From an uncultured Verrucomicrobiota bacterium (GTDB lineage: Bacteria; Verrucomicrobiota; Verrucomicrobiia; Limisphaerales; UBA9464): a stretch of 64,000 bases of DNA. A model generated the notes under the pieces. The model saw only the letters and a list, made by a program, of their open reading frames with translations, was not told the DNA's origin and did not search any database. Positions 1 through 64,000 of this stretch are shown here, piece after piece (positions within the stretch are counted from its first letter, which is position 1; each line of letters starts with the position of its first letter). Both the position numbers and the translations under genes were made by a program. The stretch lies in assembly GCA_903907995.1 (NCBI GenBank), contig CAIVQH010000047.1:1-64000 (forward strand), written 5' to 3'.

Positions 1-414
1 ACAGACCCTTTGTCCATCCCCGGTTCCGGTCGGGCTCCGCCCTCCCTCCACCGGGGATGGACAAACCAACACAGAACCACAACCATCAACCAACTCCTGA
101 GACTCTCATATCCCATGGAGCAGTTTGTGTGGTCCGGTCACTTCCAGCAAGGTGAAAATCTTTCAGGAATGCCGAATTGATGGCAACGTAAAACGCTCCC
201 GACTCCATGGATCCGCATGATTCTCGGATGCGTAAATCGTGGTTTCGCCAGCCATGGGCCGAGGTTTTGGGCGCAGCCGGGCCCCAACGGAATTGGACGG
301 AAATAATTCCGCAACCGGGAGGATTGCCGGCGGTGCGTGATACAATGGCACTGTGAAACCCGAGGCGGAAACCAAGGAAGTAACGGTGGCACTATCCGCA
401 GGACAGCCCCCCAT
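1..414. other. No gene recognised
   Basis: Apart from the hairpin at 9-65, nothing convincing is visible here. The open frames in this stretch have proline/cysteine/histidine-rich compositions typical of chance frames in GC-rich DNA. A 12-bp word (atacaatggcac, near 340) recurs at 738-749, at the junction of the next two genes. Confidence 0.5.
9..65. repeat. Perfect 16-bp inverted repeat (hairpin)
   Basis: Positions 9-24 (tttgtccatccccggt) and 50-65 are exact reverse complements separated by 25 nt. The structure has no T-run, so a Rho-independent terminator is not favoured. It could be the edge of an interspersed palindromic repeat cut by the window end. Confidence 0.7.
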
Positions 415-738
415 TCAGGCAATTGCGGGCAAACACAACCCAGCAAGGATGCTGATCAGCAGGCTCAACCAGCCAATCGTTGCCAGAGGTCGCGCCATCC
501 GCCTCAGGAGGAAGCAGACGATCAACAGCCCGACGACGCTAAACAAACATGTAACTGCCGCTGCCGCCTCAATGACGGATGGGCCGGGAAGTCTATCGAC
601 AGCAAACGGCACCACAAACGATGCAAATAGCAGCGTCTGAAAAAGCCAGAACAGAACGAATAGCAGGTGCCGATGGGATTCCTTTCCCATTTCCTGACTC
701 GAATCCTTTCCCTGATTTTTCTCATTCATGGGGCTCAT
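415..738 (-). CDS. Small membrane protein of unknown function
   Basis: A 107-residue protein starting MSPMNEKNQ. After a short charged N-terminus it has three hydrophobic segments (about residues 26-49, 52-78 and 86-107), so it is probably an integral membrane protein. The ATG at 738-736 overlaps the TGA of the upstream gene as ATGA, which fixes the start and implies translational coupling. No family recognised. Its partner resembles immunity-type conserved hypotheticals, so a joint role is possible but unproven. Confidence 0.6.
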   Translation of the reverse strand: MSPMNEKNQGKDSSQEMGKESHRHLLFVLFWLFQTLLFASFVVPFAVDRLPGPSVIEAAAAVTCLFSVVGLLIVCFLLRRMARPLATIGWLSLLISILAGLCLPAIA

Positions 739-1148
739 ACAATGGCACCATGCTCGTCGAACATTTGTATCTCGCGGGCAAGAACCCAACCTGTCATGCC
801 GTAGGATGATGAAAACTCAAAACCGCGAGTTGCCCGTGCTTTTAAATAGTTCAGCGCCTCATCCTGTGAATCACGCCAAAAACGAGGCCAACCCGAAATC
901 CGGTTGCGTTCCTGAATTTCAGCCAACCGCGGCGTAACGATGCTTTCGGGGGTCACTTCCGTCAGAGCAAAGATGATATTGCCGAGGCAATCGTCACGAA
1001 AATCATAAGCTTCCACTCCGGAGAAGAGGACAGTTGTTCGCTCAAAGGGCTCGCCCTGATCGCGCCACTCGGTATGCAACCGAATCTCCCGAGCCTCGGA
1101 TTTGACTTCGTACCCAACCAAAAAGTTGTCGTGAAGTGACCTCACCAT
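735..1148 (-). CDS. Conserved hypothetical protein, immunity-like
   Basis: A soluble 137-residue protein. It has an N-terminal SLHDNFLVGYEV segment, a central GVEAYDFRDD-x-GNIIF block and a C-terminal SSSYGMTGWVLA block. These three blocks resemble, from memory, a widespread unnamed family of immunity-like hypotheticals. The start is taken at the ATG at 1148; a TTG at 1163 in the same frame is possible. It lies 27 nt after the NIPSNAP gene on the same strand, and its stop overlaps the start of the small membrane protein. Confidence 0.65.
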   Translation of the reverse strand: MVRSLHDNFLVGYEVKSEAREIRLHTEWRDQGEPFERTTVLFSGVEAYDFRDDCLGNIIFALTEVTPESIVTPRLAEIQERNRISGWPRFWRDSQDEALNYLKARATRGFEFSSSYGMTGWVLAREIQMFDEHGAIV

Positions 1149-1175
1149 GTTTTTTGGAGCCAACCGTCTTTCATC

Positions 1176-1976
1176 TCAGATCTGCGACGCCGGCGTGCGC
1201 TTCAGGAAGATGCTGATGACCTTGGAGACGTTGTCCTTGTACTGCGGGTCGCCGCTCAGCTTCTTCCACACCGGCGCGTCGAAGAACGCCTTCCAGTGGA
1301 CCTTGTGCGCGTCCTGGTTTTCGCCGGATACCATGTAGATGAGGTTGGGCATCTGCGCGCCCACCACCGTCTGCGCGAAGAAAACAGGCGTCAGCCCGAC
1401 CTGGTGCATCAGCGGGATCTCGCCGGCGTTGAACATGCCGACCTTGTTGATGCCCTTGCTCTCGCTGTGGCTCTGGTAGATGCGCAGCTCAAAAACCCAC
1501 GGCTTCTTCTCGGCGGCCGAAGGCGGCACGGCGAGCCGCTTCATGCCGTCGAAGGCCACGAGCAGCGAGCTTTCAAAGCGCACGTAGGCGGGGTCGCTCT
1601 TCGGAGTGTTCAGATAGGCGGCACCGGCGGCCTGGTAAGCGGCATCGGCAGCGAGCTTGGCCGGCACCTCGGCATACGCGCCGGGCGTGGCGAAGGGGAT
1701 GAGCACGTAAACCTTGTTGCTCGGGGAATCCGCCAGCTCGGTGAACACGCCGACGGACGCGACGCCCAGGCGATTGTAGGCGGGCACAGCAGCCTTTTCC
1801 CAGTAGTCGCTGATAAGTTTCTGCTGCGCCTCGGTCTTGGTGGTGTAGGTGCGCAGCTCGTAATATTGGGGCGCGACCGACGACGACGAGGAGGTGGTCG
1901 AGCAACCGGTGCTGCCGAGCACGACCAGCAAGGCCGTGAGTGCGAGCAGAGAGCGGAGGAACGTGCGTGGCTTCAT
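1176..1976 (-). CDS. NIPSNAP family lipoprotein
   Basis: A 266-residue protein with a lipoprotein signal (MKPRTFLRSLLALTALLVVL followed by the lipobox LGSTGC). A Ser-rich linker precedes two NIPSNAP-like ferredoxin-fold repeats, the first beginning YYELRTYTTKTEAQQKLI and the second FELRIYQSHSESKGI. NIPSNAP domains occur in bacterial secreted proteins of unknown enzymatic role, often near carbohydrate or amine catabolic genes in this phylum. The start at MKPRT is preferred because longer versions would bury the signal peptide. It is transcribed divergently from the glutamate dehydrogenase gene. Confidence 0.85.
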   Translation of the reverse strand: MKPRTFLRSLLALTALLVVLGSTGCSTTSSSSSVAPQYYELRTYTTKTEAQQKLISDYWEKAAVPAYNRLGVASVGVFTELADSPSNKVYVLIPFATPGAYAEVPAKLAADAAYQAAGAAYLNTPKSDPAYVRFESSLLVAFDGMKRLAVPPSAAEKKPWVFELRIYQSHSESKGINKVGMFNAGEIPLMHQVGLTPVFFAQTVVGAQMPNLIYMVSGENQDAHKVHWKAFFDAPVWKKLSGDPQYKDNVSKVISIFLKRTPASQI

Positions 1977-2093
1977 GTGGTGGCGAATTGTTATGCCCTC
2001 CGACCGCGCGGGCGCAAGGAGCAAGGAGAGTCAGCAGGGTGTCACACCGCTTGCGCCTTCCTCCGCTTGCGCGACATTCCGGGCAGATCACCT

Positions 2094-3350
2094 ATGGACA
2101 TCTACGCCTCGCCGACCTTCGACATGGCCTGCCGCCAGTTCGATCTCGTGGCCGACCATCTGGATATACCCATCAACGACCGCGAACGGCTCAAGTATCC
2201 CAAACGGGCTCTCACCGTCGCCGTGCCCGTCCACCTGGATGACGGCTCCACAAAGGTGTTCACGGGGCATCGCGTCCAACACCATCTCTCCCTCGGGCCG
2301 ACCAAGGGCGGCATCCGCTACCATCCCGACGTGACGCTCGGCGAAGTCGCCGCGCTGGCCATGTGGATGAGCTGGAAATGCGCCCTGACCGGCCTGCCCT
2401 ACGGCGGGGCCAAAGGGGGTGTGGCCGTGAACCCACGCCGACTTTCCCTCGGCGAACTCGAACGGCTCACCCGTCGCTTCACGCAGGAGCTCATCCCCTT
2501 CATCGGCCCGCAGATCGACATTCCCGCGCCCGACATGGGCACCAACGAGCAGACCATGGCTTGGATGATGGACACCTACAGCACCCATGCGGGCCACTCG
2601 GTTCCCGCCGTGGTGACGGGCAAGCCGCTGAGCATCGGCGGCAGCGTAGGCCGGCGCGAGGCCACCGGTCGCGGCGTCGCCTACCTCATCGGGCGCGCGA
2701 TGGACACGCTGGGCATGAATGCCGGCAGCTCCACCGCCGTGGTCCAGGGCTTTGGCAATGTCGGCGCCGTCGCCGCGCAGTCGCTCACCAAGCAGGGCGT
2801 GAAGGTCATCGCCATCAGTGATGTGGACGGCGGCCTGTATAACGCGCACGGCCTGGACCTCTTCAAGCTGGAGCAATGGGCGCAGGAAAAGCGCACCACG
2901 CTGGGCTTCCCCGACGCCGATCCCATCGCCAACGACGAACTCCTCCGGCTGAAGTGTGACGTGCTGGTGCCCGCCGCGCTCGAACGCCAGATCACCGCCG
3001 CCAACGCCGGCCAGATCCAGTGCCGCATCCTCGCCGAAGGCGCGAACGGCCCGACCACGCCCGACGCCGACGTGATCCTCCAGCAGCGCGGCGACGTCTT
3101 CGTGATTCCCGACATCCTCTGCAACGCGGGCGGGGTGGTGGTGAGCTACTTCGAGTGGGTGCAGGACCTGCAGTCGTTCTTCTGGAGCGAAAGCGAGGTC
3201 GTGGACAAGCTCTTCCGCATCCTCGAAGGCGCGTTCACGCAAACCCTCGCGCTGTCCCGCAAGCGCAACCTCCCGATGCGCCTCGCCGCACTCAGCCTCG
3301 GCGTGGGCCGCGTCCAGGAGGCCAAGCGGGTGCGGGGATTGTTTCCTTAA
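2094..3350 (+). CDS. Glu/Leu/Phe/Val dehydrogenase (glutamate dehydrogenase type)
   Basis: A 418-residue hexameric-type amino acid dehydrogenase, catalysing NAD(P)-dependent oxidative deamination, most likely of glutamate. The N-terminal substrate domain shows KGGIRYHP and the catalytic-lysine motif PYGGAKGGVAVNP (residues about 102-114). It also has DIPAPDMGTN and TGKPLSIGGS. The C-terminal Rossmann domain has the dinucleotide motif GFGNVG (about 219-224). Length fits the family. The open frame extends about 800 nt further upstream, but that part is antisense to the NIPSNAP gene. The ATG at 2094 matches normal GDH N-termini. Confidence 0.93.
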   Translation: MDIYASPTFDMACRQFDLVADHLDIPINDRERLKYPKRALTVAVPVHLDDGSTKVFTGHRVQHHLSLGPTKGGIRYHPDVTLGEVAALAMWMSWKCALTGLPYGGAKGGVAVNPRRLSLGELERLTRRFTQELIPFIGPQIDIPAPDMGTNEQTMAWMMDTYSTHAGHSVPAVVTGKPLSIGGSVGRREATGRGVAYLIGRAMDTLGMNAGSSTAVVQGFGNVGAVAAQSLTKQGVKVIAISDVDGGLYNAHGLDLFKLEQWAQEKRTTLGFPDADPIANDELLRLKCDVLVPAALERQITAANAGQIQCRILAEGANGPTTPDADVILQQRGDVFVIPDILCNAGGVVVSYFEWVQDLQSFFWSESEVVDKLFRILEGAFTQTLALSRKRNLPMRLAALSLGVGRVQEAKRVRGLFP

Positions 3351-3403
3351 GTGGCCTCAAGGATGTCTCTGACTTAGCGGGCACCATCCGCAGGCTACAA
3401 TAG

Positions 3404-3895
3404 CTAGCCGGTGGTTATCTTTGCCTGCCGTTCAAGTTGGCGGATATCCCGCAGCGCAATCCACAGCGGTAGTGCCGCTGCCGGAGCGAAGACAAAATCG
3501 ATCCAAAACCAGAACATCGGGATTCCCCGCAGCGGGATGCACACCCCGGTCAGAACCGGAACCGAGGCGCACATGATCAGGCCGCATTGCACGATCCAGA
3601 CGTTGCGAACCGGATCCCGAATCGCGCCCGCGAATAGAACCGCCAGCATGATATGCGCAAAAGCCAGCCAATCGTGCGCATAGAGCAGGAACGGTTGATT
3701 GGCCTTTACCGATTCAATCCCAGCTATGGCCCGGACGATAAACCCGTGAAGATCATTCGTTGGCACTCCATCGCCCCAAACAAGTCGAACGAACGTCTTC
3801 AGCTCCCAGATTACCGGCCAGACAGTCACTCCCGAGACGAACAGGCCGAAAGCCACGATGCTGAGCATCCATTTTGCACGTTTTGAAGGGTTCAT
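3404..3895 (-). CDS. Integral membrane protein of unknown function
   Basis: A 163-residue protein beginning MNPSKRAKWMLSIVAFGLFV. It has four hydrophobic segments, at about residues 9-27, 73-90, 97-118 and 125-145, so it is predicted to be a polytopic inner-membrane protein. An in-frame ATG at 3967 would add 24 charged residues and is less likely. It is convergent with the GDH gene, with only 53 nt between stops. No family recognised. Confidence 0.6.
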   Translation of the reverse strand: MNPSKRAKWMLSIVAFGLFVSGVTVWPVIWELKTFVRLVWGDGVPTNDLHGFIVRAIAGIESVKANQPFLLYAHDWLAFAHIMLAVLFAGAIRDPVRNVWIVQCGLIMCASVPVLTGVCIPLRGIPMFWFWIDFVFAPAAALPLWIALRDIRQLERQAKITTG

Positions 3896-4107
3896 CGCTT
3901 GCTTTCTGAGACTCTGGTGTGACGCACGTTTGTCCGAGTCTGCCGAAAGCTTCCGTCTGAAATCCATCCTTCACTATGAAAAGTGCCAAGCAGGTAATGC
4001 TTGCCAGGCTGGCAAGGTGCAGCGTTTGAAACGCGGATCTCTGCGCCGATGGTTTGGCTTGTCGGCGACACTACCAATTGTCCACCGGTCCGTTCGTCTG
4101 GATTGCC

Positions 4108-5280
4108 TTACTTGACCTTCGCCTCGAAGTAATCCGTGCCGATTTGCGCCACCTTGTTGTCCGGGTCGAGGACGTAGCGCTGGAGCACCCGGGCGTCGCT
4201 GAAATCCTGGAGGTAGAGATAGCTGCGCAGCGGTCCTTCCGTCGTACGACCCACCAGGGTCAGCGACTGGAAGTGGCCCAGCGCCTTCATCTCCTCCTGA
4301 ACCTGCTTCTGGGCGGGCCCCAGCTTCTGCCACAGTTCCGGGGTGTAGTCGGACTCGCGCATCGTACCACCCAGAATGTCCACCCCGAGCGCCCGGAGAT
4401 GCGCCGTGACCAGTGGCTCCGCGTCCGGCAACGGCTTCAGGTTGTCGAGATAGAAGCGCTGCATGTTGGGCGGCAATGGCCGCAGAGCCTCCGCCAACTG
4501 CTCCTGCAGGCGCGGCATCTCATAGTAGTGGGGGCCGCGCGCCAGTTCGGCGGCCAGGTTGAGCTTCACCGCGTCCGCCCGGGTCGGCACCGGGGCGATG
4601 AACAGGTCGCCGGTCTTCAGGTCATACACGCTGGAGTACTTGGTGGCGAATTCGCCCGTCTGCAGGGTCTCGCGCAGGATGCCCAGGCCGTTGGCCACGG
4701 TCGGTTCCGGCGGACGGGCCAGCAGCCTGTCCAGCGCCGCTTGCCCATAGCCGAAGCCCCGGCACCCGGTGGAACGCTCCACCTGAAGCCGGCCCGCCTG
4801 CGCGCTGATGATGGCCGAGGCGCCCGTGCGGTCGGCGACGAGTATCCGGGAGCGGGCGAAATCCGGCTCCCAATACTTCCAGTAAAACGCGATGGCCTCG
4901 TTGACCGTCGAGCAGGTTTCGAGCATCCGCTGGCTGGGGTTGCCCCGCACCGGTTTCAGGCCGGGATTGGCCGGCCAATCCGCCGGAAAACCGGTGACCC
5001 AGTCGAAGGCCAGACCCGCCGTGTTCACCCCGCCCTGCGCCCAGCCATTGTCGAAGCCCACATAGGCGCACCCCATGAAACCCTCTCCCGCCGGCACGAA
5101 CCAGAGGCGGCTCGCCGGATTCGACCAGTCCTCGTTGTTGAAGAACAGGGCCCGGCTCGCGTCGGTCAGCACGAAGATCGTACAGGCCCGCACCGGATCA
5201 ATGAGGGACACCGCCAAGCCCAGGGCCAGGGCCAGCTTCAGGCCGAGGCTTTTCCGCCATCCGAGGGTCAGCCGTTTCAT
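4108..5280 (-). CDS. Secreted Ntn-hydrolase (penicillin V acylase / bile salt hydrolase-like, C45/C59 group)
   Basis: A 390-residue protein with a signal peptide ending ...DPVRA followed directly by Cys33 (CTIFVL). In this superfamily the mature N-terminal Cys is the nucleophile, so signal cleavage would expose it. NEDWS near residues 49-53 and GVNTAGLAFDW near 83-93 match conserved positions of choloylglycine-hydrolase-like enzymes. Such enzymes cleave linear amide bonds such as penicillin V, conjugated bile acids or N-acyl homoserine lactones. The substrate here cannot be told from sequence. No companion gene suggests a pathway. Confidence 0.75.
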   Translation of the reverse strand: MKRLTLGWRKSLGLKLALALGLAVSLIDPVRACTIFVLTDASRALFFNNEDWSNPASRLWFVPAGEGFMGCAYVGFDNGWAQGGVNTAGLAFDWVTGFPADWPANPGLKPVRGNPSQRMLETCSTVNEAIAFYWKYWEPDFARSRILVADRTGASAIISAQAGRLQVERSTGCRGFGYGQAALDRLLARPPEPTVANGLGILRETLQTGEFATKYSSVYDLKTGDLFIAPVPTRADAVKLNLAAELARGPHYYEMPRLQEQLAEALRPLPPNMQRFYLDNLKPLPDAEPLVTAHLRALGVDILGGTMRESDYTPELWQKLGPAQKQVQEEMKALGHFQSLTLVGRTTEGPLRSYLYLQDFSDARVLQRYVLDPDNKVAQIGTDYFEAKVK

Positions 5281-5377
5281 AAAAAACCTTTCTTCAACCT
5301 GCCTGCGTCAGATACCGAACCCGCCGATCCCCCGCAAAGTTTCGGGAAATCAGCGCCCATCCGGCAACATCTGCTCC

Positions 5378-5566
5378 TCACGTCTCCCGTTTCGCCGCGC
5401 GCAGGTCTTTGAGCACCTGTTCCGGCGGGTCTTTGACGAAGAAGTTCAGATTCTCCGAGCACAGCACCTGCGTGGCGTGATCGGCATACTTCACCGCCAC
5501 GACCTTGTCCGCGTTGAGATGGATGAGATTGTCGGTGTCGAATTCCGTGAAGGTGATGAATTGCAT
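5378..5566 (-). CDS. Small FlbD-like protein
   Basis: A 62-residue protein, MQFITFTEFDTDNLIHLNAD... It has the pattern seen in FlbD-type small proteins: a short beta-strand, then LNADKVVAVKYADHATQVLC, then FVKDPPEQVLKDL. FlbD genes normally sit in flagellar operons, but no flagellar gene is nearby, so this is a similarity of pattern and not a functional call. The start is placed at MQFIT; an upstream in-frame start at 5605 adds a basic, unlikely leader. Confidence 0.55.
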   Translation of the reverse strand: MQFITFTEFDTDNLIHLNADKVVAVKYADHATQVLCSENLNFFVKDPPEQVLKDLRAAKRET

Positions 5567-5626
5567 GGCATCCCTACGCTGAGGGGAAACCGGAGGGGGT
5601 CGCAAGGTAGGGGAAACCCGTAGTCC

Positions 5627-5941
5627 TCACGTCTTCACCGGGACCGATTCGCCCCGCGTATTGCGTTCGATCTCCAACTGGCAGAGGGCGCTTTGGGCCT
5701 GGAGCCTGAGCTGGGCACCCCGCTCCAGCCCCTGCCCCAGACCAATGATTCCCAGCACCAAGGCGGGCACCCAGTCCGGGCAGTGCAGCGAAAGCGCCGG
5801 CGGCAGCGCTTGCAGAATGTAGGGCGCTCCCACCAGTCCGATGAGCGCACCCAGCACTACCGACACAACGGGGACAAACGCGGCGCGCGCATAAAGCCGG
5901 TCGGCGGAACGCTGGATTACGGCAGGATCGTAGGTGGTCAT
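5627..5941 (-). CDS. Small two-helix membrane protein, unknown
   Basis: A 104-residue protein with two hydrophobic segments (about residues 21-48 and 56-72) followed by a charged coiled tail (QGLERGAQLRLQAQSALCQLEIERN). It probably sits in the inner membrane with a cytoplasmic tail. It lies 24 nt downstream of the M28 peptidase gene on the same strand. No family recognised. Confidence 0.55.
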   Translation of the reverse strand: MTTYDPAVIQRSADRLYARAAFVPVVSVVLGALIGLVGAPYILQALPPALSLHCPDWVPALVLGIIGLGQGLERGAQLRLQAQSALCQLEIERNTRGESVPVKT

Positions 5942-5965
5942 GGAAAACGGGATTGGAGCCGCGAA

Positions 5966-7642
5966 TCAGCGCGTCAGTTTCAGCATCTCATCGCGACGGG
6001 CCTTGAACTCGGTGCCGGGCTTCCATTCGGGCCAGTTGGAGCCATTGGCCACGCGCAGCCCCACTTGTCGGAGCAGCTCGAGATCTTCGACCGCCCCGGA
6101 GAGGTCCCAGTCCGGCTTCACCTCGTCGCTCACCTTGTGGTAGTCGCGGTCGGTGTATTCGTCGACCTTGGCTTGGCCAAAACCGGCGGGCTTGTCGCGG
6201 TAATCCAACCCGCTGTGCCCGTAGAGCGCGGGCACGCCGACCTTGGCGAACTCAAAATGGTCGCTGCGATAGAAGGTGCCTTTCTCAGGCATCGGCTCGG
6301 GTTTGATCGTGCGGCCCTGCGCGGCGGCCACTTCGCGCACCAGGTCATCCAACGTGGAGTTGCCGAGGCCGACGACCGAAAAGTCCCGCGTCCGGCCCCA
6401 GGTGTTGAGGCCGTCCATGTTGATGTTCGCCAGCGTGCGCGTGAGCGGATAGAGTGGCTGGCTGGCGTAGAACTTCGCCCCCAGCAGTCCCTGCTCCTCC
6501 GCCGTGACGGCCAGGAAGAGCACGGAACGCTTCGGCGGCGTGGGCGCATGGGCGAAGGACTCAGCGAGGCCGAGCAGGCCGGCGGTGCCGATGGCGTTGT
6601 CGGCGGCCCCGTTGAAAATCTGGTCGCCGGTCAGTTTCTCATCACGTCCCAAGTGGTCCCAGTGCGCGGTGTAGATGAGCCATTCGTCACGCAACTTGGC
6701 ATCGCTGCCCGTCAGCTTGGCGACGACATTTTTGGAGCGGACGTGCCGGATCGTGTTCGTCACGTCGAAGTCGGCGGTGAACCCCAACGGCTGCGGGCGG
6801 AAATCGCGGCGCAGCGCGGATGCCTTCGCCGCCTCATAGCTGGTCCCGGCGTCGGCAAAGAGTTTTTGCGCCCGCTCCAGGCTGATCCACGCGGCGATCT
6901 GCACCTGCGACTCGGGATTCGCATCGAGGTCAAAGCGCTCCCGGCCCCAGGAATTCACCACGACGAACCATGGATAGGCCGCCGGCTTGGTCTCATGGAC
7001 GATAAGTGCGGCGGCGGCTCCCTTCTTCGCGGCGATCTCGAACTTGTAGGTCCATCGGCCGTAGTACGTCATCGCCTTCCCCTTGAACATGGAGTCGTCG
7101 AGTTTGGTGGGATCGTGCGGGTCGGGAATGGGCGGGTCATTGATCAGGAACACCACGGTCTTGCCGCGCACATCCACGTCCTTGAAATCATCCCAGCCAT
7201 ATTCCGGCGCGACAATGCCGTAGCCGACGAACACGAGTTCGGAATTGGTGAGCGTCACGCGGTCGCGCTGGGGCGGTGCCCAGGCCACGAAATCCTGCGG
7301 GAAGGTGAGGCTTTCATTCGTGCCGGCGTGATGCAGCAGGAACTGCGTCACGGACTTCATGCCCGCCATCGGCACATCCTGGAACCAGGAGCCGTTAGGA
7401 TTGCCCGGCTGCAGGCCAAAGGACTTGAACTGCTCGACCAGCCACGCGGTGGTGAGTTCCTCGCCATGCGTTCCGGGACCGCGGCCCTCAAATTCATCGG
7501 AGGCAAGTTTCGTGGTGCGCGCGAGAAGTGAAGGTGCGCTCAGGAAGGGATCGGTCGCCGGCACATCGGCGGCGGCCAGATTGGCGACCAAGGCCAGTTG
7601 GACGGCCGCGACGGAACCTGCCAGTCGTGTGAAGGGTTTCAC
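5966..7642 (-). CDS. Secreted M28 family zinc aminopeptidase with PA domain
   Basis: A 558-residue exported peptidase. A GTG start at 7642 gives a clean signal peptide ([20 protein letters not shown]...AAADVP). An ATG further upstream at 7780 would bury it. A PA-type insert lies around residues 120-290 ([20 protein letters not shown]). The M28 catalytic core shows HWDHLG (about 326), GAADNAIG (about 345) and the catalytic pair AEEQG (about 380), followed by NINMDGLN and [10 protein letters not shown]. Together these give the dinuclear zinc ligands H, D, E, D, H. It likely releases N-terminal amino acids from peptides in the periplasm or outside the cell. Confidence 0.88.
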
Positions 7643-7786
7643 GGCGGCTGAAATAGCCCCTCTGTCACGTGACTGCAACGCCGACGTACCCGGACGCAGC
7701 CGTGGGCTTTCCTGAATTCGAAGGCCCAGAGCCTGTGGGGACGCGTTCCCCTTTCCATGAGCCTCGTCTGCCTCTACCAACCCGCA

Positions 7787-8005
7787 GCGCTGAAAGCGCC
7801 ACCGAGTAATGCCTGGGGTGGAGCGAACATGGTGAGCGAAGCCCCAGGGAAAGCTCTGGATTGGGCTGAGGGCTGAAGGCCCGACTCAAGGCACCCCCAC
7901 TTTCGCACGCGCTTGCAGCGCTCGATCGCTTTGGCCCCGTCAACCTGGGGCTGCGCTCGCGAGGCTCGCTCCACCCCAGGCATTACTCAGACGGGCTTTC
8001 AGCCC
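7787..8005. repeat. Palindromic multi-hairpin interspersed repeat (219 bp)
   Basis: A nested inverted repeat. The outer arms are 7787-7799 and 7993-8005 (11 of 13 match, core gctgaaagc). A perfect 23-bp pair follows at 7804-7826 and 7966-7988 (core gcctggggtggagcga), then an inner pair around gccccagg near 7841-7848 and cctggggc near 7945-7952. The centre contains a chance frame on the minus strand that I do not call. The architecture suggests a MITE- or REP-type element. Confidence 0.8.
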
Positions 8006-8092
8006 TGCCAAAGAAAATCCCGCCTGGCCCTCTCACGGAGTGGAGGTTCCGATCATTCTTTCCGGGATTTCATTGCCTCCCTTTTGTTTCTT

Positions 8093-8120
8093 TCCTGCTT
8101 TCCTGCGTTCCAAATTCAAA
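8093..8120 (+). repeat. 28-nt interspersed repeat, copy 1
   Basis: This sequence recurs in inverted orientation at 12592-12619 with 25 of 28 identities (shared block ttccaaattcaaa). A shorter direct match (tcctgctttccaaatt) is at 12679-12694. Confidence 0.65.
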
Positions 8121-8200
8121 ACCTGCTCCCTTCCGCACACGGCCGCGCATTGACTCGCTCCCGCGCACTTCCCAAGCTTGGGCGTCCTTCACCTCGAGTC

Positions 8201-10192
8201 ATGAGCCAGAACATCACGTCCTTCTCCACGGAAAACCGTGTCTTCAAGCCCGCCCCGGAGTTCTCCTCCCAGGCCCACATCGGAAGCCTTGCCGCCTACA
8301 AGAAGCTGTGGACGGAGTCCGTAAAATCGCCCGACCGCTTCTGGTCCAAGCAGGCCAAGGCGGAACTGGTGTGGCAGAAGCCCTTCACGAAGGTGCTCCA
8401 GTGGAAGGAGCCCTACGCGAAGTGGTTCACGGGCGGAAAGCTCAACGTGAGCGCCAACTGCCTGGATCGCTGGCTCGACACGCCGACGGCCAACCAGGCC
8501 GCCCTCATCTGGGAAGGCGAGCCCGCCGCCGACGGCAAGCCGGGCGAGGAACGCGTGCTGACCTACCGCCAGCTCCACCGTGAAGTATGCCGCTTTGCCA
8601 ATGTGCTCCTGCGCAACGGCGTGGTGAAGGGCGACCGCGTGATGCTTTATCTGCCGATGATCCCCGAGGCTGCCATCGCCATGCTGGCCTGCACGCGCAT
8701 CGGTGCCATCCACAGCGTGATCTTTGGCGGCTTCAGCGCGCAGTCGGTCGCGGACCGCGTCGCCGATTGCGGGGCCAAGCTCATCGTCACGGCAGACGGC
8801 GGCTACCGGCGCGGCGCGGTCGTGCCGCTCAAGAAGAACGTGGACGAGGCACTGGAGCTGAAGGCGGCGGACGGAACGCTTCTCGCGAAGAGCGTGACCA
8901 AGGTCGTGGTGGTCCGCCGTTGCGGCAACGAGGTCCATATGACCGAGAGCCGCGACGTGTGGTGGCACCGGGAACTGGAATACGTCACCGCCAAGTGCCC
9001 GGCCGCGAAGCTCGATTCCGAGACGCCGCTCTTCATCCTCTACACCAGCGGTTCGACCGGAAAGCCCAAGGGCATCCTGCACACCACCGCCGGCTACCTG
9101 CTCGGCGCGAAGCTCACCACGAAGTACGTCTTCGACCTGAAGCCGAACGATGTTTACTGGTGCACCGCCGATGTGGGCTGGGTCACCGGCCACAGCTACA
9201 TCGTCTATGGCCCGCTGGCGAACGGCGCGACGGCGCTGATGTACGAGGGCGCGCCGAACTGGCCCGAGCCCGACCGCTTCTGGCGCATCATCGCCAAGTA
9301 CCGCGTCTCGATCCTCTACACCGCGCCGACCGCCATCCGCGCCTTCATGAAGTGGGGCGACGAATGGCCGAAGAAGCACGACCTCTCCTCGCTCCGCCTG
9401 CTCGGCAGCGTGGGCGAACCGATCAATCCCGAGGCCTGGATGTGGTATCACAAGGTCATCGGTGGCGGCCGTTGCCCGATCGTGGACACCTGGTGGCAGA
9501 CCGAGACCGGCAGCATCATGATCACGCCGCTGCCCGGCGCCACGCCCACCAAGCCCGGCACGGCCACGCTGCCGTTCTTCGGCGTCCTCCCCGAGGTCGT
9601 GGACGACCAGGGCAAGGCCGTGCCCAAGGGCACCGGTGGCAAGCTCGTCATCCGCAAGCCCTGGCCGTCCATGCTGCGCGGGCTGTGGGGCGATCCGAAG
9701 CGCTTCGTCGAGACGTACTGGTCGGAGGTGAAGCACTCCTATTTCACCGGCGACGGCTGCCGGCAGGACAAGGACGGCTATTTCTGGATCGTGGGCCGCA
9801 TCGACGACGTGCTGAACGTGGCCGGCCATCGCATCGGCACCGCCGAGGTCGAGAGCGCACTCGTGAGCCATCCCAGCGTGGCCGAGGCCGCAGTGGTCGG
9901 ACGGCCGGATGAGCTGAAAGGCCAGGCACTGGTCTGCTTCGTCACGCTGAAGACCGGTCAGAAGGCCTCAGCCGAGCTGAAGATCGAACTGCGCAACCAC
10001 ATCGGCAAAGAGATCGGCCCAGTGGCCAAGCCCGACGAGGTGCGCTTCGCTGAGGCGCTGCCGAAGACCCGCTCCGGCAAGATCATGCGCCGCCTACTGA
10101 AACAGGTGGCCGCCGGCCTGGAGATCAAGGGCGACACCACGACCCTCGAAGACCTCAGCGTGCTGGCGAAGCTGGCGAGCGGGGAGGAGTGA
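8201..10192 (+). CDS. acsA: Acetyl-CoA synthetase (AMP-forming)
   Basis: A 663-residue enzyme that activates acetate to acetyl-CoA via acetyl-AMP, using ATP. ANL-superfamily motifs are present: the P-loop [11 protein letters not shown] (about 280-290), DTWWQTETG (about 427-435), YFTGDG, and the C-terminal [11 protein letters not shown], whose lysine is the usual acetylation-controlled catalytic residue. Length matches Acs (about 650). The ATG at 8201 gives MSQNITSF; the frame is open further upstream through repeat DNA. It shares its 3' end with the ribosome binding site of the next gene, so the two are probably co-transcribed. Confidence 0.96.
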
Positions 10193-10197
10193 AACGT

Positions 10198-10899
10198 ATG
10201 CGCTCCCAGTTTGCGATCAGCCTAGGTTTGGCCTTGGGTCTGGGTGGGCTCTGCGGCTGCTCCACGATTCTCCGTCACCCGTGGCATTCGATCCACGATG
10301 GGAGCAGTTTCGCCGGCTGGTCCGCGCCGGATATGAGCTACTGGCGCATCGAGGATGGTGCGATCACGGGCGAGACGACCAGGGAGCACAATCCGCCGCG
10401 CAACCAGTTCATCACCTGGCAGGGCGGCGAAGTGCGCGACTTCGAGCTGAAGTTTGAGTTCCGCATCTTCGGCGACCGTTCGAACTCCGGCATGCAGTTC
10501 CGCAGCTCGCTGCATGAGTTCGGGTTGGTGCATGGCTACCAGGCCGACATGGATGGCGCGGGGAAATACCTCGGCGGCATCTGGGACGAATACGGCCCGC
10601 GTCAGTCGCTGGCCGGACGCGGTGAACGAGTGGTCATCGACGAGACCGGCAAACGGACGGTCACCCGTTTCGCTCCGGCGGCCAACCTCACGAAGAGTTT
10701 CCGTCAGGGCCAGTGGAACGAATATCACATCAAGGCCATCGGCCCGAAGGTCACTCTCCGCATCAACGGTGAACTGGTCGCCGAACTGGAAGACCACGAG
10801 GCCGGCAAGGCCCTCACCCACGGCGTGCTCGCCATGCCCATCATCCCTGGCGACCCGATGAAGGTGCAGTTCCGCAACCTGGTTTTGCGCGAATGGTAG
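10198..10899 (+). CDS. DUF1080 (3-keto-disaccharide hydrolase-like) lipoprotein
   Basis: A 233-residue protein with a lipoprotein signal ending GLCGC, so the lipidated cysteine is near residue 22. The DUF1080 concanavalin-like fold shows WRIEDGAITGET, DFELKFEFRI, NSGMQFRS and YQADMD. Such domains are very abundant in Verrucomicrobia and Planctomycetes and bind or cleave 3-keto-sugars. The strong Shine-Dalgarno ggggaggag (10181-10189) is spaced 8 nt from the ATG at 10198. A GTG at 10189, overlapping the acs stop, would sit inside that site, so I prefer 10198. Confidence 0.88.
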   Translation: MRSQFAISLGLALGLGGLCGCSTILRHPWHSIHDGSSFAGWSAPDMSYWRIEDGAITGETTREHNPPRNQFITWQGGEVRDFELKFEFRIFGDRSNSGMQFRSSLHEFGLVHGYQADMDGAGKYLGGIWDEYGPRQSLAGRGERVVIDETGKRTVTRFAPAANLTKSFRQGQWNEYHIKAIGPKVTLRINGELVAELEDHEAGKALTHGVLAMPIIPGDPMKVQFRNLVLREW

Positions 10900-10917
10900 G
10901 CCGCCAACGAGGGATGC

Positions 10918-11160
10918 CTATTGCGCCTCGTCACTCAGCAGTCGGCGCTTCTGCGTGCCAAAGGCACTTGCCGACGTTTCCCAGGTTGCTTCCTGGCAGA
11001 AGAGGCTGGCCCATTCCTTGACCGCCTGACGCTCGCGCCAGGAGCCGCCGCGCAGCTCATAGCGGCCATTGGCGAAGCGCAATAGACAGGCGTCGCCGAA
11101 ACGGGTGATTTCCTCGCCGTCAGACGGCAGGACATGGCAAAACAGCAGGTTTAACATCAT
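10918..11160 (-). CDS. Small hypothetical protein
   Basis: An 80-residue protein starting MMLNLLFCHVLPSDGEE, with beta-type sequence (FGDACLLRFANGRYELRGGSW) and a charged C-terminus. It has no signal or membrane segment. It is convergent with the DUF1080 gene, with 18 nt between stops. Balanced amino-acid use suggests a real gene, but I recognise no family. Confidence 0.5.
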   Translation of the reverse strand: MMLNLLFCHVLPSDGEEITRFGDACLLRFANGRYELRGGSWRERQAVKEWASLFCQEATWETSASAFGTQKRRLLSDEAQ

Positions 11161-11348
11161 CGGCGGTGACCCTAGCCAGGCCGGTCAGACATTCGCTGAC
11201 CCTGCCCTCATTCCTTGAGCCGCCACCCCAATGAATCGGCTTAAATTCGAGATACTTAATCACACCGTTCGCTGGATAAGCCTCTCCGATCAAACCGCGC
11301 CGCCACCATCCTTGCCCGCAACGCAGCCACCGCTACCCTGCGCACGAC

Positions 11349-12551
11349 ATGAGTTTTGCCGCCGAGTTCACCACGCTGCCCTTCCCCGCCCTGCTTCGCC
11401 GGGCCCAGGAGGCGCGTCGCGATGACATCGAGCAGATCCTGGCCACGGGTGCCAGTTCCTTGGCGGATTTTGCAGCCCTGCTCTCGCCTGCCGCCGGTGA
11501 ACAGCTGGAGGCGCTTTGCACCAGTTCGCAGGCGCTCACCCGGCAGCGCTTTGGCAAGGTCATCCGCCTCTTTGCTCCGCTGTATGTGAGCAATGAGTGC
11601 ATCAACAACTGCTCCTACTGCGGCTTTTCCCGCGACAACCCCATTCTGCGCGTGACGCTGAGTCTCGACGAGGTTCGGCGCGAAGCGCAGGCGCTGGCGG
11701 CGCAGGGCTTCCGCAATATCCTGCTGGTCGCGGGTGAGCATCCGAAGTTTGTCTCCAACGGCTACCTGGCCGACTGCGTCGCGGTGCTGCGGGAATCCTG
11801 TCCCTCCGTGTCGCTCGAAGTCGGGCCGATGGAGACGGCCGATTACGTGCCCATCGTGCAGGCGGGCGCGGAGGGGCTCGTGGTCTATCAGGAAACCTAC
11901 GACCGTGAGGTCTATGCGCGGATGCACACCGCCGGGCCGAAACGCGATTTCGATTGGCGGCTCGAATGTCCCGAGCGTGCCTATGCGGCGGGCTTCCGCC
12001 GGTTAGGCATCGCGGCCCTGCACGGTCTGGCGGACTGGCGCTACGAGGCCATTGCCACCGCCGCCCACGCCCTGCATCTGCTCCGCCATTGCTGGAAGTC
12101 GCAGGTGACCATCGCCCTGCCGCGCCTGCGTCCGTGCGCGGGCGATTTTCAGCCACTCACCACGCTGCGCGACCGCGAGCTGGTCCAATTGGTCGCCGCC
12201 TTTCGCCTGCTCCTGCCGGATGCCGGCATCGTGCTTTCCACCCGCGAATCGGCGGAACTCCGGAACGGCCTGCTGCCCCTCGGCATCACGCACGCCAGCG
12301 CCGGCAGCCACACGGAACCCGGCGGTTATACCGGCGCAGGCCGGGATAACATCCACAAGACCGTGCGCGGAAAAATCATCGAACTCGCCGAAGGTGCGAG
12401 CGAATGGTCAGCTCCGGCAGGCCGCGCCACGAATGCGACCGGGCAGTTCGAGATCTCGGATGACCGTTCCCCCGAGGAAGTGGCCGCCGTCATCCGCCGT
12501 CTCGGCTACGAGCCGGTCTGGAAAGACTGGGATGCGGCCTTGAGTGCGTGA
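11349..12551 (+). CDS. thiH: 2-iminoacetate synthase ThiH (radical SAM)
   Basis: A 400-residue radical-SAM enzyme that cleaves tyrosine to dehydroglycine (2-iminoacetate) for the thiazole ring of thiamine. The [4Fe-4S] motif is Cys84-x3-Cys88-x2-Cys91 (ECINNCSYCGF). YQETYDREVYARMH, LSTRESAELRNGLLPLGIT and the C-terminal QFEISDDRSPEEVAAVIRRL / WKDWD are ThiH hallmarks. Between EPGGY (about 323-327) and QFEISDD (366) lie about 38 extra residues encoded over an imperfect palindrome (12325-12350). From memory other ThiH proteins have a short linker there. No other thi gene and no TPP riboswitch is adjacent. Confidence 0.93.
   Translation: MSFAAEFTTLPFPALLRRAQEARRDDIEQILATGASSLADFAALLSPAAGEQLEALCTSSQALTRQRFGKVIRLFAPLYVSNECINNCSYCGFSRDNPILRVTLSLDEVRREAQALAAQGFRNILLVAGEHPKFVSNGYLADCVAVLRESCPSVSLEVGPMETADYVPIVQAGAEGLVVYQETYDREVYARMHTAGPKRDFDWRLECPERAYAAGFRRLGIAALHGLADWRYEAIATAAHALHLLRHCWKSQVTIALPRLRPCAGDFQPLTTLRDRELVQLVAAFRLLLPDAGIVLSTRESAELRNGLLPLGITHASAGSHTEPGGYTGAGRDNIHKTVRGKIIELAEGASEWSAPAGRATNATGQFEISDDRSPEEVAAVIRRLGYEPVWKDWDAALSA
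12325..12350. repeat. Palindromic element inside thiH
   Basis: Arms gttataccgg (12325-12334) and ccgggataac (12341-12350) pair with one mismatch around a 6-nt loop. The minus strand reads ITAGF and VIPACAGI, the peptide signature of interspersed palindromic repeats in other bacteria. It lies in frame in the region coding the extra ThiH segment. Confidence 0.55.
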
Positions 12552-12591
12552 AGTCGCAGCGGGCCACATGCAAGCCGGGCAGTGACCGGAG

Positions 12592-12694
12592 TTTGAATTT
12601 GGAAAGCCGGAAAACAGGAACGGACAGAGCCAGAGGAAGTGGAGGCTCTTGGACAACCGGCGGAAGCAACCAATCTTTTCCTGCTTTCCAAATT
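12592..12694. repeat. Interspersed repeat with inverted ends
   Basis: 12592-12619 is the inverse of 8093-8120 (25 of 28). 12679-12694 (tcctgctttccaaatt) is a partial copy in the opposite orientation, giving a roughly 100-bp unit with imperfect inverted ends. It lies between thiH and the terminator of the ribosomal cluster. Confidence 0.55.
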
Positions 12695-12713
12695 ATCTCT
12701 CCTCGGGAAAAGC

Positions 12714-12751
12714 AAAACGGGGCTGGCAGATTTCTCTGCCAGCCCCGTTTT
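12714..12751 (-). terminator. Rho-independent terminator of the ribosomal protein cluster
   Basis: A perfect 17-bp stem (12714-12730 with 12735-12751) around a tttc-type loop, GC-rich, flanked by A-run and T-run so it can act on both strands. It lies 32 nt past the rplQ stop and 163 nt past thiH, so it probably ends both transcripts. Confidence 0.9.
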
Positions 12752-12783
12752 TGAATCTGTGCGTCGCGAAGACTGCGACGGAC

Positions 12784-13332
12784 TTACTTGGCCGCCTCGG
12801 CCGGCTTGGCCTCGGTGGTCACGGCGGTTTCATCCACCGGCAGTTCGACCCACTCCAGGATCGCCATCTGGGCGACGTCACCACGACGCGTTCCGACCCT
12901 CAGGATGCGGGTGTACCCACCTGCACGGTCCTTGAACAGCGGGGCGATCTTGTCGAAGAGGATGTGCACGACGTCTTCCTGCTCGCGGAAGAGTTCGCGC
13001 TTGGCCTTGCCGGGGTTCTGCTTGGAGCCGGCGAACTGGGTGCGGCCGTGCTGGCGCAACCGGGCGGCGGCCAGGCGGCGGTAATGCACATTGGCCGCGA
13101 CGGCCTTCTTCTTCTCCTTGTCGTCGGTAGCGGTGCCGGCGGTCGCAATGGCGACCTGGGCATGCTTGCCGAGCGTGAGAAGCTTCTCAGCCACGGGACG
13201 GGTCGCCTTGGCTTTGGCGAGCGTCGTGGTGATGCGCTTGTGCTTGATGAGGCTGCACACCAGGTTGGCGAGCATCGCATTGCGATGTGAGCCGGTGCGG
13301 CCGAGTTTGGCGGTACGACGAAGGTGGCGCAT
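12784..13332 (-). CDS. rplQ: Ribosomal protein bL17, with C-terminal extension
   Basis: A 182-residue large-subunit protein. The first 125 or so residues show the bL17 core: MRHLRRTAKLGRTGSHRNAM, LIKHKRITTTLAKAK and RPVAEKLLTLGK. The remainder (HILFDKIAPLF, then YTRILRVGTRRGDVAQMAILEWVEL) completes the fold, and an acidic/Ala-rich tail of about 20 residues ends the protein. Family members are commonly 115-130 residues, so this one is long. It is the last gene of the cluster, 6 nt after rpoA. Confidence 0.97.
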   Translation of the reverse strand: MRHLRRTAKLGRTGSHRNAMLANLVCSLIKHKRITTTLAKAKATRPVAEKLLTLGKHAQVAIATAGTATDDKEKKKAVAANVHYRRLAAARLRQHGRTQFAGSKQNPGKAKRELFREQEDVVHILFDKIAPLFKDRAGGYTRILRVGTRRGDVAQMAILEWVELPVDETAVTTEAKPAEAAK

Positions 13333-13338
13333 GGGACG

Positions 13339-14349
13339 TTAAACTTTCTTGGCTTCCGGAGCTGGCTCGAGCAGCGCCGGGTCGATGTTCATGCCAAGGG
13401 CGAGACCCAGGGCGGTGAGCTTCTCCTTGATCTCGTTCAGCGACTTCTTGCCGAAGTTGCGGTACTTGAGCATCTCGGCTTCGGTTTTCAGCGCGAGCTG
13501 GCCGACGGAGGTGATATTGGCGTTGTTGAGGCAGTTCGCGGCACGGACCGACAGCTCGATCTCGTTCACGGACATGTTGAGCAGCTTGCGGAGCTTGGCC
13601 TTCTCGTCGTCCTGTGGTTTCTGCTCCTCCTCGAATTCGATGGCGTTCTTGTCGTAGCCGACGAACACGTCGAGATGGTGCTGCAGGATGGCCGAGGCCT
13701 GGGTCAGGGCGTCATCCGGGGAGATGCGGCCGTCGGTCCAGACTTCCACGAGGAGCTTGTCGTAATCGGTACGCTGACCGACACGGGCGGCCTCCACGGC
13801 GTAACGGACGCGCGTGACGGGCGAAAAAAGCGAGTCAATGGCGATGACGCCGATGGCCTGGTCAACCTTCTTGTTCTCGTCCCACGGACAGAACCCGCGG
13901 CCGACCTTGATCTCCAGCTCCATCTCGAACTTCTTCTTCTTGTCGAGCGTGCAGATGTGCTGGTCGGGGTTCACGATCTCAACGTTCTGGTTGAGCTCGA
14001 TGTCGCCGGCGGTCACGGCACCTTCCTTGTTCACCGAGAGCAGCAGGGTCTGCGTCTCGCGAGTGTGGACCTTAAATTTGACCTTCTTGAGGTTGAGGAC
14101 GATGTCGGTGACATCCTCGACGACGCCATCCACCGTGGTGAACTCGTGCATCGCGCCGTCGATCTTGACGGACGTGATGGCGGCACCCTCCAGCGAGCTC
14201 AGGAGCACGCGGCGGATCGAGTTGCCAATGGTGTGCCCGAAACCGGTTTCAAACGGCTCGGCAATAAACTTGGCGTAGGTGTCCGTGGAGGATGACTCAT
14301 CCTTGGACAGCCTCTTCGGCATTTCAAAACGACCTAGACGGACTGGCAT
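13339..14349 (-). CDS. rpoA: DNA-directed RNA polymerase subunit alpha
   Basis: A 336-residue protein of normal length. The N-terminal assembly domain has EPFETGFGHTIGNSIRRVLLSSLEGAAITSVKI-type sequence. The C-terminal domain has the alpha-CTD helix-hairpin-helix (LNMSVNEIELSVRAANCLNNANI, LKTEAEMLKYRNFGKKSLNEIKEKL) that contacts UP elements and activators. It follows rpsD by 107 nt and precedes rplQ, the usual alpha-operon order. Confidence 0.98.
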   Translation of the reverse strand: MPVRLGRFEMPKRLSKDESSSTDTYAKFIAEPFETGFGHTIGNSIRRVLLSSLEGAAITSVKIDGAMHEFTTVDGVVEDVTDIVLNLKKVKFKVHTRETQTLLLSVNKEGAVTAGDIELNQNVEIVNPDQHICTLDKKKKFEMELEIKVGRGFCPWDENKKVDQAIGVIAIDSLFSPVTRVRYAVEAARVGQRTDYDKLLVEVWTDGRISPDDALTQASAILQHHLDVFVGYDKNAIEFEEEQKPQDDEKAKLRKLLNMSVNEIELSVRAANCLNNANITSVGQLALKTEAEMLKYRNFGKKSLNEIKEKLTALGLALGMNIDPALLEPAPEAKKV

Positions 14350-14456
14350 ATGCTTATGGTTGCAATTTTAAACTGGGCAGGTTCCGGCAAATCACTCCCG
14401 GCCGGGTGCCCCATATAATTGCGGTGTCCCGCCGAACGGCGGCGGAACGGTTTGGT

Positions 14457-15065
14457 TTAGCGGGAGTAAAATTCGACGACGGCCTGCTCGTTGGCGATCG
14501 GGTTGATCTCGTCACGCGAGGGCACACGCATCAGCGTGGCCTTGAGCGCGGTCTTGTCCACCACGAGCCAGTCGGGCACCACGCGGCTGGTGGAGCCCTC
14601 GACATTCTTGTTCGCCAGCTGCTTGCTGACGTTGTGGTCGCGGACCTCGATCACGTCGTTCACCTTCACGGCGAAGCTGGAGATGCTGACCTTGCGGCCG
14701 TTGACTTTCACGTGGCCGTGGCCGACCAGCTGGCGGGCGGCGGGGCGGGTCAGGGCGAAGCCGCAGTGATAGACGAGATTGTCGAGACGGGTCTCGAGAA
14801 TCTGCAGCATCTTCTCGCCGGTGACACCGCGCATGCGCAGCGCCTTCTCGTAGACATTGCGGAACTGGCGTTCCTGCAGGCCGTAGAAATAGCGGAGCTT
14901 CTGCTTCTCGATCAGGCCGAGGGCGTAGTCGCTGTGCTTGCGGCGGGACTTGGGGCCATGGACGCCGGGTCCATAGGGACGGCGGTCGAGATACTTCGAG
15001 TTGCCGAAGATCGGAACACCAAAGCGGCGGCTGATGCGGGTACGGGGGCCGGTATAACGTGCCAT
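14457..15065 (-). CDS. rpsD: Ribosomal protein uS4
   Basis: A 202-residue small-subunit assembly protein. MARYTGPRTRISRRFG opens the protein. KQKLRYFYGLQERQFRNVY and the S4 RNA-binding domain (LDNLVYHCGFALTRPAARQLVGHGHVKVNG) are clear. Zinc-binding cysteines are absent, i.e. the C-minus type. uS4 is a classical autoregulator of the alpha operon in enterobacteria; whether it is here is unknown. Confidence 0.97.
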   Translation of the reverse strand: MARYTGPRTRISRRFGVPIFGNSKYLDRRPYGPGVHGPKSRRKHSDYALGLIEKQKLRYFYGLQERQFRNVYEKALRMRGVTGEKMLQILETRLDNLVYHCGFALTRPAARQLVGHGHVKVNGRKVSISSFAVKVNDVIEVRDHNVSKQLANKNVEGSTSRVVPDWLVVDKTALKATLMRVPSRDEINPIANEQAVVEFYSR

Positions 15066-15098
15066 AGGACGAGCGGATTAAAAAGTACGGAAAGAGGA

Positions 15099-15698
15099 CT
15101 AGACGCGGCGCTTCTTGCGGGGACGGCAGCCGTTATGGGGCACCGGGGTGACATCCTTGATGGCCGAGATTTCCAGGCCGATGGCCTGCAAAGCGCGGAT
15201 GGCGGACTCACGGCCGGATCCCGGGCCGTTCACACGGACCTCGAGTTCGCGCATGCCGTGCGACATGGCCTGACGGGCGGCATCCTGGGCGGCCTGCTGC
15301 GCGGCGAACGCCGTGCTCTTGCGGGAGCCCTTGAAGCCGACGCGGCCGGCTGTGCTCCAGCCGATCACGTTGCCCTGCATGTCCGTGATGGACACCTGGG
15401 TGTTGTTGAAGGTGGCCAGAATGTTCGCGATGCCGACCGCGATGTTCTTGGCGCCCTTGACGCGGATGATCTTCTTCGCGTTCGGATCGTCACCGAGCAG
15501 CTCGGCCGCGGTCGGGGTGGCGACCACCGGAGCGGCGGGTGCGCCGGCAACAGCAGGAGCGCCAGCGGCGGCGGCAGGTGCGGCCTCCACGGCGGGTGCC
15601 TTCTTGGGGGCGGGTGCGGCCTTTTCAGCAGGTGCCACGGCGCCTTCGGCGGCTTCCTTCTTGGCAGGTGCCTTTTTGGGCTTCGTCTCTTCAGCCAT
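15099..15698 (-). CDS. rpsK: Ribosomal protein uS11 with long Ala/Pro/Lys N-terminal extension
   Basis: A 199-residue protein. The uS11 core begins near residue 75 ([32 protein letters not shown]) and ends with [15 protein letters not shown]. The usual length is about 125-130, so the first 70 or so residues are an extra, low-complexity segment rich in Ala, Pro and Lys (for example [20 protein letters not shown]). The ATG at 15698 is well placed after rpsM, and no start closer to the core is obvious. The extension is probably disordered on the ribosome surface. Confidence 0.96.
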
Positions 15699-15728
15699 AT
15701 TATTTTCGATAAAAGTGGTTTACTGGGT

Positions 15729-16112
15729 TCAGGTCTTGGCTGCGGCACGCTGCACGCCGACCGTCTTGCGCGGGCCCTTGCGGGTGCGCGAGTTGGTCTG
15801 GGTACGCTGGCCGCGGACCGGCAGGCTGCGCAGATGGCGCTGGCCGCGGTACGACTTGATGGCCTGAAGGCGCTTCAGGTTGATGCCGAGTTCGCGACGC
15901 AGATCGCCCTCGACAACATACTTGCCCTCCTGGATCGCGTTCACGATCTGGGAAAGCTGGCCCTCGTTCAGATTCTTGGCGCGGACGGCGGGATCAATCC
16001 CGGCCTTCGCCAGGATGACCTTCGCGTTGACCGGGCCAATGCCGTAGATGTAGCGGAGGGAAATATCCACCCGCTTCTCGCCCGGAATATCGACACCCAA
16101 AATACGTGGCAT
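15729..16112 (-). CDS. rpsM: Ribosomal protein uS13
   Basis: A 127-residue head protein of the small subunit. MPRILGVDIPGEKRVDISLRYIYGIG opens with the helix-two-turn-helix, followed by LRRELGINLKRLQ. The basic tail RGQRTQTNSRTRKGPRKT reaches the decoding centre. Normal length and order (rpmJ-rpsM-rpsK-rpsD-rpoA-rplQ). Confidence 0.97.
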   Translation of the reverse strand: MPRILGVDIPGEKRVDISLRYIYGIGPVNAKVILAKAGIDPAVRAKNLNEGQLSQIVNAIQEGKYVVEGDLRRELGINLKRLQAIKSYRGQRHLRSLPVRGQRTQTNSRTRKGPRKTVGVQRAAAKT

Positions 16113-16124
16113 AACTGTATACGT

Positions 16125-16238
16125 TTAACCTTGGCGCTGCTTGTGGCGCGCGTTCGAGCAGATCACGCGAATGACGCCCTTGCGCTTCACGATCTTGCAG
16201 TTCTCACAAAGTTTTTTAACTGACGCTCTAACTTTCAT
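16125..16238 (-). CDS. rpmJ: Ribosomal protein bL36
   Basis: A 37-residue protein, [20 protein letters not shown] followed by [17 protein letters not shown]. The zinc ligands Cys11, Cys14, Cys27 and His32 are intact (C+ type). It lies 23 nt after map and 13 nt before rpsM. infA, usually between map and rpmJ, is absent. Confidence 0.95.
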
Positions 16239-16261
16239 CTCAAAATCATTTTTCCCGCCGC

Positions 16262-17032
16262 CTAATATAGCGGCGCCAACCCGTCTCTCGTCAAAATCTC
16301 CGGCTCGCCGCCGGTGATCAGCACCGTGTGCTCAAAATGGGCCGACAACTGCCGGTCCTTCGTCAACACCGTCCACTGGTCCGACATGATCTCCACCGCC
16401 GGACCACCCACATTCACCATCGGCTCAATCGCTATGGTCATTCCCGGGCGCAACTTGGCGTTGCTGCGGGCATCCACATAGTTCGGCACCTGCGGCTCCT
16501 CGTGAACCGAACGTCCGACCCCATGACCCACAAATTCCCGCACCACGCTGAATCCGGCACCCTCCACGCACCGTTGGACGGCGCGCGAAATGTCCGTCAC
16601 CCGGTTTCCGCCACGCGCGAAGGAAATTCCCTCATACAGGGCCTTCACCGTGACGTCCATCAGTTTTTGGGCGAGCGGAGAGCATCCACCGACCGCAACT
16701 GACATGGCGACGTCGCCAATGAAACCCTTGTAGCGGACTCCGATGTCCAGCTTCACCAGATCCCCGAACTGCAGCCGCCGGTCATTGCCAATGCCGTGCA
16801 CGACGGCCTCATTGACCGAAATGCAGCATTGCGCCGGAAAATTGCGATACCCGTAAAAGGCGCTGACCGCGTCATGACGACGGATGATCTCACCGACCTG
16901 CCGGTCGAGATCCGCCGTGGTAAGACCCGGAGTGACCAGTCCCATTGCCTCACGCTGAACGCGTGCCGCAATCCGACCGGCCTGCCGCATGGCATCGATT
17001 TCCAAGGCTGATTTGGGACTTCCGTTACCCAT
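16262..17032 (-). CDS. map: Methionine aminopeptidase, type I
   Basis: A 256-residue cytosolic metallopeptidase that removes initiator methionine. The pita-bread motifs are all present: catalytic His in NEAVVHGI, metal ligands Asp in KLDIGV and Asp in GDVAMS, His in GHGVG, Glu in AIEPM and Glu in HFEHTV. Length is typical of type Ia. It follows secY directly where adk usually intervenes. Confidence 0.96.
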
Positions 17033-17131
17033 ATCAATCCTGTTTCAAGCTGCCTGACATTCCGACAGTGCTTTCATTGTCGGTGGAACCAAGCGTAGTG
17101 ATTGTGAAAGAACCTGACCAAAAACCCGACG

Positions 17132-18526
17132 TCATCCCACGCGACCCCGTACCCGGCCCTTCTTGAGGAAGCCGTCATAGTGGCGCATGAGCAGGTAGGA
17201 CTCCATCTGCCGCATCGTGTCGAGCAGCACGCCCACCGTGATGAGCATGGAAGTTCCACCGAAAAATTGGGCCACTGAGTAGTCGATGCCGACATACTTG
17301 GACAGCATGGTCGGAATGGTCGCGATGATCACCAGGAAGATTGCGCCGGCGAGCGTGATCCGGGTCATCGTGCGGTGCAGAAAGTCACTGGTCTGGTTGC
17401 CAGGGCGCACACCCGGGATGTAGCCACCGTGCTTCTTCAGATCATCGGCCACCTGCAACTCGTTAAACTGGGTTGCGACCCAGAAATACGAGAAGAACAG
17501 GATCATCAGCCCGAACAGGATGAGGTACAGCCAGCCGTGTTCGGAGAGCATGATGCCCAGGCTCGTCAGGAACTTGACGTTGTACATGTCGCCGATCTTC
17601 GTGAAAATCAGGCTCGGAAACATCAGGATCGCCTGGGCGAAAATCACGGGCATCACACCGGCGTAGTTGACGCGCAACGGCATGAACGACGTCCCACCCG
17701 AGAAAACCTTGCGACCCACGGCACGCTGGGCGTGTTGAACGGGAATCTTACGCTGAGCCTGGGTTATCGCAATCACGGTCGCCACGACCACGACGAGCGA
17801 TCCTATCAGCAGAATGGCGGTCGGCCACCGGGCGGCGTGGGCCTTCATCTCCGGGTCCGTCGGAAAAAACATGACCTGAAGCGACTTGGCCGCCAACGGG
17901 AGGCGCGCCAAGATGCCGATCGTGATGATCAGGGAGACGCCGTTACCAACGCCACGTTCGGTGATCTGTTCACCCAGCCACATCAGCAGGACGGTGGCCG
18001 TGGTCAAAATCGCGACCGTCTGAATCCGATAGACCCAGAGGTTCGTATCGGGCGGAATCAGACTGCCGGAGAAACCCGAGAACGCCTTCTCCGGATGTTC
18101 CCAGCCGAGGGTCATGAACAGGCCCTGGCCGAGACAGAGCAGAACCGTCAGATAGCGTCCGTAGGCGATGATCTTCGCCCGGCCACCCTCTTCACGGGAC
18201 AGCTTGCTGAGCACCGGAATGACCGCACTGAGGAGCTGGATGATGATCGTGGCGCTGATGTAGGGCATGATGCCCAGCGAACCCACCGCGCACTTTTCCA
18301 AGGCGCCACCGGTAAAGAGGCTGTAAAGCCCCACGACCGAGTTGGTGCCGGCATTCTTGCTCTGGCTTTCAAAGAAAGCGGAAAGCGCCACGCCATCGAG
18401 GCCGGGAATCGGCGTCATGGCAATCAGCCGGCATACGCCGAGCACCAATGCCGTGAAGATGATCCGCGAACGGAGTTCGGGAATCTTGAAGCAGTTGGCG
18501 AAGGTCTGGAAAAGCTGGCTGAACAT
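17132..18526 (-). CDS. secY: Protein translocase subunit SecY
   Basis: A 464-residue polytopic membrane protein with about ten transmembrane helices that forms the Sec channel. It starts MFSQLFQTFANCFKIPELRSRI. TPIPGLDG follows helix 1, the plug region follows, and SLIITIGILARLPL, VQHAQRAVGRKV and KHGGYIPGVRPGNQT (cytosolic loops that bind SecA and ribosome) are conserved. Length is normal to slightly long. Embedded between rplO and map. Confidence 0.97.
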   Translation of the reverse strand: MFSQLFQTFANCFKIPELRSRIIFTALVLGVCRLIAMTPIPGLDGVALSAFFESQSKNAGTNSVVGLYSLFTGGALEKCAVGSLGIMPYISATIIIQLLSAVIPVLSKLSREEGGRAKIIAYGRYLTVLLCLGQGLFMTLGWEHPEKAFSGFSGSLIPPDTNLWVYRIQTVAILTTATVLLMWLGEQITERGVGNGVSLIITIGILARLPLAAKSLQVMFFPTDPEMKAHAARWPTAILLIGSLVVVVATVIAITQAQRKIPVQHAQRAVGRKVFSGGTSFMPLRVNYAGVMPVIFAQAILMFPSLIFTKIGDMYNVKFLTSLGIMLSEHGWLYLILFGLMILFFSYFWVATQFNELQVADDLKKHGGYIPGVRPGNQTSDFLHRTMTRITLAGAIFLVIIATIPTMLSKYVGIDYSVAQFFGGTSMLITVGVLLDTMRQMESYLLMRHYDGFLKKGRVRGRVG

Positions 18527-18549
18527 CGTGAGACAGGAGGTGTTGCCGA

Positions 18550-19002
18550 TCAGGCAACCACTTCGGCGGTGCCACCGAGCTTCTCAATGGCGGCTTTGGC
18601 GGAGGCGCTGAACTTGGCCGCCTTGACGTGCAGCTTCTTGGTCAGCTCGCCATCACCGAGGATCTTGATGCGGAGCTTCTTCTGGCCCCGGGCGTTGCCG
18701 GAGTCACGAAGCACCGCCTCGTCGACGGTCGCACCCTCGTCAAAGGTGTTCAAAGCGTCCAGGTTCACCGGCAGATAGTCGGTGCGGAACTGGGCGTTGT
18801 TGAAACCACGCTTGGGGATGCGGCGGATCAGCGGCATCTGGCCGCCTTCGAAGCCGATACGGATCGAGCTGCCGGAACGGGCGGTTTGGCCCTTGCCACC
18901 GCGGCCGGAAGTTTTGCCATGGCCGCTGGATTCACCGCGGCCCAGGAGCTTCTTGCGGTGTTTCGCGCCCTCGGTGGGCTTGAGATTGTGGAGACGCATC
19001 AT
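18550..19002 (-). CDS. rplO: Ribosomal protein uL15
   Basis: A 150-residue protein. MRLHNLKPTEGAKHRKKLLGRG and the glycine-rich SSGHGKTSGRGGKGQTARSG are signature uL15 sequence, followed by GFEGGQMPLIRRIPKRGF. Two adjacent ATG codons (19002 and 18999) make the exact start ambiguous by one residue. rpmD (uL30), usually between rpsE and rplO, is missing; rpsE and rplO are separated by 2 nt. Confidence 0.97.
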   Translation of the reverse strand: MMRLHNLKPTEGAKHRKKLLGRGESSGHGKTSGRGGKGQTARSGSSIRIGFEGGQMPLIRRIPKRGFNNAQFRTDYLPVNLDALNTFDEGATVDEAVLRDSGNARGQKKLRIKILGDGELTKKLHVKAAKFSASAKAAIEKLGGTAEVVA

Positions 19003-19004
19003 AC

Positions 19005-19709
19005 TCAGACTGCCTTCTTGGTAATACGGTGTTCCAGGCCACGGGCCTTCAGGATGTCCTCCCGGCGGCGGAGCTTGAGCAGGGCCTTGAGCGTGGCCTT
19101 GGCCACGTTGGCGGCGTTCTTGGAACCGAGCGACTTGGACAGGATGTCCTTCACGCCGACGGATTCGACCACGGCGCGGACGGTTTTGCCGCAGATAAGA
19201 CCGGTACCGGGACTCGCCGGGCGCAGGAGCACCTTGGCGCCACCGAACTCGGAATATGCCTCGTGGGGGATTGTGCTGTCCTTGAGCGAGACGCTGAGCA
19301 TGCGGGAGCGGGCGTTTTCGCCGCCCTTGCGGATGGCGTCGCTCACTTCACCGCCCTTGCCCAGGCCGAGCCCGACATTGCCACGGCGGTCGCCGATGAC
19401 GACGAGCGCGCTGAAGCTGAAACGGCGGCCACCCTTGACGACCTTCGAGGAACGATTGATGAAAATCGTCTTCTCGGCAAAGTCGTCACTCTTGTTGTCG
19501 CCCTGGTTGTCACGGCGCGGACCGCGACGCGGACCACCGCGACCACCGCCGCCGCCACCATAACCGCCACCACCACCATACCCACCACCGCCGCCAGAAT
19601 GCTGTCTGGCCTGGGGGGCCGCAGGTGCGGCAGGTGCAACGGCCTCAGCAGGTGCGGCCGCAGCCACAGGCGCCTCGGATGGAGTCAGATTGTCTTTTTC
19701 GTCAGCCAC
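19005..19709 (-). CDS. rpsE: Ribosomal protein uS5 with Gly/RGG-type N-terminal extension
   Basis: A 234-residue protein. The uS5 double-stranded-RNA-binding core starts near residue 80 (FAEKTIFINRSSKVVKGGRRFSFSALVVIGD), followed by GNVGLGLGKGGEVSDAI and AYSEFGGAKVLLRPASPGTGLICG. The usual length is about 165-175. The extra N-terminus is an acidic, Ala/Pro-rich stretch followed by a GGYGGGGGYGGGGGGRGG-like run and RRGPRR, resembling RGG/GAR RNA-binding regions. No closer start codon fits better, and the extension continues the same frame without interruption. Confidence 0.96.
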   Translation of the reverse strand: MADEKDNLTPSEAPVAAAAPAEAVAPAAPAAPQARQHSGGGGGYGGGGGYGGGGGGRGGPRRGPRRDNQGDNKSDDFAEKTIFINRSSKVVKGGRRFSFSALVVIGDRRGNVGLGLGKGGEVSDAIRKGGENARSRMLSVSLKDSTIPHEAYSEFGGAKVLLRPASPGTGLICGKTVRAVVESVGVKDILSKSLGSKNAANVAKATLKALLKLRRREDILKARGLEHRITKKAV

Positions 19710-19729
19710 TTTGAAATCCTCCGTGCAGG

Positions 19730-20092
19730 TTAAAACTTGAGGCCGGCTTCACGCGCGGCATCCGCCAGCGCCTTGACCTTGCCATGATACTTGGCCGAGC
19801 CGCGGTCGAAAACGACCGTCTCGACACCCTTGGCCTTGGCGGCCTCGGCGGCCGCCTTGCCCACGATCGCCGCGGAGGCGACATTGGCGCCCTTGACCCC
19901 GGCCGGAGCGGTTTTGGCGGTCGTGCTGACCGCCGCCACCGTGCGACCGACGCTGTCGTCGATGAACTGGACGTGGATGTGACGGCCCGTGAACTTGACG
20001 CTCATGCGGGGGCGTTCGGCGCTGCCAGCCACCTTCTTGCGGACCCGCCAGTGACGAAGCTGGGACAGGCGTTGTTTGTGCTCGGTTCTCAT
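19730..20092 (-). CDS. rplR: Ribosomal protein uL18
   Basis: A 120-residue 5S-rRNA-binding protein of normal length: [38 protein letters not shown], then [30 protein letters not shown] and a C-terminal [20 protein letters not shown]. Lies between rplF and rpsE as in the spc operon. Confidence 0.97.
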
Positions 20093-20128
20093 TCTGCGAA
20101 CGAAATTTCAGGTTCTGTGTCCGTCGGC

Positions 20129-20665
20129 TTACTGAACGGTCTTGCCTTCCTTGCGGACGACCTTCTCGCCCGCGTAACGGACACCCTTGCCCTTGTAAGG
20201 CTCGGGGGGATAGTAGCTGCGGATTTCCGCGGCCACACGGCCGACGGTTTCCTTGTCCGCGCCGTCAATGGTCAGCTTGGTGTTCTCCTCGACGGTCACC
20301 TTGATGCCGGCGGGGATAGGATAGAGGATCGGATGGCTGAAGCCGAGGGAGAGGTTGACCACCGCCCCCTGCACGGCGGCCTTGAAGCCGACGCCCTGGA
20401 TCTCCAGCTTCTTCTGGAAGCCGTCGCTCACACCCTTGACCATGTTGTTGATCAGGGCGCGTGCCAGGCCGTGCATGGCCCGGGCCTGCGAAGTTTCACC
20501 GGTGCGCTCCACCTTGACGTTGGTGCCGTCCACCTTCGCGGAGGTCAGGGCCGGAAGGCCGAGTTCCAGCTTGCCCTTCGGGCCTTCGGCGGACACACGG
20601 TTCCCAGTGACGGTCACCTTGACCTTGGCGGGGATAGCAACCGGAGATTTACCAATACGGGACAT
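20129..20665 (-). CDS. rplF: Ribosomal protein uL6
   Basis: A 178-residue protein. MSRIGKSPVAIPAKVKVTVTG is the canonical start. The duplicated domains and the C-terminal PPEPYKGKGVRYAGEKVVRKEGK are intact. An in-frame ATG at 20707 would add 14 residues overlapping the rpsH stop and is not used here. Confidence 0.97.
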   Translation of the reverse strand: MSRIGKSPVAIPAKVKVTVTGNRVSAEGPKGKLELGLPALTSAKVDGTNVKVERTGETSQARAMHGLARALINNMVKGVSDGFQKKLEIQGVGFKAAVQGAVVNLSLGFSHPILYPIPAGIKVTVEENTKLTIDGADKETVGRVAAEIRSYYPPEPYKGKGVRYAGEKVVRKEGKTVQ

Positions 20666-20678
20666 ACGAAAATTCCTT

Positions 20679-21074
20679 TTACCAAACGTAGCAAACGAGT
20701 TCGCCACCGACTTTCTCCCTGCGGGCCTGCGAGTCGGACAGGATGCCCTTCGGGGTCGAAAGGATGGCCACGCCTAGTCCGCCGAGAACGCGCGGGATTT
20801 CAGTGCTGCACACATAGCGGCGCAGACCGGGCGTGCTGACCTGCTTGAGGCCGACGATCACATTGCGGCGGCCCTGATACTTGAGGGAAAGCTTGAGCTG
20901 CTTGACCGGAGTGCCGGCCGCACCTTCCACGGAAACGCTCGAGATGTAGCCCTCGTCCTTGAGAATCTGGGCGATGGACTCCTTCATCTTGGAGTGCGGC
21001 ATCAGCACTTCGGCGTGCTGGGCCAGCCCCGCGTTGCGGATGCGGGTCAGGAAATCGGAAATGGGATCTTGCAT
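20679..21074 (-). CDS. rpsH: Ribosomal protein uS8
   Basis: A 131-residue protein starting MQDPISDFLTRIRNAGLAQH and ending with the conserved GGLGVAILSTPKGILSDSQARREKVGGELVCYVW-type tail. Length is normal. In enterobacteria uS8 represses the spc operon; no equivalent site was identified here. Confidence 0.97.
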   Translation of the reverse strand: MQDPISDFLTRIRNAGLAQHAEVLMPHSKMKESIAQILKDEGYISSVSVEGAAGTPVKQLKLSLKYQGRRNVIVGLKQVSTPGLRRYVCSTEIPRVLGGLGVAILSTPKGILSDSQARREKVGGELVCYVW

Positions 21075-21086
21075 GGGGCGTAAATG

Positions 21087-21356
21087 TTACCAGCTGGCCT
21101 TGATGACACCCGGGATGAGGCCGTTCAGCGCGGCCTCACGGAAGGTGAGACGCGAGCAGCCGTACTTGCGGAGGTAGCCACGACGCCGGCCGCTGAACTT
21201 GCAGCGGTTGACGACGCGGACCGGACTCGCGTTCTTGGGCAGCTTCGACAGGGCGGCGTAGTCGCCCTTGGCCTTCAGCTCGGCGCGCAGGGTGGCGAAC
21301 TTCTTCACCGTCTCCGACTTCTTCTTGTTGCGTTCCAGCCAGGATTTTTTGGCCAT
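21087..21356 (-). CDS. rpsN: Ribosomal protein uS14 (zinc-free type)
   Basis: An 89-residue protein, [15 protein letters not shown], ending [27 protein letters not shown]. The two CxxC zinc motifs of the short type are absent (isolated cysteines only), which matches the longer C-minus form. Normal position between rplE and rpsH. Confidence 0.97.
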
Positions 21357-21378
21357 AGGTGTGTCTGTTGGAAAAAAG

Positions 21379-21918
21379 TTACTTCGCGAACGGCATGCCC
21401 ATGAGCTTCAGGAGATCGTAGGCTTCCTCGTTGTTTTTCGCGCTGGTGACGATGGTGATGTCCATGCCCTGCTGCCGCTTGATCTTGTCGAGCTCGATCT
21501 CGGGGAAGATGGTCTGGTCGGGCAGGCCCATCGAGAAGCTGCCGCGGCCGTCGAACTGCCGGGGCGAGATGCCACGGAAGTCGCGGATGCGCGGGAGCGA
21601 GGCGGTCACAAGCCGGTCGAAGAACTCGTACATCGCCTCGCGGCGAAGCGTGACGCGGCAGCCGATCGGCTGGCCTTCGCGGAGCTTGAAGCTCGCCACG
21701 CTCTTCTTGGACTTGCTGATCACGGGCTTGCGGCCGGTGATTGCGGAAAGATCCTTGACGGCTTCCTCAAGGGAACCCTTTTCCGCCGAACTGTTCACCC
21801 CCATGTTGACGACGATCTTCTCGATGCGGGGAATTTGGTGCACGTTCGTGTAGCCGCGCTTTTCCTTCAGCGCTGGCACCACTTCCGAAACGTATTTCGT
21901 GTAAAGACGGGGCTTCAT
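21379..21918 (-). CDS. rplE: Ribosomal protein uL5
   Basis: A 179-residue 5S-rRNA-binding protein. [46 protein letters not shown] and [33 protein letters not shown] are conserved blocks. Length is typical (about 179). Confidence 0.97.
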
Positions 21919-21922
21919 TTAC

Positions 21923-22258
21923 TCAGGCGGTCTTGGCGGTTTTCGTCGCCTGCTTGTTGCTGCGGCGCTCGTATTCGTCGGCCTTCATCACGTTGGACAC
22001 GTGAATCGGCCCTTCCAGCCAGAGCAGTCCGCCCTGCGGATTCTGCTGGCTCTTGGGCAGATGGTGCAGCATGGGCTTCACCAGGCGACGCTTGTCGTCG
22101 TTGTCCTTGCTGCGCTCGTCGGTGCCCTCAAGGACAACGGCGAGTTTCTTGGTGATGACGCGGGCGATCTTGCCGCGACGGCCTTTGGCCGAACCGGCGA
22201 TAACGACCACTTCGTCACCACTGCGAACGTGAAATTTGATTGGCTTCTCCACCTTCAT
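21923..22258 (-). CDS. rplX: Ribosomal protein uL24
   Basis: A 111-residue protein with the KOW motif near the start (VRSGDEVVVIAGSAKGRRGKIARV) and SQQNPQGGLLWLEGPIHVSNVM. The C-terminus is Lys/Thr-rich. It is separated by 4 nt from rplE and 14 nt from rplN. Confidence 0.96.
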   Translation of the reverse strand: MKVEKPIKFHVRSGDEVVVIAGSAKGRRGKIARVITKKLAVVLEGTDERSKDNDDKRRLVKPMLHHLPKSQQNPQGGLLWLEGPIHVSNVMKADEYERRSNKQATKTAKTA

Positions 22259-22272
22259 GGCTGGTTTGGTCT

Positions 22273-22638
22273 TCAGATCACCTCGGGGGCGAGGGAAATG
22301 ATTTTCATGAACTTCTTGTCCCGCAGCTCACGCGCCACCGGGCCGAAAATGCGGGTACCCTTCGGGTTGTTTTCCTTGTCGATGATCACCACCGCGTTGC
22401 GGTCGAACCGGACGTAGGAGCCGTCGGCGCGGCGGGTGATGTTCCGGGTGCGGACCACCACGGCGTTCTGCACTTCACCCTTCTTCACGGTGCCGTCCGG
22501 AGCGGCCTCCTTGATGTGCACCTTGATGACGTCGCCGATGGCGGCGTAGCGTTGATTGCGGCCGATGACGCCAATCACCCATGCCAGTTTGGCACCGGTG
22601 TTGTCCGCCACGTCAGCGCTGGAACGAATCTGCAGCAT
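22273..22638 (-). CDS. rplN: Ribosomal protein uL14
   Basis: A 121-residue protein, [20 protein letters not shown], with the conserved [38 protein letters not shown] block. Normal length. Part of the intersubunit bridge. Confidence 0.97.
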
Positions 22639-22652
22639 AAAATCTTCTCAGT

Positions 22653-22940
22653 TCAGGCCTGGGCCTTGGCGGTGCCGTCGTTGTTGAGGACCTCGACCAG
22701 GCGCCAGCACTTGGTCTTGGAAAGCGGGCGGGTCTCCTGGATGCGGACGAGGTCGCCGACCGACGCCAGCTCCTGCTCGTCGTGGGCGTACAGCTTTTTA
22801 AAGCTGGTCACGACTTTCTTGTAGCGCGGGTGCTGGAAGCGGCGTTCGACACGGACAACGATGGTTTTCGCCATCTTGTCGGAAACAACCTCTCCCACAC
22901 GCTCTTTGCGGTGGCCACGGACTAGTGTTTGCTCAGCCAT
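22653..22940 (-). CDS. rpsQ: Ribosomal protein uS17
   Basis: A 95-residue OB-fold protein. [36 protein letters not shown] followed by [23 protein letters not shown] is diagnostic. Normal length, 6 nt downstream of rpmC. Confidence 0.97.
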
Positions 22941-22946
22941 ACTTCG

Positions 22947-23171
22947 TCAAGCTTTCGGGGCGGCGGTAGTGGCCGACTGGTGCTTCTTGCGCAGCTCAGT
23001 CAGGCGCGTCTGGCAACGGGCGATTTCTTTGCGGATTTCGCGGATGCGATGCGGTTTTTCCAACCGTGCGGTCGCCTTCTGGAGGCGCAGGTTGAAGAGC
23101 TCCTGCCGGAGCTCGGAATCCTTCGCGCGCAGCTCCGGATACGTCAGATCGGTCAATGCAGTGGTGGCCAT
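22947..23171 (-). CDS. rpmC: Ribosomal protein uL29
   Basis: A 74-residue helical-hairpin protein, MATTALTDLTYPELRAKDSE, with ELFNLRLQKATARLEKPHRIREIRKEIAR. The start is at 23171; a longer open frame to 23276 overlaps rplP and gives a non-family leader. The short Ala-rich tail is unremarkable. Confidence 0.96.
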   Translation of the reverse strand: MATTALTDLTYPELRAKDSELRQELFNLRLQKATARLEKPHRIREIRKEIARCQTRLTELRKKHQSATTAAPKA

Positions 23172-23181
23172 GGTCGGTTCC

Positions 23182-23601
23182 TCAAGCCAGCTTCCGCCGG
23201 ACAATAAACTTGGTTGAGATCGGCAGCTTGGTGGAGGCGAGGCGCATCGCTTCGCGGGCAACCACCTCGGGCACACCGTCCACCTCGAACAGGATGTTCG
23301 CCGGGCGGATCACCGCCACCCACGACTCCACCGCGCCCTTGCCGGTGCCCATTCGGACTTCCAGCGGCTTCTTGGTAAAGCTCTTGTCGGGGAAGATGCG
23401 GATCCACACCTTGCCGCGGCGCTTCATGTAGCGGGTGACCGCCACGCGGGCCGCCTCAATCTGCTTGGTGTCGAGCCAGCAGCGCTCCAGCGCCTGCAAG
23501 CCGTATTCGCCGAATGCGACCGCGTTTCCGCGGGACGCGAGCCCCGTGCGGTGGCCGCGATGCATTTTGCGATACTTAACTCTGGCGGGCATCAATGCCA
23601 T
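23182..23601 (-). CDS. rplP: Ribosomal protein uL16
   Basis: A 139-residue protein starting [45 protein letters not shown] and [27 protein letters not shown] are diagnostic. The arginine-bearing loop corresponds to the site hydroxylated in some bacteria. Normal length. Confidence 0.97.
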
Positions 23602-23633
23602 AATCTCGATCTCCTACTCTAAAAATTGGTTGG

Positions 23634-24317
23634 TTACTTGACGGGGGCCGGAGCACTGGCTTCGGCCGGCTTGGCGGCCGGAACGGCTGACTTCTTGATC
23701 TCGCCCTTGCAGATCCAGCACTTGATGCCGAGCTTGCCGTACATCGTCTTCGCCTCGGCGAAACCGTAGTCGATGTTGGCCCGCAGGGTGTGCAGCGGCA
23801 CGCTGCCCTCGTGATAGGTCTCCGTCCGGGAAAGTTCGGCGCCACCGAGGCGGCCCGAGCAGCGGATCTTGATGCCCTCGGCACCGAAATCCTTGGCGGT
23901 CTGCAGCGCCTTCTTCATCGCGCGGCGGAAGGAAATGCGGCGCTCGAGCTGGATGGCGACGTTTTCGGCCACGAGCTGGGCATCCGTTTCCGGCTGCTTG
24001 ATCTCCTGGATGTCAACGTACACTTCCTTGCCCGTGAGCTTGGAAAGCTCTTCCTTGAGCTTGTCGATTTCCGAGCCCTTGCGCCCGATGACGACACCGG
24101 GGCGGGCGGTGAAAATGGTGACGCGGCAGCGGGACGCGGCGCGTTCGATGTTGATCCGCGGCACGGAGGCGGACTCGAGCTTCTTCTTCAGGGTTTCGCG
24201 GATGAGGCGATCCTCCTGCAGCAGTGCGCCGAAGTCCTTGTTCGGCGAGAACCACTTGGACCGCCAGTCCCGGTTGACGGGGATGCGGAAGCCGATTGGA
24301 TTGGTTTTCTGGCCCAT
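23634..24317 (-). CDS. rpsC: Ribosomal protein uS3
   Basis: A 227-residue protein, [20 protein letters not shown]. It has a KH domain ([21 protein letters not shown]) and the C-terminal [35 protein letters not shown] block. The C-terminus after [10 protein letters not shown] is a short Ala/Pro tail. Confidence 0.97.
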
Positions 24318-24321
24318 ACGC

Positions 24322-24663
24322 TTACTTGTCCGACTTGTCGGTGAGAACGATTTTGATGTGGCAGCTCCGCTTGATGACCGGGCCGGCGGAACCGCGGGCC
24401 TTCGGGGTGAAGCGCTTGATGCTGCGTGCGGTCAGGGCGTGCGCCTCGCTGATCACGAGCAGTTCCGGCTTGAGACCGTGGTTGTTTTCCGCGTTGGCGA
24501 TCGCCGACTTCAGGGTCTTGGCGACGACCACGGCCGCCTTGCGGGGCACGAAGTGGAGCGTGGCGAGCGCCTCCATGGCGTTCATCCCGCGCACCTGGCG
24601 CACGACCTCGCGCGCCTTCTGGGCGGACATCCGAAAATTGCGATAAATGGCGCTGACTTCCAT
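24322..24663 (-). CDS. rplV: Ribosomal protein uL22
   Basis: A 113-residue protein, [20 protein letters not shown], with the exit-tunnel hairpin region ([25 protein letters not shown]) at the C-terminus. Separated from rpsC by 4 nt. Confidence 0.96.
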
Positions 24664-24678
24664 GGTGTCTCCCTTGAA

Positions 24679-24960
24679 CTACTTGGCTTCCGCCTTGGCG
24701 GTGTGGGCGCCGTGTTTCTTGAACGTGCGGGTGAATGAAAACTCACCCAGCTTGTGGCCCACCATGTTTTCGGTGACGAACACCGCGTTAAACACCTTGC
24801 CGTTGTGAACGTTGAACGTGAGCCCCACGAAATCAGGGGTGATCATCGAACGCCGCGACCAGGTCTTGATCGGCAGCTTCGACTTTACCGCCTTGGCCTT
24901 TTCGACCTTGGTCAGCAGATGCTGGTCCACAAACGGACCCTTTTTAAGCGAGCGTCCCAT
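24679..24960 (-). CDS. rpsS: Ribosomal protein uS19
   Basis: A 93-residue protein, [20 protein letters not shown], with [27 protein letters not shown] and [21 protein letters not shown]. Normal length. Four nucleotides separate it from rplB. Confidence 0.97.
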
Positions 24961-24964
24961 ACGA

Positions 24965-25813
24965 TTACTTGTGCTTCATCGGCCGACCATCGCGACGAAC
25001 GAGGATGAACCGGTTGGAAAGTTTGTGCTTGTTGCGCGTGCGCTTGCCCTTGGCGAGCTTGCCCCACGGCGACATGAGATGCTGGCGACCGCCACCACCC
25101 TTGGATTTGCCCTGGCCACCACCGTTGGGGTGATCGACCGGGTTGCGCACCATACCGCGGCTCATCGGGCGCTTGCCGAGATTGATATTCCGGCCGGCCT
25201 TGCCGAGGACCACGTTCTCCCACTGGGCGTTGCCGACCTGGCCGATGGTCGCGAGGCACTTTTCGTTGATCCGCCGGATTTCGCCAGAAGGCAGGCGGAC
25301 CTGCGCATAGCCCTCGTCACGTGACATCAGGGTGGCAAACGTGCCCGCCGAACGGACGATCTGGGCGCCACGACCGGGCAGCAGCTCCACGCTGTGAATG
25401 CTCACGCCAACCGGGATGTTGCCCAGCGGCAGGGCGTTGCCCACGGTCGGAGGAGCGGTCGGGCCGCTCATCAGGGAATCGCCCACCTTCAGGCCATCGG
25501 GGGCCACGATGTAGGTCTTCACCTGGTCGGCGTACTCGAGCAGGGCGATACGGGCACTGCGACCCGGATCGTATTCGATCGCGACCACCTTGGCCTCAAT
25601 GCCGAATTTCTTCCGCTTGAAGTCCAGGATACGGATCTTCTGCTTGTGGCCGCCACCAATCGCACGCGCCGTAATCCGGCCGTAATTGTTGCGCCCACCA
25701 GTCTTCTTCTTGGTATATACGAGGGAACGTTCCGGCGTCGTCTTGGTGACGTCCGAAAAGTCCTGAACGGTAATATACCGCTGAGACGGCGTTAACGGTC
25801 TAAACGTTTTCAC
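24965..25813 (-). CDS. rplB: Ribosomal protein uL2, first gene of the cluster
   Basis: A 282-residue protein near the peptidyl-transferase centre. The GTG at 25813 gives [20 protein letters not shown], matching normal uL2 starts. An ATG at 25999 would add 62 residues of leader. The C-terminal [27 protein letters not shown] block contains the functionally important histidine. rplC, rplD and rplW, which normally precede it, are absent; non-coding leader sequence lies upstream instead. No Shine-Dalgarno is evident before the GTG. Confidence 0.96.
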
Positions 25814-25871
25814 AGCAAAAAATACACAATCACGGAGCGGAGCTCTCGTGGGGCCCGGCCATAATTCCCGT

Positions 25872-25909
25872 GCCGCAAGGTGCGGCTTGGTTGTCGGCCG
25901 AACCGACAA
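25872..25909 (-). promoter_or_regulatory. Two hairpins in the leader of the ribosomal cluster
   Basis: 25872-25886 (gccgca/tgcggc, 3-nt loop) and 25891-25909 (ttgtcgg/ccgacaa, 5-nt loop) form adjacent stem-loops 59-96 nt upstream of the rplB GTG, inside the presumed 5' UTR. Ribosomal operons are often autoregulated through leader structures, so this is a candidate protein-binding leader. This is inference only. Confidence 0.35.
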
Positions 25910-25944
25910 TTGTTTCCTCCGATTAGGGATGAAACGGAGCGCAG

Positions 25945-25972
25945 AGCTTAGAAATCGGCGGGGTCCGTGCAA
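25945..25972 (-). promoter_or_regulatory. Candidate sigma-70 promoter of the ribosomal cluster
   Basis: On the minus strand TTGCAC (25972-25967), a 16-nt spacer, then TAAGCT (25950-25945). Transcription from here would give a leader of roughly 125 nt before rplB, containing the two hairpins. The match is reasonable but unproven. Confidence 0.35.
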
Positions 25973-26280
25973 TACTTTTTTGGAAGTTTTTTCGGACACG
26001 CCACCTTCCGCCGTCGGTTCATTCGTGGAAAAGCTCTGATTTCCTGAGCGTTTTCACTTATTTCAGCTTGCTCCCCTGTTGCGGCGATTTTTCGCAAACA
26101 TTCCACGACTGTTCCTGCCTGACGCATTCAGCGGATGCATGGCGAAACTGCGAATTTTCTCGCACCGCTCACCGTTTCGGCCATTTCAGGTTCAGTTTTC
26201 CGCTGGTTCAGGCCGAATTTCTGCCGAATCACCGATCCGCAGGCTTCCACCAAACACCCAATTCGATTTATCTGCCCGTC

Positions 26281-29200
26281 ATGCGCATGTCCGGATTTCC
26301 ACACCCGTTCCGTCCCTTGGGCCTCCTGCTCTGCACAGTGTGGCTCGGCGTAGCCCCGTTGCTGCGGGCCGAAGACCCGCTGCCCAGTGCGGACCGCCTC
26401 CAATCCAGCCCCGTGCTGCGGCATCTCAAACCGAATCCGATGCCCGCTCCTGCGAAAACCGGCCCGGAAGAGACGGTCGCGCAAATGCATGTGCCCGAGG
26501 GCTTTCGGGTGGAACTGGTGGCGGGCGAACCGGACTTGCAGCAGCCTGTCGCCTTTGCCTGGGATGAGCGCGGGCGCATCTGGGTGGCCGAGGCCTACAG
26601 CTATCCGACCAAGCGGCCCAACGGTCAGGGGCTCGACAAACTAGTGATCTTCGAGGACCGCGATGGCGACGGAAAATTCGAGACGCGCAAGGTTTTCGCC
26701 GAGGGCTTGAACCTCGTGAGCGGCTTTGAGGTCGGTTACGGCGGTGTGTGGGTGGGGGCTGCGCCACAGCTGCTCTTCATCCCGGACCGCAATCACGATG
26801 ACGTGCCCGACGGCCCGCCCGAAGTGCTGCTGGACGGCTTCGGCTTCCAGGACACGCACGAGTGCCTGAACAGTTTTCTCTGGGGCCCGGACGGCTGGCT
26901 CTACGGCAATCAGGGCGTCTTCAACCTCGCGCACATCGGCACGCCGGGCGCAAAGGACAGCGAGCGGACCGAACTGCGCGCGGGCGTGTGGCGGTATCAT
27001 CCCGTGCGGCATGAGTTCGAGGTGTTTGCCAATGGCGGCAGCAATCCCTGGGGTCTCGATTACGACGAGCACGGGCAGCTTTTCATGACGCATTGCCGCA
27101 GCTACTGGGGTCGCGGGCTCACCACGCATGTGATTCAGGGCGGGCATTTCTGGAACCAGGCCAACGCGAATTACGCGCCCTTCATCGTCGCGAATCCGCC
27201 CACCGACTTCCCCGATTTCCGCAACTTCCTGCTCGCCTCGGCGCGCTACGATCACGGTGCGGGTGGCGCCGGTGTGCGCGGCAGCGACGCCATCTACGGC
27301 GGCCACTCGCACGTGGGCACGATGATCTATCTCGGCGACAACTGGCCGGATGAATATCGCGGCCACCTGTTCACGCACAATCTCGGCGGCCACCAGATGA
27401 ACCAGCAGGTGAACAATCGCCTCGGCTCCGGCTACGACACGGTGCATGCCGGCAAAGACCAGCTCTTCTGCACCGATCCCAAATACGTCGCCGTGGACCT
27501 GCAATACGGTCCGGATGGCGCGGTCTATTTCATCGACTGGTACGACCAGCAGCATTGCCACAACCCCAACACGGAGCGCTGGGACCGCAGCAATGGCCGC
27601 ATCTACCGGATGCAATGGGATGCCACTTACAGGCCCGTAAAGGTGGACCTCGCGGCGAAGAGCGACGAGGAATTGGCGAAGCTGCACGGCCACAAGAACG
27701 AATGGTTCGTCCGGACCGCACGCCGGTTGCTGCACGAGCGGGCGCAGACCAGGGGCGTCTCGCACGAAGCGCATGACACGCTGGCCGCCCAGTTCGCGAA
27801 GACTGGCGATGCCACCTCGCAGCTCCGTGCGCTGTGGAGCCTGAACGCCATTGGGGCCTTCACCTCCCCTCTCGCCCAGGTCGCGCTGCGTGACCCCGAT
27901 GAGTTTGTGCGTGGCTGGGCGATCCAGCTCGCCACCGACCGGCGGCAAGTGCCTGCCGATTTGCTCACCACGTTTGCCCGGCTCGCGAAGACCGATCCAT
28001 CACCCGTCGTGCGGCGCTATCTCGCCTCTGCCATTCAGCGCGTGCCAGAAGAGACCGCCTGGACCATTGCCGAAGCGCTCGCGCAACACGGTGAGGACCG
28101 TGAGGACCGGAACATTCCCCTGCTCCTCTGGGATGGGCTCGCCCAGCGGACGCCCGGGAACTTCAACCGCGCCTTTGCCATCGCCGAACACACGCTTATG
28201 CCGCAGCTCGCCGACTCCATCTGGTGGTATGCCGCGACGATGGATGGCATGGCCTTGGATCGCAGTGTCGCCGAGGTGGGCAAGGCCGAGGGCGAAACTC
28301 AGCGTCGCCGGCTGGCCGGCCTGTGGTTGGCCATGGAGTCCCGCGCCAACGTGCCGGCGCCCGCCGCGTGGAAAACCGTCGCGCCGAAACTCTACGCCAG
28401 CACCGACCTGCGCGTGCAACGGCAGGCCGAACGGATCGCCGCCGTGTTCGGTGACGACTCGATGTTCCCGCGTCTCCGCACCACGCTGGCCGACCGCAAG
28501 GCCGATCCCGAAGCGCGCAAACACGCTTTCGCCGTGCTCAGCCGCGCGCAGGACCGCGCTGCCCTGCCCGCCTTCCTCGGCCTGATTGGCGATGACACCT
28601 TCCGCTCGCCGGTCATCAACCTCCTGGCGCGCTTTGATTCGCCGGACATTGCCCCTGCTCTGCTCGGCAGTTTCGAGAAGTTCTCCCCCGCCGACCGCGC
28701 CGCCGCGCTTGGCACGCTGACCAGCCGTGCCAGTTACGCCCTGGCGCTGCTGGACGCCGTTTCCGCCGGAAAGCTCCAGCGCGACCAGCTCTCCGCCTTC
28801 CAGGTTCGCGCGCTGACCGGGCTGAAAAACGCCGAGGTGGACAGGCGCGTCACTGCGACGTGGGGCCGCATCCTCCAAAGCCCCGCGGAGAAGCAGGCAC
28901 TGATGACGACGATGGAGGAGACCTTCAACGAGGCGCCGCTCTGGGCCTACTCGGCGAACGAGGGCCGCAAGCACTTCCAGCGGCTCTGCGCGCAATGCCA
29001 CCGCCTTGGCGAGGACGGCGCGCGCATCGGCCCCGAGCTGACCGGCGCAGGCAAGCATGGCATCCGCTACTTCCTAGAGAATGTCATCGATCCCAACGCG
29101 GTCATCGGCGCGGATTTCCAGCTCACCACGGTGGAAACCAAGAAGGGTGACACCGTGTCCGGCCTGATCCTGAGCGAGACGGCCAGCGCCCTGACCCTCC

Positions 29201-29346
29201 GCACCACGGCCGAGCAGGTCATGGTGGCCAAGGCCGACATCGCCAAACGCGAGACCAGCGACCGCTCGCTCATGCCCGAGGGCCTCCTCGAATCGCTCAA
29301 GGACCGCGAACGGATCGAGCTCCTGAAATTCCTGACCGAAAACTGA
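26281..29346 (+). CDS. PVC-type propeller/HEAT/cytochrome c protein (membrane-bound dehydrogenase family)
   Basis: A 1021-residue exported protein. A signal peptide (PLGLLLCTVWLGVAPLLRA) is followed by a beta-propeller dehydrogenase domain (about 60-450: MHVPEGFRVELVAGEPDL, AFAWDERGRIWVAEAYSYP, VYFIDWYDQQHCHNP). HEAT-like helical repeats follow (about 480-850), then a C-terminal cytochrome c module with heme motif CAQCH near 903 and the typical GRxxHFERLCAxCH/IGPELTGAG context. This architecture is a hallmark of Planctomycetes and Verrucomicrobia. It is thought to oxidise sugars or other substrates in the periplasm; the substrate is unknown. Start at 26281; 26287 is an alternative. Confidence 0.9.
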   Translation: MRMSGFPHPFRPLGLLLCTVWLGVAPLLRAEDPLPSADRLQSSPVLRHLKPNPMPAPAKTGPEETVAQMHVPEGFRVELVAGEPDLQQPVAFAWDERGRIWVAEAYSYPTKRPNGQGLDKLVIFEDRDGDGKFETRKVFAEGLNLVSGFEVGYGGVWVGAAPQLLFIPDRNHDDVPDGPPEVLLDGFGFQDTHECLNSFLWGPDGWLYGNQGVFNLAHIGTPGAKDSERTELRAGVWRYHPVRHEFEVFANGGSNPWGLDYDEHGQLFMTHCRSYWGRGLTTHVIQGGHFWNQANANYAPFIVANPPTDFPDFRNFLLASARYDHGAGGAGVRGSDAIYGGHSHVGTMIYLGDNWPDEYRGHLFTHNLGGHQMNQQVNNRLGSGYDTVHAGKDQLFCTDPKYVAVDLQYGPDGAVYFIDWYDQQHCHNPNTERWDRSNGRIYRMQWDATYRPVKVDLAAKSDEELAKLHGHKNEWFVRTARRLLHERAQTRGVSHEAHDTLAAQFAKTGDATSQLRALWSLNAIGAFTSPLAQVALRDPDEFVRGWAIQLATDRRQVPADLLTTFARLAKTDPSPVVRRYLASAIQRVPEETAWTIAEALAQHGEDREDRNIPLLLWDGLAQRTPGNFNRAFAIAEHTLMPQLADSIWWYAATMDGMALDRSVAEVGKAEGETQRRRLAGLWLAMESRANVPAPAAWKTVAPKLYASTDLRVQRQAERIAAVFGDDSMFPRLRTTLADRKADPEARKHAFAVLSRAQDRAALPAFLGLIGDDTFRSPVINLLARFDSPDIAPALLGSFEKFSPADRAAALGTLTSRASYALALLDAVSAGKLQRDQLSAFQVRALTGLKNAEVDRRVTATWGRILQSPAEKQALMTTMEETFNEAPLWAYSANEGRKHFQRLCAQCHRLGEDGARIGPELTGAGKHGIRYFLENVIDPNAVIGADFQLTTVETKKGDTVSGLILSETASALTLRTTAEQVMVAKADIAKRETSDRSLMPEGLLESLKDRERIELLKFLTEN

Positions 29347-29353
29347 GGATTAA

Positions 29354-29395
29354 GTCCCGGGTCCCGGGTCCCGGGTCCTGCGTCCGAGGTCCAAA
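29354..29395. repeat. Heptanucleotide tandem repeat (GTCCCGG)n
   Basis: Three exact copies of gtcccgg (29354-29374) are followed by degenerate heptamers gtcctgc, gtccgag and gtccaaa. The array fills the 50-nt gap between two convergent genes. Confidence 0.8.
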
Positions 29396-29397
29396 GA

Positions 29398-29844
29398 TCA
29401 AAGTTTGGGACCGGAGAAGAGCAGGCTGTCCAACTGCCGGCCATCGTCAAACGTGGCAATCACTCCGGCACCGATTTTAAAGGCCACCACATCCGGCAGC
29501 CTGGTATCGGGCTCATACCTGATCGCATTGCAATTCAGATAGATTTCCAATTCCTCAGGGGTTGTCCGCGCGGAAAAGGGGACTGTACATTTTAACGCTG
29601 CCGGCAGAACGGGAGGCCCATGCTTGGCATGGTGCAAATAGATGCCAATCAGACCGACGATCCCGTGGGCATGTGCAATTTGCAGGCATAACCCGGAGTA
29701 GCCTTCCAGCTTCCATGGTCGCAGCCCTCGGCCGTCCGCTTCGGATTCCCCTAAAATTGCAAAGGCCTCGGCGATCGGCTGCCCTATTCGCACCTCGCCC
29801 AAACACCCCGATATGAGGAAATTTTGAAACGTATCCATGGGCAT
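29398..29844 (-). CDS. Hypothetical protein
   Basis: A 148-residue soluble protein starting MPMDTFQNF (or at the second ATG, 29838). Features are GCLGEVRIGQPIAEAFAILGE and ELEIYLNCNAIRYEPDTRLPDVVAFKIGAGVIATFD, an alpha/beta pattern reminiscent of small immunity-type proteins, but no family is recognised. It lies 62 nt downstream of hisC on the same strand. Confidence 0.6.
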   Translation of the reverse strand: MPMDTFQNFLISGCLGEVRIGQPIAEAFAILGESEADGRGLRPWKLEGYSGLCLQIAHAHGIVGLIGIYLHHAKHGPPVLPAALKCTVPFSARTTPEELEIYLNCNAIRYEPDTRLPDVVAFKIGAGVIATFDDGRQLDSLLFSGPKL

Positions 29845-29906
29845 CACTGTTGGTGAGCGTCTTCCACAAGCTGGGTGCTTACCGATCTTGGGGTCAGCCG
29901 GCGCCA

Positions 29907-31004
29907 TCACCGCCCCAGCACCTCGCGCAGCGCCGCCATACACCGCGCGTTCTCCGCCGGCGTGCCGATGGAGATGCGTAGCCATTCCGGCAGGCTATAG
30001 CTGGCCATGGGGCGCGTGATGACGCCGCGCTTCTGCAACTCCGTGAATACCCGCGCACCATCGCCTACGTTTAGCAGCACGAAGTTGGCGTGCGAAGGCA
30101 CGAACTCGAGGCCCATCTGCGCCAGCGCCGTGTGAAAATAGTCGAGGCCCAAGCGGTTGTTGGCGCGGGTATTGGCCAGATGCTCACTGTCCTCCAAGGC
30201 GGCCAGCGCACCAGCCTGGGCGATGGCGTTGATGTTGAAGGGCTGCCGCACCTTCTCCAGCGCACTCGCGAGCATCGGGGCCATCACACCGTAGCCGAGG
30301 CGCAGACCGGCGAGGCCGAAGATCTTCGAGAAGGTCCGCATCACCACCAGATTGGGCTGCGCGCCCAGGCGCACGAGCGAAAGGCAGTCCGTGGGATCTT
30401 CTAGGAATTCCACGTAAGCCTCGTCCATCGCGATCACGACGTGCGGGGGCACCTCGGCCAGCAGCCGGGAAATCTCATCGCGCGAGGTCAGCGTGCCGGT
30501 CGGGTTGTTCGGGTTGGCCAGGAAGAGGATTTTCGTGCGCGGCGTGACGGCCCGGATCATCGCTGGAATGTCCGCGTGGAAGCCCTGCGCCGGCACGGTG
30601 ACGAGCTTCGCGCCGAACAGGGCGGTCACAATCGGGTACACCGCAAAACAGTGCTGCGACACCACCACCTCATCACCCGGAGCGAGCAGCGCGTGCCCGA
30701 GGAATTCGATGATCTCGTTCGAGCCGGAACCGAGGACGAGGTTCGCCGGCTCGACCCCGAGTTTCTCGGCCAGCTTGCGCTTCAGGTAGAACGAATTGCC
30801 GTCCGGATAGAGGTGCAGGTTCCGCAGCACGTGTTCCATCGCGGCCAGCGCCTTGGGCGAGGGGCCGAGCGGGTTTTCGTTGGATGCCAGCTTGATGACG
30901 TCGGACGGCTTCAGGCCGTGTTCGCGAGCGACTTCCTCGATCGGTTTGCCGGGAACATAGACAGGCAGCGTGGCCAGATGCGGATTCAGGACGACGGAAC
31001 TCAT
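29907..31004 (-). CDS. hisC: Histidinol-phosphate aminotransferase
   Basis: A 365-residue PLP enzyme of fold type I, for the seventh step of histidine synthesis. Visible motifs are KLASNENPLGPSPKAL, GSGSNEIIEFL, FLANPNNPTGT (PLP/substrate contacts), AMDEAYVEF and the Schiff-base lysine in TFSKIFGLAGLRLGYG. C-terminal LRISIGTPAENARCM carries the substrate-binding Arg. The ATG at 31004 (MSSVVLNPHL) is preferred over 31046. No other his genes are adjacent. Confidence 0.93.
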   Translation of the reverse strand: MSSVVLNPHLATLPVYVPGKPIEEVAREHGLKPSDVIKLASNENPLGPSPKALAAMEHVLRNLHLYPDGNSFYLKRKLAEKLGVEPANLVLGSGSNEIIEFLGHALLAPGDEVVVSQHCFAVYPIVTALFGAKLVTVPAQGFHADIPAMIRAVTPRTKILFLANPNNPTGTLTSRDEISRLLAEVPPHVVIAMDEAYVEFLEDPTDCLSLVRLGAQPNLVVMRTFSKIFGLAGLRLGYGVMAPMLASALEKVRQPFNINAIAQAGALAALEDSEHLANTRANNRLGLDYFHTALAQMGLEFVPSHANFVLLNVGDGARVFTELQKRGVITRPMASYSLPEWLRISIGTPAENARCMAALREVLGR

Positions 31005-31130
31005 GCGCGGGGAGCTTGAAGAAAGACCCGGCCGGGGTGAATGCAAATTGGTGCCGGTCCATCACCGCGGACGCGCCTTTTCAGCATGGTTGGTCTCGAC
31101 TATTGGGAGTCCGGGCGGAGTCGGGTGGCT

Positions 31131-31166
31131 GTTCTCCCTCACCCCGGCCCTCTCCCGCTGGGAGAG
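31131..31166 (+). repeat. Interspersed palindromic repeat, left copy flanking the island
   Basis: A 36-nt sequence beginning gttctccctcacccc and containing the self-complementary ccctctcccgctgggagagg. It is repeated in inverted orientation at 37951-37986 with 33 of 36 identities. Confidence 0.8.
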
Positions 31167-31241
31167 GGGGAATGGTTGCCCGATTGTCGGCGAAGGCCGG
31201 CGCGGGACTGGCCGGAGAATCTTCCATTCAGCAGTAAAAGC

Positions 31242-31286
31242 GAAGCCGAGTTGGGAAGTTTTTGAATTGATTTGAGAATTTTTGGC
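31242..31286 (+). repeat. Left inverted terminal repeat of the island
   Basis: The inner block, 31265-31286 (aattgatttgagaattttt then ggc), matches the reverse complement of 37765-37787 with one substitution and one extra T. The outer block, 31242-31258 (gaagccgagttgggaag), matches the reverse complement of 37814-37830 at 15 of 17 positions. Confidence 0.8.
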
Positions 31287-31346
31287 TTCCGGGGGTCTCG
31301 GCGACCCCTTTCCTCAAGGGGTGCTTAACCGGCCGTTAAGGACACC

Positions 31347-31578
31347 CTACCGCCAGAGCCCGGCCGGGCAAGCGGGCATCCGTTCCCACGGCTTGATCCG
31401 GCGGGCATCCGCCGGACAGACGGCGCAGAGCTTCACGCAGCGGAGGCCGCCGGCGAGGTCGGTGCAGGCACGGCAGATGGTCTCGCGGGCCGCCTGGGCC
31501 TGGCTGGAGGGCGATGGCGTGGCCGCAGTGCTGCCGGAGGGCGGCGGCGGGGAGGCGGGCGGTGATCCGGAAGCGCAT
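31347..31578 (-). pseudogene. Cys-rich zinc-ribbon small protein, apparently frame-disrupted
   Basis: An ATG at 31578 gives MRFRITARLPAAALRQHCGH, but the convincing C-terminal part is in another frame: RETICRACTD, LRCVKLCAVCPADARR, PWERMPACPAGLW, ending with TAG at 31349-31347. That frame has seven cysteines in CxxC-like pairs and a CPxGLW end typical of small phage zinc-ribbon proteins. It has no start codon of its own, and it is in frame with the preceding 789-residue gene across that gene's TGA. Frameshift mutation, programmed shifting or stop readthrough are all possible. Confidence 0.5.
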
Positions 31579-31586
31579 GGGCAGGG

Positions 31587-33956
31587 TCAGTCCGCCAGGT
31601 CGGCCAGGGGCACGTGGACGGCCGGGCTGGAGGGCGTGTAGATCGTGACCTGGATGTTGCTGAAGCAGCTGCCGACGCAGTCGGGCGCGACCCCGTTCCC
31701 GGACACACGGCTGACGTACACCGGGAAGTTCGGGATGGGTCCGGGGCTGATCGAGCCGTTGCGGATCGCCTGGCATTGGTCGGGATAGTCGCGGGTGCCC
31801 GGCGTGAAGAGGGTTGCGCCCGACAAGCCATCCTCCCAGACGGTGTCGGGACCGCCGGAGGAATTGCACTGGCTCCCGCCGGTCAAAGACGCGACATAGG
31901 TACGCCGGTCAAAGGAGTCGTAGCGGTCGCTGATCATCGCGACGAAGTAAGGGGTCAGGCTGAGCTGGTCGCGGATGGGCGCGGGCAGGGTGTCCAGGAG
32001 GTCCGCCGTCCCGTTCCAGCGGAACTCGAAGGTGTTGTAGTCCGTGTCGAGCGCGGCCGTGAGGGGTGAGGCGGTGCGGTCCACGGAGAGCGAGCGGCTG
32101 TTGCTGGTGCCGAACGGGCTGCCGTAGTCGGCCCAATCCGTGTAGGTGGTGCTCCCGCCGCCGCCGGACCCGCCCTCGTAATAGACGGCGTACTGGCTGC
32201 TGCCAAAGCTCCACGCCGAGGTCGCGGCGGCCGATTCTCCCCGGCTGTTGCGCACCTGGCCGGTCACGTCGGTGGAACCCTCGTCGGTGCGCGTCCGGTA
32301 TTGCAGCGTCATCGGCAGCAGCACGCGGAACTCGGTGAGCAGGTTCAGCCGGCGGGCGACGGCGGCGGCCGTCTCGGCGCTGACGACCACGTTGGGCATG
32401 GGGCCGAAGAACTCCGGCTGATCGGGCCGGGTGTCGGCGGCATCGATCAGCTCGGTGGCCTTCGTGGGCAGCACGGGGATGCCCCGGCCGGCGTCGGCGG
32501 CGAAGTTCAGGTTCTCCCAGGTGAAGCTGGCGACGCCCGGCGCATAGTCATCGCCGCTGGCACAGTTGAAGCCCACCGTCGTGGTCGGATCGATGAACCC
32601 CTCACAGGCCGCCCGGATGACCAGGTCCAGATGCGGATAGGGGTCATGCACCAGCGGCGTGTCGGCATCGTTCTGGTCGTCGTTGCCATCCTCGTAGGGC
32701 TCCGGCACGAGCTTGACCCAGTGGAAGCTGGGGAGGATCGCCCCGTAGAAACCGTCCACCAGCCCGTCCGGACCGACAAACGTGGAGTTCAGCGCCTGGT
32801 CACCCACCTTGAACGAGGCGTTCAGCCCGCTATTCGACCAGAGCTGGTATTCCCGCAACCCATTGACCCAGGTGCGGAAGGGTTCGGCGCGAAGGGCGGT
32901 CACATCCCAGGTGGCGTGGTCGCGGCTGAAGTCGGCGGTGTCGTTCGTCGGATCGTGGTGGAAGAACGGCAGCGTGACCTTGATCTCGTCCCCATCCAGC
33001 TCGACCGATTCCGCCTCCGGCCAGGGCTCGAACATCCGGCAGCTGTTGTAGAAGTTCCGGCGCCTCGTCTGGCAGTCGGTGTCGGCATCGTCGCACGCGC
33101 GCAGGTTGGCCCCCAGCAGATGCGCCTCGCTGGCCGGCGTGGGCACATAGTTGAAACTGTCGGGCGCCTGCGGGGAGATCACGCCTTCCGGGGTTTCGAG
33201 CCGGTTCCCGTAGGCCAGGTGATAGAGCACGTTCGGGTCATCGGCGGCGGCGGGATCGCCCACCAGGCAGCGGTTCAGCAGCGGGAAGTAGTCGGCGAAA
33301 ACCTCCGGCTTCCAGGAGCTGGCGGAGTTGGGGTTGTACTGGCACAGGCGCAGGCCCAGCAGCCAGCGGTTACTCCAGCCGGACGACGGCGCGTCATGGA
33401 CGCCATCGGCTTCCATCAGCTCGCCGGTGCCCGTGAACTTGGGCTCATCCTGCGCCGCCGTGAAGATCTGTCCGAGGGTGTAGCCGCGTTTCTGGTAGGT
33501 GACGGTCCCCTTGCTCACCCGGTAGCGCCGGCCCCACACCAGCTCGCCGCTGAGAATCGGGTTCGGCGCGGGGGCAATGCCGCCGAAAAGGTCGATGGGG
33601 ATGTCGTGGCTCGCCCCCCGTGCCCAGCGGCTGAACCAGAGGATGATTTTGCCGCCCTGCCGGGCAATGGCGTGGAAGTTCGCGCGGGGCATGATCCGCA
33701 CGACCTGGCTGAGGCGGCGCGCGGCGTCAAACACGGCGTTGGTGTTGATGACATCCAGCGACCCCGGCAGCGCGATATGCCCCGCCACGGAGCGGATCAC
33801 GCCGTCGCGGAAGTAGTTTTGGGAGATCGTGGCCGCGTAGGTGCAGTCCTCGCCGCTGCCGTCCACCTTGGCCTCGAAATCCACGCCGCCGATGCGCAGC
33901 AGGAGGTAGCAGTCCACGAGGGATGGCTGGTAGGCCCACAGTTCCGTGATCTCCAC
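31587..33956 (-). CDS. Large island protein of unknown function, possibly virion-associated
   Basis: A 789-residue protein, read with a GTG start at 33956 (MEITELWAYQPSLVDCYLLL). No signal peptide and no membrane helix. The N-terminal third is beta-rich (LLLRIGGVDFEAKVDGSG, IILWFSRWARGASHDIPIDLFGG). The middle resembles a structural or tail protein (GYTLGQIFTAAQDEPKFTG, NVLYHLAYGNRLETPEG). A GGSGGGG linker lies near 590-600, and the C-terminal 190 residues contain several cysteines. The frame stays open upstream to 34202, so the start is uncertain. No family recognised. Its position at the left end, transcribed outwards, is reminiscent of tail genes in transposable phages, but that is inference. 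Confidence 0.65.
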   Translation of the reverse strand: MEITELWAYQPSLVDCYLLLRIGGVDFEAKVDGSGEDCTYAATISQNYFRDGVIRSVAGHIALPGSLDVINTNAVFDAARRLSQVVRIMPRANFHAIARQGGKIILWFSRWARGASHDIPIDLFGGIAPAPNPILSGELVWGRRYRVSKGTVTYQKRGYTLGQIFTAAQDEPKFTGTGELMEADGVHDAPSSGWSNRWLLGLRLCQYNPNSASSWKPEVFADYFPLLNRCLVGDPAAADDPNVLYHLAYGNRLETPEGVISPQAPDSFNYVPTPASEAHLLGANLRACDDADTDCQTRRRNFYNSCRMFEPWPEAESVELDGDEIKVTLPFFHHDPTNDTADFSRDHATWDVTALRAEPFRTWVNGLREYQLWSNSGLNASFKVGDQALNSTFVGPDGLVDGFYGAILPSFHWVKLVPEPYEDGNDDQNDADTPLVHDPYPHLDLVIRAACEGFIDPTTTVGFNCASGDDYAPGVASFTWENLNFAADAGRGIPVLPTKATELIDAADTRPDQPEFFGPMPNVVVSAETAAAVARRLNLLTEFRVLLPMTLQYRTRTDEGSTDVTGQVRNSRGESAAATSAWSFGSSQYAVYYEGGSGGGGSTTYTDWADYGSPFGTSNSRSLSVDRTASPLTAALDTDYNTFEFRWNGTADLLDTLPAPIRDQLSLTPYFVAMISDRYDSFDRRTYVASLTGGSQCNSSGGPDTVWEDGLSGATLFTPGTRDYPDQCQAIRNGSISPGPIPNFPVYVSRVSGNGVAPDCVGSCFSNIQVTIYTPSSPAVHVPLADLAD

Positions 33957-34013
33957 GATCAGCTCGCGGGTGACCGCTTCGGCTGTTCGCGGCCCGCCCC
34001 TTCCAATCGGCGG

Positions 34014-34382
34014 ATGGGGTTTCCGGGTGGCCGGAAAGCGCCCCGGACCATTGTGGAGAAGCTGGGCTTTGATCCGGCGCGGATGATGGGGGTGCTGTTC
34101 GTGGCCGGGCTGGTGTCCATCCGGCCGGACGCCTATCTGCCGGCGGAGGGCTATTACTGCCCCACCAAACAGGGACGCCTTTCGCCGTCCCAGCGCCGCC
34201 ACGAAATCGCCGCCCGGCTCACGCAGGGAATTCCGCAGACGGTGATTGCCGCCGAACTCGGCATCACGCGTTCCACGCTCTGGCTGGACATGCAGGCGCT
34301 GAAGGACTGCGGCAAACGGTTTGTCACGCGCCGGGGTCGCGCCTCCTGGGCCAAAAACCGAACCGCCTCCGCCCCATGCTGA
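34014..34382 (+). CDS. Helix-turn-helix protein, first gene of the island operon
   Basis: A 122-residue protein with a helix-turn-helix region at about residues 62-110 (RRHEIAARLTQGIPQTVIAAELGITRSTLWLDMQALK). This pattern is seen in phage regulators such as Mor-like or terminase-small-subunit-like proteins. The N-terminal VEKLGFDPARMMG is unassigned. Start choice (34014) is tentative: the frame is open far upstream, and ATG ATG at 34081-34086 is an alternative. It lies head-to-head with the 789-residue gene with only about 57 nt between. It may control the operon. Confidence 0.6.
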   Translation: MGFPGGRKAPRTIVEKLGFDPARMMGVLFVAGLVSIRPDAYLPAEGYYCPTKQGRLSPSQRRHEIAARLTQGIPQTVIAAELGITRSTLWLDMQALKDCGKRFVTRRGRASWAKNRTASAPC

Positions 34383-35029
34383 CCAAACCTCAGATCATCC
34401 TGTTGAAGCGGCTCCAGCGGGCGGCGGGCCTGGCCGATGCCGATTACCGGGCGCTCTTTCCCGAGGTCACCGGCTTTGCTGACTGCCGGTCCAGCACGGA
34501 CGGGCGGCTCACCAACGAGCACATGGACGCGCTGAAGGGCCGGTTGCTCGCGCTGGCGCGTCCGGCCGATCTGAACGCGCAGCTGCGCCAGCAGGACATG
34601 CCGCGCCGCCGCGCCGAGCATCCGCTGGTGGATCTGCAAAAGTGCCTGGGCGTGTACGTGCCCGACGTGGCGGGCTACGTGGCGACGGTGATTGCCGACA
34701 AGTTTGGCGTGCCGGCGGGCGGCGCACTCACCCTGGACGACCTGAGCGACCAGCCGCGCGTGTGGCGCGGTGCCAATGGCAAGCTGGTGGAAGGCCCCAG
34801 CCAGGTGAAGCAGCTCATCATGACGTTGGCCGCCCGCGTCCAGGCCAAGCGCAAGGCCGCGAAGGACAGCATCCACGACATGCGGCAGAAGGCGGGCGTG
34901 GCGTGCTATTGCCGGATCTGCTGCCCGCCCGGGCAAGTCCGCCTCGTGATCGAGCGCGGCGATGCGGATGAGAGCGGAGCGGCCGAGCCTGTGGGCGTGG
35001 GCGCTGAGGAAGCGGAGGGGCCGTTTTGA
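34376..35029 (+). CDS. GemA/Gp16-like phage protein (DUF1018 type)
   Basis: A 217-residue protein. Residues 1-62 (MLTKPQIILLKRLQRAAGLA, DADYRALFPEVTGFADCRS) follow the pattern of the Mu GemA/gp16 family: a helical start, D-x-x-YR and a V-T-G motif. The rest is helical and basic, then CYCRICCPPG near 175-184. In Mu, GemA modulates host gene expression and gyrase. The start codon lies inside the previous gene's stop region (ATGCTGA). Similarity is by pattern only. Confidence 0.6.
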   Translation: MLTKPQIILLKRLQRAAGLADADYRALFPEVTGFADCRSSTDGRLTNEHMDALKGRLLALARPADLNAQLRQQDMPRRRAEHPLVDLQKCLGVYVPDVAGYVATVIADKFGVPAGGALTLDDLSDQPRVWRGANGKLVEGPSQVKQLIMTLAARVQAKRKAAKDSIHDMRQKAGVACYCRICCPPGQVRLVIERGDADESGAAEPVGVGAEEAEGPF

Positions 35030-35217
35030 AACTCATCCCTGTCGGCAACACCTACGGCAAAAACGCCTTTCGTGAAGTCCGCTTCAAATGCACCCGCTGC
35101 CGGGGCACGCAAAAATGGATGGCCCAATGCGACACGGGCCGACGCGATCAGAATTGCGACCTGTGCCGCGATATGACGCCTCACGTCATCACCGAAGTTT
35201 CCCCGAAAAGGCCCTGA
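35026..35217 (+). CDS. Small zinc-ribbon protein
   Basis: A 63-residue protein with paired cysteines (FKCTRCRGT near 21-28, QCD near 34-36, NCDLCRD near 43-49), consistent with one zinc site. The TTG start overlaps the previous stop as TTGA and is preceded by Shine-Dalgarno ggagggg 5 nt upstream. Phage islands often carry such proteins of unknown role. Confidence 0.6.
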   Translation: MKLIPVGNTYGKNAFREVRFKCTRCRGTQKWMAQCDTGRRDQNCDLCRDMTPHVITEVSPKRP

Positions 35218-35221
35218 TTTT

Positions 35222-35542
35222 ATGACGAAAGAATTCCACGCCGCGTTTGCCGCTGATGATGTGCGCCTGCACTACGCCACTGAAAGTGACGGAGTGCATG
35301 AAGTGCCCGGCCTGAGCCTTTCCGTGGAGAAGGGGCAGACGATTTCCATCTACGAATTTCCCAACGCGTCGGCCTACGAAGTTCGCGGCCGTCTGGTCGT
35401 GGCCACCACGGCGCGGTTGCCCGTGGATGAAGGCGTAAAAAAGGATGCTTTCGAGGTGGGCTTGGCCCTGGGGGTTGTCCTCGGTGTGGTGGCGACCTGG
35501 TTGTTTCTCCGGTGGGCGGTGAACCGCGCCAGCTGGTGCTGA
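35222..35542 (+). CDS. Small protein with C-terminal membrane anchor
   Basis: A 106-residue protein. Residues 1-78 are a beta-rich soluble domain (LSLSVEKGQTISIYEFPNAS), followed by one transmembrane helix (FEVGLALGVVLGVVATWLFL). The ATG lies 4 nt after the zinc-ribbon gene. Phage lysis or membrane-associated early proteins can look like this, but no family is recognised. Confidence 0.55.
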   Translation: MTKEFHAAFAADDVRLHYATESDGVHEVPGLSLSVEKGQTISIYEFPNASAYEVRGRLVVATTARLPVDEGVKKDAFEVGLALGVVLGVVATWLFLRWAVNRASWC

Positions 35543-35546
35543 GCGT

Positions 35547-35792
35547 ATGACCAACGATTACAAAATGAGAAACCTTTTGGGCCGGTCCGAAATCAGGAAG
35601 CTGGAGGCCGAGGGGTGGTGTTTTTCCGAGCACGGGACCCGGCTGGGTGACTGCTATTCGGTCTGGTCACAGCATGAGGAAACCAAGGAATTGAAGATCC
35701 GCTTTCTGGCCGATCCTGAGACCTACCCGAACGCCTGGCCGGAAGACGCCCCAGCCCAGCCCGACAGCCAGCCGGAACTGGCCCTGCTTTGA
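35547..35792 (+). CDS. Small hypothetical island protein
   Basis: An 81-residue acidic, soluble protein starting MTNDYKMRNLLGRSEIRKLE, with a Pro/Gln-rich C-terminus. It starts 4 nt after the previous gene and its stop overlaps the methyltransferase TTG start. No family recognised. Confidence 0.5.
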   Translation: MTNDYKMRNLLGRSEIRKLEAEGWCFSEHGTRLGDCYSVWSQHEETKELKIRFLADPETYPNAWPEDAPAQPDSQPELALL

Positions 35793-37243
35793 AACACTGC
35801 GCCGATCTCTTCTGCGGTGCCGGCGGCACGTCCACCGGTCTGCTGCTGGCCGCTGCTGAGCTGGGCCTCAACGTGGACCTGCTCGCGGTCAACCATTGGT
35901 CGCTGGCGATTGATACCCACACGGCCAATCACCCGCAGGTCCGCCATCTGTGCGAGTCTCTCGACCACATTGACCCCACGGAGGTGATTCCCGGCGGCCG
36001 GCTGGAGCTGCTGTGCGCCAGTCCGGAATGCACGCACCACAGCCGCGCCCGTGGCGGCAAGCCCCGCAGCGACCAGAGCCGTGCCAGCGCGTGGAAGATC
36101 ATCGACTGGGTGAGCAAGCTGCACGTCAAGAACCTGCTGATCGAGAACGTCGCCGAGTTCGTCGATTGGGCCCCACTCACGAAGGCCGGCAAGCCGATGA
36201 AGCGCCGCAAGGGCAAGACCTTTCAGGCGTTTCTGGCCGCCCTCCGCTGCCAGTTTGCCCACGTCGAGTGGAAGATCCTCAACTGCGCCGACTACGGGGA
36301 CGCCACCACCCGCAAGCGCCTCTTTATCATGTGCCGGCGGTCCAAGCGCATCACCTGGCCGGCTCCGACCCATGCCGGGCAGTGGCGGGCGGCCCGCGAG
36401 GTGATTGATTGGAGCCTGGAAGGTCGAAGCATTTATGGCCGAAAAAAGCCATTGAGCGAGAACACGCGCCGCCGGATCGAGGCGGGCCTGCGTAAGTTCG
36501 GCGGCGAGAAGTTCTGCCTCCAGATTGACCATACGGGCGGCGGCAACGGCTGCCTGCGGTCGGCCGATCAGCCGCTGGGCACTTTGGTCACCAAAGAGAA
36601 CGTGGCGCTGGCGGAGCCCTTTATTGTCCATCTGCGGGGCACGCATCCCAGCCAGGTCAACAGTTCGGCGCGGTCCGTGGATGCGCCCTTGCCGGCGCTG
36701 ACGACCAGCGGGGCGCATGTTGGTCTCGCGGAGCCCTTCCTGCTGAAATATCACGGCTCACACAAGGGGCGGAACGATGGTGATGCCCGGAACTACCCTT
36801 TGGACGAACCTTTGCCGACGCTCGACACGTCGAACCGGATTGCCCTGGTGCAGCCCTTCGTGATCGGCCAGCAGAGCTGCGCGGCGGCGCGGCCGGTGTC
36901 GGAGCCGCTGCCTACTGTGGCCACGGCCGGGGCCATCGCGCTGGTTGAACCGTTTCTGGTCAAATACTACGGCACGGGCGGGGCCAATTCCGTCACGGAG
37001 CCGCTCGACACGGTCACCACGCGGGATCGCTTCGGCCTGTGCCAGCCGGAGGTTGAGATTGCCGGCGAGCGTTACCGGCTCGACGTGCGTTTCCGCATGT
37101 TGCAGCCGCATGAGCTGTCCGCCGCGATGGGGTTTCCAGCGGATTACCAGTTTTCCGGCAACCGCGAGGCCCGCGTGAAGCAGATCGGCAATGCCGTGCC
37201 GGTTCGGACCGCCATGGCCCTCTGCAAGGAACTGCTTCGGTGA
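35789..37243 (+). CDS. Phage-type DNA (cytosine-5) methyltransferase
   Basis: A 484-residue C5 methyltransferase that transfers methyl from SAM to cytosine. Motif I is LFCGAGGTSTG (7-17). The catalytic motif IV is LCASPECTHHS with Cys81, and SPEC replaces the common PPC. Motif VI is IENV (118-121), motif VIII-like DATTRKRLF (171-179), and motif X QIGNAVPV (465-472). Between 258 and 420 there are five imperfect repeats of the form EPLPT-T...ALVEPF. No restriction endonuclease is nearby, so the enzyme may be an orphan protecting mobile DNA or regulating. TTG start coupled to the previous stop. Confidence 0.88.
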   Translation: MKHCADLFCGAGGTSTGLLLAAAELGLNVDLLAVNHWSLAIDTHTANHPQVRHLCESLDHIDPTEVIPGGRLELLCASPECTHHSRARGGKPRSDQSRASAWKIIDWVSKLHVKNLLIENVAEFVDWAPLTKAGKPMKRRKGKTFQAFLAALRCQFAHVEWKILNCADYGDATTRKRLFIMCRRSKRITWPAPTHAGQWRAAREVIDWSLEGRSIYGRKKPLSENTRRRIEAGLRKFGGEKFCLQIDHTGGGNGCLRSADQPLGTLVTKENVALAEPFIVHLRGTHPSQVNSSARSVDAPLPALTTSGAHVGLAEPFLLKYHGSHKGRNDGDARNYPLDEPLPTLDTSNRIALVQPFVIGQQSCAAARPVSEPLPTVATAGAIALVEPFLVKYYGTGGANSVTEPLDTVTTRDRFGLCQPEVEIAGERYRLDVRFRMLQPHELSAAMGFPADYQFSGNREARVKQIGNAVPVRTAMALCKELLR

Positions 37244-37758
37244 AACCGCCCAAAGCCCAGCGCCTGAAGCAGCAGACCGGGGAGGATTTGCAGGGGGCTT
37301 TGCTGGGCTTCATCCAGGGCAAGTTTTACGGGCAGGCCCCGGCGGAGCGCGTGGCCTTCCTCAAGGATCGGCGGCGGTTGCGGGAATGGGTTGTCCTCTG
37401 GCCCGCCACCTGGCTGAACGAGCGCGGCGTGTCGTTCCCGCCGGAGCGTTACCAGGAGATCGTGACGGGCATCCTGATGGACGCCGTGCGCTACGGGAAC
37501 ACGGAAGCCATCGCCTACCGGCCCGCCTGGCTCGGCAAGGTCGTCCAGAGCCATTTCCGGCTGCAAGGGGAGTCGATTTACGAGGAAGGGAAGGCGTTGC
37601 GGACCGCGATGGAACTGACGCTGTCCACCCTGGCCGTGGTCGCCGGGCATTCCCGCCCGCGTGACGTGGTGGCGGACATGGCAGCGGCGGCGGCGCTGCT
37701 GAAGGCCCCGAAGCGCAAGACTCAACCGGCGGTTAAGGTGCAATTAAACCTGTGGTAA
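37240..37758 (+). CDS. Hypothetical protein, last gene of the island operon
   Basis: A 172-residue basic, helical protein (MKPPKAQRLKQQTGEDLQGA, RERxW-like WVVLWPATWLNERGVSFPPERYQEIVTGILMD). The GTG start overlaps the methyltransferase TGA. Its 3' end lies 6 nt before the right inverted repeat, and the sequence ccggcggttaaggt inside its end resembles a motif near the left end. No family recognised; a DNA-binding role would fit but is speculative. Confidence 0.6.
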   Translation: MKPPKAQRLKQQTGEDLQGALLGFIQGKFYGQAPAERVAFLKDRRRLREWVVLWPATWLNERGVSFPPERYQEIVTGILMDAVRYGNTEAIAYRPAWLGKVVQSHFRLQGESIYEEGKALRTAMELTLSTLAVVAGHSRPRDVVADMAAAAALLKAPKRKTQPAVKVQLNLW

Positions 37759-37764
37759 CCCCCT

Positions 37765-37830
37765 GCCAAAAAATTCTCAGATCAATTCGAACTGGCGGCA
37801 GTGGTGCCGGTTTCTTCCCAAAACGGCTTC
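37765..37830 (-). repeat. Right inverted terminal repeat of the island
   Basis: The inner block 37765-37787 and outer block 37814-37830 are inverse copies of the left-end blocks (31265-31286 and 31242-31258). Spacing between blocks differs (26 nt here, 6 nt at the left), as in multi-site transposon ends. Confidence 0.75.
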
Positions 37831-37950
37831 CGAGGCTGGTTTCCGACGTAAGTCGTTGATCTTCGGGCTGCTTCGGCCTTGTTCGGCCTATTTCACCCTT
37901 TCCCAGATCGCGCGCGAAGACTCACAGCTGGCGGCATTCCCCGCTGTCCT

Positions 37951-37986
37951 CTCTCCCAGCGGGAGAGGGTTAGGGTGAGGGAGAAC
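37951..37986 (-). repeat. Interspersed palindromic repeat, right copy flanking the island
   Basis: The inverse of 31131-31166 (33 of 36 identical). It includes ctctcccagcgggagag, a stem-loop. It lies 120 nt beyond the right terminal repeat and 69 nt from the PQQ-propeller stop. Confidence 0.8.
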
Positions 37987-38055
37987 GGCCCGCCTTCGCC
38001 AAGGCCGACTTCCTCTCCGAAGCCGGTAGCTGAACTCGGTGGCAAGATGCGTCTC

Positions 38056-39600
38056 TCACCGCAATCCGGCAGCAACAGCCCCTTTGCGGACGGCAAACAG
38101 GCGGTTGTTGGTGGTGACGTAAACGGTGCCATTGGCGGTGGTGGCGGTGGAACTGATCTGGCCACCCAGCTCGACGCGGCTGAGCACGCGCTTTTCCCGG
38201 CCGGCGGCGAGCACCCAGAAAGTGCCATTGCGGGTGCCGAGGTACACCTTGCCATCGGCCACGAGCGCGGAGGCCCAAAGCTCGCCCCCGACATCCTGCG
38301 TCCAGACGGCCGCGCCAGTCTTGGTATCCACGCAATGCAGGAAGTGCTGCGAATCGGCGACGTAGGCCAGGCCGTCCTGCACCGCCGGGGTGCTCATGGT
38401 GTGGCGTCCCACCGGGTACGACCAAAGCAGCGCATTGGTCCCGGCCGGGCCGGTGCCGCGCGGGTCGAGGCATTTCAGCCACGCCTCGTTCTTGCCCCAG
38501 AACCAGTCGCCACCGCCGGCCACGTACAGCCGGCCCTGATCGAAGACCGGCATGCCGTAGATGTTGCTCGGGCTGACGCGCCGGTTGCTGAGAAAGCTGT
38601 GGATGTTTTCCTTCGGCGCGTCGGGATCGAAATCGTATTGCCAGAGCTTTTTCAGCTTCTCCACCTGCCCCTCCGGCGGATTTTTGGCCAGAGGCTCGAA
38701 GGCATAGATCACGCCGTTGCCGCCCGCGAAAAAGATGCGTTCCGCGCCATCCACCTTGGCCAGCGAAGGGGACGACCAGGTGCAGTGGAAGATGTCAGGC
38801 GCGATATGCTCATCGTCGCGGGCCAGCAAGCGGCCGGTGCGCTTATCGAGCACGATGAGGCTGGGCGCATCGGGTGTACGGATGACCTTATGGGTGTTGT
38901 CCACGCCGGTGCCGGTGTTGATGTAGAGGTGGTTTCCTCTCACAAGGATGGACGCGTGCGCGCCGTCGTGCGTCCAGATGCCGACCTCCTTCGGCATGTC
39001 GAAGAGCCAGACGATATCCGCGTCGCGGGGACCGGCGACGTACGGCTGTACGGGCGCGTTCGTGCCGCGCGGGGTCATGTGCCGTCCCTCGTCGCGAAAG
39101 GGTCCGTCGTTGCCGTTCGCCATGCCGTGCGGATCAAGGCAGAGCACCTCACCCCGGTTGCTCACCGTGTACACCCGGTCGCCATCGACGGTTACCGGGG
39201 ACGACCAGCCCGTTTTCGGCCAATCGAGATAAGGATCTTCCTCGCGCTTGGGCACAACGAGTTGCCAGAGCAGATGACCGTCATTCTCGTCGAGGCACAG
39301 CACCACGCCGGCATCACCGGTGTGCGCGGGGTCACGCGGTTCCTCGTTGTTGGTGCCGATGTAAACGCGGCCACCCGCAACGATGGGCGAGGAATAGGTC
39401 TGGGTGCCCAGCGGGACCGACCAGCTCACATTCGTGCCCGTCTGCGGATCGAAGCCCTCCGGCAGGCCGCGCTCGGACGACACCATGTTTCGCGTCCAGG
39501 CCTGGCCCCACTGGGGCTGGTCCGCCGCGAGCAGGGCCGCAGCCATGGCCAGTGAGGTACCCAAAGCCAGATGGCGTAGGTCAATGAAGGTGAGGTTCAT
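38056..39600 (-). CDS. Secreted PQQ-like beta-propeller protein
   Basis: A 514-residue protein with a signal peptide (LRHLALGTSLAMAAALLAADQP). It has repeated propeller blades with YSSPIVAGGRVYIGT, WSSPVTVDGDRVYTVSNRGEVLCLD, STPAVQDGLAYVADSQHFLHCVD and ASALVADGKVYLGTRNGTFWVL. Pyrrolo-quinoline-quinone-like repeats without the dehydrogenase cofactor signatures are common in this phylum. The role may be as a binding or assembly module. ATG at 39600 chosen over 39618. Confidence 0.85.
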   Translation of the reverse strand: MNLTFIDLRHLALGTSLAMAAALLAADQPQWGQAWTRNMVSSERGLPEGFDPQTGTNVSWSVPLGTQTYSSPIVAGGRVYIGTNNEEPRDPAHTGDAGVVLCLDENDGHLLWQLVVPKREEDPYLDWPKTGWSSPVTVDGDRVYTVSNRGEVLCLDPHGMANGNDGPFRDEGRHMTPRGTNAPVQPYVAGPRDADIVWLFDMPKEVGIWTHDGAHASILVRGNHLYINTGTGVDNTHKVIRTPDAPSLIVLDKRTGRLLARDDEHIAPDIFHCTWSSPSLAKVDGAERIFFAGGNGVIYAFEPLAKNPPEGQVEKLKKLWQYDFDPDAPKENIHSFLSNRRVSPSNIYGMPVFDQGRLYVAGGGDWFWGKNEAWLKCLDPRGTGPAGTNALLWSYPVGRHTMSTPAVQDGLAYVADSQHFLHCVDTKTGAAVWTQDVGGELWASALVADGKVYLGTRNGTFWVLAAGREKRVLSRVELGGQISSTATTANGTVYVTTNNRLFAVRKGAVAAGLR

Positions 39601-39742
39601 GCAATGTGGGACGGGCACGACAGGGTGGCATGTTCAGCTTTCTCCGGGCAATCCCGCAGACAACTTCCGCAATTTCGGTGGAGCCGCCCGCCCCAGGAAC
39701 CCTACTGTAGCTCCCGGCGCATCGGTCCGCGCCAACCCGACA

Positions 39743-41521
39743 ATGAACACTGCCACAGCTTTCGGCACCCGCCAGCCCGCCAATCCGCACGTCGCCGCCT
39801 GGGTTCGCGACATGGCTGCCATCACGCAGCCCGACCGCATCTTCTGGTGCGACGGTTCAGAGGCCGAGCGCGATTACCTCTACGACGAGGCGGTGAAGTC
39901 CGGGGTGCTCCTCCGGCTAAACCAGGAGAAGCTGCCCGGCTGCTACTACCACCGCTCCAACCCGAACGACGTCGCCCGGGTCGAGCAGTGTACCTACATC
40001 TGCACGGAGACCGAGGAGGAGGCCGGCCCGACCAACAACTGGTCCGAACCGAAGGCCATGCGCGCGAAGCTGTTGGCGCTGGCCAAGGGCGCGATGGTGG
40101 GGCGCACCATGTATGTCGTACCCTACCTGATGGGGCCGGCCGGTTCGCCGCTGACGAAGATCGGCTATGAGCTGACCGACAGCATCTATGTGGTGCTGAA
40201 CATGCGGATCATGACCCGCATGGGCGAGGTGGCGCGGCACGAACTGGCCGACCGCGAGGATTTTAACCGGGGCCTGCACTGCCTGCTGGATCTCGATCCC
40301 GCCAAGCGCTTCATCTGCCACTTCCCCCAGCGCAACGAGGTTATTTCCCTCGGCTCCGGGTACGGCGGCAACGTGCTGCTGGGAAAGAAGTGCCTAGCAC
40401 TACGCATCGGCTCGTGGCTCGGCCGCAAGGAGGGCTGGCTCGCCGAGCACATGCTCATTCTCGGCGTCGAGTCGCCGACGGGCGAGAAGACCTACGTGGC
40501 CGCCGCCTTTCCGAGCGCCTGCGGCAAGACGAACTTCGCGATGCTCGTGCCACCCGCCCATTTCGCGGGCTGGAAGATCTGGACCGTCGGGGATGACATC
40601 GCCTGGATGAAGCCCGGCCCGGACGGACGGCTCTGGGCCATCAACCCCGAGGCCGGCTACTTCGGTGTCGCGCCGGGCACCAACGCGAAGACGAACCCGA
40701 ACGCGATGATCACGCTGTCGCGGGACACCATCTTCACCAACGTCGCCTTGAAACCCGATGGCACCGTCTGGTGGGAAGGCCACGACGATCCGCCGCCCGC
40801 CGAATGCCTCGACTGGCAGGGTCGCCCGTGGACGCCCGCCTCGAAGGAAAAGGCCGCCCACCCGAACTCACGCTTCACCGCGCCGATGCAGAACAACCCC
40901 GCGCTGGCCACCGAGGCCAATCAGCCGGATGGCGTCCCCATCGGTGCGATCATCTTTGGTGGTCGGCGAGCCACGACGCTGCCGCTGGTGTGCGAGGCCT
41001 TCAACTGGGTCCATGGCGTCTATCTCGGCGCGACGATGGGCAGCGAAATGACCGCCGCTGCCGCCGGCACGGTCGGCCAGGTGCGCCGCGACCCGATGGC
41101 CATGCTGCCCTTCTGTGGGTACAACATGGGGCACTACTTCCGGCACTGGCTCAATATGCGGAAGCGCCTGAAGTATCCGCCGCGCGTGTTCCAGGTGAAC
41201 TGGTTCCGCAAGGATGCCGCCGGCAAGTTCCTCTGGCCCGGCTTCGGCGAAAACATGCGGGTGCTCAAGTGGATCGTGGACCGTTGCCACGGTCGCGTCG
41301 GTGCGCACGAGGCGCCGCTGGGCTGGCTGCCGCGCGTGCAGGACTTCGACTTCGACGGCCTCACGGAGTTCGGCCCCGAGCAGTTCACGCAGGTGCAGGA
41401 CATCAACCTTGAGGAATGGCGCCGGGAGGTGCTCTCGCAGGACGAACTGTTCATGAAGATCTACAGCTTCCTGCCCAAGGAGATGATCTTTCAGCGGGAA
41501 CTGCTGGTGGCGCGGCTGTAA
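39743..41521 (+). CDS. pckG: Phosphoenolpyruvate carboxykinase (GTP)
   Basis: A 592-residue enzyme converting oxaloacetate and GTP to PEP, for gluconeogenesis. The GTP-class P-loop FPSACGKTNFAML with the reactive Cys lies at about 255-267. YGGNVLLGKKCLALRI, WTVGDDIAWM, INPEAGYFGVAPGTN and the lid FNWVHGVYLGATMGSE are all present. Length matches GTP-type PEPCK (about 600). The ATG at 39743 follows a long open frame antisense to the propeller gene. Gluconeogenesis from acetate would link it to acsA in the same window. Confidence 0.96.
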   Translation: MNTATAFGTRQPANPHVAAWVRDMAAITQPDRIFWCDGSEAERDYLYDEAVKSGVLLRLNQEKLPGCYYHRSNPNDVARVEQCTYICTETEEEAGPTNNWSEPKAMRAKLLALAKGAMVGRTMYVVPYLMGPAGSPLTKIGYELTDSIYVVLNMRIMTRMGEVARHELADREDFNRGLHCLLDLDPAKRFICHFPQRNEVISLGSGYGGNVLLGKKCLALRIGSWLGRKEGWLAEHMLILGVESPTGEKTYVAAAFPSACGKTNFAMLVPPAHFAGWKIWTVGDDIAWMKPGPDGRLWAINPEAGYFGVAPGTNAKTNPNAMITLSRDTIFTNVALKPDGTVWWEGHDDPPPAECLDWQGRPWTPASKEKAAHPNSRFTAPMQNNPALATEANQPDGVPIGAIIFGGRRATTLPLVCEAFNWVHGVYLGATMGSEMTAAAAGTVGQVRRDPMAMLPFCGYNMGHYFRHWLNMRKRLKYPPRVFQVNWFRKDAAGKFLWPGFGENMRVLKWIVDRCHGRVGAHEAPLGWLPRVQDFDFDGLTEFGPEQFTQVQDINLEEWRREVLSQDELFMKIYSFLPKEMIFQRELLVARL

Positions 41522-41546
41522 TTTCGTTCCGGCCAGAATGGGACCG

Positions 41547-42119
41547 TCACATCTGGCTGTCGGTATAAAAAACATCGCCGGTTTCCCGGTCCATGAAGAG
41601 GTGGAAATTCGAGTGGGACTCGGCGGGGAATGACCAGCCCTGATATGCGGACGGAGGTTTGGGTAGAAACCATTTGGGCCGTCTTGCTTTCAGCTCCTGT
41701 ATCTGTACTTCGTCAGCGGGTCCGGATTCCTGCATTTTGTCATGGGTGACCCAACCGGCGACATAGCCCGGCGGGGCCTTGAATTGGAATGAGAACTCCT
41801 CCTCGCGAGTAAAATGCGGTGTCCGCATGTAACTGGAGTGGATGACACGGACATCTTTCGGTACCGGTACACCAAATGCGCGTTCCCAGTTCTTCGGGTC
41901 GTCATCCCAATGTCCGGCCTTGGCCAGTCCGTTGGCGACGAGACAAACGAAAAGGATGATCGGCAAACCGATCATTAAAAAGCCAACCAATCCCAAGAAA
42001 GCGGCCACGCAACAGCCGATCCGCACTGTTCGCTTCGTAAGCACTCTCTTCACAGCACCAAATGCCTGCTGGAATACACTTTGGTCGCATGATCCTGTTT
42101 CTTGTTCGGAAGTATTCAC
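41547..42119 (-). CDS. Single-pass membrane protein of unknown function
   Basis: A 190-residue protein. Residues 1-32 are cytoplasmic and basic, then a hydrophobic segment at about 33-66 (IGCCVAAFLGLVGFLMIGLP). An extracytoplasmic domain follows, with EEFSFQFKAPPGYVAGWVT and a C-terminal NFHLFMDRETGDVFYTDSQM. The pattern resembles small anchored proteins expanded in this phylum. Convergent with pckG. No family recognised. Confidence 0.6.
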   Translation of the reverse strand: MNTSEQETGSCDQSVFQQAFGAVKRVLTKRTVRIGCCVAAFLGLVGFLMIGLPIILFVCLVANGLAKAGHWDDDPKNWERAFGVPVPKDVRVIHSSYMRTPHFTREEEFSFQFKAPPGYVAGWVTHDKMQESGPADEVQIQELKARRPKWFLPKPPSAYQGWSFPAESHSNFHLFMDRETGDVFYTDSQM

Positions 42120-42312
42120 CTTAGCCCGCTTCTGTGTATGCCCTTGTTAGCCGCCCTTCCTGCTCGGGCGGATTCTTATGACCCTTGACTGTTCGTGGCA
42201 ACGCCTTGAATCCAACTTCAGGTGACAGTTTCCGCGGCCTTACGCCAATCCCAAGGTTCCGGCGAAGGATTTTGCCGGGACGGGCGTATTACCCGGGTGA
42301 AAGGTTCAACGA

Positions 42313-43191
42313 ATGACTTCACCACGCCTCCTCAAAATCGCCGCTATCGCCTTGGCCGTGCAGGGAATTGGTCTCACCAGCGGCTTTGCCGAGAACGCCC
42401 CCGTGCCCCCGCCGCCCGGTTACCTTGCAGCCGTGGCCAATATGCCGGCCCCCGCGCCGGAAGATCCCGGTCCGCGGATGGATTTCCGGTTCGATGGGGT
42501 GCCCCTGACTGAGGCCATCAAGGGCATTCAGGAGCAGTATCACAAAGCTGCCGCACCGAAGTATCTGAATGTGGTCATCGGCGAGCACCTTCGTGACTTG
42601 GCGGAAACCAATACCATCACCCTGAGTGTCAAACAGGTGACGGCGGGAGAATTACTGAAGCTGATCGGCACCTCCAGCCAACGGAGGATCGCCTGGCAGC
42701 AATTCCAGAACGGCAGCTACACACTCATCCAGGGCAACGGTGGTTTCAGCTTTATTCCGGAGCACTCCAGTGGCGGCAATCCCACGTATTTGCTTCAGAG
42801 CGAATACCCGGCCGCCTATGGAGCAACACAGCCCAATCTGTATGGCCAGTTACCGGCCGGCCAGCCACAACAGGCTGTTGCCCCAGAACGCAAATTCGTC
42901 TCCTACTTCTCGCTCGAACCCTACCTTGACCGCTTCAAGGTCGAGGATATCACCACCGCCATGAAGCTGGGCTGGGAGCTCAGCGGAGCCAAGGAGCTGC
43001 CCACGATGAAATTTCATGAGGAGACCAAGCTGTTGGTGGTCTCAGGAACCACGGACCAGCTCGCCGTTGTGACTGCGGTGCTTCAAAACCTGTCTACCTC
43101 CCAAGGGGCGGGCGGAGGGCTGCGTGTGCCCATCCCGATGCCGCCTACGGCGCGCCAGTCCGCTATTCCCGTTTCGCCCGCCAAGCCCTAA
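42313..43191 (+). CDS. Exported STN/secretin-N-like protein
   Basis: A 292-residue protein with a signal peptide (LLKIAAIALAVQGIGLTSGF). FRFDGVPLTEAIKGIQEQYH ... NTITLSVKQVTAGELLKLIG follows the short secretin/TonB N-terminal (STN) fold pattern. A second, similar repeat near the C-terminus (DRFKVEDITTAMKLGWELSG ... KFHEETKLLVVSGTTDQLAVV) resembles a secretin N1-like domain. It lies 9 nt before the sigma factor, so it probably belongs to the same regulatory operon. Confidence 0.65.
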   Translation: MTSPRLLKIAAIALAVQGIGLTSGFAENAPVPPPPGYLAAVANMPAPAPEDPGPRMDFRFDGVPLTEAIKGIQEQYHKAAAPKYLNVVIGEHLRDLAETNTITLSVKQVTAGELLKLIGTSSQRRIAWQQFQNGSYTLIQGNGGFSFIPEHSSGGNPTYLLQSEYPAAYGATQPNLYGQLPAGQPQQAVAPERKFVSYFSLEPYLDRFKVEDITTAMKLGWELSGAKELPTMKFHEETKLLVVSGTTDQLAVVTAVLQNLSTSQGAGGGLRVPIPMPPTARQSAIPVSPAKP

Positions 43192-43200
43192 CTTCTGCCC

Positions 43201-43806
43201 GTGGATTCCGTCGCGCTCGCCTCCGTGATGCCGACCGCCGCCGTCCTGGCCCCGGCCACTTCGCCGACGATCGTGCTCACGCAGGCATTGCGGGCGGGCG
43301 ACGAAGCTGCTTGGCGCGACTTTCATGCCGCTTACGCTCCCCGGCTGATGCGCTACCTGCTGGTGGTCTGTCAGGGACGAGAGGAAGACGCCCGCGAAGC
43401 CCTCCAGCAGACCTTCATCCGCGCCGTGCGGCACATCCGGCCCTGCCAGACAGAAGGTGAGCTGTGGGGCTGGCTGACGCTGCTCGCCCGCTGCGCCGCC
43501 GCCGATCTAGGCCGCCGGGAGCGCCGCTACCTGGGCTTTCTGACCCGCTGGCTGCCCCACCAAACCGACCCCCTGCCCGCCCCGCCCGACGCCGAGCAGC
43601 GCCTTCAGGAGGCGCTCGCGACCGAACTGGCGGCGCTGTCCCCGGCTGATCGGGAGCTGCTGGAGCAGAAATACCTCGGGGATAACGCCGTCCGCGAACT
43701 CGCGGAAACGCTGGGCACCTCGGAAAAAGCCGTCGAATCGCGCCTCACCCGCGCCCGCCAACGGCTCAAAACCGCCATCCTCAACCGCCTCCGCCATGAA
43801 ACCTGA
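43201..43806 (+). CDS. ECF-type RNA polymerase sigma factor
   Basis: A 201-residue sigma-70-family protein. Region 2 lies at about 35-100 (WRDFHAAYAPRLMRYLLVVC ... ALQQTFIRAVRHI). Region 4 is at about 130-195 (ELAALSPADRELLEQKYLGD, VRELAETLGTSEKAVESRLT, RARQRLK). The GTG start at 43201 is 9 nt after the STN gene; the N-terminal 25 residues are low-complexity and might be shorter in reality. Its 3' end overlaps the next gene by 11 nt, the usual coupling of a sigma factor with its anti-sigma partner. Confidence 0.88.
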   Translation: MDSVALASVMPTAAVLAPATSPTIVLTQALRAGDEAAWRDFHAAYAPRLMRYLLVVCQGREEDAREALQQTFIRAVRHIRPCQTEGELWGWLTLLARCAAADLGRRERRYLGFLTRWLPHQTDPLPAPPDAEQRLQEALATELAALSPADRELLEQKYLGDNAVRELAETLGTSEKAVESRLTRARQRLKTAILNRLRHET

Positions 43807-44293
43807 GCCCGCTTCCCGCGAACTGCTGGAGCACCTGTTCACCGATCCCGGCACTGGCGACGCTTCACTCGGGCCCATCCTGCAGGCCGTCCGCGCGCGG
43901 CGGCGACGGCGGCAGTACGGTCCAGCGGTTGCCGTGCTGTCGGCTGTCCTGCTGACCGGCATCTGGCTGGCCCGCCCCTGGTCAGCCCGGCACGAAGAAA
44001 TGCCTCGGCTGGCCATCACCACCCCTTTACCCCAGCCGAAGCCGGAATCGCCGGTCTTTCAACGCGTTCGGTCGATGCCATTGACCGCCGGGGAACGCCA
44101 TCAGGGCGACGAAAGCCAGCTGCTGGTCATCTTCGTCCGGACCGACCGGGCCGAAATCCCGCGGGTCTCGGACACCGAACTGCTGACGCTCGCCGGTGGA
44201 CGCGGGGTGGGGCTGTTCCGGAACAACGGGCACACAAAACTCCTCTTTGCTGACGTGGAACAAGGATCAGTGCCGGAAAAGCTTCGGCAATGA
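43796..44293 (+). CDS. Probable anti-sigma partner, single-pass membrane protein
   Basis: A 165-residue protein. A cytoplasmic N-terminus (SRELLEHLFTDPG) is followed by a basic stretch (RARRRRRQYG), one transmembrane helix at about 41-59 (PAVAVLSAVLLTGIWLA), and an extracytoplasmic C-terminal domain. No zinc ZAS motif is evident. The role is inferred from overlap with the sigma gene and from topology. Confidence 0.6.
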   Translation: MKPEPASRELLEHLFTDPGTGDASLGPILQAVRARRRRRQYGPAVAVLSAVLLTGIWLARPWSARHEEMPRLAITTPLPQPKPESPVFQRVRSMPLTAGERHQGDESQLLVIFVRTDRAEIPRVSDTELLTLAGGRGVGLFRNNGHTKLLFADVEQGSVPEKLRQ

Positions 44294-44383
44294 ATCGGCA
44301 TTTTGCCTTTTGCTCATTCTGATGTGCGCAGCGGAACGCGCCTTTGAACAGCCGCCAGTCCACACTGTCCTTGGTGGAAGTTT

Positions 44384-44842
44384 ATGCCCGTGTCCCCTAA
44401 CACCCGTTCATCCGCCCACTGGTCAGGTTGGGTGGCCCGCATTTGCCTGGGTTGCATCCTCTCGGTCGTCGGCCTGTTCGTTTTCGAGTTCGGCTGCTAT
44501 GTGCCGGCCGGAAAAGCATTCAAAGACACCGCCGGAATCGCGGGTGGGAAGCGGTGGGAAGTGTGGTTTCGAAAGAACAAAGATTCGGGGGAACCGTTCA
44601 CCGCGAGACTCTTCATCGAGCGTACGCCGGAGCAATGGTACCACTACCAGCTCGATTTTGAAGCCCTGCGCTCCCCGAGCTACCGGATTCAGGCACAGGG
44701 CGACCATTTCGTCGTACTGGAGGGATCCAGCCCGCTCGCCACGCTTGACGAGGCACTCGGACACTTTCACAGGATTGGACGTGATGAACCGGAAGCGGCT
44801 GACGTCACCTTCGGCCCACCGCCGGGTCGTGGCGGATGGTAA
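44384..44842 (+). CDS. Single-pass membrane protein, unknown
   Basis: A 152-residue protein with one N-terminal hydrophobic segment (about 17-40, ARICLGCILSVVGLFVFEFG) and a soluble domain (VWFRKNKDSGEPFTARLFIE). It lies 90 nt after the anti-sigma-like gene. It may be a target of that regulator, but no evidence is visible. No family recognised. Confidence 0.55.
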   Translation: MPVSPNTRSSAHWSGWVARICLGCILSVVGLFVFEFGCYVPAGKAFKDTAGIAGGKRWEVWFRKNKDSGEPFTARLFIERTPEQWYHYQLDFEALRSPSYRIQAQGDHFVVLEGSSPLATLDEALGHFHRIGRDEPEAADVTFGPPPGRGGW

Positions 44843-44908
44843 CCCGCGGTTTTTCGGTCTCGACAACTCCCTCGACGCTTCCGCCCGGCCCGCTAGACTG
44901 TCGGCGGT

Positions 44909-46141
44909 ATGTCAACCGCTGCGCCGGCCGTCCCGGCCCCGAAAATCAATCTCCGCACGCCCGACGTGATGGAGGCCGTCCAGGCCCAGGTCGTCCTGCA
45001 TTACCGCAGCGAACTGGTCGAGCGCATCCGCGCCAATGGGGGCGTGCTCAGTGCAGGCGGCCTGACCATCAAGCTCGCGAAAGAGTTCGGCTTCTGCTAC
45101 GGCGTCGAGCGGGCGATCGACCTCGCCTATGCCGCCCGCAAGGTCTTTCCGGCACCCAAGCGCATCTTTCTGCTCGGCGAGATCATCCACAACCCCGAGG
45201 TGAACGACCAGATCCGCGGCATGGGCATCGTGAGCGTGAAGCCCAAGCCCACCGACGAGGAGATCGCCCACATCACCGCCGGTGACGTGGTGATCATCCC
45301 GGCCTTCGGTACCGAGGTTTCCACCCGGCGCAAGCTCGAGGCCAAGGGCTGCCAGCTCGTGGACACCACCTGCGGCGACGTGATGAGCGTGTGGAAGCGG
45401 GTGCGGCAATATTCCAAGGAAAGCGTCACCAGCATCATCCATGGCAAGGCCAAGCACGAGGAGACCAAGGCCACCACCAGTCAGGCGACGGCCTACGGTG
45501 CCGGCCATTATCTCGTCGTGTTCACGCTCGAGGAGACGGATTACGTGTGCAACTACATCCTGAACGGCGGCGACAAGGCCGAGTTTCTGGAGAAGTTCAA
45601 GGGCGCCTATTCGGCGGGCTTCGACCCCGATCTGCACCTCAGCGCCGTGGGTGTGGCCAACCAGACGACCATGCTGCGCGGCGAGACCGAGGAGGTGCAG
45701 CGACGCTTCAAGGCGGCGATGGCCCAGAAGCACGGCGAAGCCAAGCTGGCGGAGCACTTTCGCTTCTTCGACACCATCTGCGGCGCGACGCAGGAACGCC
45801 AGGACGCCCTGGAGAAGATGCTGAAGGAGCCCATGAACCTGCTGCTGGTCATCGGTGGCTACAACTCCTCCAACACCTCGCATCTCGCGGAAATGGGCGA
45901 GAAGGTGCTCCCGACCTACTTCATCAAGAATGCCGCCATGATGCAGTCGGCGACGCTGATCCGGCACTGGGACCAGCACATCAACAAGGAAATCGAGACA
46001 CCGAACTGGTTCCCCACGTCGGGACCACTCACCGTCGGCATCACGGCCGGCGCGTCGTGCCCGAACAACCTGATCGAGGACACCATCAAGCGCATCTGCG
46101 ACCTGCGCGGTATCAGCGTGCAGGATGTGCTGAAGAACTGA
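44909..46141 (+). CDS. ispH: 4-hydroxy-3-methylbut-2-enyl diphosphate reductase IspH, plant/cyanobacterial type
   Basis: A 410-residue iron-sulfur enzyme of the final MEP-pathway step, making IPP and DMAPP. The three cluster cysteines lie in FCYGVE (about 62), DTTCGDV (about 154) and TICGAT (about 291). IIHNPEVN, HGKAKHEET and the C-terminal GASCPNNLIE are also conserved. The usual bacterial form has about 310 residues; this one matches the longer plant/cyanobacterial class (about 400). The ATG at 44909 is 66 nt after the previous gene. Ends just before a palindromic repeat. Confidence 0.93.
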   Translation: MSTAAPAVPAPKINLRTPDVMEAVQAQVVLHYRSELVERIRANGGVLSAGGLTIKLAKEFGFCYGVERAIDLAYAARKVFPAPKRIFLLGEIIHNPEVNDQIRGMGIVSVKPKPTDEEIAHITAGDVVIIPAFGTEVSTRRKLEAKGCQLVDTTCGDVMSVWKRVRQYSKESVTSIIHGKAKHEETKATTSQATAYGAGHYLVVFTLEETDYVCNYILNGGDKAEFLEKFKGAYSAGFDPDLHLSAVGVANQTTMLRGETEEVQRRFKAAMAQKHGEAKLAEHFRFFDTICGATQERQDALEKMLKEPMNLLLVIGGYNSSNTSHLAEMGEKVLPTYFIKNAAMMQSATLIRHWDQHINKEIETPNWFPTSGPLTVGITAGASCPNNLIEDTIKRICDLRGISVQDVLKN

Positions 46142-46166
46142 GGCGTGGCGCTGCCTGAGGAAGTCC

Positions 46167-46272
46167 GGAGCGCGGCTCTGTGAGCCGCAGCAGCGTGCCT
46201 TCGCCTGATTGCAGGCAAGATCGGGGGCGACCGGAAGTTTGGAAATCGCTGCGGCTCACAGAGCCGCGCTCC
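46167..46272. repeat. Palindromic interspersed repeat between convergent genes
   Basis: 46167-46191 (ggagcgcggctctgtgagcc...) and 46248-46272 are perfect 25-bp reverse complements with a 56-nt centre. They sit between the ispH stop (46141) and the aminopeptidase stop (46296). The unit may also act as a bidirectional transcription terminator. Such hairpin units are multi-copy in this phylum, from memory. Confidence 0.85.
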
Positions 46273-46295
46273 GCGTTGTCCGTGCCTCTCCCACC

Positions 46296-47411
46296 CTAGC
46301 CCCGCTTCAGCTTCTCCGGATTGAGCGGCTGGAGATCCTTGGGCAGGAATTTGCCGTCCTTGCGGATCAGCTCGCCGTCGAACCACACCTCGCCACCGCC
46401 CCACTCGGGCCGCTGGATGAGCACCATGTCCCAGTGGACCGCCGAGCGGTTGCCGTTGTCGCAATCCTCGTAGGCCTGGCCCGGCGTGAAGTGCAGCGAA
46501 CCGGCGATCTTCTCGTCGAAGAGGATGTCGCACATGGGGTTGAGGATGTAGGGGTTGAACCCGAGGCTGAACTCGCCGATGTAGCGTGAGCCCGCATCGG
46601 TATCGAGGATCTCGTTCAGCTTCTTCTCGTTGGAGCCGGTGGCCTTCACCACCTTGCCGTTCATGAACTCCAGACGGATGCCCTCAAACTTCGTCCCGGC
46701 ATAGATCGTGGGCGTGTTGAACGTGATGACGCCGTTCACTGAGTCCTTCACCGGGCAGGAGAAGACCTCGCCATCCGGGATGTTCCGGATGCCCTCGCAG
46801 GGCCGCGAGCCGATGCCCTTGATGCTGAAGGTCAGCTCCGTGTTGGGCGCGACGAGCATGACCTTGTCGGCGGCGGCCATGCGCTTCACCAGCGGCTCCA
46901 TTGCCTTCGCCATCTTCTGATAGTCCATCGTGCAGACGTCGAAGTAGAAATCCTCGAAGGCCTCGGTGCTCATGTTCGCGGCCTGGGCCATGGAAGGCGT
47001 GGGCCAGCGCAGCACGCACCACTTGGTCTTGTTCACGCGCCAGTCGAGCACCGGCCGGAGCGTCTTGGCGTAGAGCTGCAGACGGTCACCGGGCACGTCG
47101 CTCGATTCGCTGGCGTTGTGCGCGCCGCGGATGGCGATGTAGGACTGCACCTTCTTCATCCGCGCCAGCTCGATGTCGCGGACGGTCTTGGCGTGTTCCT
47201 CGTCAGTTCCGCGCTGGATCTCCCGGTTGATCCGTGAATGCCGCACCTCGACGATGGGCACGGCCCCGGCCGCCCGCGCCGCGCGGATGAGCGCCACGCC
47301 CATCTCGTCCGGCACGTCGATCAGGTCGAGCAGGATGCGCTCGCCTTTCTGAAGGGAGCAGGAGTAGTTGATGAGCAGATCGGCGAGCTTGTGGAAACGG
47401 GAGTCGTTCAT
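46296..47411 (-). CDS. Aminopeptidase, M29 family
   Basis: A 371-residue metalloprotease of the thermophilic M29 type. Conserved pieces are DRLQLYAKTLRPVLDWRVNKTKW, NTELTFSIKGIGSRPCEGIRNIPDGEVFSCPVKDS (metal-ligand Glu and substrate pocket), GEFSLGFNP and the C-terminal NRSAVHWDMVLI with His and Asp ligands. It likely trims peptides in the cytosol (no signal). The start at MNDSRFHK is preferred over MAHMNDS, three residues earlier. Confidence 0.88.
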   Translation of the reverse strand: MNDSRFHKLADLLINYSCSLQKGERILLDLIDVPDEMGVALIRAARAAGAVPIVEVRHSRINREIQRGTDEEHAKTVRDIELARMKKVQSYIAIRGAHNASESSDVPGDRLQLYAKTLRPVLDWRVNKTKWCVLRWPTPSMAQAANMSTEAFEDFYFDVCTMDYQKMAKAMEPLVKRMAAADKVMLVAPNTELTFSIKGIGSRPCEGIRNIPDGEVFSCPVKDSVNGVITFNTPTIYAGTKFEGIRLEFMNGKVVKATGSNEKKLNEILDTDAGSRYIGEFSLGFNPYILNPMCDILFDEKIAGSLHFTPGQAYEDCDNGNRSAVHWDMVLIQRPEWGGGEVWFDGELIRKDGKFLPKDLQPLNPEKLKRG

Positions 47412-47566
47412 GTGAGCCAAGGACGGACGGAATTAACCATAGCGCCGCGCCGCGCGCAGCGGAAATTCGTTTCGGCATCACGGTAGCGCCCAAACCGGAT
47501 TCCCCGAAGCAGCCTCGACTTCCGGCATGGGCTCCGTTAGCAGATTTCGCAGCAACCGCCCGCAAC

Positions 47567-48205
47567 ATGGCCCGGCCACGCCTCCTCGTCTTTCTGAAAG
47601 CCCCCCGGCACGGCACCGTCAAAACCCGGCTGGCCACCACCCTGGGCCACGACCTTGCCTTGGTCGCCTACCGGGAACTGGTCGCCATCACCCTCGGAAA
47701 CCTCGCCGGCCTCGCGCCCGCGATTGACGTGGAATTGCGCTTTGCCCCCGACGACGCCGAGGCGGAGCTTGCCTCCTGGCTTCAGCCCGGTTGGCGGGCC
47801 GTGCCACAAGGCGCGGGCAACCTGGGGAATCGGTTGGCCCGGGCTTTTCAGAATGCCTTCGCCGATTCCTGCCCGCGGGTGGTCGTCATCGGTTCCGACT
47901 GTCCTTACCTGACCGCCGACGACATCCGCGCCGCCTTTGAGGCATTGGCGCAGTCCGAAGTCGTGCTCGGCCCGGCGACGGATGGCGGGTATTGGCTGTT
48001 GGGAATGCGCAACTTCCGCCCGGAACTCTTCAGCGGCATCGACTGGAGCACCTCCCAGGTCCGCGCGCAGACCCTCGCCCGCGCCCATGCTGCCGGCCTC
48101 CGGGTAACGGAACTGCGCCAATTGAGCGACGTGGATACCGAGGCCGAATGGCGCGCCTGGCAGCAGGATGCCACCGGGCCGCTGCGGCTGCCGATCACGG
48201 CTTGA
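47567..48205 (+). CDS. DUF2064 / TIGR04282 family glycosyltransferase-like protein
   Basis: A 212-residue protein. It opens RLLVFLKAPRHGTVKTRLAT, the nucleotide-sugar transferase-like signature, followed by QGAGNLGNRLARAF, VVIGSDCPYLTADDI, VLGPATDGGYWLLGM and TELRQLSDVDTEAEW. The family includes arsenosugar-biosynthesis-associated and molybdopterin-like GT-A folds; the acceptor is unknown. It overlaps the convergent DUF3616 gene by 11 nt at the 3' end. Confidence 0.88.
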   Translation: MARPRLLVFLKAPRHGTVKTRLATTLGHDLALVAYRELVAITLGNLAGLAPAIDVELRFAPDDAEAELASWLQPGWRAVPQGAGNLGNRLARAFQNAFADSCPRVVVIGSDCPYLTADDIRAAFEALAQSEVVLGPATDGGYWLLGMRNFRPELFSGIDWSTSQVRAQTLARAHAAGLRVTELRQLSDVDTEAEWRAWQQDATGPLRLPITA

Positions 48206-49199
48206 TCCACACGCTGCGAAACGTCGCCGTCACCAAGGCGCGCATCGGCTCCGCCACCCGGTTGCCATCGTCACTGACGATCAGCAGGCGCGGCTTCTCG
48301 GGCGGGCCGAAAATGGCAATCCCTTCCGAATTCATATGCCTGAGTGAGGGATGCTCCAGTTGCTCCGGCTTCGCCTCCCCTCCCGCCCAGCGCCAGAGCT
48401 GGGAGACACCGCCTGACCCGCTGCGACCGGCAATGAGGAAGTATTCCTGACCGCTCCATGCGATGTCGCGAATCCCCAGGCCGCCGAGATCCAGCTGCAA
48501 CGGCTGCCCCAGCCTGGGCGCCTCGCCCTGGATCACGTCGGACGGGTTCAGCAACGGCACCAGCAGCGCCTTGCCGTCGGGTATCGGACCACGAAACCCC
48601 AGCAGCAGGCCTCCGTCCGGCATGGCCGAAAGCCCTTCAAGATTCAGCCCTCGCTTGTCGCCGGGAGCCCGCTGGGCCGCTTCCTTCAGTTTGAAGGCGG
48701 CCAGTTGCGGGGCCGAGATCAGCGCCTCCAGCAGATTCGTGCAGGGCCGGCCTAAGAAAGCCAGTGATGGCCCGTTGGTACCCTCGGTGAGCTTCGTGGC
48801 AAACAGGCGCTGGCGGTTCGGACGGGGATGGCCGTCTTTGCTCCTGCCATGCGATCCCAGCCAGTACACCACATCGCCAATCCGCGCTGCGCCCTCGATG
48901 TTGACGTCCCGTGAACGCCCTTCCAGCTGGAGCCAGGGCGAGGGATCAAACTGCATGAGGGGCTTCCCGTCGGCATTGGCCCGATACAGCTTGATCAGGT
49001 TGTCATCATCGGCCCCGGTCAGGAACAGGTCCGGCCCGGCCGGCACCGCCACGGAGGCGTTGGCCATGCCGGAATGGACCTGGATGGGATGCTCGGCCCG
49101 GCAGGAAAGGCAGGCCAGCCCCAGCAGGAAGAATCCGACCAGACTTGCGCAACGATGAAACCGGAACGGCCAGGCCGTGGTCTGAAATGGCATCGCCAT
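48195..49199 (-). CDS. Exported DUF3616 protein
   Basis: A 334-residue protein with a signal/lipoprotein-like leader (RCASLVGFFLLGLACLSCRA) and a beta-propeller pattern: DVNIEGAARIGDVVYWLGSHGRSKDG, LNLEGLSAMPDGGLLLGFRG, DIAWSGQEYFLIAG and NSEGIAIFG. This is diagnostic of DUF3616, periplasmic in many Gram-negatives, with unknown function. The N-terminus is ambiguous (49199, 49193 or 49250). Confidence 0.8.
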   Translation of the reverse strand: MAMPFQTTAWPFRFHRCASLVGFFLLGLACLSCRAEHPIQVHSGMANASVAVPAGPDLFLTGADDDNLIKLYRANADGKPLMQFDPSPWLQLEGRSRDVNIEGAARIGDVVYWLGSHGRSKDGHPRPNRQRLFATKLTEGTNGPSLAFLGRPCTNLLEALISAPQLAAFKLKEAAQRAPGDKRGLNLEGLSAMPDGGLLLGFRGPIPDGKALLVPLLNPSDVIQGEAPRLGQPLQLDLGGLGIRDIAWSGQEYFLIAGRSGSGGVSQLWRWAGGEAKPEQLEHPSLRHMNSEGIAIFGPPEKPRLLIVSDDGNRVAEPMRALVTATFRSVWIKP

Positions 49200-49309
49200 G
49201 AACGTGCGCCTTGGAAACAGTTCCGTCAAAGTTTGGAAACAGCTTGTCAATTACAGACGTGAACTTATGCTGTCTGGCAAATCACCGTTGATGACCTAGG
49301 ATACCTCCC

Positions 49310-50698
49310 ATGCCAGAGAAGCCGATGAGCCAGATCCCGTTTGCCCAGCGGGATCTTTATGAGAAGGGAATTGCGGCCCTCCAGAAGAACAATCTGGACT
49401 ACGCCCTGACGCTGTTCAGCACCGTGCTGAAGGCCGAGCCGGGCTTTTACGAGGCCCGCGAGGCCCTGCGGGCGACGCAGCACAAGCGCGCCGGCGGCAA
49501 GAGCAGCTTCTTCAGGAAGTTTGTCGGCTCCGCCAGCACGCTCACCCGCGGCCAGATGGCGCTGCGCACCAAACCGTTGGAAGCTATCCTGATCGCTGAA
49601 GAGGCGCTGAACGACGATCCAACCAACGCCGCCGCGCACGAGCTGCTCGCCGACGCCGCCCTCGCCGCCGGCTTCCCCAAGACGGCGCTGCTGTCGCTGG
49701 AGGTCGCCTTCAAGCACAATCCGGGCAATCGCAAGCTGGCTCTGGAACTGGCCACCGCCCTCGGCCAGACCGGCAACCGCGCCCGCGCCGAAAAGCTCCT
49801 GCAGGACCTGCTCCGAAACGATCCCACCGATGCGGCCCTGAACGAGGCGCTCAAGAACGTCCTCGCCAACCGCACCATGCACGAGGGCGGTTACGCCGCC
49901 GTGGTGGAGGCCAAGGGCAGCTACCGCGAGCTCATCCGCGACAAGCAGGAGGCCGTGATCCTGGAACAGGCCAACCGCGCCGTGAAGGACGTGGACGTCG
50001 CCGAGCACCTGATCGCCGATTACGAAAAGCGGCTCGCCACCGAGGGCAACAACCTCAAGCTCATCCGCGACATCGCCGAACTCTATCGCCGGAAGAACGA
50101 TTTCGCCCAGGCCATCGCCTACTACGAACGCATCAACACCACCAGCGGCATCAACGATCCCACGATCCAGCAGGCGATCCGCGACACCCGGCTGGCCGAG
50201 TTCGAGCATCTGGAGGAATCCCTCGACAAGACGGCGGCGGACTATGAGACGCAGCTTGCCGCGCTGTATGCCCGGCGGCAGACGTGGCGGCTGGAGGAGA
50301 CCAAGCGGCGGGCCGATTCCAACCCCACCGACCTGCACCTGCGCTACGAGCTGGGCCAGCTCTACCTCGAATCCGGCAAGCTGGGCGAGGCCATCGCCGA
50401 GCTGCAGAAGGCGCAGAACAACCCGAACAAGCGCATCCCCGCCATGAGCCTGCTCGCGCAGGCCTTCGCCCGCCGGGGCATGAACGACCTCGCCGCGCGC
50501 AAGCTCCAGGAGGCGCTCAAGGAAAAGCTCGTGTTCGACGAGGAGGCCAAGGATCTGCGCTATCAGCTCGGCTGCGTGCTGGAAAAGGTCAACAAACCCG
50601 CCGAGGCCATCGAGCAGTTCAAACTCATCTACGAGCAGGACGTCAGCTACCGCGACGTCATGGCCAAGGTGGACGCGTACTATGCGGCCCAAGGGTAA
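49310..50698 (+). CDS. Tetratricopeptide repeat protein
   Basis: A 462-residue soluble, helical protein with at least six TPR-like units: DLYEKGIAALQKNNLDYALTLFSTVL (13-38), then about 105-180 (HELLADAALAAGFPKTALLSLE), 255-290 (IAELYRRKNDFAQAIAYYERI), 345-380 (LRYELGQLYLESGKLGEAIAEL) and 400-455. It has no signal peptide. It probably acts as a scaffold for protein complexes. The start may instead be MSQIPF, 5 residues later. Confidence 0.82.
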   Translation: MPEKPMSQIPFAQRDLYEKGIAALQKNNLDYALTLFSTVLKAEPGFYEAREALRATQHKRAGGKSSFFRKFVGSASTLTRGQMALRTKPLEAILIAEEALNDDPTNAAAHELLADAALAAGFPKTALLSLEVAFKHNPGNRKLALELATALGQTGNRARAEKLLQDLLRNDPTDAALNEALKNVLANRTMHEGGYAAVVEAKGSYRELIRDKQEAVILEQANRAVKDVDVAEHLIADYEKRLATEGNNLKLIRDIAELYRRKNDFAQAIAYYERINTTSGINDPTIQQAIRDTRLAEFEHLEESLDKTAADYETQLAALYARRQTWRLEETKRRADSNPTDLHLRYELGQLYLESGKLGEAIAELQKAQNNPNKRIPAMSLLAQAFARRGMNDLAARKLQEALKEKLVFDEEAKDLRYQLGCVLEKVNKPAEAIEQFKLIYEQDVSYRDVMAKVDAYYAAQG

Positions 50699-51037
50699 GT
50701 AGACCCTTCAGAGGACCGGGGCGTTGACGGTCACCCGGCAGAGCGACGGGCCTCGCGGAGCGAGGCTCCGAAGGTAGCCGTGGGCAACGCCCACGGCAAT
50801 CCGCCGACGGGAGAGTTCCGTCGCGTAGCGACGGATGAAGGGATGTTTCGTTGTCGAGGCTTTCAAACGTCGCGACGCGACGCGACGTAGAAACTGTCTG
50901 TGCCGTGGGCATTGCCCACGGCTATTTTCATTCAGTCGCTCTGCGACTTCGGACCGGGGCTTTGGCCCCTCTGAGGCATCACCATTTCCAACGGTCCAAA
51001 ATCACACCGCTCGAACCGTCGCTTTTCCATCCGCCGT
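50699..51037. other. Intergenic repeat region
   Basis: No gene. It is occupied almost entirely by a composite palindromic repeat (50706-50983), reported separately. Confidence 0.7.
50706..50983. repeat. Composite multi-hairpin palindromic repeat (about 280 bp)
   Basis: It contains two near-identical 21-nt palindromes (50777-50797 gccgtgggcaacgcccacgg and 50902-50922, differing at the centre), the hairpin tccgtcgcgtagcgacgga (50817-50835), cctcgcggagcgagg (50751-50765) and agtcgctctgcgact (50934-50948). The outer ends (cttcagagg / cctctgagg) are inverted. The structure resembles IS200/IS605-type or REP-type element debris. Confidence 0.75.
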
Positions 51038-51769
51038 TCAGTTCGCCATCGCCCGGTTCGTGCGAAACAGGTCGGTGACGGCCCAGAGGTTCAGCGGATA
51101 GAGCGCGCCACGGTACTTGATGAACTCCGCGTGCCCGTCGGCGAAGCCGTAGTTCGAGCCGCCATCCTTGCGCTTGGGTCCGCTGCTCATGTGGCGGTTG
51201 CGGACGACCTCCGTGATGTCATTGCCGCCGTTCTCCAGGAAATCCATGTAGAAGTTGTCCGAGTTTGTCAGCTTTTCGCCGAACACGATGGTCAGGGTCG
51301 GCTGCGGGATGGCGCTTTCCGGGATCGACTTCCCGACCATCTGGCCGACATCGGAGATATGGAGCGCGTCTTTGAAATAATCATTCCACCCGTTGATGAT
51401 GAAGCTGCGGAGGGCCGTGTCGGGCGTCTTCTCCGCCTGGGCCTGCTGGGCGGCCGTCAGACGCCGCCGATCCTCCGGGCAGCCCAGCACGGAAAGCATC
51501 CGGTAGCCGGGGCGGAGCTGGGTGGGCCAGCGCTTGTCATCGCGCCGCTCGGGGAAAAGGCCGCGATTGTCATCGGCGTAAATCGTGTGGGCGAGCCCGA
51601 GCTGATGCAGGTTGTTCAGGCAGGCCATGGACTTGGCCTTCATCTTGGCGCGCGTGAGTGCCGGCAGGAGCAATCCGGCGAGCACGGCAATGATGGCGAT
51701 CACGACCAGGAGCTCGATCAGCGTGAAGGCGCGGCGGCGCAGGCTCGACAGCAGTAAGGACGTGCTCAT
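51038..51769 (-). CDS. Prepilin-type N-terminal methylation domain (pseudopilin) protein
   Basis: A 243-residue protein with the class-III signal [20 protein letters not shown] at residues 10-29. Glu after FTLI is the methylation-associated residue. This is followed by [19 protein letters not shown] and a C-terminal [19 protein letters not shown] pattern typical of DUF1559-like pseudopilins. Huge families of these exist in PVC bacteria, with unknown roles. The start is at MSTSLLLSS (51769), since upstream residues would move the processing site. Confidence 0.85.
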
Positions 51770-52040
51770 GCGAAGATGTCTCCGAGGGGATTGCCGGCAA
51801 CGTGGCGCGACCTGGCCGGCCTGGGAAGCAAAAAGGCGGCGTTTCGGCCGGCCCAGCCGCATTGGAAAATGTATGAATTGCGCCGGCTTGCTTCCTCCGC
51901 ACGCCTGCGCTGTCCTCCGGGTATGAAGCCATTGGCATACTCAGCCCCTGTTTCTTCCGGAGAGGTTCATCCCCCATTTGGGTCAATTCATTTCATATCC
52001 CAAACAGCCGCTGTCGGTGTGGTGATTCTCTGATCCCGTC

Positions 52041-55000
52041 TTGAATTCCTCAGCTTCATTGTCAGGACGTCGATCCCGGCTCCGAATTCTGGCCCTATGG
52101 ATCTGGCTGGGCTGTGCGTGCCTGCTGAATGCGGCCCCGGCTGACACCAACAGTCCCACCCTGGTCGCGGTCCGGCAGGTGCGGGAACTGACTTCGGCCC
52201 AGGCCAGCCAGCTGCAACATGTCGCCCTGGAAGGCGTGCTCACCTATGTGGACCTGCCGCGCTACCTGTGCTTTCTGCAGGATGGCTCGGGCGGGATTTT
52301 TCTCCAGTTGGGCGGGCCGGCCAGCCTGCAGGCCGGCCAGCGTTTGCGAGTGCTGGGTACGACTGGGGCCGGCTATTTCACGCCCATCGTCCGGGCCTCC
52401 AATGTCACAGTACTGGACCGCGTCCCGCTGCCCGTTCCCCGCCGCGTCACGTTCGCGGAATTCAAGACCGGTCTGGTGGATTCCGATTGGGTCGAACTTC
52501 AGGGCCGTGTGCGTTCCGCCACGCCAGACCAAGGCAGGCTCAAGGTGAAGCTGGCGCTGCCCGAGGGCGTGCTGACCGTCTGGGTCCGCGATCCCGGCGG
52601 CCTGGATCCGGCCCGGCTCGTGGCTTCGGAAATCCGCGTCCGGGGCGTCTGTGCGGGTGCCTTTGGTGGGCAGAACGAGATTCTTGATTTCGACCTGTAC
52701 GCCGCCGACTCGTCGGCCGTGGAGGTGGTCAATCCGCCCCCTTTGGCATCGGAAGCAATTCCGGTGCGCCCGATCAACCGGCTCGGACTCGACTGGCGGG
52801 ACGGGGCAATCCAGGCCCGGTGCCGGGGGCGGGTCACCCTGTACTGGCCCGGGCGCTTCCTGTTCATCGAGGATGAAACCGGAGCGGTGGAATTGCGGAC
52901 CGAACAGCCACTGAACCTGCAACCGGGCGACGAGGTCGAAGCGCTGGGTTTCCGGGTGCTGGCACACCGGCGGGTGGTGCTGGAGGACTGCTCGGTGCGG
53001 GTGCTGGGCCATGGACCGCCCGCCATCCCGCGCCACCCTACCCTGCGGGAGCTTTACGCCCGCCACAGTCACGGCGAATTCGCCGCCATTGAAGGCACCC
53101 TTGCGGAACTGGTCAGCCAGCCGCGCATCCGGGTGCCGAATTCGCAGAGCATGAGCTTCGAAAGCGAGCCGGTGCTCGTGATGAAGGTGGAGGAGTGGTT
53201 CCTGCGGGCGGAACTGCCGCCGGGAACAACCATGAATGACCTGGCCTTTTTGCAGCCGGGCAGCCGGCTGTCGCTGGTCGGCGTCCTCGCCGCCGACGCC
53301 GTTTCGGCCGGCGAATCCCTGACGTACCGGCTGCTCCTTCCTTCCAAAGAGGCGATCCGGGTGCTGCAGCCGGCCCCGTGGTGGACCCGGGGCCGGACCT
53401 TCGCGGTGGTGGGGGGTACGGCGGTGACCATCATCTCGTTCATGGGCTGGGCGGTCGGCTTCACCCAGCGACGACGCCGGCAGGCGGAACAGGCCGTCCA
53501 ACGGCATCACGAACAGACCATCCGGCACCAGGCGGCCCTGCTGGAACTGGCCTGCCAAGTCCATGGGCCGGATGACCAGGCGACGTTAAAGCACGCGACC
53601 GAACTGTTGGCCACGACGCTGGGGGGGTCGCGCGCGAGCCTATGGCGGTTCGAGGACGATGGACGCACCTTGCGCTGCGTGGATCTGCACCAGCGCGAAG
53701 GCGGCCATCGCGAGGGCAATGTGCTGGCCACCGCAGCCTATCCCGCCTATTTCGCCGCCCTGGCCGAAAGCCGCGTCCTCAGCGTGCCGGACGTCCGTAC
53801 GGATGCACGCACCCGCGAACTGGTGGACGCTTACCTTGTGCCCAACGACATCCGCTCCATGCTCGACGTGCCCCTGCGGCTGCGAGGCGGCTTGGCCGGC
53901 GTGCTGTGCCTCGAACAGGCGGGCACCATGCGGTCATGGACCTCCACGGAGGAAACCTTCGCCGCCGGTGTGGCCGACCAGCTCAACATCCTGCTTGAAT
54001 CACGCGAGCGGAAGCGGACGGAACTGGCACTGCGCGAATCCGAGGAGAAATTTGCCCGGGCGTTTCACACCAGTTCCGATGGTCATGCCATCATCACGCT
54101 TGATGGCGAACGGTATCTGGAGGTGAACGAGGCGTTCTGCCACCTCGCCGGGCTCACCAAGCAGGAGATTCTCAGCCGCACCCGGTCGCAATTTACCTGG
54201 GTGATGCCGGAGGAGCGGATGCTGCTCATGGAGCGGGTCCGGGCCGGCGAGCAGGTGCGGGATATGGAAGCTCGGATCATCCGCCCGGACGGCGAGCCGC
54301 GGGATGTGCTGATCTCGTGCGACCGGGCAGTACTGGCCGGCGAACCCTGCCTGCTGGGCGTGATCCGGGACGTGACGGAGCGGCGCCGATCGGAACGCGC
54401 GCTCCGCGAGGCACACGCCGAGCTGGAGCTGCGCGTGCTGCTGCGCACGACGCAGCTCGCGGAGGCGCGCGACCGTGCCGAATCGGCCGACCGGCTGAAA
54501 AGCGCCTTCCTGGCCACCATGTCGCATGAGCTGCGCACACCGCTGAATTCGATCATCGGCTTCACCGGCATCATCTTGCAGGGCCTGGTCGGCCCGCTGA
54601 CGGAGGAGCAGAAGAAGCAGCTCGGCATGGTGATGAACAGCTCCCGGCATTTGCTGAGCCTGATCAACGACGTGCTCGACATCTCCAAGATCGAGGCGGG
54701 GCAGATCGAGGTGCAGCGGGCTTCGTTTGATTTCCGCGAATCCGTCCACCGGGTCGCCCAGATCGTCGCCCCGCTCGCCGCCCGCAAAGGGCTGCCAGTC
54801 CGGATCACGCTGGCACCGCAGGTGGGCCGGATCGTCAGTGATCGCCGCCGGGTGGAGCAGATCCTGATCAACCTCGTGAACAACGCCATCAAGTTCACCG
54901 ACCAGGGGGAGGTGCACGTGGAGGCCCGCCTGCAGGGTGCGAAACTGGCCGTGCGCGTGGGCGATACCGGCATCGGCATCCGGCCCGAGGATCTAGGGCG

Positions 55001-55187
55001 GCTCTTCCGACCCTTCCAGCAGCTGGATACCGGTCTGGCCCGCCATCACGAGGGCACCGGGCTCGGCCTTGCTATCTGCAGTCGGCTGGTAAAAATACTC
55101 GGTGGCGAAATCACCGTGGAAAGTGTCTGGCAGAAGGGCAGCACATTCACCCTGACCCTGCCAACCGAAGACCCCGCCCGGAGATGA
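52041..55187 (+). CDS. Membrane sensor histidine kinase (OB-like sensor, GAF, PAS)
   Basis: A 1048-residue protein. After a signal (LRILALWIWLGCACLLNAAP) an extracytoplasmic region of about 400 residues has repeated OB-fold-like stretches (VALEGVLTYVDLPRYLCFLQ, DSDWVELQGRVRS, FLFIEDETGAVEL). Then come a transmembrane helix (about 453-475), a GAF domain (about 500-650), a PAS domain (about 667-780), HisKA with MSHELRTPLNSIIGF (phospho-His near 829), and HATPase (N, G1, G2 boxes, to 1040). The TTG start at 52041 is tentative. The stop overlaps the hybrid kinase ATG (ATGA). Confidence 0.88.
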   Translation: MNSSASLSGRRSRLRILALWIWLGCACLLNAAPADTNSPTLVAVRQVRELTSAQASQLQHVALEGVLTYVDLPRYLCFLQDGSGGIFLQLGGPASLQAGQRLRVLGTTGAGYFTPIVRASNVTVLDRVPLPVPRRVTFAEFKTGLVDSDWVELQGRVRSATPDQGRLKVKLALPEGVLTVWVRDPGGLDPARLVASEIRVRGVCAGAFGGQNEILDFDLYAADSSAVEVVNPPPLASEAIPVRPINRLGLDWRDGAIQARCRGRVTLYWPGRFLFIEDETGAVELRTEQPLNLQPGDEVEALGFRVLAHRRVVLEDCSVRVLGHGPPAIPRHPTLRELYARHSHGEFAAIEGTLAELVSQPRIRVPNSQSMSFESEPVLVMKVEEWFLRAELPPGTTMNDLAFLQPGSRLSLVGVLAADAVSAGESLTYRLLLPSKEAIRVLQPAPWWTRGRTFAVVGGTAVTIISFMGWAVGFTQRRRRQAEQAVQRHHEQTIRHQAALLELACQVHGPDDQATLKHATELLATTLGGSRASLWRFEDDGRTLRCVDLHQREGGHREGNVLATAAYPAYFAALAESRVLSVPDVRTDARTRELVDAYLVPNDIRSMLDVPLRLRGGLAGVLCLEQAGTMRSWTSTEETFAAGVADQLNILLESRERKRTELALRESEEKFARAFHTSSDGHAIITLDGERYLEVNEAFCHLAGLTKQEILSRTRSQFTWVMPEERMLLMERVRAGEQVRDMEARIIRPDGEPRDVLISCDRAVLAGEPCLLGVIRDVTERRRSERALREAHAELELRVLLRTTQLAEARDRAESADRLKSAFLATMSHELRTPLNSIIGFTGIILQGLVGPLTEEQKKQLGMVMNSSRHLLSLINDVLDISKIEAGQIEVQRASFDFRESVHRVAQIVAPLAARKGLPVRITLAPQVGRIVSDRRRVEQILINLVNNAIKFTDQGEVHVEARLQGAKLAVRVGDTGIGIRPEDLGRLFRPFQQLDTGLARHHEGTGLGLAICSRLVKILGGEITVESVWQKGSTFTLTLPTEDPARR

Positions 55188-57625
55188 AAACGGTCCTGAT
55201 CATCGAAGACAACGAGCAGAATCTCTACCTTGCCCGCTTCATGCTGGAGCAGCGCGGCTTCCGGGTGGAGGCCGCCCCGGACGGACCGTCCGGCATTGTG
55301 GCCGCCCTGCGCCACCGGCCCGCGCTCATCCTGCTCGACATCCAGCTGCCCGGCATGGATGGCCACGAGGTCGCCCGGCGCCTCCGGTCGCATGTGGCGC
55401 TCATGGGCGTTCCCATTGTCGCCGTGACCTCCTACGCCATGCCCGGCGACCGCGAGCGCATCCTGTCCGCCGGCTGCACCGGCTATGTGGAGAAGCCGAT
55501 CAACCCCGAAACCTTCCTCCAGGAAATCGAGGCCTTCATGGCCGCCCAGGGTGAAAGCAACCAGGCCCTGCGCGTGCTGGTCGTGGATGATATCGAGGCC
55601 AACCGCTACCTGCTCGAGGCGCTGCTGCGTTCCCACGGTTACAAGGTGGCCCGGGCCACGCAGGGGGCCGAAGCGCTCGGCCTGGCCCGGCTGGAGCCGC
55701 CCGACCTGATCGTCAGTGACATACTCATGCCGGTCATGGACGGCTTTTCCCTCTGCCGCGAATGGCGCAACGACCCCGCGCTCGCCGAGATTCCCTTCGT
55801 CTTTTACACGGCCACCTACACCAGTCCGGAGGACGAGGAGCTGGCCATGGGCCTGGGTGCCGACCTCTTCCTCATCAAACCGCTGGAGCCGGATTTGCTC
55901 ATGCCTAAGCTGCAGGACCTGATCGCCGCGCAGCGCGAGGGCCGTCTGGTCCGTCCGCCCCGGACCCAGACCGACGAGCAGGCCAGCTTGCGCGAATATA
56001 ATGCCGCCCTCGTCCGGAAGCTGGAGGACAAGATGCGCCAGCTGGAATCGCTCAACCGGCAGCTCGAGCAGCGCGTCCGGGAGCGGACGAACGAGCTGGA
56101 GGCCGCCAACCGTGAACTGCAGGCCCTGAGCCATGTCGGTACCTGGACCTCGGATCTGAGCCCGACCGGCCGGCTGAGCTGGTCCCCCGAAACCCATCGC
56201 ATCTTCGGCCTGCCTCCCGAAGCGTTCGATGGACGCGCGGAAACCTTCTTCTCGCTCATCCATCCGGACGATCTGGAATCCGTCCGGGCCGCCAGCCGCG
56301 ACGCCTGGGCCGGGCTGCGCCCCCTGAACGTGGAACATCGCATCCTCCGTGCCGAAGGCCGCGTGCGTTGGGTGCACGAGCAGGCCGAACTCGAGCGCGA
56401 TGCGCAGGGGCTGCCGGTGCGGCTCGTCGGCATCGTCCGTGACATCACCGATCAGCGCGTGCTGGCGGAGCAGCTCCGGCAGGCGCAGAAGATGGAGGCG
56501 GTGGGCCAGCTGGCCGGCGGCGTCGCCCACGATTTCAACAACCTGCTCACCGTGGTGCAGGGCCACGCCTCCCTGCTGATGGCCATGCAGGGCCTGCCCC
56601 CCAGTGCCGCCGAATCGGCCCAGCAGATCGCCGAGGCCGCCGACCGGGCCTCGAGCCTGACCCGGCAGCTGCTCACTTTCAGCCGGCGCCAGCTGCTCCG
56701 CCTACGGCCGCTCGACCTCAACAACATCGTGGCGGGCATGACGCGGATGCTGCGGCGCATCGTGGGCGAGCATATCGCCCTGCACGAGGCCCTGGCTTCC
56801 ACCCTGCCCCGCGTGCTCGCCGACACGGGCATGATGGAGCAGGTGATCATGAACCTGGTCGTGAACGCCCGCGATGCGATGCCCAAGGGTGGCGAACTTT
56901 CCCTGCAAACCTCGGTGGCGGAACTCGATGCCGCCGCCGCCGCCCAAACCCCCTCGGCCCGTGCCGGCCGCTATGTCGTGCTGGCCATCAGCGATACCGG
57001 CACCGGCATCGGCCCTGACCATCTGCCCCACATTTTTGAGCCATTTTTCACCACCAAGGGTGTCGGCCACGGCACCGGCCTGGGATTGGCCACGGTCTAT
57101 GGCATCGTCCAGCAGCACCAGGGCTGGATCACTGTGGAATCGGAACCCGGCCGGGGCACCACTTTCGCCATCTTCCTCCCGATCACGGAGGAGCTGGCCG
57201 AAAGCGCCCCCGATCCCACGGGCAGCCTGGTCGCAGGGGGCGGCGAAACGATCCTGGTCGCCGAGGACGAGGCGGCCCTGCGCCTGCTCGTGCAAAACAT
57301 CCTGAGCCGGCACGGCTACCGTGTGCTCGTTGCGGAGAATGCCGTCGAAGCGCTGCGGGTCTGGCGCAGCGTGGCGGGACGGGTGGACCTGCTTCTGACC
57401 GATTTGGTGATGCCCGGTGAGCTCTCCGGCCGGGAACTCGCCGAGTGCCTGTTGCAGGAGAAGCCGGGGTTGAAGGTCATCTTCACGAGCGGATACAGCG
57501 CCGAATCGCTCACGGCCAATGCCCTGTCCGACACGGAAACGGCCTTTTTGCAGAAGCCTTATCGGCCTGAGAAACTTGTGCTCGCCGTGCGCGAATGCCT
57601 CGACGCGCCGGCCAGGCGCGGCTGA
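55184..57625 (+). CDS. Hybrid response regulator/histidine kinase (REC-REC-PAS-HisKA-HATPase-REC)
   Basis: An 813-residue cytosolic phosphorelay protein. REC1 (about 1-125) has Asp in LLDIQLPGMDG. REC2 (about 128-250) has Asp in VSDILMPVMDG. A coiled coil (268-310) and a PAS domain with IHPDD (320-425) follow. HisKA shows GGVAHDFNNLLTVV (phospho-His about 448). HATPase shows FEPFFTTKGVGHGTGLGLA. REC3 (about 688-805) has Asp in LLTDLVMPGE. There is no DNA-binding output domain. It is translationally coupled to the membrane kinase, so the two probably form one signalling unit. Confidence 0.93.
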   Translation: MKTVLIIEDNEQNLYLARFMLEQRGFRVEAAPDGPSGIVAALRHRPALILLDIQLPGMDGHEVARRLRSHVALMGVPIVAVTSYAMPGDRERILSAGCTGYVEKPINPETFLQEIEAFMAAQGESNQALRVLVVDDIEANRYLLEALLRSHGYKVARATQGAEALGLARLEPPDLIVSDILMPVMDGFSLCREWRNDPALAEIPFVFYTATYTSPEDEELAMGLGADLFLIKPLEPDLLMPKLQDLIAAQREGRLVRPPRTQTDEQASLREYNAALVRKLEDKMRQLESLNRQLEQRVRERTNELEAANRELQALSHVGTWTSDLSPTGRLSWSPETHRIFGLPPEAFDGRAETFFSLIHPDDLESVRAASRDAWAGLRPLNVEHRILRAEGRVRWVHEQAELERDAQGLPVRLVGIVRDITDQRVLAEQLRQAQKMEAVGQLAGGVAHDFNNLLTVVQGHASLLMAMQGLPPSAAESAQQIAEAADRASSLTRQLLTFSRRQLLRLRPLDLNNIVAGMTRMLRRIVGEHIALHEALASTLPRVLADTGMMEQVIMNLVVNARDAMPKGGELSLQTSVAELDAAAAAQTPSARAGRYVVLAISDTGTGIGPDHLPHIFEPFFTTKGVGHGTGLGLATVYGIVQQHQGWITVESEPGRGTTFAIFLPITEELAESAPDPTGSLVAGGGETILVAEDEAALRLLVQNILSRHGYRVLVAENAVEALRVWRSVAGRVDLLLTDLVMPGELSGRELAECLLQEKPGLKVIFTSGYSAESLTANALSDTETAFLQKPYRPEKLVLAVRECLDAPARRG

Positions 57626-57744
57626 GCGGCCAGTTCCAGATCGGCCGGAAATTCCGGTTCTGCCTCCGGCAGCCTCGTTCCTCCATTTGAGAACGCCACG
57701 GTCAAAACCGTGACGCACTGGCCACCCTGGCATATTCTCCGGCC

Positions 57745-58524
57745 ATGTCTCCCTTCCCAGGTATCCGGCTCTTCGATCTCACCGGTCGCACGGCGCTCAT
57801 CACCGGCGGTTCCAAAGGGCTCGGCCAGGCCATGGCCGCCGGCCTCGCCTCCGCGGGCGCCGATGTGATGCTCGTCAGCCGTCACGGTGCCCAGGCCGGC
57901 CTGGCCGCCGCTGAAATCGCCCGTGACTTCGGCCACCGCGCGATTGGCTTTGAAGCCGATGTCACCGTACCGGCGCAGGTGGAGGCGATGGTGACCGCGG
58001 CGCAGCGTGAATTGGGCCGTGTGGACATCTTGATCAACAGTGCCGGCATCAACATCCGCGGACCGATCGAAACCCTTTCGCCCGAGCAGTTCCAACAGGT
58101 CATCAGCGTGAACCTCACCGGGACGTGGCTTAGCGCCCGTGCCGTCGTGCCCCTGATGCGGGCGGCCAAAGGAGGCCGCATCATCAACCTCGCCAGCGCC
58201 CTGGCGCTGGTCGGGCTGGCGGGCCGTACACCGTATTGCGCCAGCAAGGGCGCGGTCGCCCAGATGACCCGCGCGCTCGCGCTCGAAGTCGCCGCCGACC
58301 ACATCACGGTGAACGCCATCTGCCCCGGACCATTCCTCACCGAGATGAACCTGCCCATCGCCGACACCGAGGACGGCCGGAAGTTCGTGGTGGGTGCCAC
58401 CGCGCTCAAACGCTGGGGCCGGCTCGAGGAAATCCAGGGCGCGGCCATCTTCCTCGCCAGCGACGCGGCGAGCTACGTCACGGGTTCCATGCTCACCGTC
58501 GATGGCGGCTGGACGGCACAGTGA
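57745..58524 (+). CDS. Short-chain dehydrogenase/reductase
   Basis: A 259-residue SDR of the classical type. Cofactor motif TGGSKGLG (about 20-27), NSAGIN (about 97-102), active-site Ser in NLASALAL and YCASK (catalytic Tyr and Lys, about 165-169). PGPFLTEMN fits the SDR pattern. Similar proteins act on gluconate, glucose or sorbitol; the substrate is not clear. First gene of a same-strand run ending at the pseudopilin. Confidence 0.9.
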   Translation: MSPFPGIRLFDLTGRTALITGGSKGLGQAMAAGLASAGADVMLVSRHGAQAGLAAAEIARDFGHRAIGFEADVTVPAQVEAMVTAAQRELGRVDILINSAGINIRGPIETLSPEQFQQVISVNLTGTWLSARAVVPLMRAAKGGRIINLASALALVGLAGRTPYCASKGAVAQMTRALALEVAADHITVNAICPGPFLTEMNLPIADTEDGRKFVVGATALKRWGRLEEIQGAAIFLASDAASYVTGSMLTVDGGWTAQ

Positions 58525-58576
58525 CAAAACGCATGATTACCGGCGTCCCCGGTATCGTCCGGTTTCATCGCTGAAC

Positions 58577-59911
58577 ATGACACCCCTCCAATTGCTCGAT
58601 CGTCGCCGTTTCCTCCGGACTTCCGTCGCTGCGGGCGCGGCCCTGACGGCCGCCCCGTTCATCCTCGCGGCCGATCCCGGAAGGAAGTTTCGCACGGCCC
58701 TCATCGGCTCCGGATGGTGGGGCAAAAACATCCTGCGCGAGGCCATTGCGAGCGGCCGGATACAGGTCGTCGCGCTCTGTGATGCCGACACCACGATCTG
58801 CCGGCTGGCCGGTGAACTGGTCAAGGGCCTGAACGGCGACGAACCAAAGCTCTACGGTGATTTCCGCGAACTGCTGGCGAAGGAAAAGCCTGAGCTTGTC
58901 ATCATCGCCACGCCCGATCACTGGCACGCGCTCCAGACCATCGCGGCGGTGAAATCGGGCGCGCACGTCTTCGTGGAAAAGCCGACCGGCCACACCGTGA
59001 ACGAGAGCCGCGCCATGTTGCACGCCGCCCGGGACAGTGGGCGGGTCGTGCAGGTCGGCCTCCACCGGCGCATCGGGCCGCACCACGTCAGCGCGATGAA
59101 GTTCCTGAAGTCCGGCGCGGTCGGCGAAGTCGGCATGGTGCGGCTCTTCGCGGATGGCGGTGGCGACCACGAGAAGCCTTCGCCGAACACCGAACCGCCG
59201 GCCACGCTCGACTGGGACATGTGGTGCGGCCCCGCGCCGAAGCGCCCGTTCAACAAGCGCATCCATCCCGGCGGCTGGCGCAACTTCCTCGACTACGGCA
59301 ATGGCCAGCTTGGCGATTGGGGCGTGCACTGGCTCGACCAGGTGCTCTGGTGGAGCGGCGAGAATTACCCGAAGCGTGTCTTTTCAACGATGGGCCGTCC
59401 GATCAGCGGACCGCCGATCCTCAACGACCAGGAACAGACGACCGATGCACCCGACCATCAGGTGGCGGTGTACGAGTTCGAGCAGTTCACCTGCACCTGG
59501 GAGCATCGGCGCTTTGCGGAGAACCACGCGGAAAAGCACTCCATCGGCGCGTACTTCTACGGCACCAACGGCACGCTGCACATCGGCTGGCAGGATGGCT
59601 GGACGTTTTATCCGGCCGACGACAACGCGCAGATTGTCCATGAGGATTCCCAGCTTCAGCAGCCCGACGGCCACAACCTCAAGCTGCTCTGGGCGGACTT
59701 CATGGCGGCCATCGACGAAGGCCGGAAGGGTGTGGCCAGCATCGAGATCGCCCACCGCTCCTCGGTGTTGCCGCTGCTCGGCATGATCTCGGCACGGACC
59801 GGCCGCAGTCTCAACTGGGATGGCGACAAAGAGCAGATCATTGGTGACCCCGAGGCGAACAAGCTGCTCAGCCGGCCCTATCGTGCGCCGTGGGTGTATC
59901 CCACGGTGTAG
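58577..59911 (+). CDS. Tat-exported Gfo/Idh/MocA family oxidoreductase
   Basis: A 444-residue protein with a twin-arginine signal (DRRRFLRTSVAAGAALTAAP). The NAD(P)-binding domain shows ALIGSGWWGKN and VALCDAD. EKPTGHTVNES (EKP motif, lysine) and the middle domain WCGPAPKRPFNKRIHPGGWR follow, typical of PVC exported oxidoreductases acting on sugars. The start at 58577 is chosen because earlier codons would precede the RR motif and overlap the SDR gene in another frame. Confidence 0.9.
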   Translation: MTPLQLLDRRRFLRTSVAAGAALTAAPFILAADPGRKFRTALIGSGWWGKNILREAIASGRIQVVALCDADTTICRLAGELVKGLNGDEPKLYGDFRELLAKEKPELVIIATPDHWHALQTIAAVKSGAHVFVEKPTGHTVNESRAMLHAARDSGRVVQVGLHRRIGPHHVSAMKFLKSGAVGEVGMVRLFADGGGDHEKPSPNTEPPATLDWDMWCGPAPKRPFNKRIHPGGWRNFLDYGNGQLGDWGVHWLDQVLWWSGENYPKRVFSTMGRPISGPPILNDQEQTTDAPDHQVAVYEFEQFTCTWEHRRFAENHAEKHSIGAYFYGTNGTLHIGWQDGWTFYPADDNAQIVHEDSQLQQPDGHNLKLLWADFMAAIDEGRKGVASIEIAHRSSVLPLLGMISARTGRSLNWDGDKEQIIGDPEANKLLSRPYRAPWVYPTV

Positions 59912-60040
59912 TCTGGGTCGGGCGCCGGTCCACGCCCCGGCGCGACGATTGCCGTTCGACCGCATCCGCACCGGATCGGAGGTCGGCGCTCCATCGTCGC
60001 AGTTGGACTTTTACGCCGGCCTCGGGTCAAAGTCGGGGAA

Positions 60041-60955
60041 ATGCAACTCGGCTTCGTTTCCGCCATCCTGCCCGAATTGTCGCTGGATCAGGTGCTGGCC
60101 TTTGCGGCGGCGGAACGTTTTGCCTGCGTCGAGGCCATGTGCTGGCCCGTCGGCAAGGCCGAGCGGAAATTCGCCGGCGTCACCCACGTCGATGTGGATG
60201 GCTTCAACGCCTCGCGCGCTGAAGCGGTTCACGCACTCTGCGCGAAGCACGGTGTCTCGCTCACCGTACTGGGTTATTACCCGAACCCGCTCGACCCCGA
60301 CCCGGCGGTCGCCAAGGTCGCGGTGGCGCACCTGAAAAAGGTCATCAAAGCTGCCTCGGTGCTCGGTCTGAAAACCGTGAACACCTTTGTCGGCCGCGAC
60401 TGGACGAGAAGTGTGGACGACAACTGGCCGCGCTTCCTCAAGACTTGGCGCCCGCTCATCGCCTTCGCGGAAGACCACGGCATCCGCATCGGCATCGAGA
60501 ACTGCCCGATGCGCTTCACGCAGGACGAATGGCCCGGTGGCAAGAACCTCATGACCACGCCCGTCATCTGGCGGCGCGCGTTCAATGACATGCCCTCGGC
60601 GAATTTCGGACTGAATTACGACCCGTCGCATTTCGTGCTGCAGCACATGGACCCGGCCAGCCCGTTACGGGAGTTCCAAGACAGGCTGTTCCACGTGCAT
60701 GCCAAGGATGTGAAGTTCCGCCGCGACCGCATGAACGAGGTCGGCATCTTCGCTCACCCGCTGGAATGGCATCAGCCCCGCATCCCTGGCTACGGCGAGA
60801 TGGACTGGGGCAAATTCCTCAGCGCCCTGATGGAAACAACCTACCGCGGCCCCGTGTGCATCGAGGTCGAGGACGACACCTTTGGCAAGACGCTCGAAGG
60901 CCGACAACAGGCGCTCACAATCGCAGGAAATATGCTGCGACCGTTCTTCGGCTGA
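60041..60955 (+). CDS. Sugar phosphate isomerase/epimerase (xylose-isomerase-like TIM barrel)
   Basis: A 304-residue protein. [13 protein letters not shown] (about 187-199), [10 protein letters not shown] (about 217-226) and IENCPMRF (about 148-155) supply the metal and substrate ligands, with CIEVEDD near the end. No signal peptide, so it works in the cytosol. Its place beside the SDR and MocA genes suggests polyol or sugar acid metabolism, but this is inference. Preceded by gggga in a 7-nt-spaced Shine-Dalgarno. Confidence 0.87.
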
Positions 60956-60981
60956 TCACTCTCCACACCATATTTTTTCCA

Positions 60982-61776
60982 ATGAAATACACCTACGAAC
61001 AGCTCGCGAAGATGATCGATCACTCCCTCCTGCATCCGACAATGACGGATCAGGAGCTGGAGGACGGTTGCCGGCTCGCCGCGAAATACGGCGTGGCTTC
61101 CGTGTGCATCAAACCCTACGCCGTGAAGCCCGCAGCGGAACTGCTGCACGGCACCGGTGTGCTGGTTGGAGCGGTCATCGGCTTTCCGCATGGCAACAGC
61201 GCCACGGAGTCGAAGCGTTACGAGACCGAGCTGGCCTGCCGCGACGGCGCGGCCGAGATCGACATGGTCATCAACCTTGGCAAGGCACTGGGCGGTGACT
61301 GGGACTACGTCGAGCGCGACGTGAAGGCCGTGTGCGACGAGGCGGCCAAGCATGGGGCCCAGGTGAAGGTCATCTTCGAGAACGACTACCTGACCAAGGG
61401 CGGGGCCGGGCTCGGCAGCGACGACTTCAAGATCCGCCTCTGCCAGCTTTGCGAACGCGCCGGCGCGGCGTGGGTAAAGACCAGCAGCGGCTACGGCTTC
61501 GTGAAGCAGCCGGATGGCAGCTACAACTACAAGGGCGCCACGGAGCACGATCTGGCGCTGATGCGGGCAAATGTGTCGGCGAAGGTGCAGGTGAAGGCTG
61601 CCGGCGGCGTGCGCGATCTCGATGGGCTCATCAAGGTCCGCGACCTCGGCGGTTCCCGCTGCGGCGCGACCGCGACGGCGGCGATGATGGACGAGTATCG
61701 CCGCCGCGAGGCCGCCGAACGCGCCGGCGCCGCCGTGGAGACCAAGGCGGCCGCCATCGGCGCCGGCGGTTACTGA
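60982..61776 (+). CDS. deoC: Deoxyribose-phosphate aldolase
   Basis: A 264-residue class I aldolase cleaving 2-deoxyribose-5-phosphate to glyceraldehyde-3-phosphate and acetaldehyde. KMIDHSLLHPTMTDQEL opens the protein. Schiff-base lysine is in WVKTSSGYG (about 163) and the second conserved lysine in VKAAGGVRD (about 204). The C-terminal Ala-rich tail is longer than usual. It starts 26 nt after the isomerase gene and is followed by the quinoprotein 8 nt later. Confidence 0.93.
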   Translation: MKYTYEQLAKMIDHSLLHPTMTDQELEDGCRLAAKYGVASVCIKPYAVKPAAELLHGTGVLVGAVIGFPHGNSATESKRYETELACRDGAAEIDMVINLGKALGGDWDYVERDVKAVCDEAAKHGAQVKVIFENDYLTKGGAGLGSDDFKIRLCQLCERAGAAWVKTSSGYGFVKQPDGSYNYKGATEHDLALMRANVSAKVQVKAAGGVRDLDGLIKVRDLGGSRCGATATAAMMDEYRRREAAERAGAAVETKAAAIGAGGY

Positions 61777-61784
61777 TTGCCCCC

Positions 61785-63914
<2,130 letters not shown>

Positions 63915-63925
63915 AAACCCACGCC

Positions 63926-64000
63926 ATGCAACGCGACGCCAACCCCAACCGGTCCGGTTTCACCCTGATCGAGCTGCTGGTGGTGATCGCGATCATCGCC
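63926..64000 (+). CDS. Prepilin-type N-terminal methylation domain protein (partial at window end)
   Basis: Only the first 25 residues are in the window: [20 protein letters not shown] and then IAIIA. The class-III signal, with cleavage before Phe and Glu at +5, marks another pseudopilin of the DUF1559 type. The ATG lies 11 nt after the quinoprotein stop; the gene continues beyond 64000. Confidence 0.85.
   Translation, partial: MQRDANPNRSGFTLIELLVVIAIIA

Follow-up and report, generated by a model that had tools for sequence, protein, structure and literature searches.

A probable natural mini-Mu with both multi-site ends in the genome of an uncultured Verrucomicrobiota bacterium

Genes and features of the island

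The window, a 64,000-nucleotide stretch of DNA from an uncultured Verrucomicrobiota bacterium, carries a compact island of phage-like genes that interrupts one copy of a dispersed repeat (Table 1).

Table 1. Features of the island and of its insertion site (positions in the window; MuA, MuB and GemA are named after phage Mu)
Feature	Position	Strand	Remarks
Dispersed ~200-bp hairpin repeat, left part (target)	31103..31232	.	67 genome matches; 7/7 fetched copies read through the junction
Flanking CAGC, left copy	31229..31232	.	possible target duplication
Island, probable Mu-like remnant	31233-37924		6,692 bp; placed by repeat junctions and termini
Left terminus	31233..31247	+	AGTAAAAGCG...; aligned by eye with G328, G323, G016 and G325
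L1, transposase-binding-like site	31248..31258	+	same offset in G328; within a block of the preliminary description; binding inferred
L2, transposase-binding-like site	31269..31279	+	21 bp from L1, a spacing shared with G328; pairs with R3
Small Cys-rich (CxxC) frame	31345..31520	-	adjoins left end; no in-frame start seen; by eye
Phage tail gene, 3' ~792 codons	31587..33965	-	N-terminal ~440 codons missing
Inferred deletion junction, late arm/early arm	33965..34014	.	tail homology ends; HTH ORF starts at 34014
HTH protein	34014..34382	+	HTH_11 and HTH_23 barely above cut-offs (region 34050-34379)
GemA/Gp16-like protein	34376..35029	+	217 aa; similar to Mu GemA; homologues upstream of p172 in relatives
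CxxC...CxxC protein	35026..35217	+	63 aa; 53% to the ORF adjoining MuB in L062
Small protein	35222..35542	+	106 aa; membrane-like by eye; ORF without family
ORF	35547..35792	+	81 aa; no convincing family
Phage-type C5-cytosine methyltransferase	35789..37243	+	484 aa; PF00145 E=9e-30; phrog_116 E=2e-69
p172, right-end gene of the phage lineage	37240..37758	+	homologues near right end of relatives
R3, transposase-binding-like site	37773..37783	-	pairs with L2
R2, transposase-binding-like site	37814..37824	-	by eye
R1, transposase-binding-like site	37899..37909	-	15 bp inside terminus; by eye
Right terminus	37910..37924	-	...GCGCGCGAAGACTCA-3'; conserved in 14 other right ends
Flanking CAGC, right copy	37925..37928	.
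Dispersed repeat, right part, with flank	37929..38040	.

Next to the left end lies a Cys-rich frame, with counterparts, again seen by eye, at the left ends of the relatives G325 and G328. The gene that follows is the 789-residue ORF of an earlier, preliminary description of this DNA. The ORF exists, and it is only the 3' part of a longer tail gene of ~1,230 codons. Homology begins at about position 33965, which corresponds to residue ~442 of the G016 protein and ~440 of the G323 protein, with 33% and 43% identity, respectively. We call it a tail gene from its position beside other tail genes, without a family match.

The remaining genes, from the HTH protein to p172, form an operon-like series of open, tightly packed ORFs on the other strand. 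The GemA-like protein resembles Mu GemA (26% identity over 88 aa, pairwise E=4e-4); it has no match in Pfam, and a single-sequence search of IMG/VR confirmed no relative. In the relatives compared, the HTH, 106-aa and 81-aa proteins have no homologues. The methyltransferase matches Dcm/MTase_II models, with a score under the NCBIfam dcm cut-off. Thus the GemA/Gp16-like gene, the small Cys-rich ORFs (then called zinc ribbons) and the phage-type methyltransferase of the preliminary description are all in place. So is its observation that transposases and integrases are absent: scans of eight island proteins against Pfam, PHROGs, NCBIfam and PADLOC reveal none, and the MuA-type transposase and MuB by which we recognise a complete Mu-like prophage are both missing from this set. 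Pfam and PHROGs also revealed no packaging or hijack gene in the island.

The insertion site

The left flank ends in ...TTCAGC at 31232 and the right flank resumes with CAGC TGGCGG after ...GACTCA at 37924, so the element must span the interval between them. Earlier borders, at 31242 and 37830, had been drawn on genuine inverted blocks, but the site R1 and the right terminus lie up to ~95 bp beyond the second of them.

The interrupted repeat, of ~200 bp, has 67 matches in the host genome, several of which are the two arms of one copy. Because the island sits within it, the paralogous copies can serve as empty sites. In fact, when the two flanks of the island are joined, they align across the junction with all seven of the other copies fetched, at 81-84% identity. 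Every fetched copy is thus uninterrupted. The repeat reads CCCTCACCCCGGCCCTCTCCC...GGGAGAGGG...GGGTGAGGG and is split in the window between 31103-31232 and 37929-37990. One copy, when folded, gives a long hairpin (z = -7.15); the copies tested against Rfam (L002, L005 and L009) have no match there, and the repeat is possibly a MITE- or REPIN-like element. The longest inverted repeat of the neighbourhood, 43 nt at 31127-31169 and 37948-37990, was considered as the end of the island and rejected because it belongs to this dispersed repeat.

The match that flanks the island, CAGC, is exact over 4 bp, as against a perfect 5 bp around the G016 prophage. The left terminal base of the island is A, as in G325, and T in three of the four aligned relatives. 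Both points count against the prophage reading given below. The host genome holds no second copy of the island, and the end motif occurs there at the two ends only, apart from one place with 3 mismatches.

The multi-site ends

The best inverted match between the two 200-bp ends is a 23-nt block (31261-31283 with 37769-37791), complementary at 21 of 23 positions (91%); 60 first-order Markov resamplings reach at most 17 of 23, so the inverted blocks already reported at both ends are real. A second pair, 31242-31258 with 37814-37830, was seen on direct reading of the sequence. These block pairs of the preliminary description are L2/R3 and L1/R2, which would be bound by a transposase. Two further similar stretches, ttaaccggccgttaagg at the left and aaccggcggttaagg at the right, are also found; the right copy falls within the p172 coding sequence.

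At the left, the island aligns without gaps with G328 (AGTAAAAGCGAAGCCGAGTTGGGAAG...GATTTGAGAAT in the island, TGTAAAAACGAAAACGCTTTGAGAAG...GGTTTGAGAG in G328); its match to G323, G016 and G325 is looser. The termini aligned by eye are TGTAAAAACG (G328), TGTAAAACCG (G323), TGTAGCCGCG (G016) and AGTAACTCGC (G325). At the right, the island reads TGAGTCTTCGCGCGCGATCTGGGAAA in the inward direction. Fourteen other right ends share its TGA[A/G]TCT (inward), an agreement that is partly by choice because the rows were anchored on the terminus itself, as AGA[C/T]TCA at the expected place. By eye, most of these 14 also have a CGCGCG-like sequence with a site at ~16 bp (R1) and another at ~100 bp (R2). 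The set represents 14 of 19 loci: L056 repeats L055, L054 and L057 are without the final A, L060 stops short of the terminus and L044 has no such end that we could see. The ends of the island are thus homologous to the multi-site ends of full-length Mu-like phages, and, since they are conserved elsewhere, the discrete element of the preliminary description withstood its own check on this point.

Full-length relatives

Homologues of the tail-like protein occur in 3 of 144 other relative genomes searched, and those of p172 in 9 of 319 other genomes of the order. In G016 the two homologues share a contig and mark either end of a prophage of 39,023 bp, whose termini read TGTAGCC.../...GTAGACTCA and which has a perfect duplication of 5 bp, GCGTG. 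This prophage encodes a MuA-like transposase (phrog_310, E=3e-14), a MuB-like ATPase (phrog_296, E=8e-22), Gam (PF07352, E=2e-29), Portal_Mu (PF06074, E=1e-56) and also a GemA-like protein. G323, an IMG/VR sequence of 39,429 bp classed as linear, has ends that we read as complete. Its tail gene (327-3911) lies on the minus strand together with its homologues of terminase (phrog_675, E=4e-30), portal (phrog_113, E=2e-25) and MuF, and the genes for MuA (phrog_310, E=2e-11), MuB (phrog_296, E=2e-26), the GemA-like protein and p172 occupy the plus strand up to the right end. In both phages, the only two in which we read the strand layout, the tail homologue adjoins the left end and p172 the right end; the matched late genes run leftward, and MuA, the GemA-like gene and p172 run rightward. 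The genes next to the ends of the island are therefore homologous to the genes next to the ends of complete phages.

Scans with a p172 alignment found 7 loci in genomes and 11 in viral sequences. Where ~8 kb or more of sequence precedes p172, which holds for 11 loci, MuA is present in that stretch in ten, the exception being G127; MuB was detected in seven of these ten. Two of the ten, L055 and L056, are nearly the same phage. L020, L022, L050, L054-L058, L061 and L062 make up an uncultivated Mu-like lineage with a divergent MuA: all five of the MuA proteins tested match phrog_310, and the four tested against Pfam have no transposase match above the cut-off.

The tail gene is also seen in other company. 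A homologue in G100 (L019 387-1685, G100:C196) adjoins a tyrosine recombinase-like gene, by eye split into two ORFs, and the tail gene may for this reason also travel with integrase-type elements.

The missing middle

What the island lacks is everything that lies between the two arms: the rest of the tail gene, the virion genes, terminase, MuA, MuB and Gam (which G016 possesses). An alignment of the MuA of this phage family, which matches in 5 of 145 relatives as a positive control, finds no such transposase in the host genome, where all 23 candidates were scored. Searches of that genome for Portal_Mu and Gam are likewise empty; these do not show absence, because the control genomes gave no match either. 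As binning often discards phage contigs, little can be concluded from a bin that shows no phage genes outside the island. We did not find the exact parent of the island; the nearest proteins are 43-51% identical.

G127 (L045, reverse complement ~7050-10340, G127:C184) is a probable second derivative without MuA, which is found nowhere in that genome. Its p172 relative is distant and interrupted by a stop, and is preceded, by eye, by a GemA-like ORF, which the island GemA-like query does not match at E 0.01, and by an ORF that we take to be DUF5131-like. A typical right terminus follows (...GCGCGCGGCAAGATTCA). Directly upstream is a leftward late block, different from that of the island, in which a portal-like gene seems by eye to have no start. 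The contig includes runs of N and ends before any left end. G127 seems to hold a second, decayed remnant.

Origin of the island

With its termini and insertion site in place, its arms homologous to opposite ends of a phage and the central module gone, the island is, with high probability, an internally deleted, non-autonomous remnant of a Mu-like prophage: a natural "mini-Mu". We envision that a Mu-like phage integrated by transposition into one copy of the dispersed repeat and that a large part of its interior was deleted afterwards, a loss of ~32 kb if the parent had the ~39-kb size of its relatives. What would then remain is a left arm transcribed leftward, made up of the left end and the truncated tail gene, and a right arm transcribed rightward, with the HTH, GemA-like and small proteins, the C5-methyltransferase, p172 and the right end. 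We infer a single deletion event, although the junction may also reflect a mis-assembly of this metagenome-derived genome. The open and tightly packed ORFs from HTH to p172 suggest that the deletion is fairly recent. Mobility has presumably been lost: without transposase, MuB, Gam, terminase, portal and capsid genes, the island should neither transpose autonomously nor form particles. Five Mu-type sites (L1, L2, R1, R2 and R3) nevertheless remain, and a related phage could therefore, in principle, mobilise it in trans in the fashion of a mini-Mu.

Could such mobilisation be the way of life of the island? It would then be a non-autonomous satellite or mini-element, moved by the transposase of a related phage and packaged with that phage. 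The two multi-site ends are both retained and similar to each other, the operon is open up to p172, and G127 seems to be another MuA-less derivative that kept this arm up to the right end. In addition, MuA of this family was found in three of the ten p172-bearing genomes (G016, G292 and G312) and not in the other seven, though in five of these the contig with p172 stops short of where MuA would be expected. All the same, we hold this origin to be unlikely. The host genome has one copy of the island and, among the candidates scored, no MuA of the family; ~2.4 kb of the 6.7 kb is a truncated tail gene, which a satellite under selection would hardly be expected to keep; genes for packaging or hijacking are not recognised; and in G127 itself p172 contains a stop. 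Of the origins first proposed, the dedicated satellite of a Mu-like phage is thus disfavoured by the single copy, the lack of a recognised transposase and the truncated gene. The decayed prophage with Mu-type multi-site ends is supported by the relatives, which share its ends and end genes, and by the 5-bp duplication in G016; and the new non-autonomous transposable element survives in the weak sense that both ends were kept and the transposase lost, not otherwise.

Alternatively, the host could have domesticated the island, retaining the operon of methyltransferase and GemA-like genes after the death of the phage. The open operon would fit, as would the match of the methyltransferase to Dcm/MTase_II models, albeit below the NCBIfam dcm cut-off. 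However, the p172 query finds nothing in the seven other genomes of the genus, and the relatives carry methyltransferases too (G016, and G017 beside p172), so that we give domestication very little credence. A wider scenario is that Verrucomicrobiota Mu-like phages with opposed arms repeatedly spawn MuA-less mini-phages, which would keep both end complexes and the arm of GemA, methyltransferase and p172 and spread as satellites on the transposase and capsids of their relatives. This is a speculation that we would not bet on. A deleted prophage remains our preferred reading of the island.

Comparison with known systems

The remnant itself is a case of ordinary prophage decay, and yet it pointed us to a lineage of Mu-like phages in Verrucomicrobiota that seems not to have been described before. 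The conserved right terminus of this lineage, TGARTCT (inward), offers a handle for finding further members and their remnants. In tblastn searches of 50,697 GenBank phage records, one MuA query and one p172 query had no match. We found no literature that brings the terms Mu-like and transposable phage together with Verrucomicrobia, within a partial coverage of the papers on Mu-like prophages in that group; one report mentions degraded Verrucomicrobia prophage regions, one of them with two Mu-like proteins (PMC6920513). The parent lineage, with its oppositely transcribed arms, thus seems to be undescribed.

The family likeness to Escherichia phage Mu and Mu-like phages lies in the multi-site inverted ends and, in G016, in the 5-bp duplication together with MuA, MuB, Gam, Portal_Mu and a GemA-like gene; the island differs from them in having no MuA, MuB, Gam or virion genes. 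The relatives also depart from Mu in their layout. The Mu transposase gene starts at 1,328, near the left end (in the first 12 kb of the record), whereas theirs lies several kb before p172, and their late genes run leftward to the left end and their early genes rightward to the right end. The laboratory mini-Mu, in which both Mu ends are kept and internal genes deleted, moves only when transposase is supplied in trans. The island has the same construction, but it is natural, and its mobility is hypothetical.

KS10, a transposable phage of Burkholderia, is similar in part of its layout: some of its head genes are encoded on the minus strand, in front of a transposition module on the plus strand, and it has four terminal binding sites, with no flanking repeat detected (PMC2628397). 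Its tail genes lie at the right end and on the plus strand, unlike the leftward tail gene at the left end here (PMC2628397). Thus KS10 offers a partial precedent for modules transcribed in opposite directions (PMC2628397).
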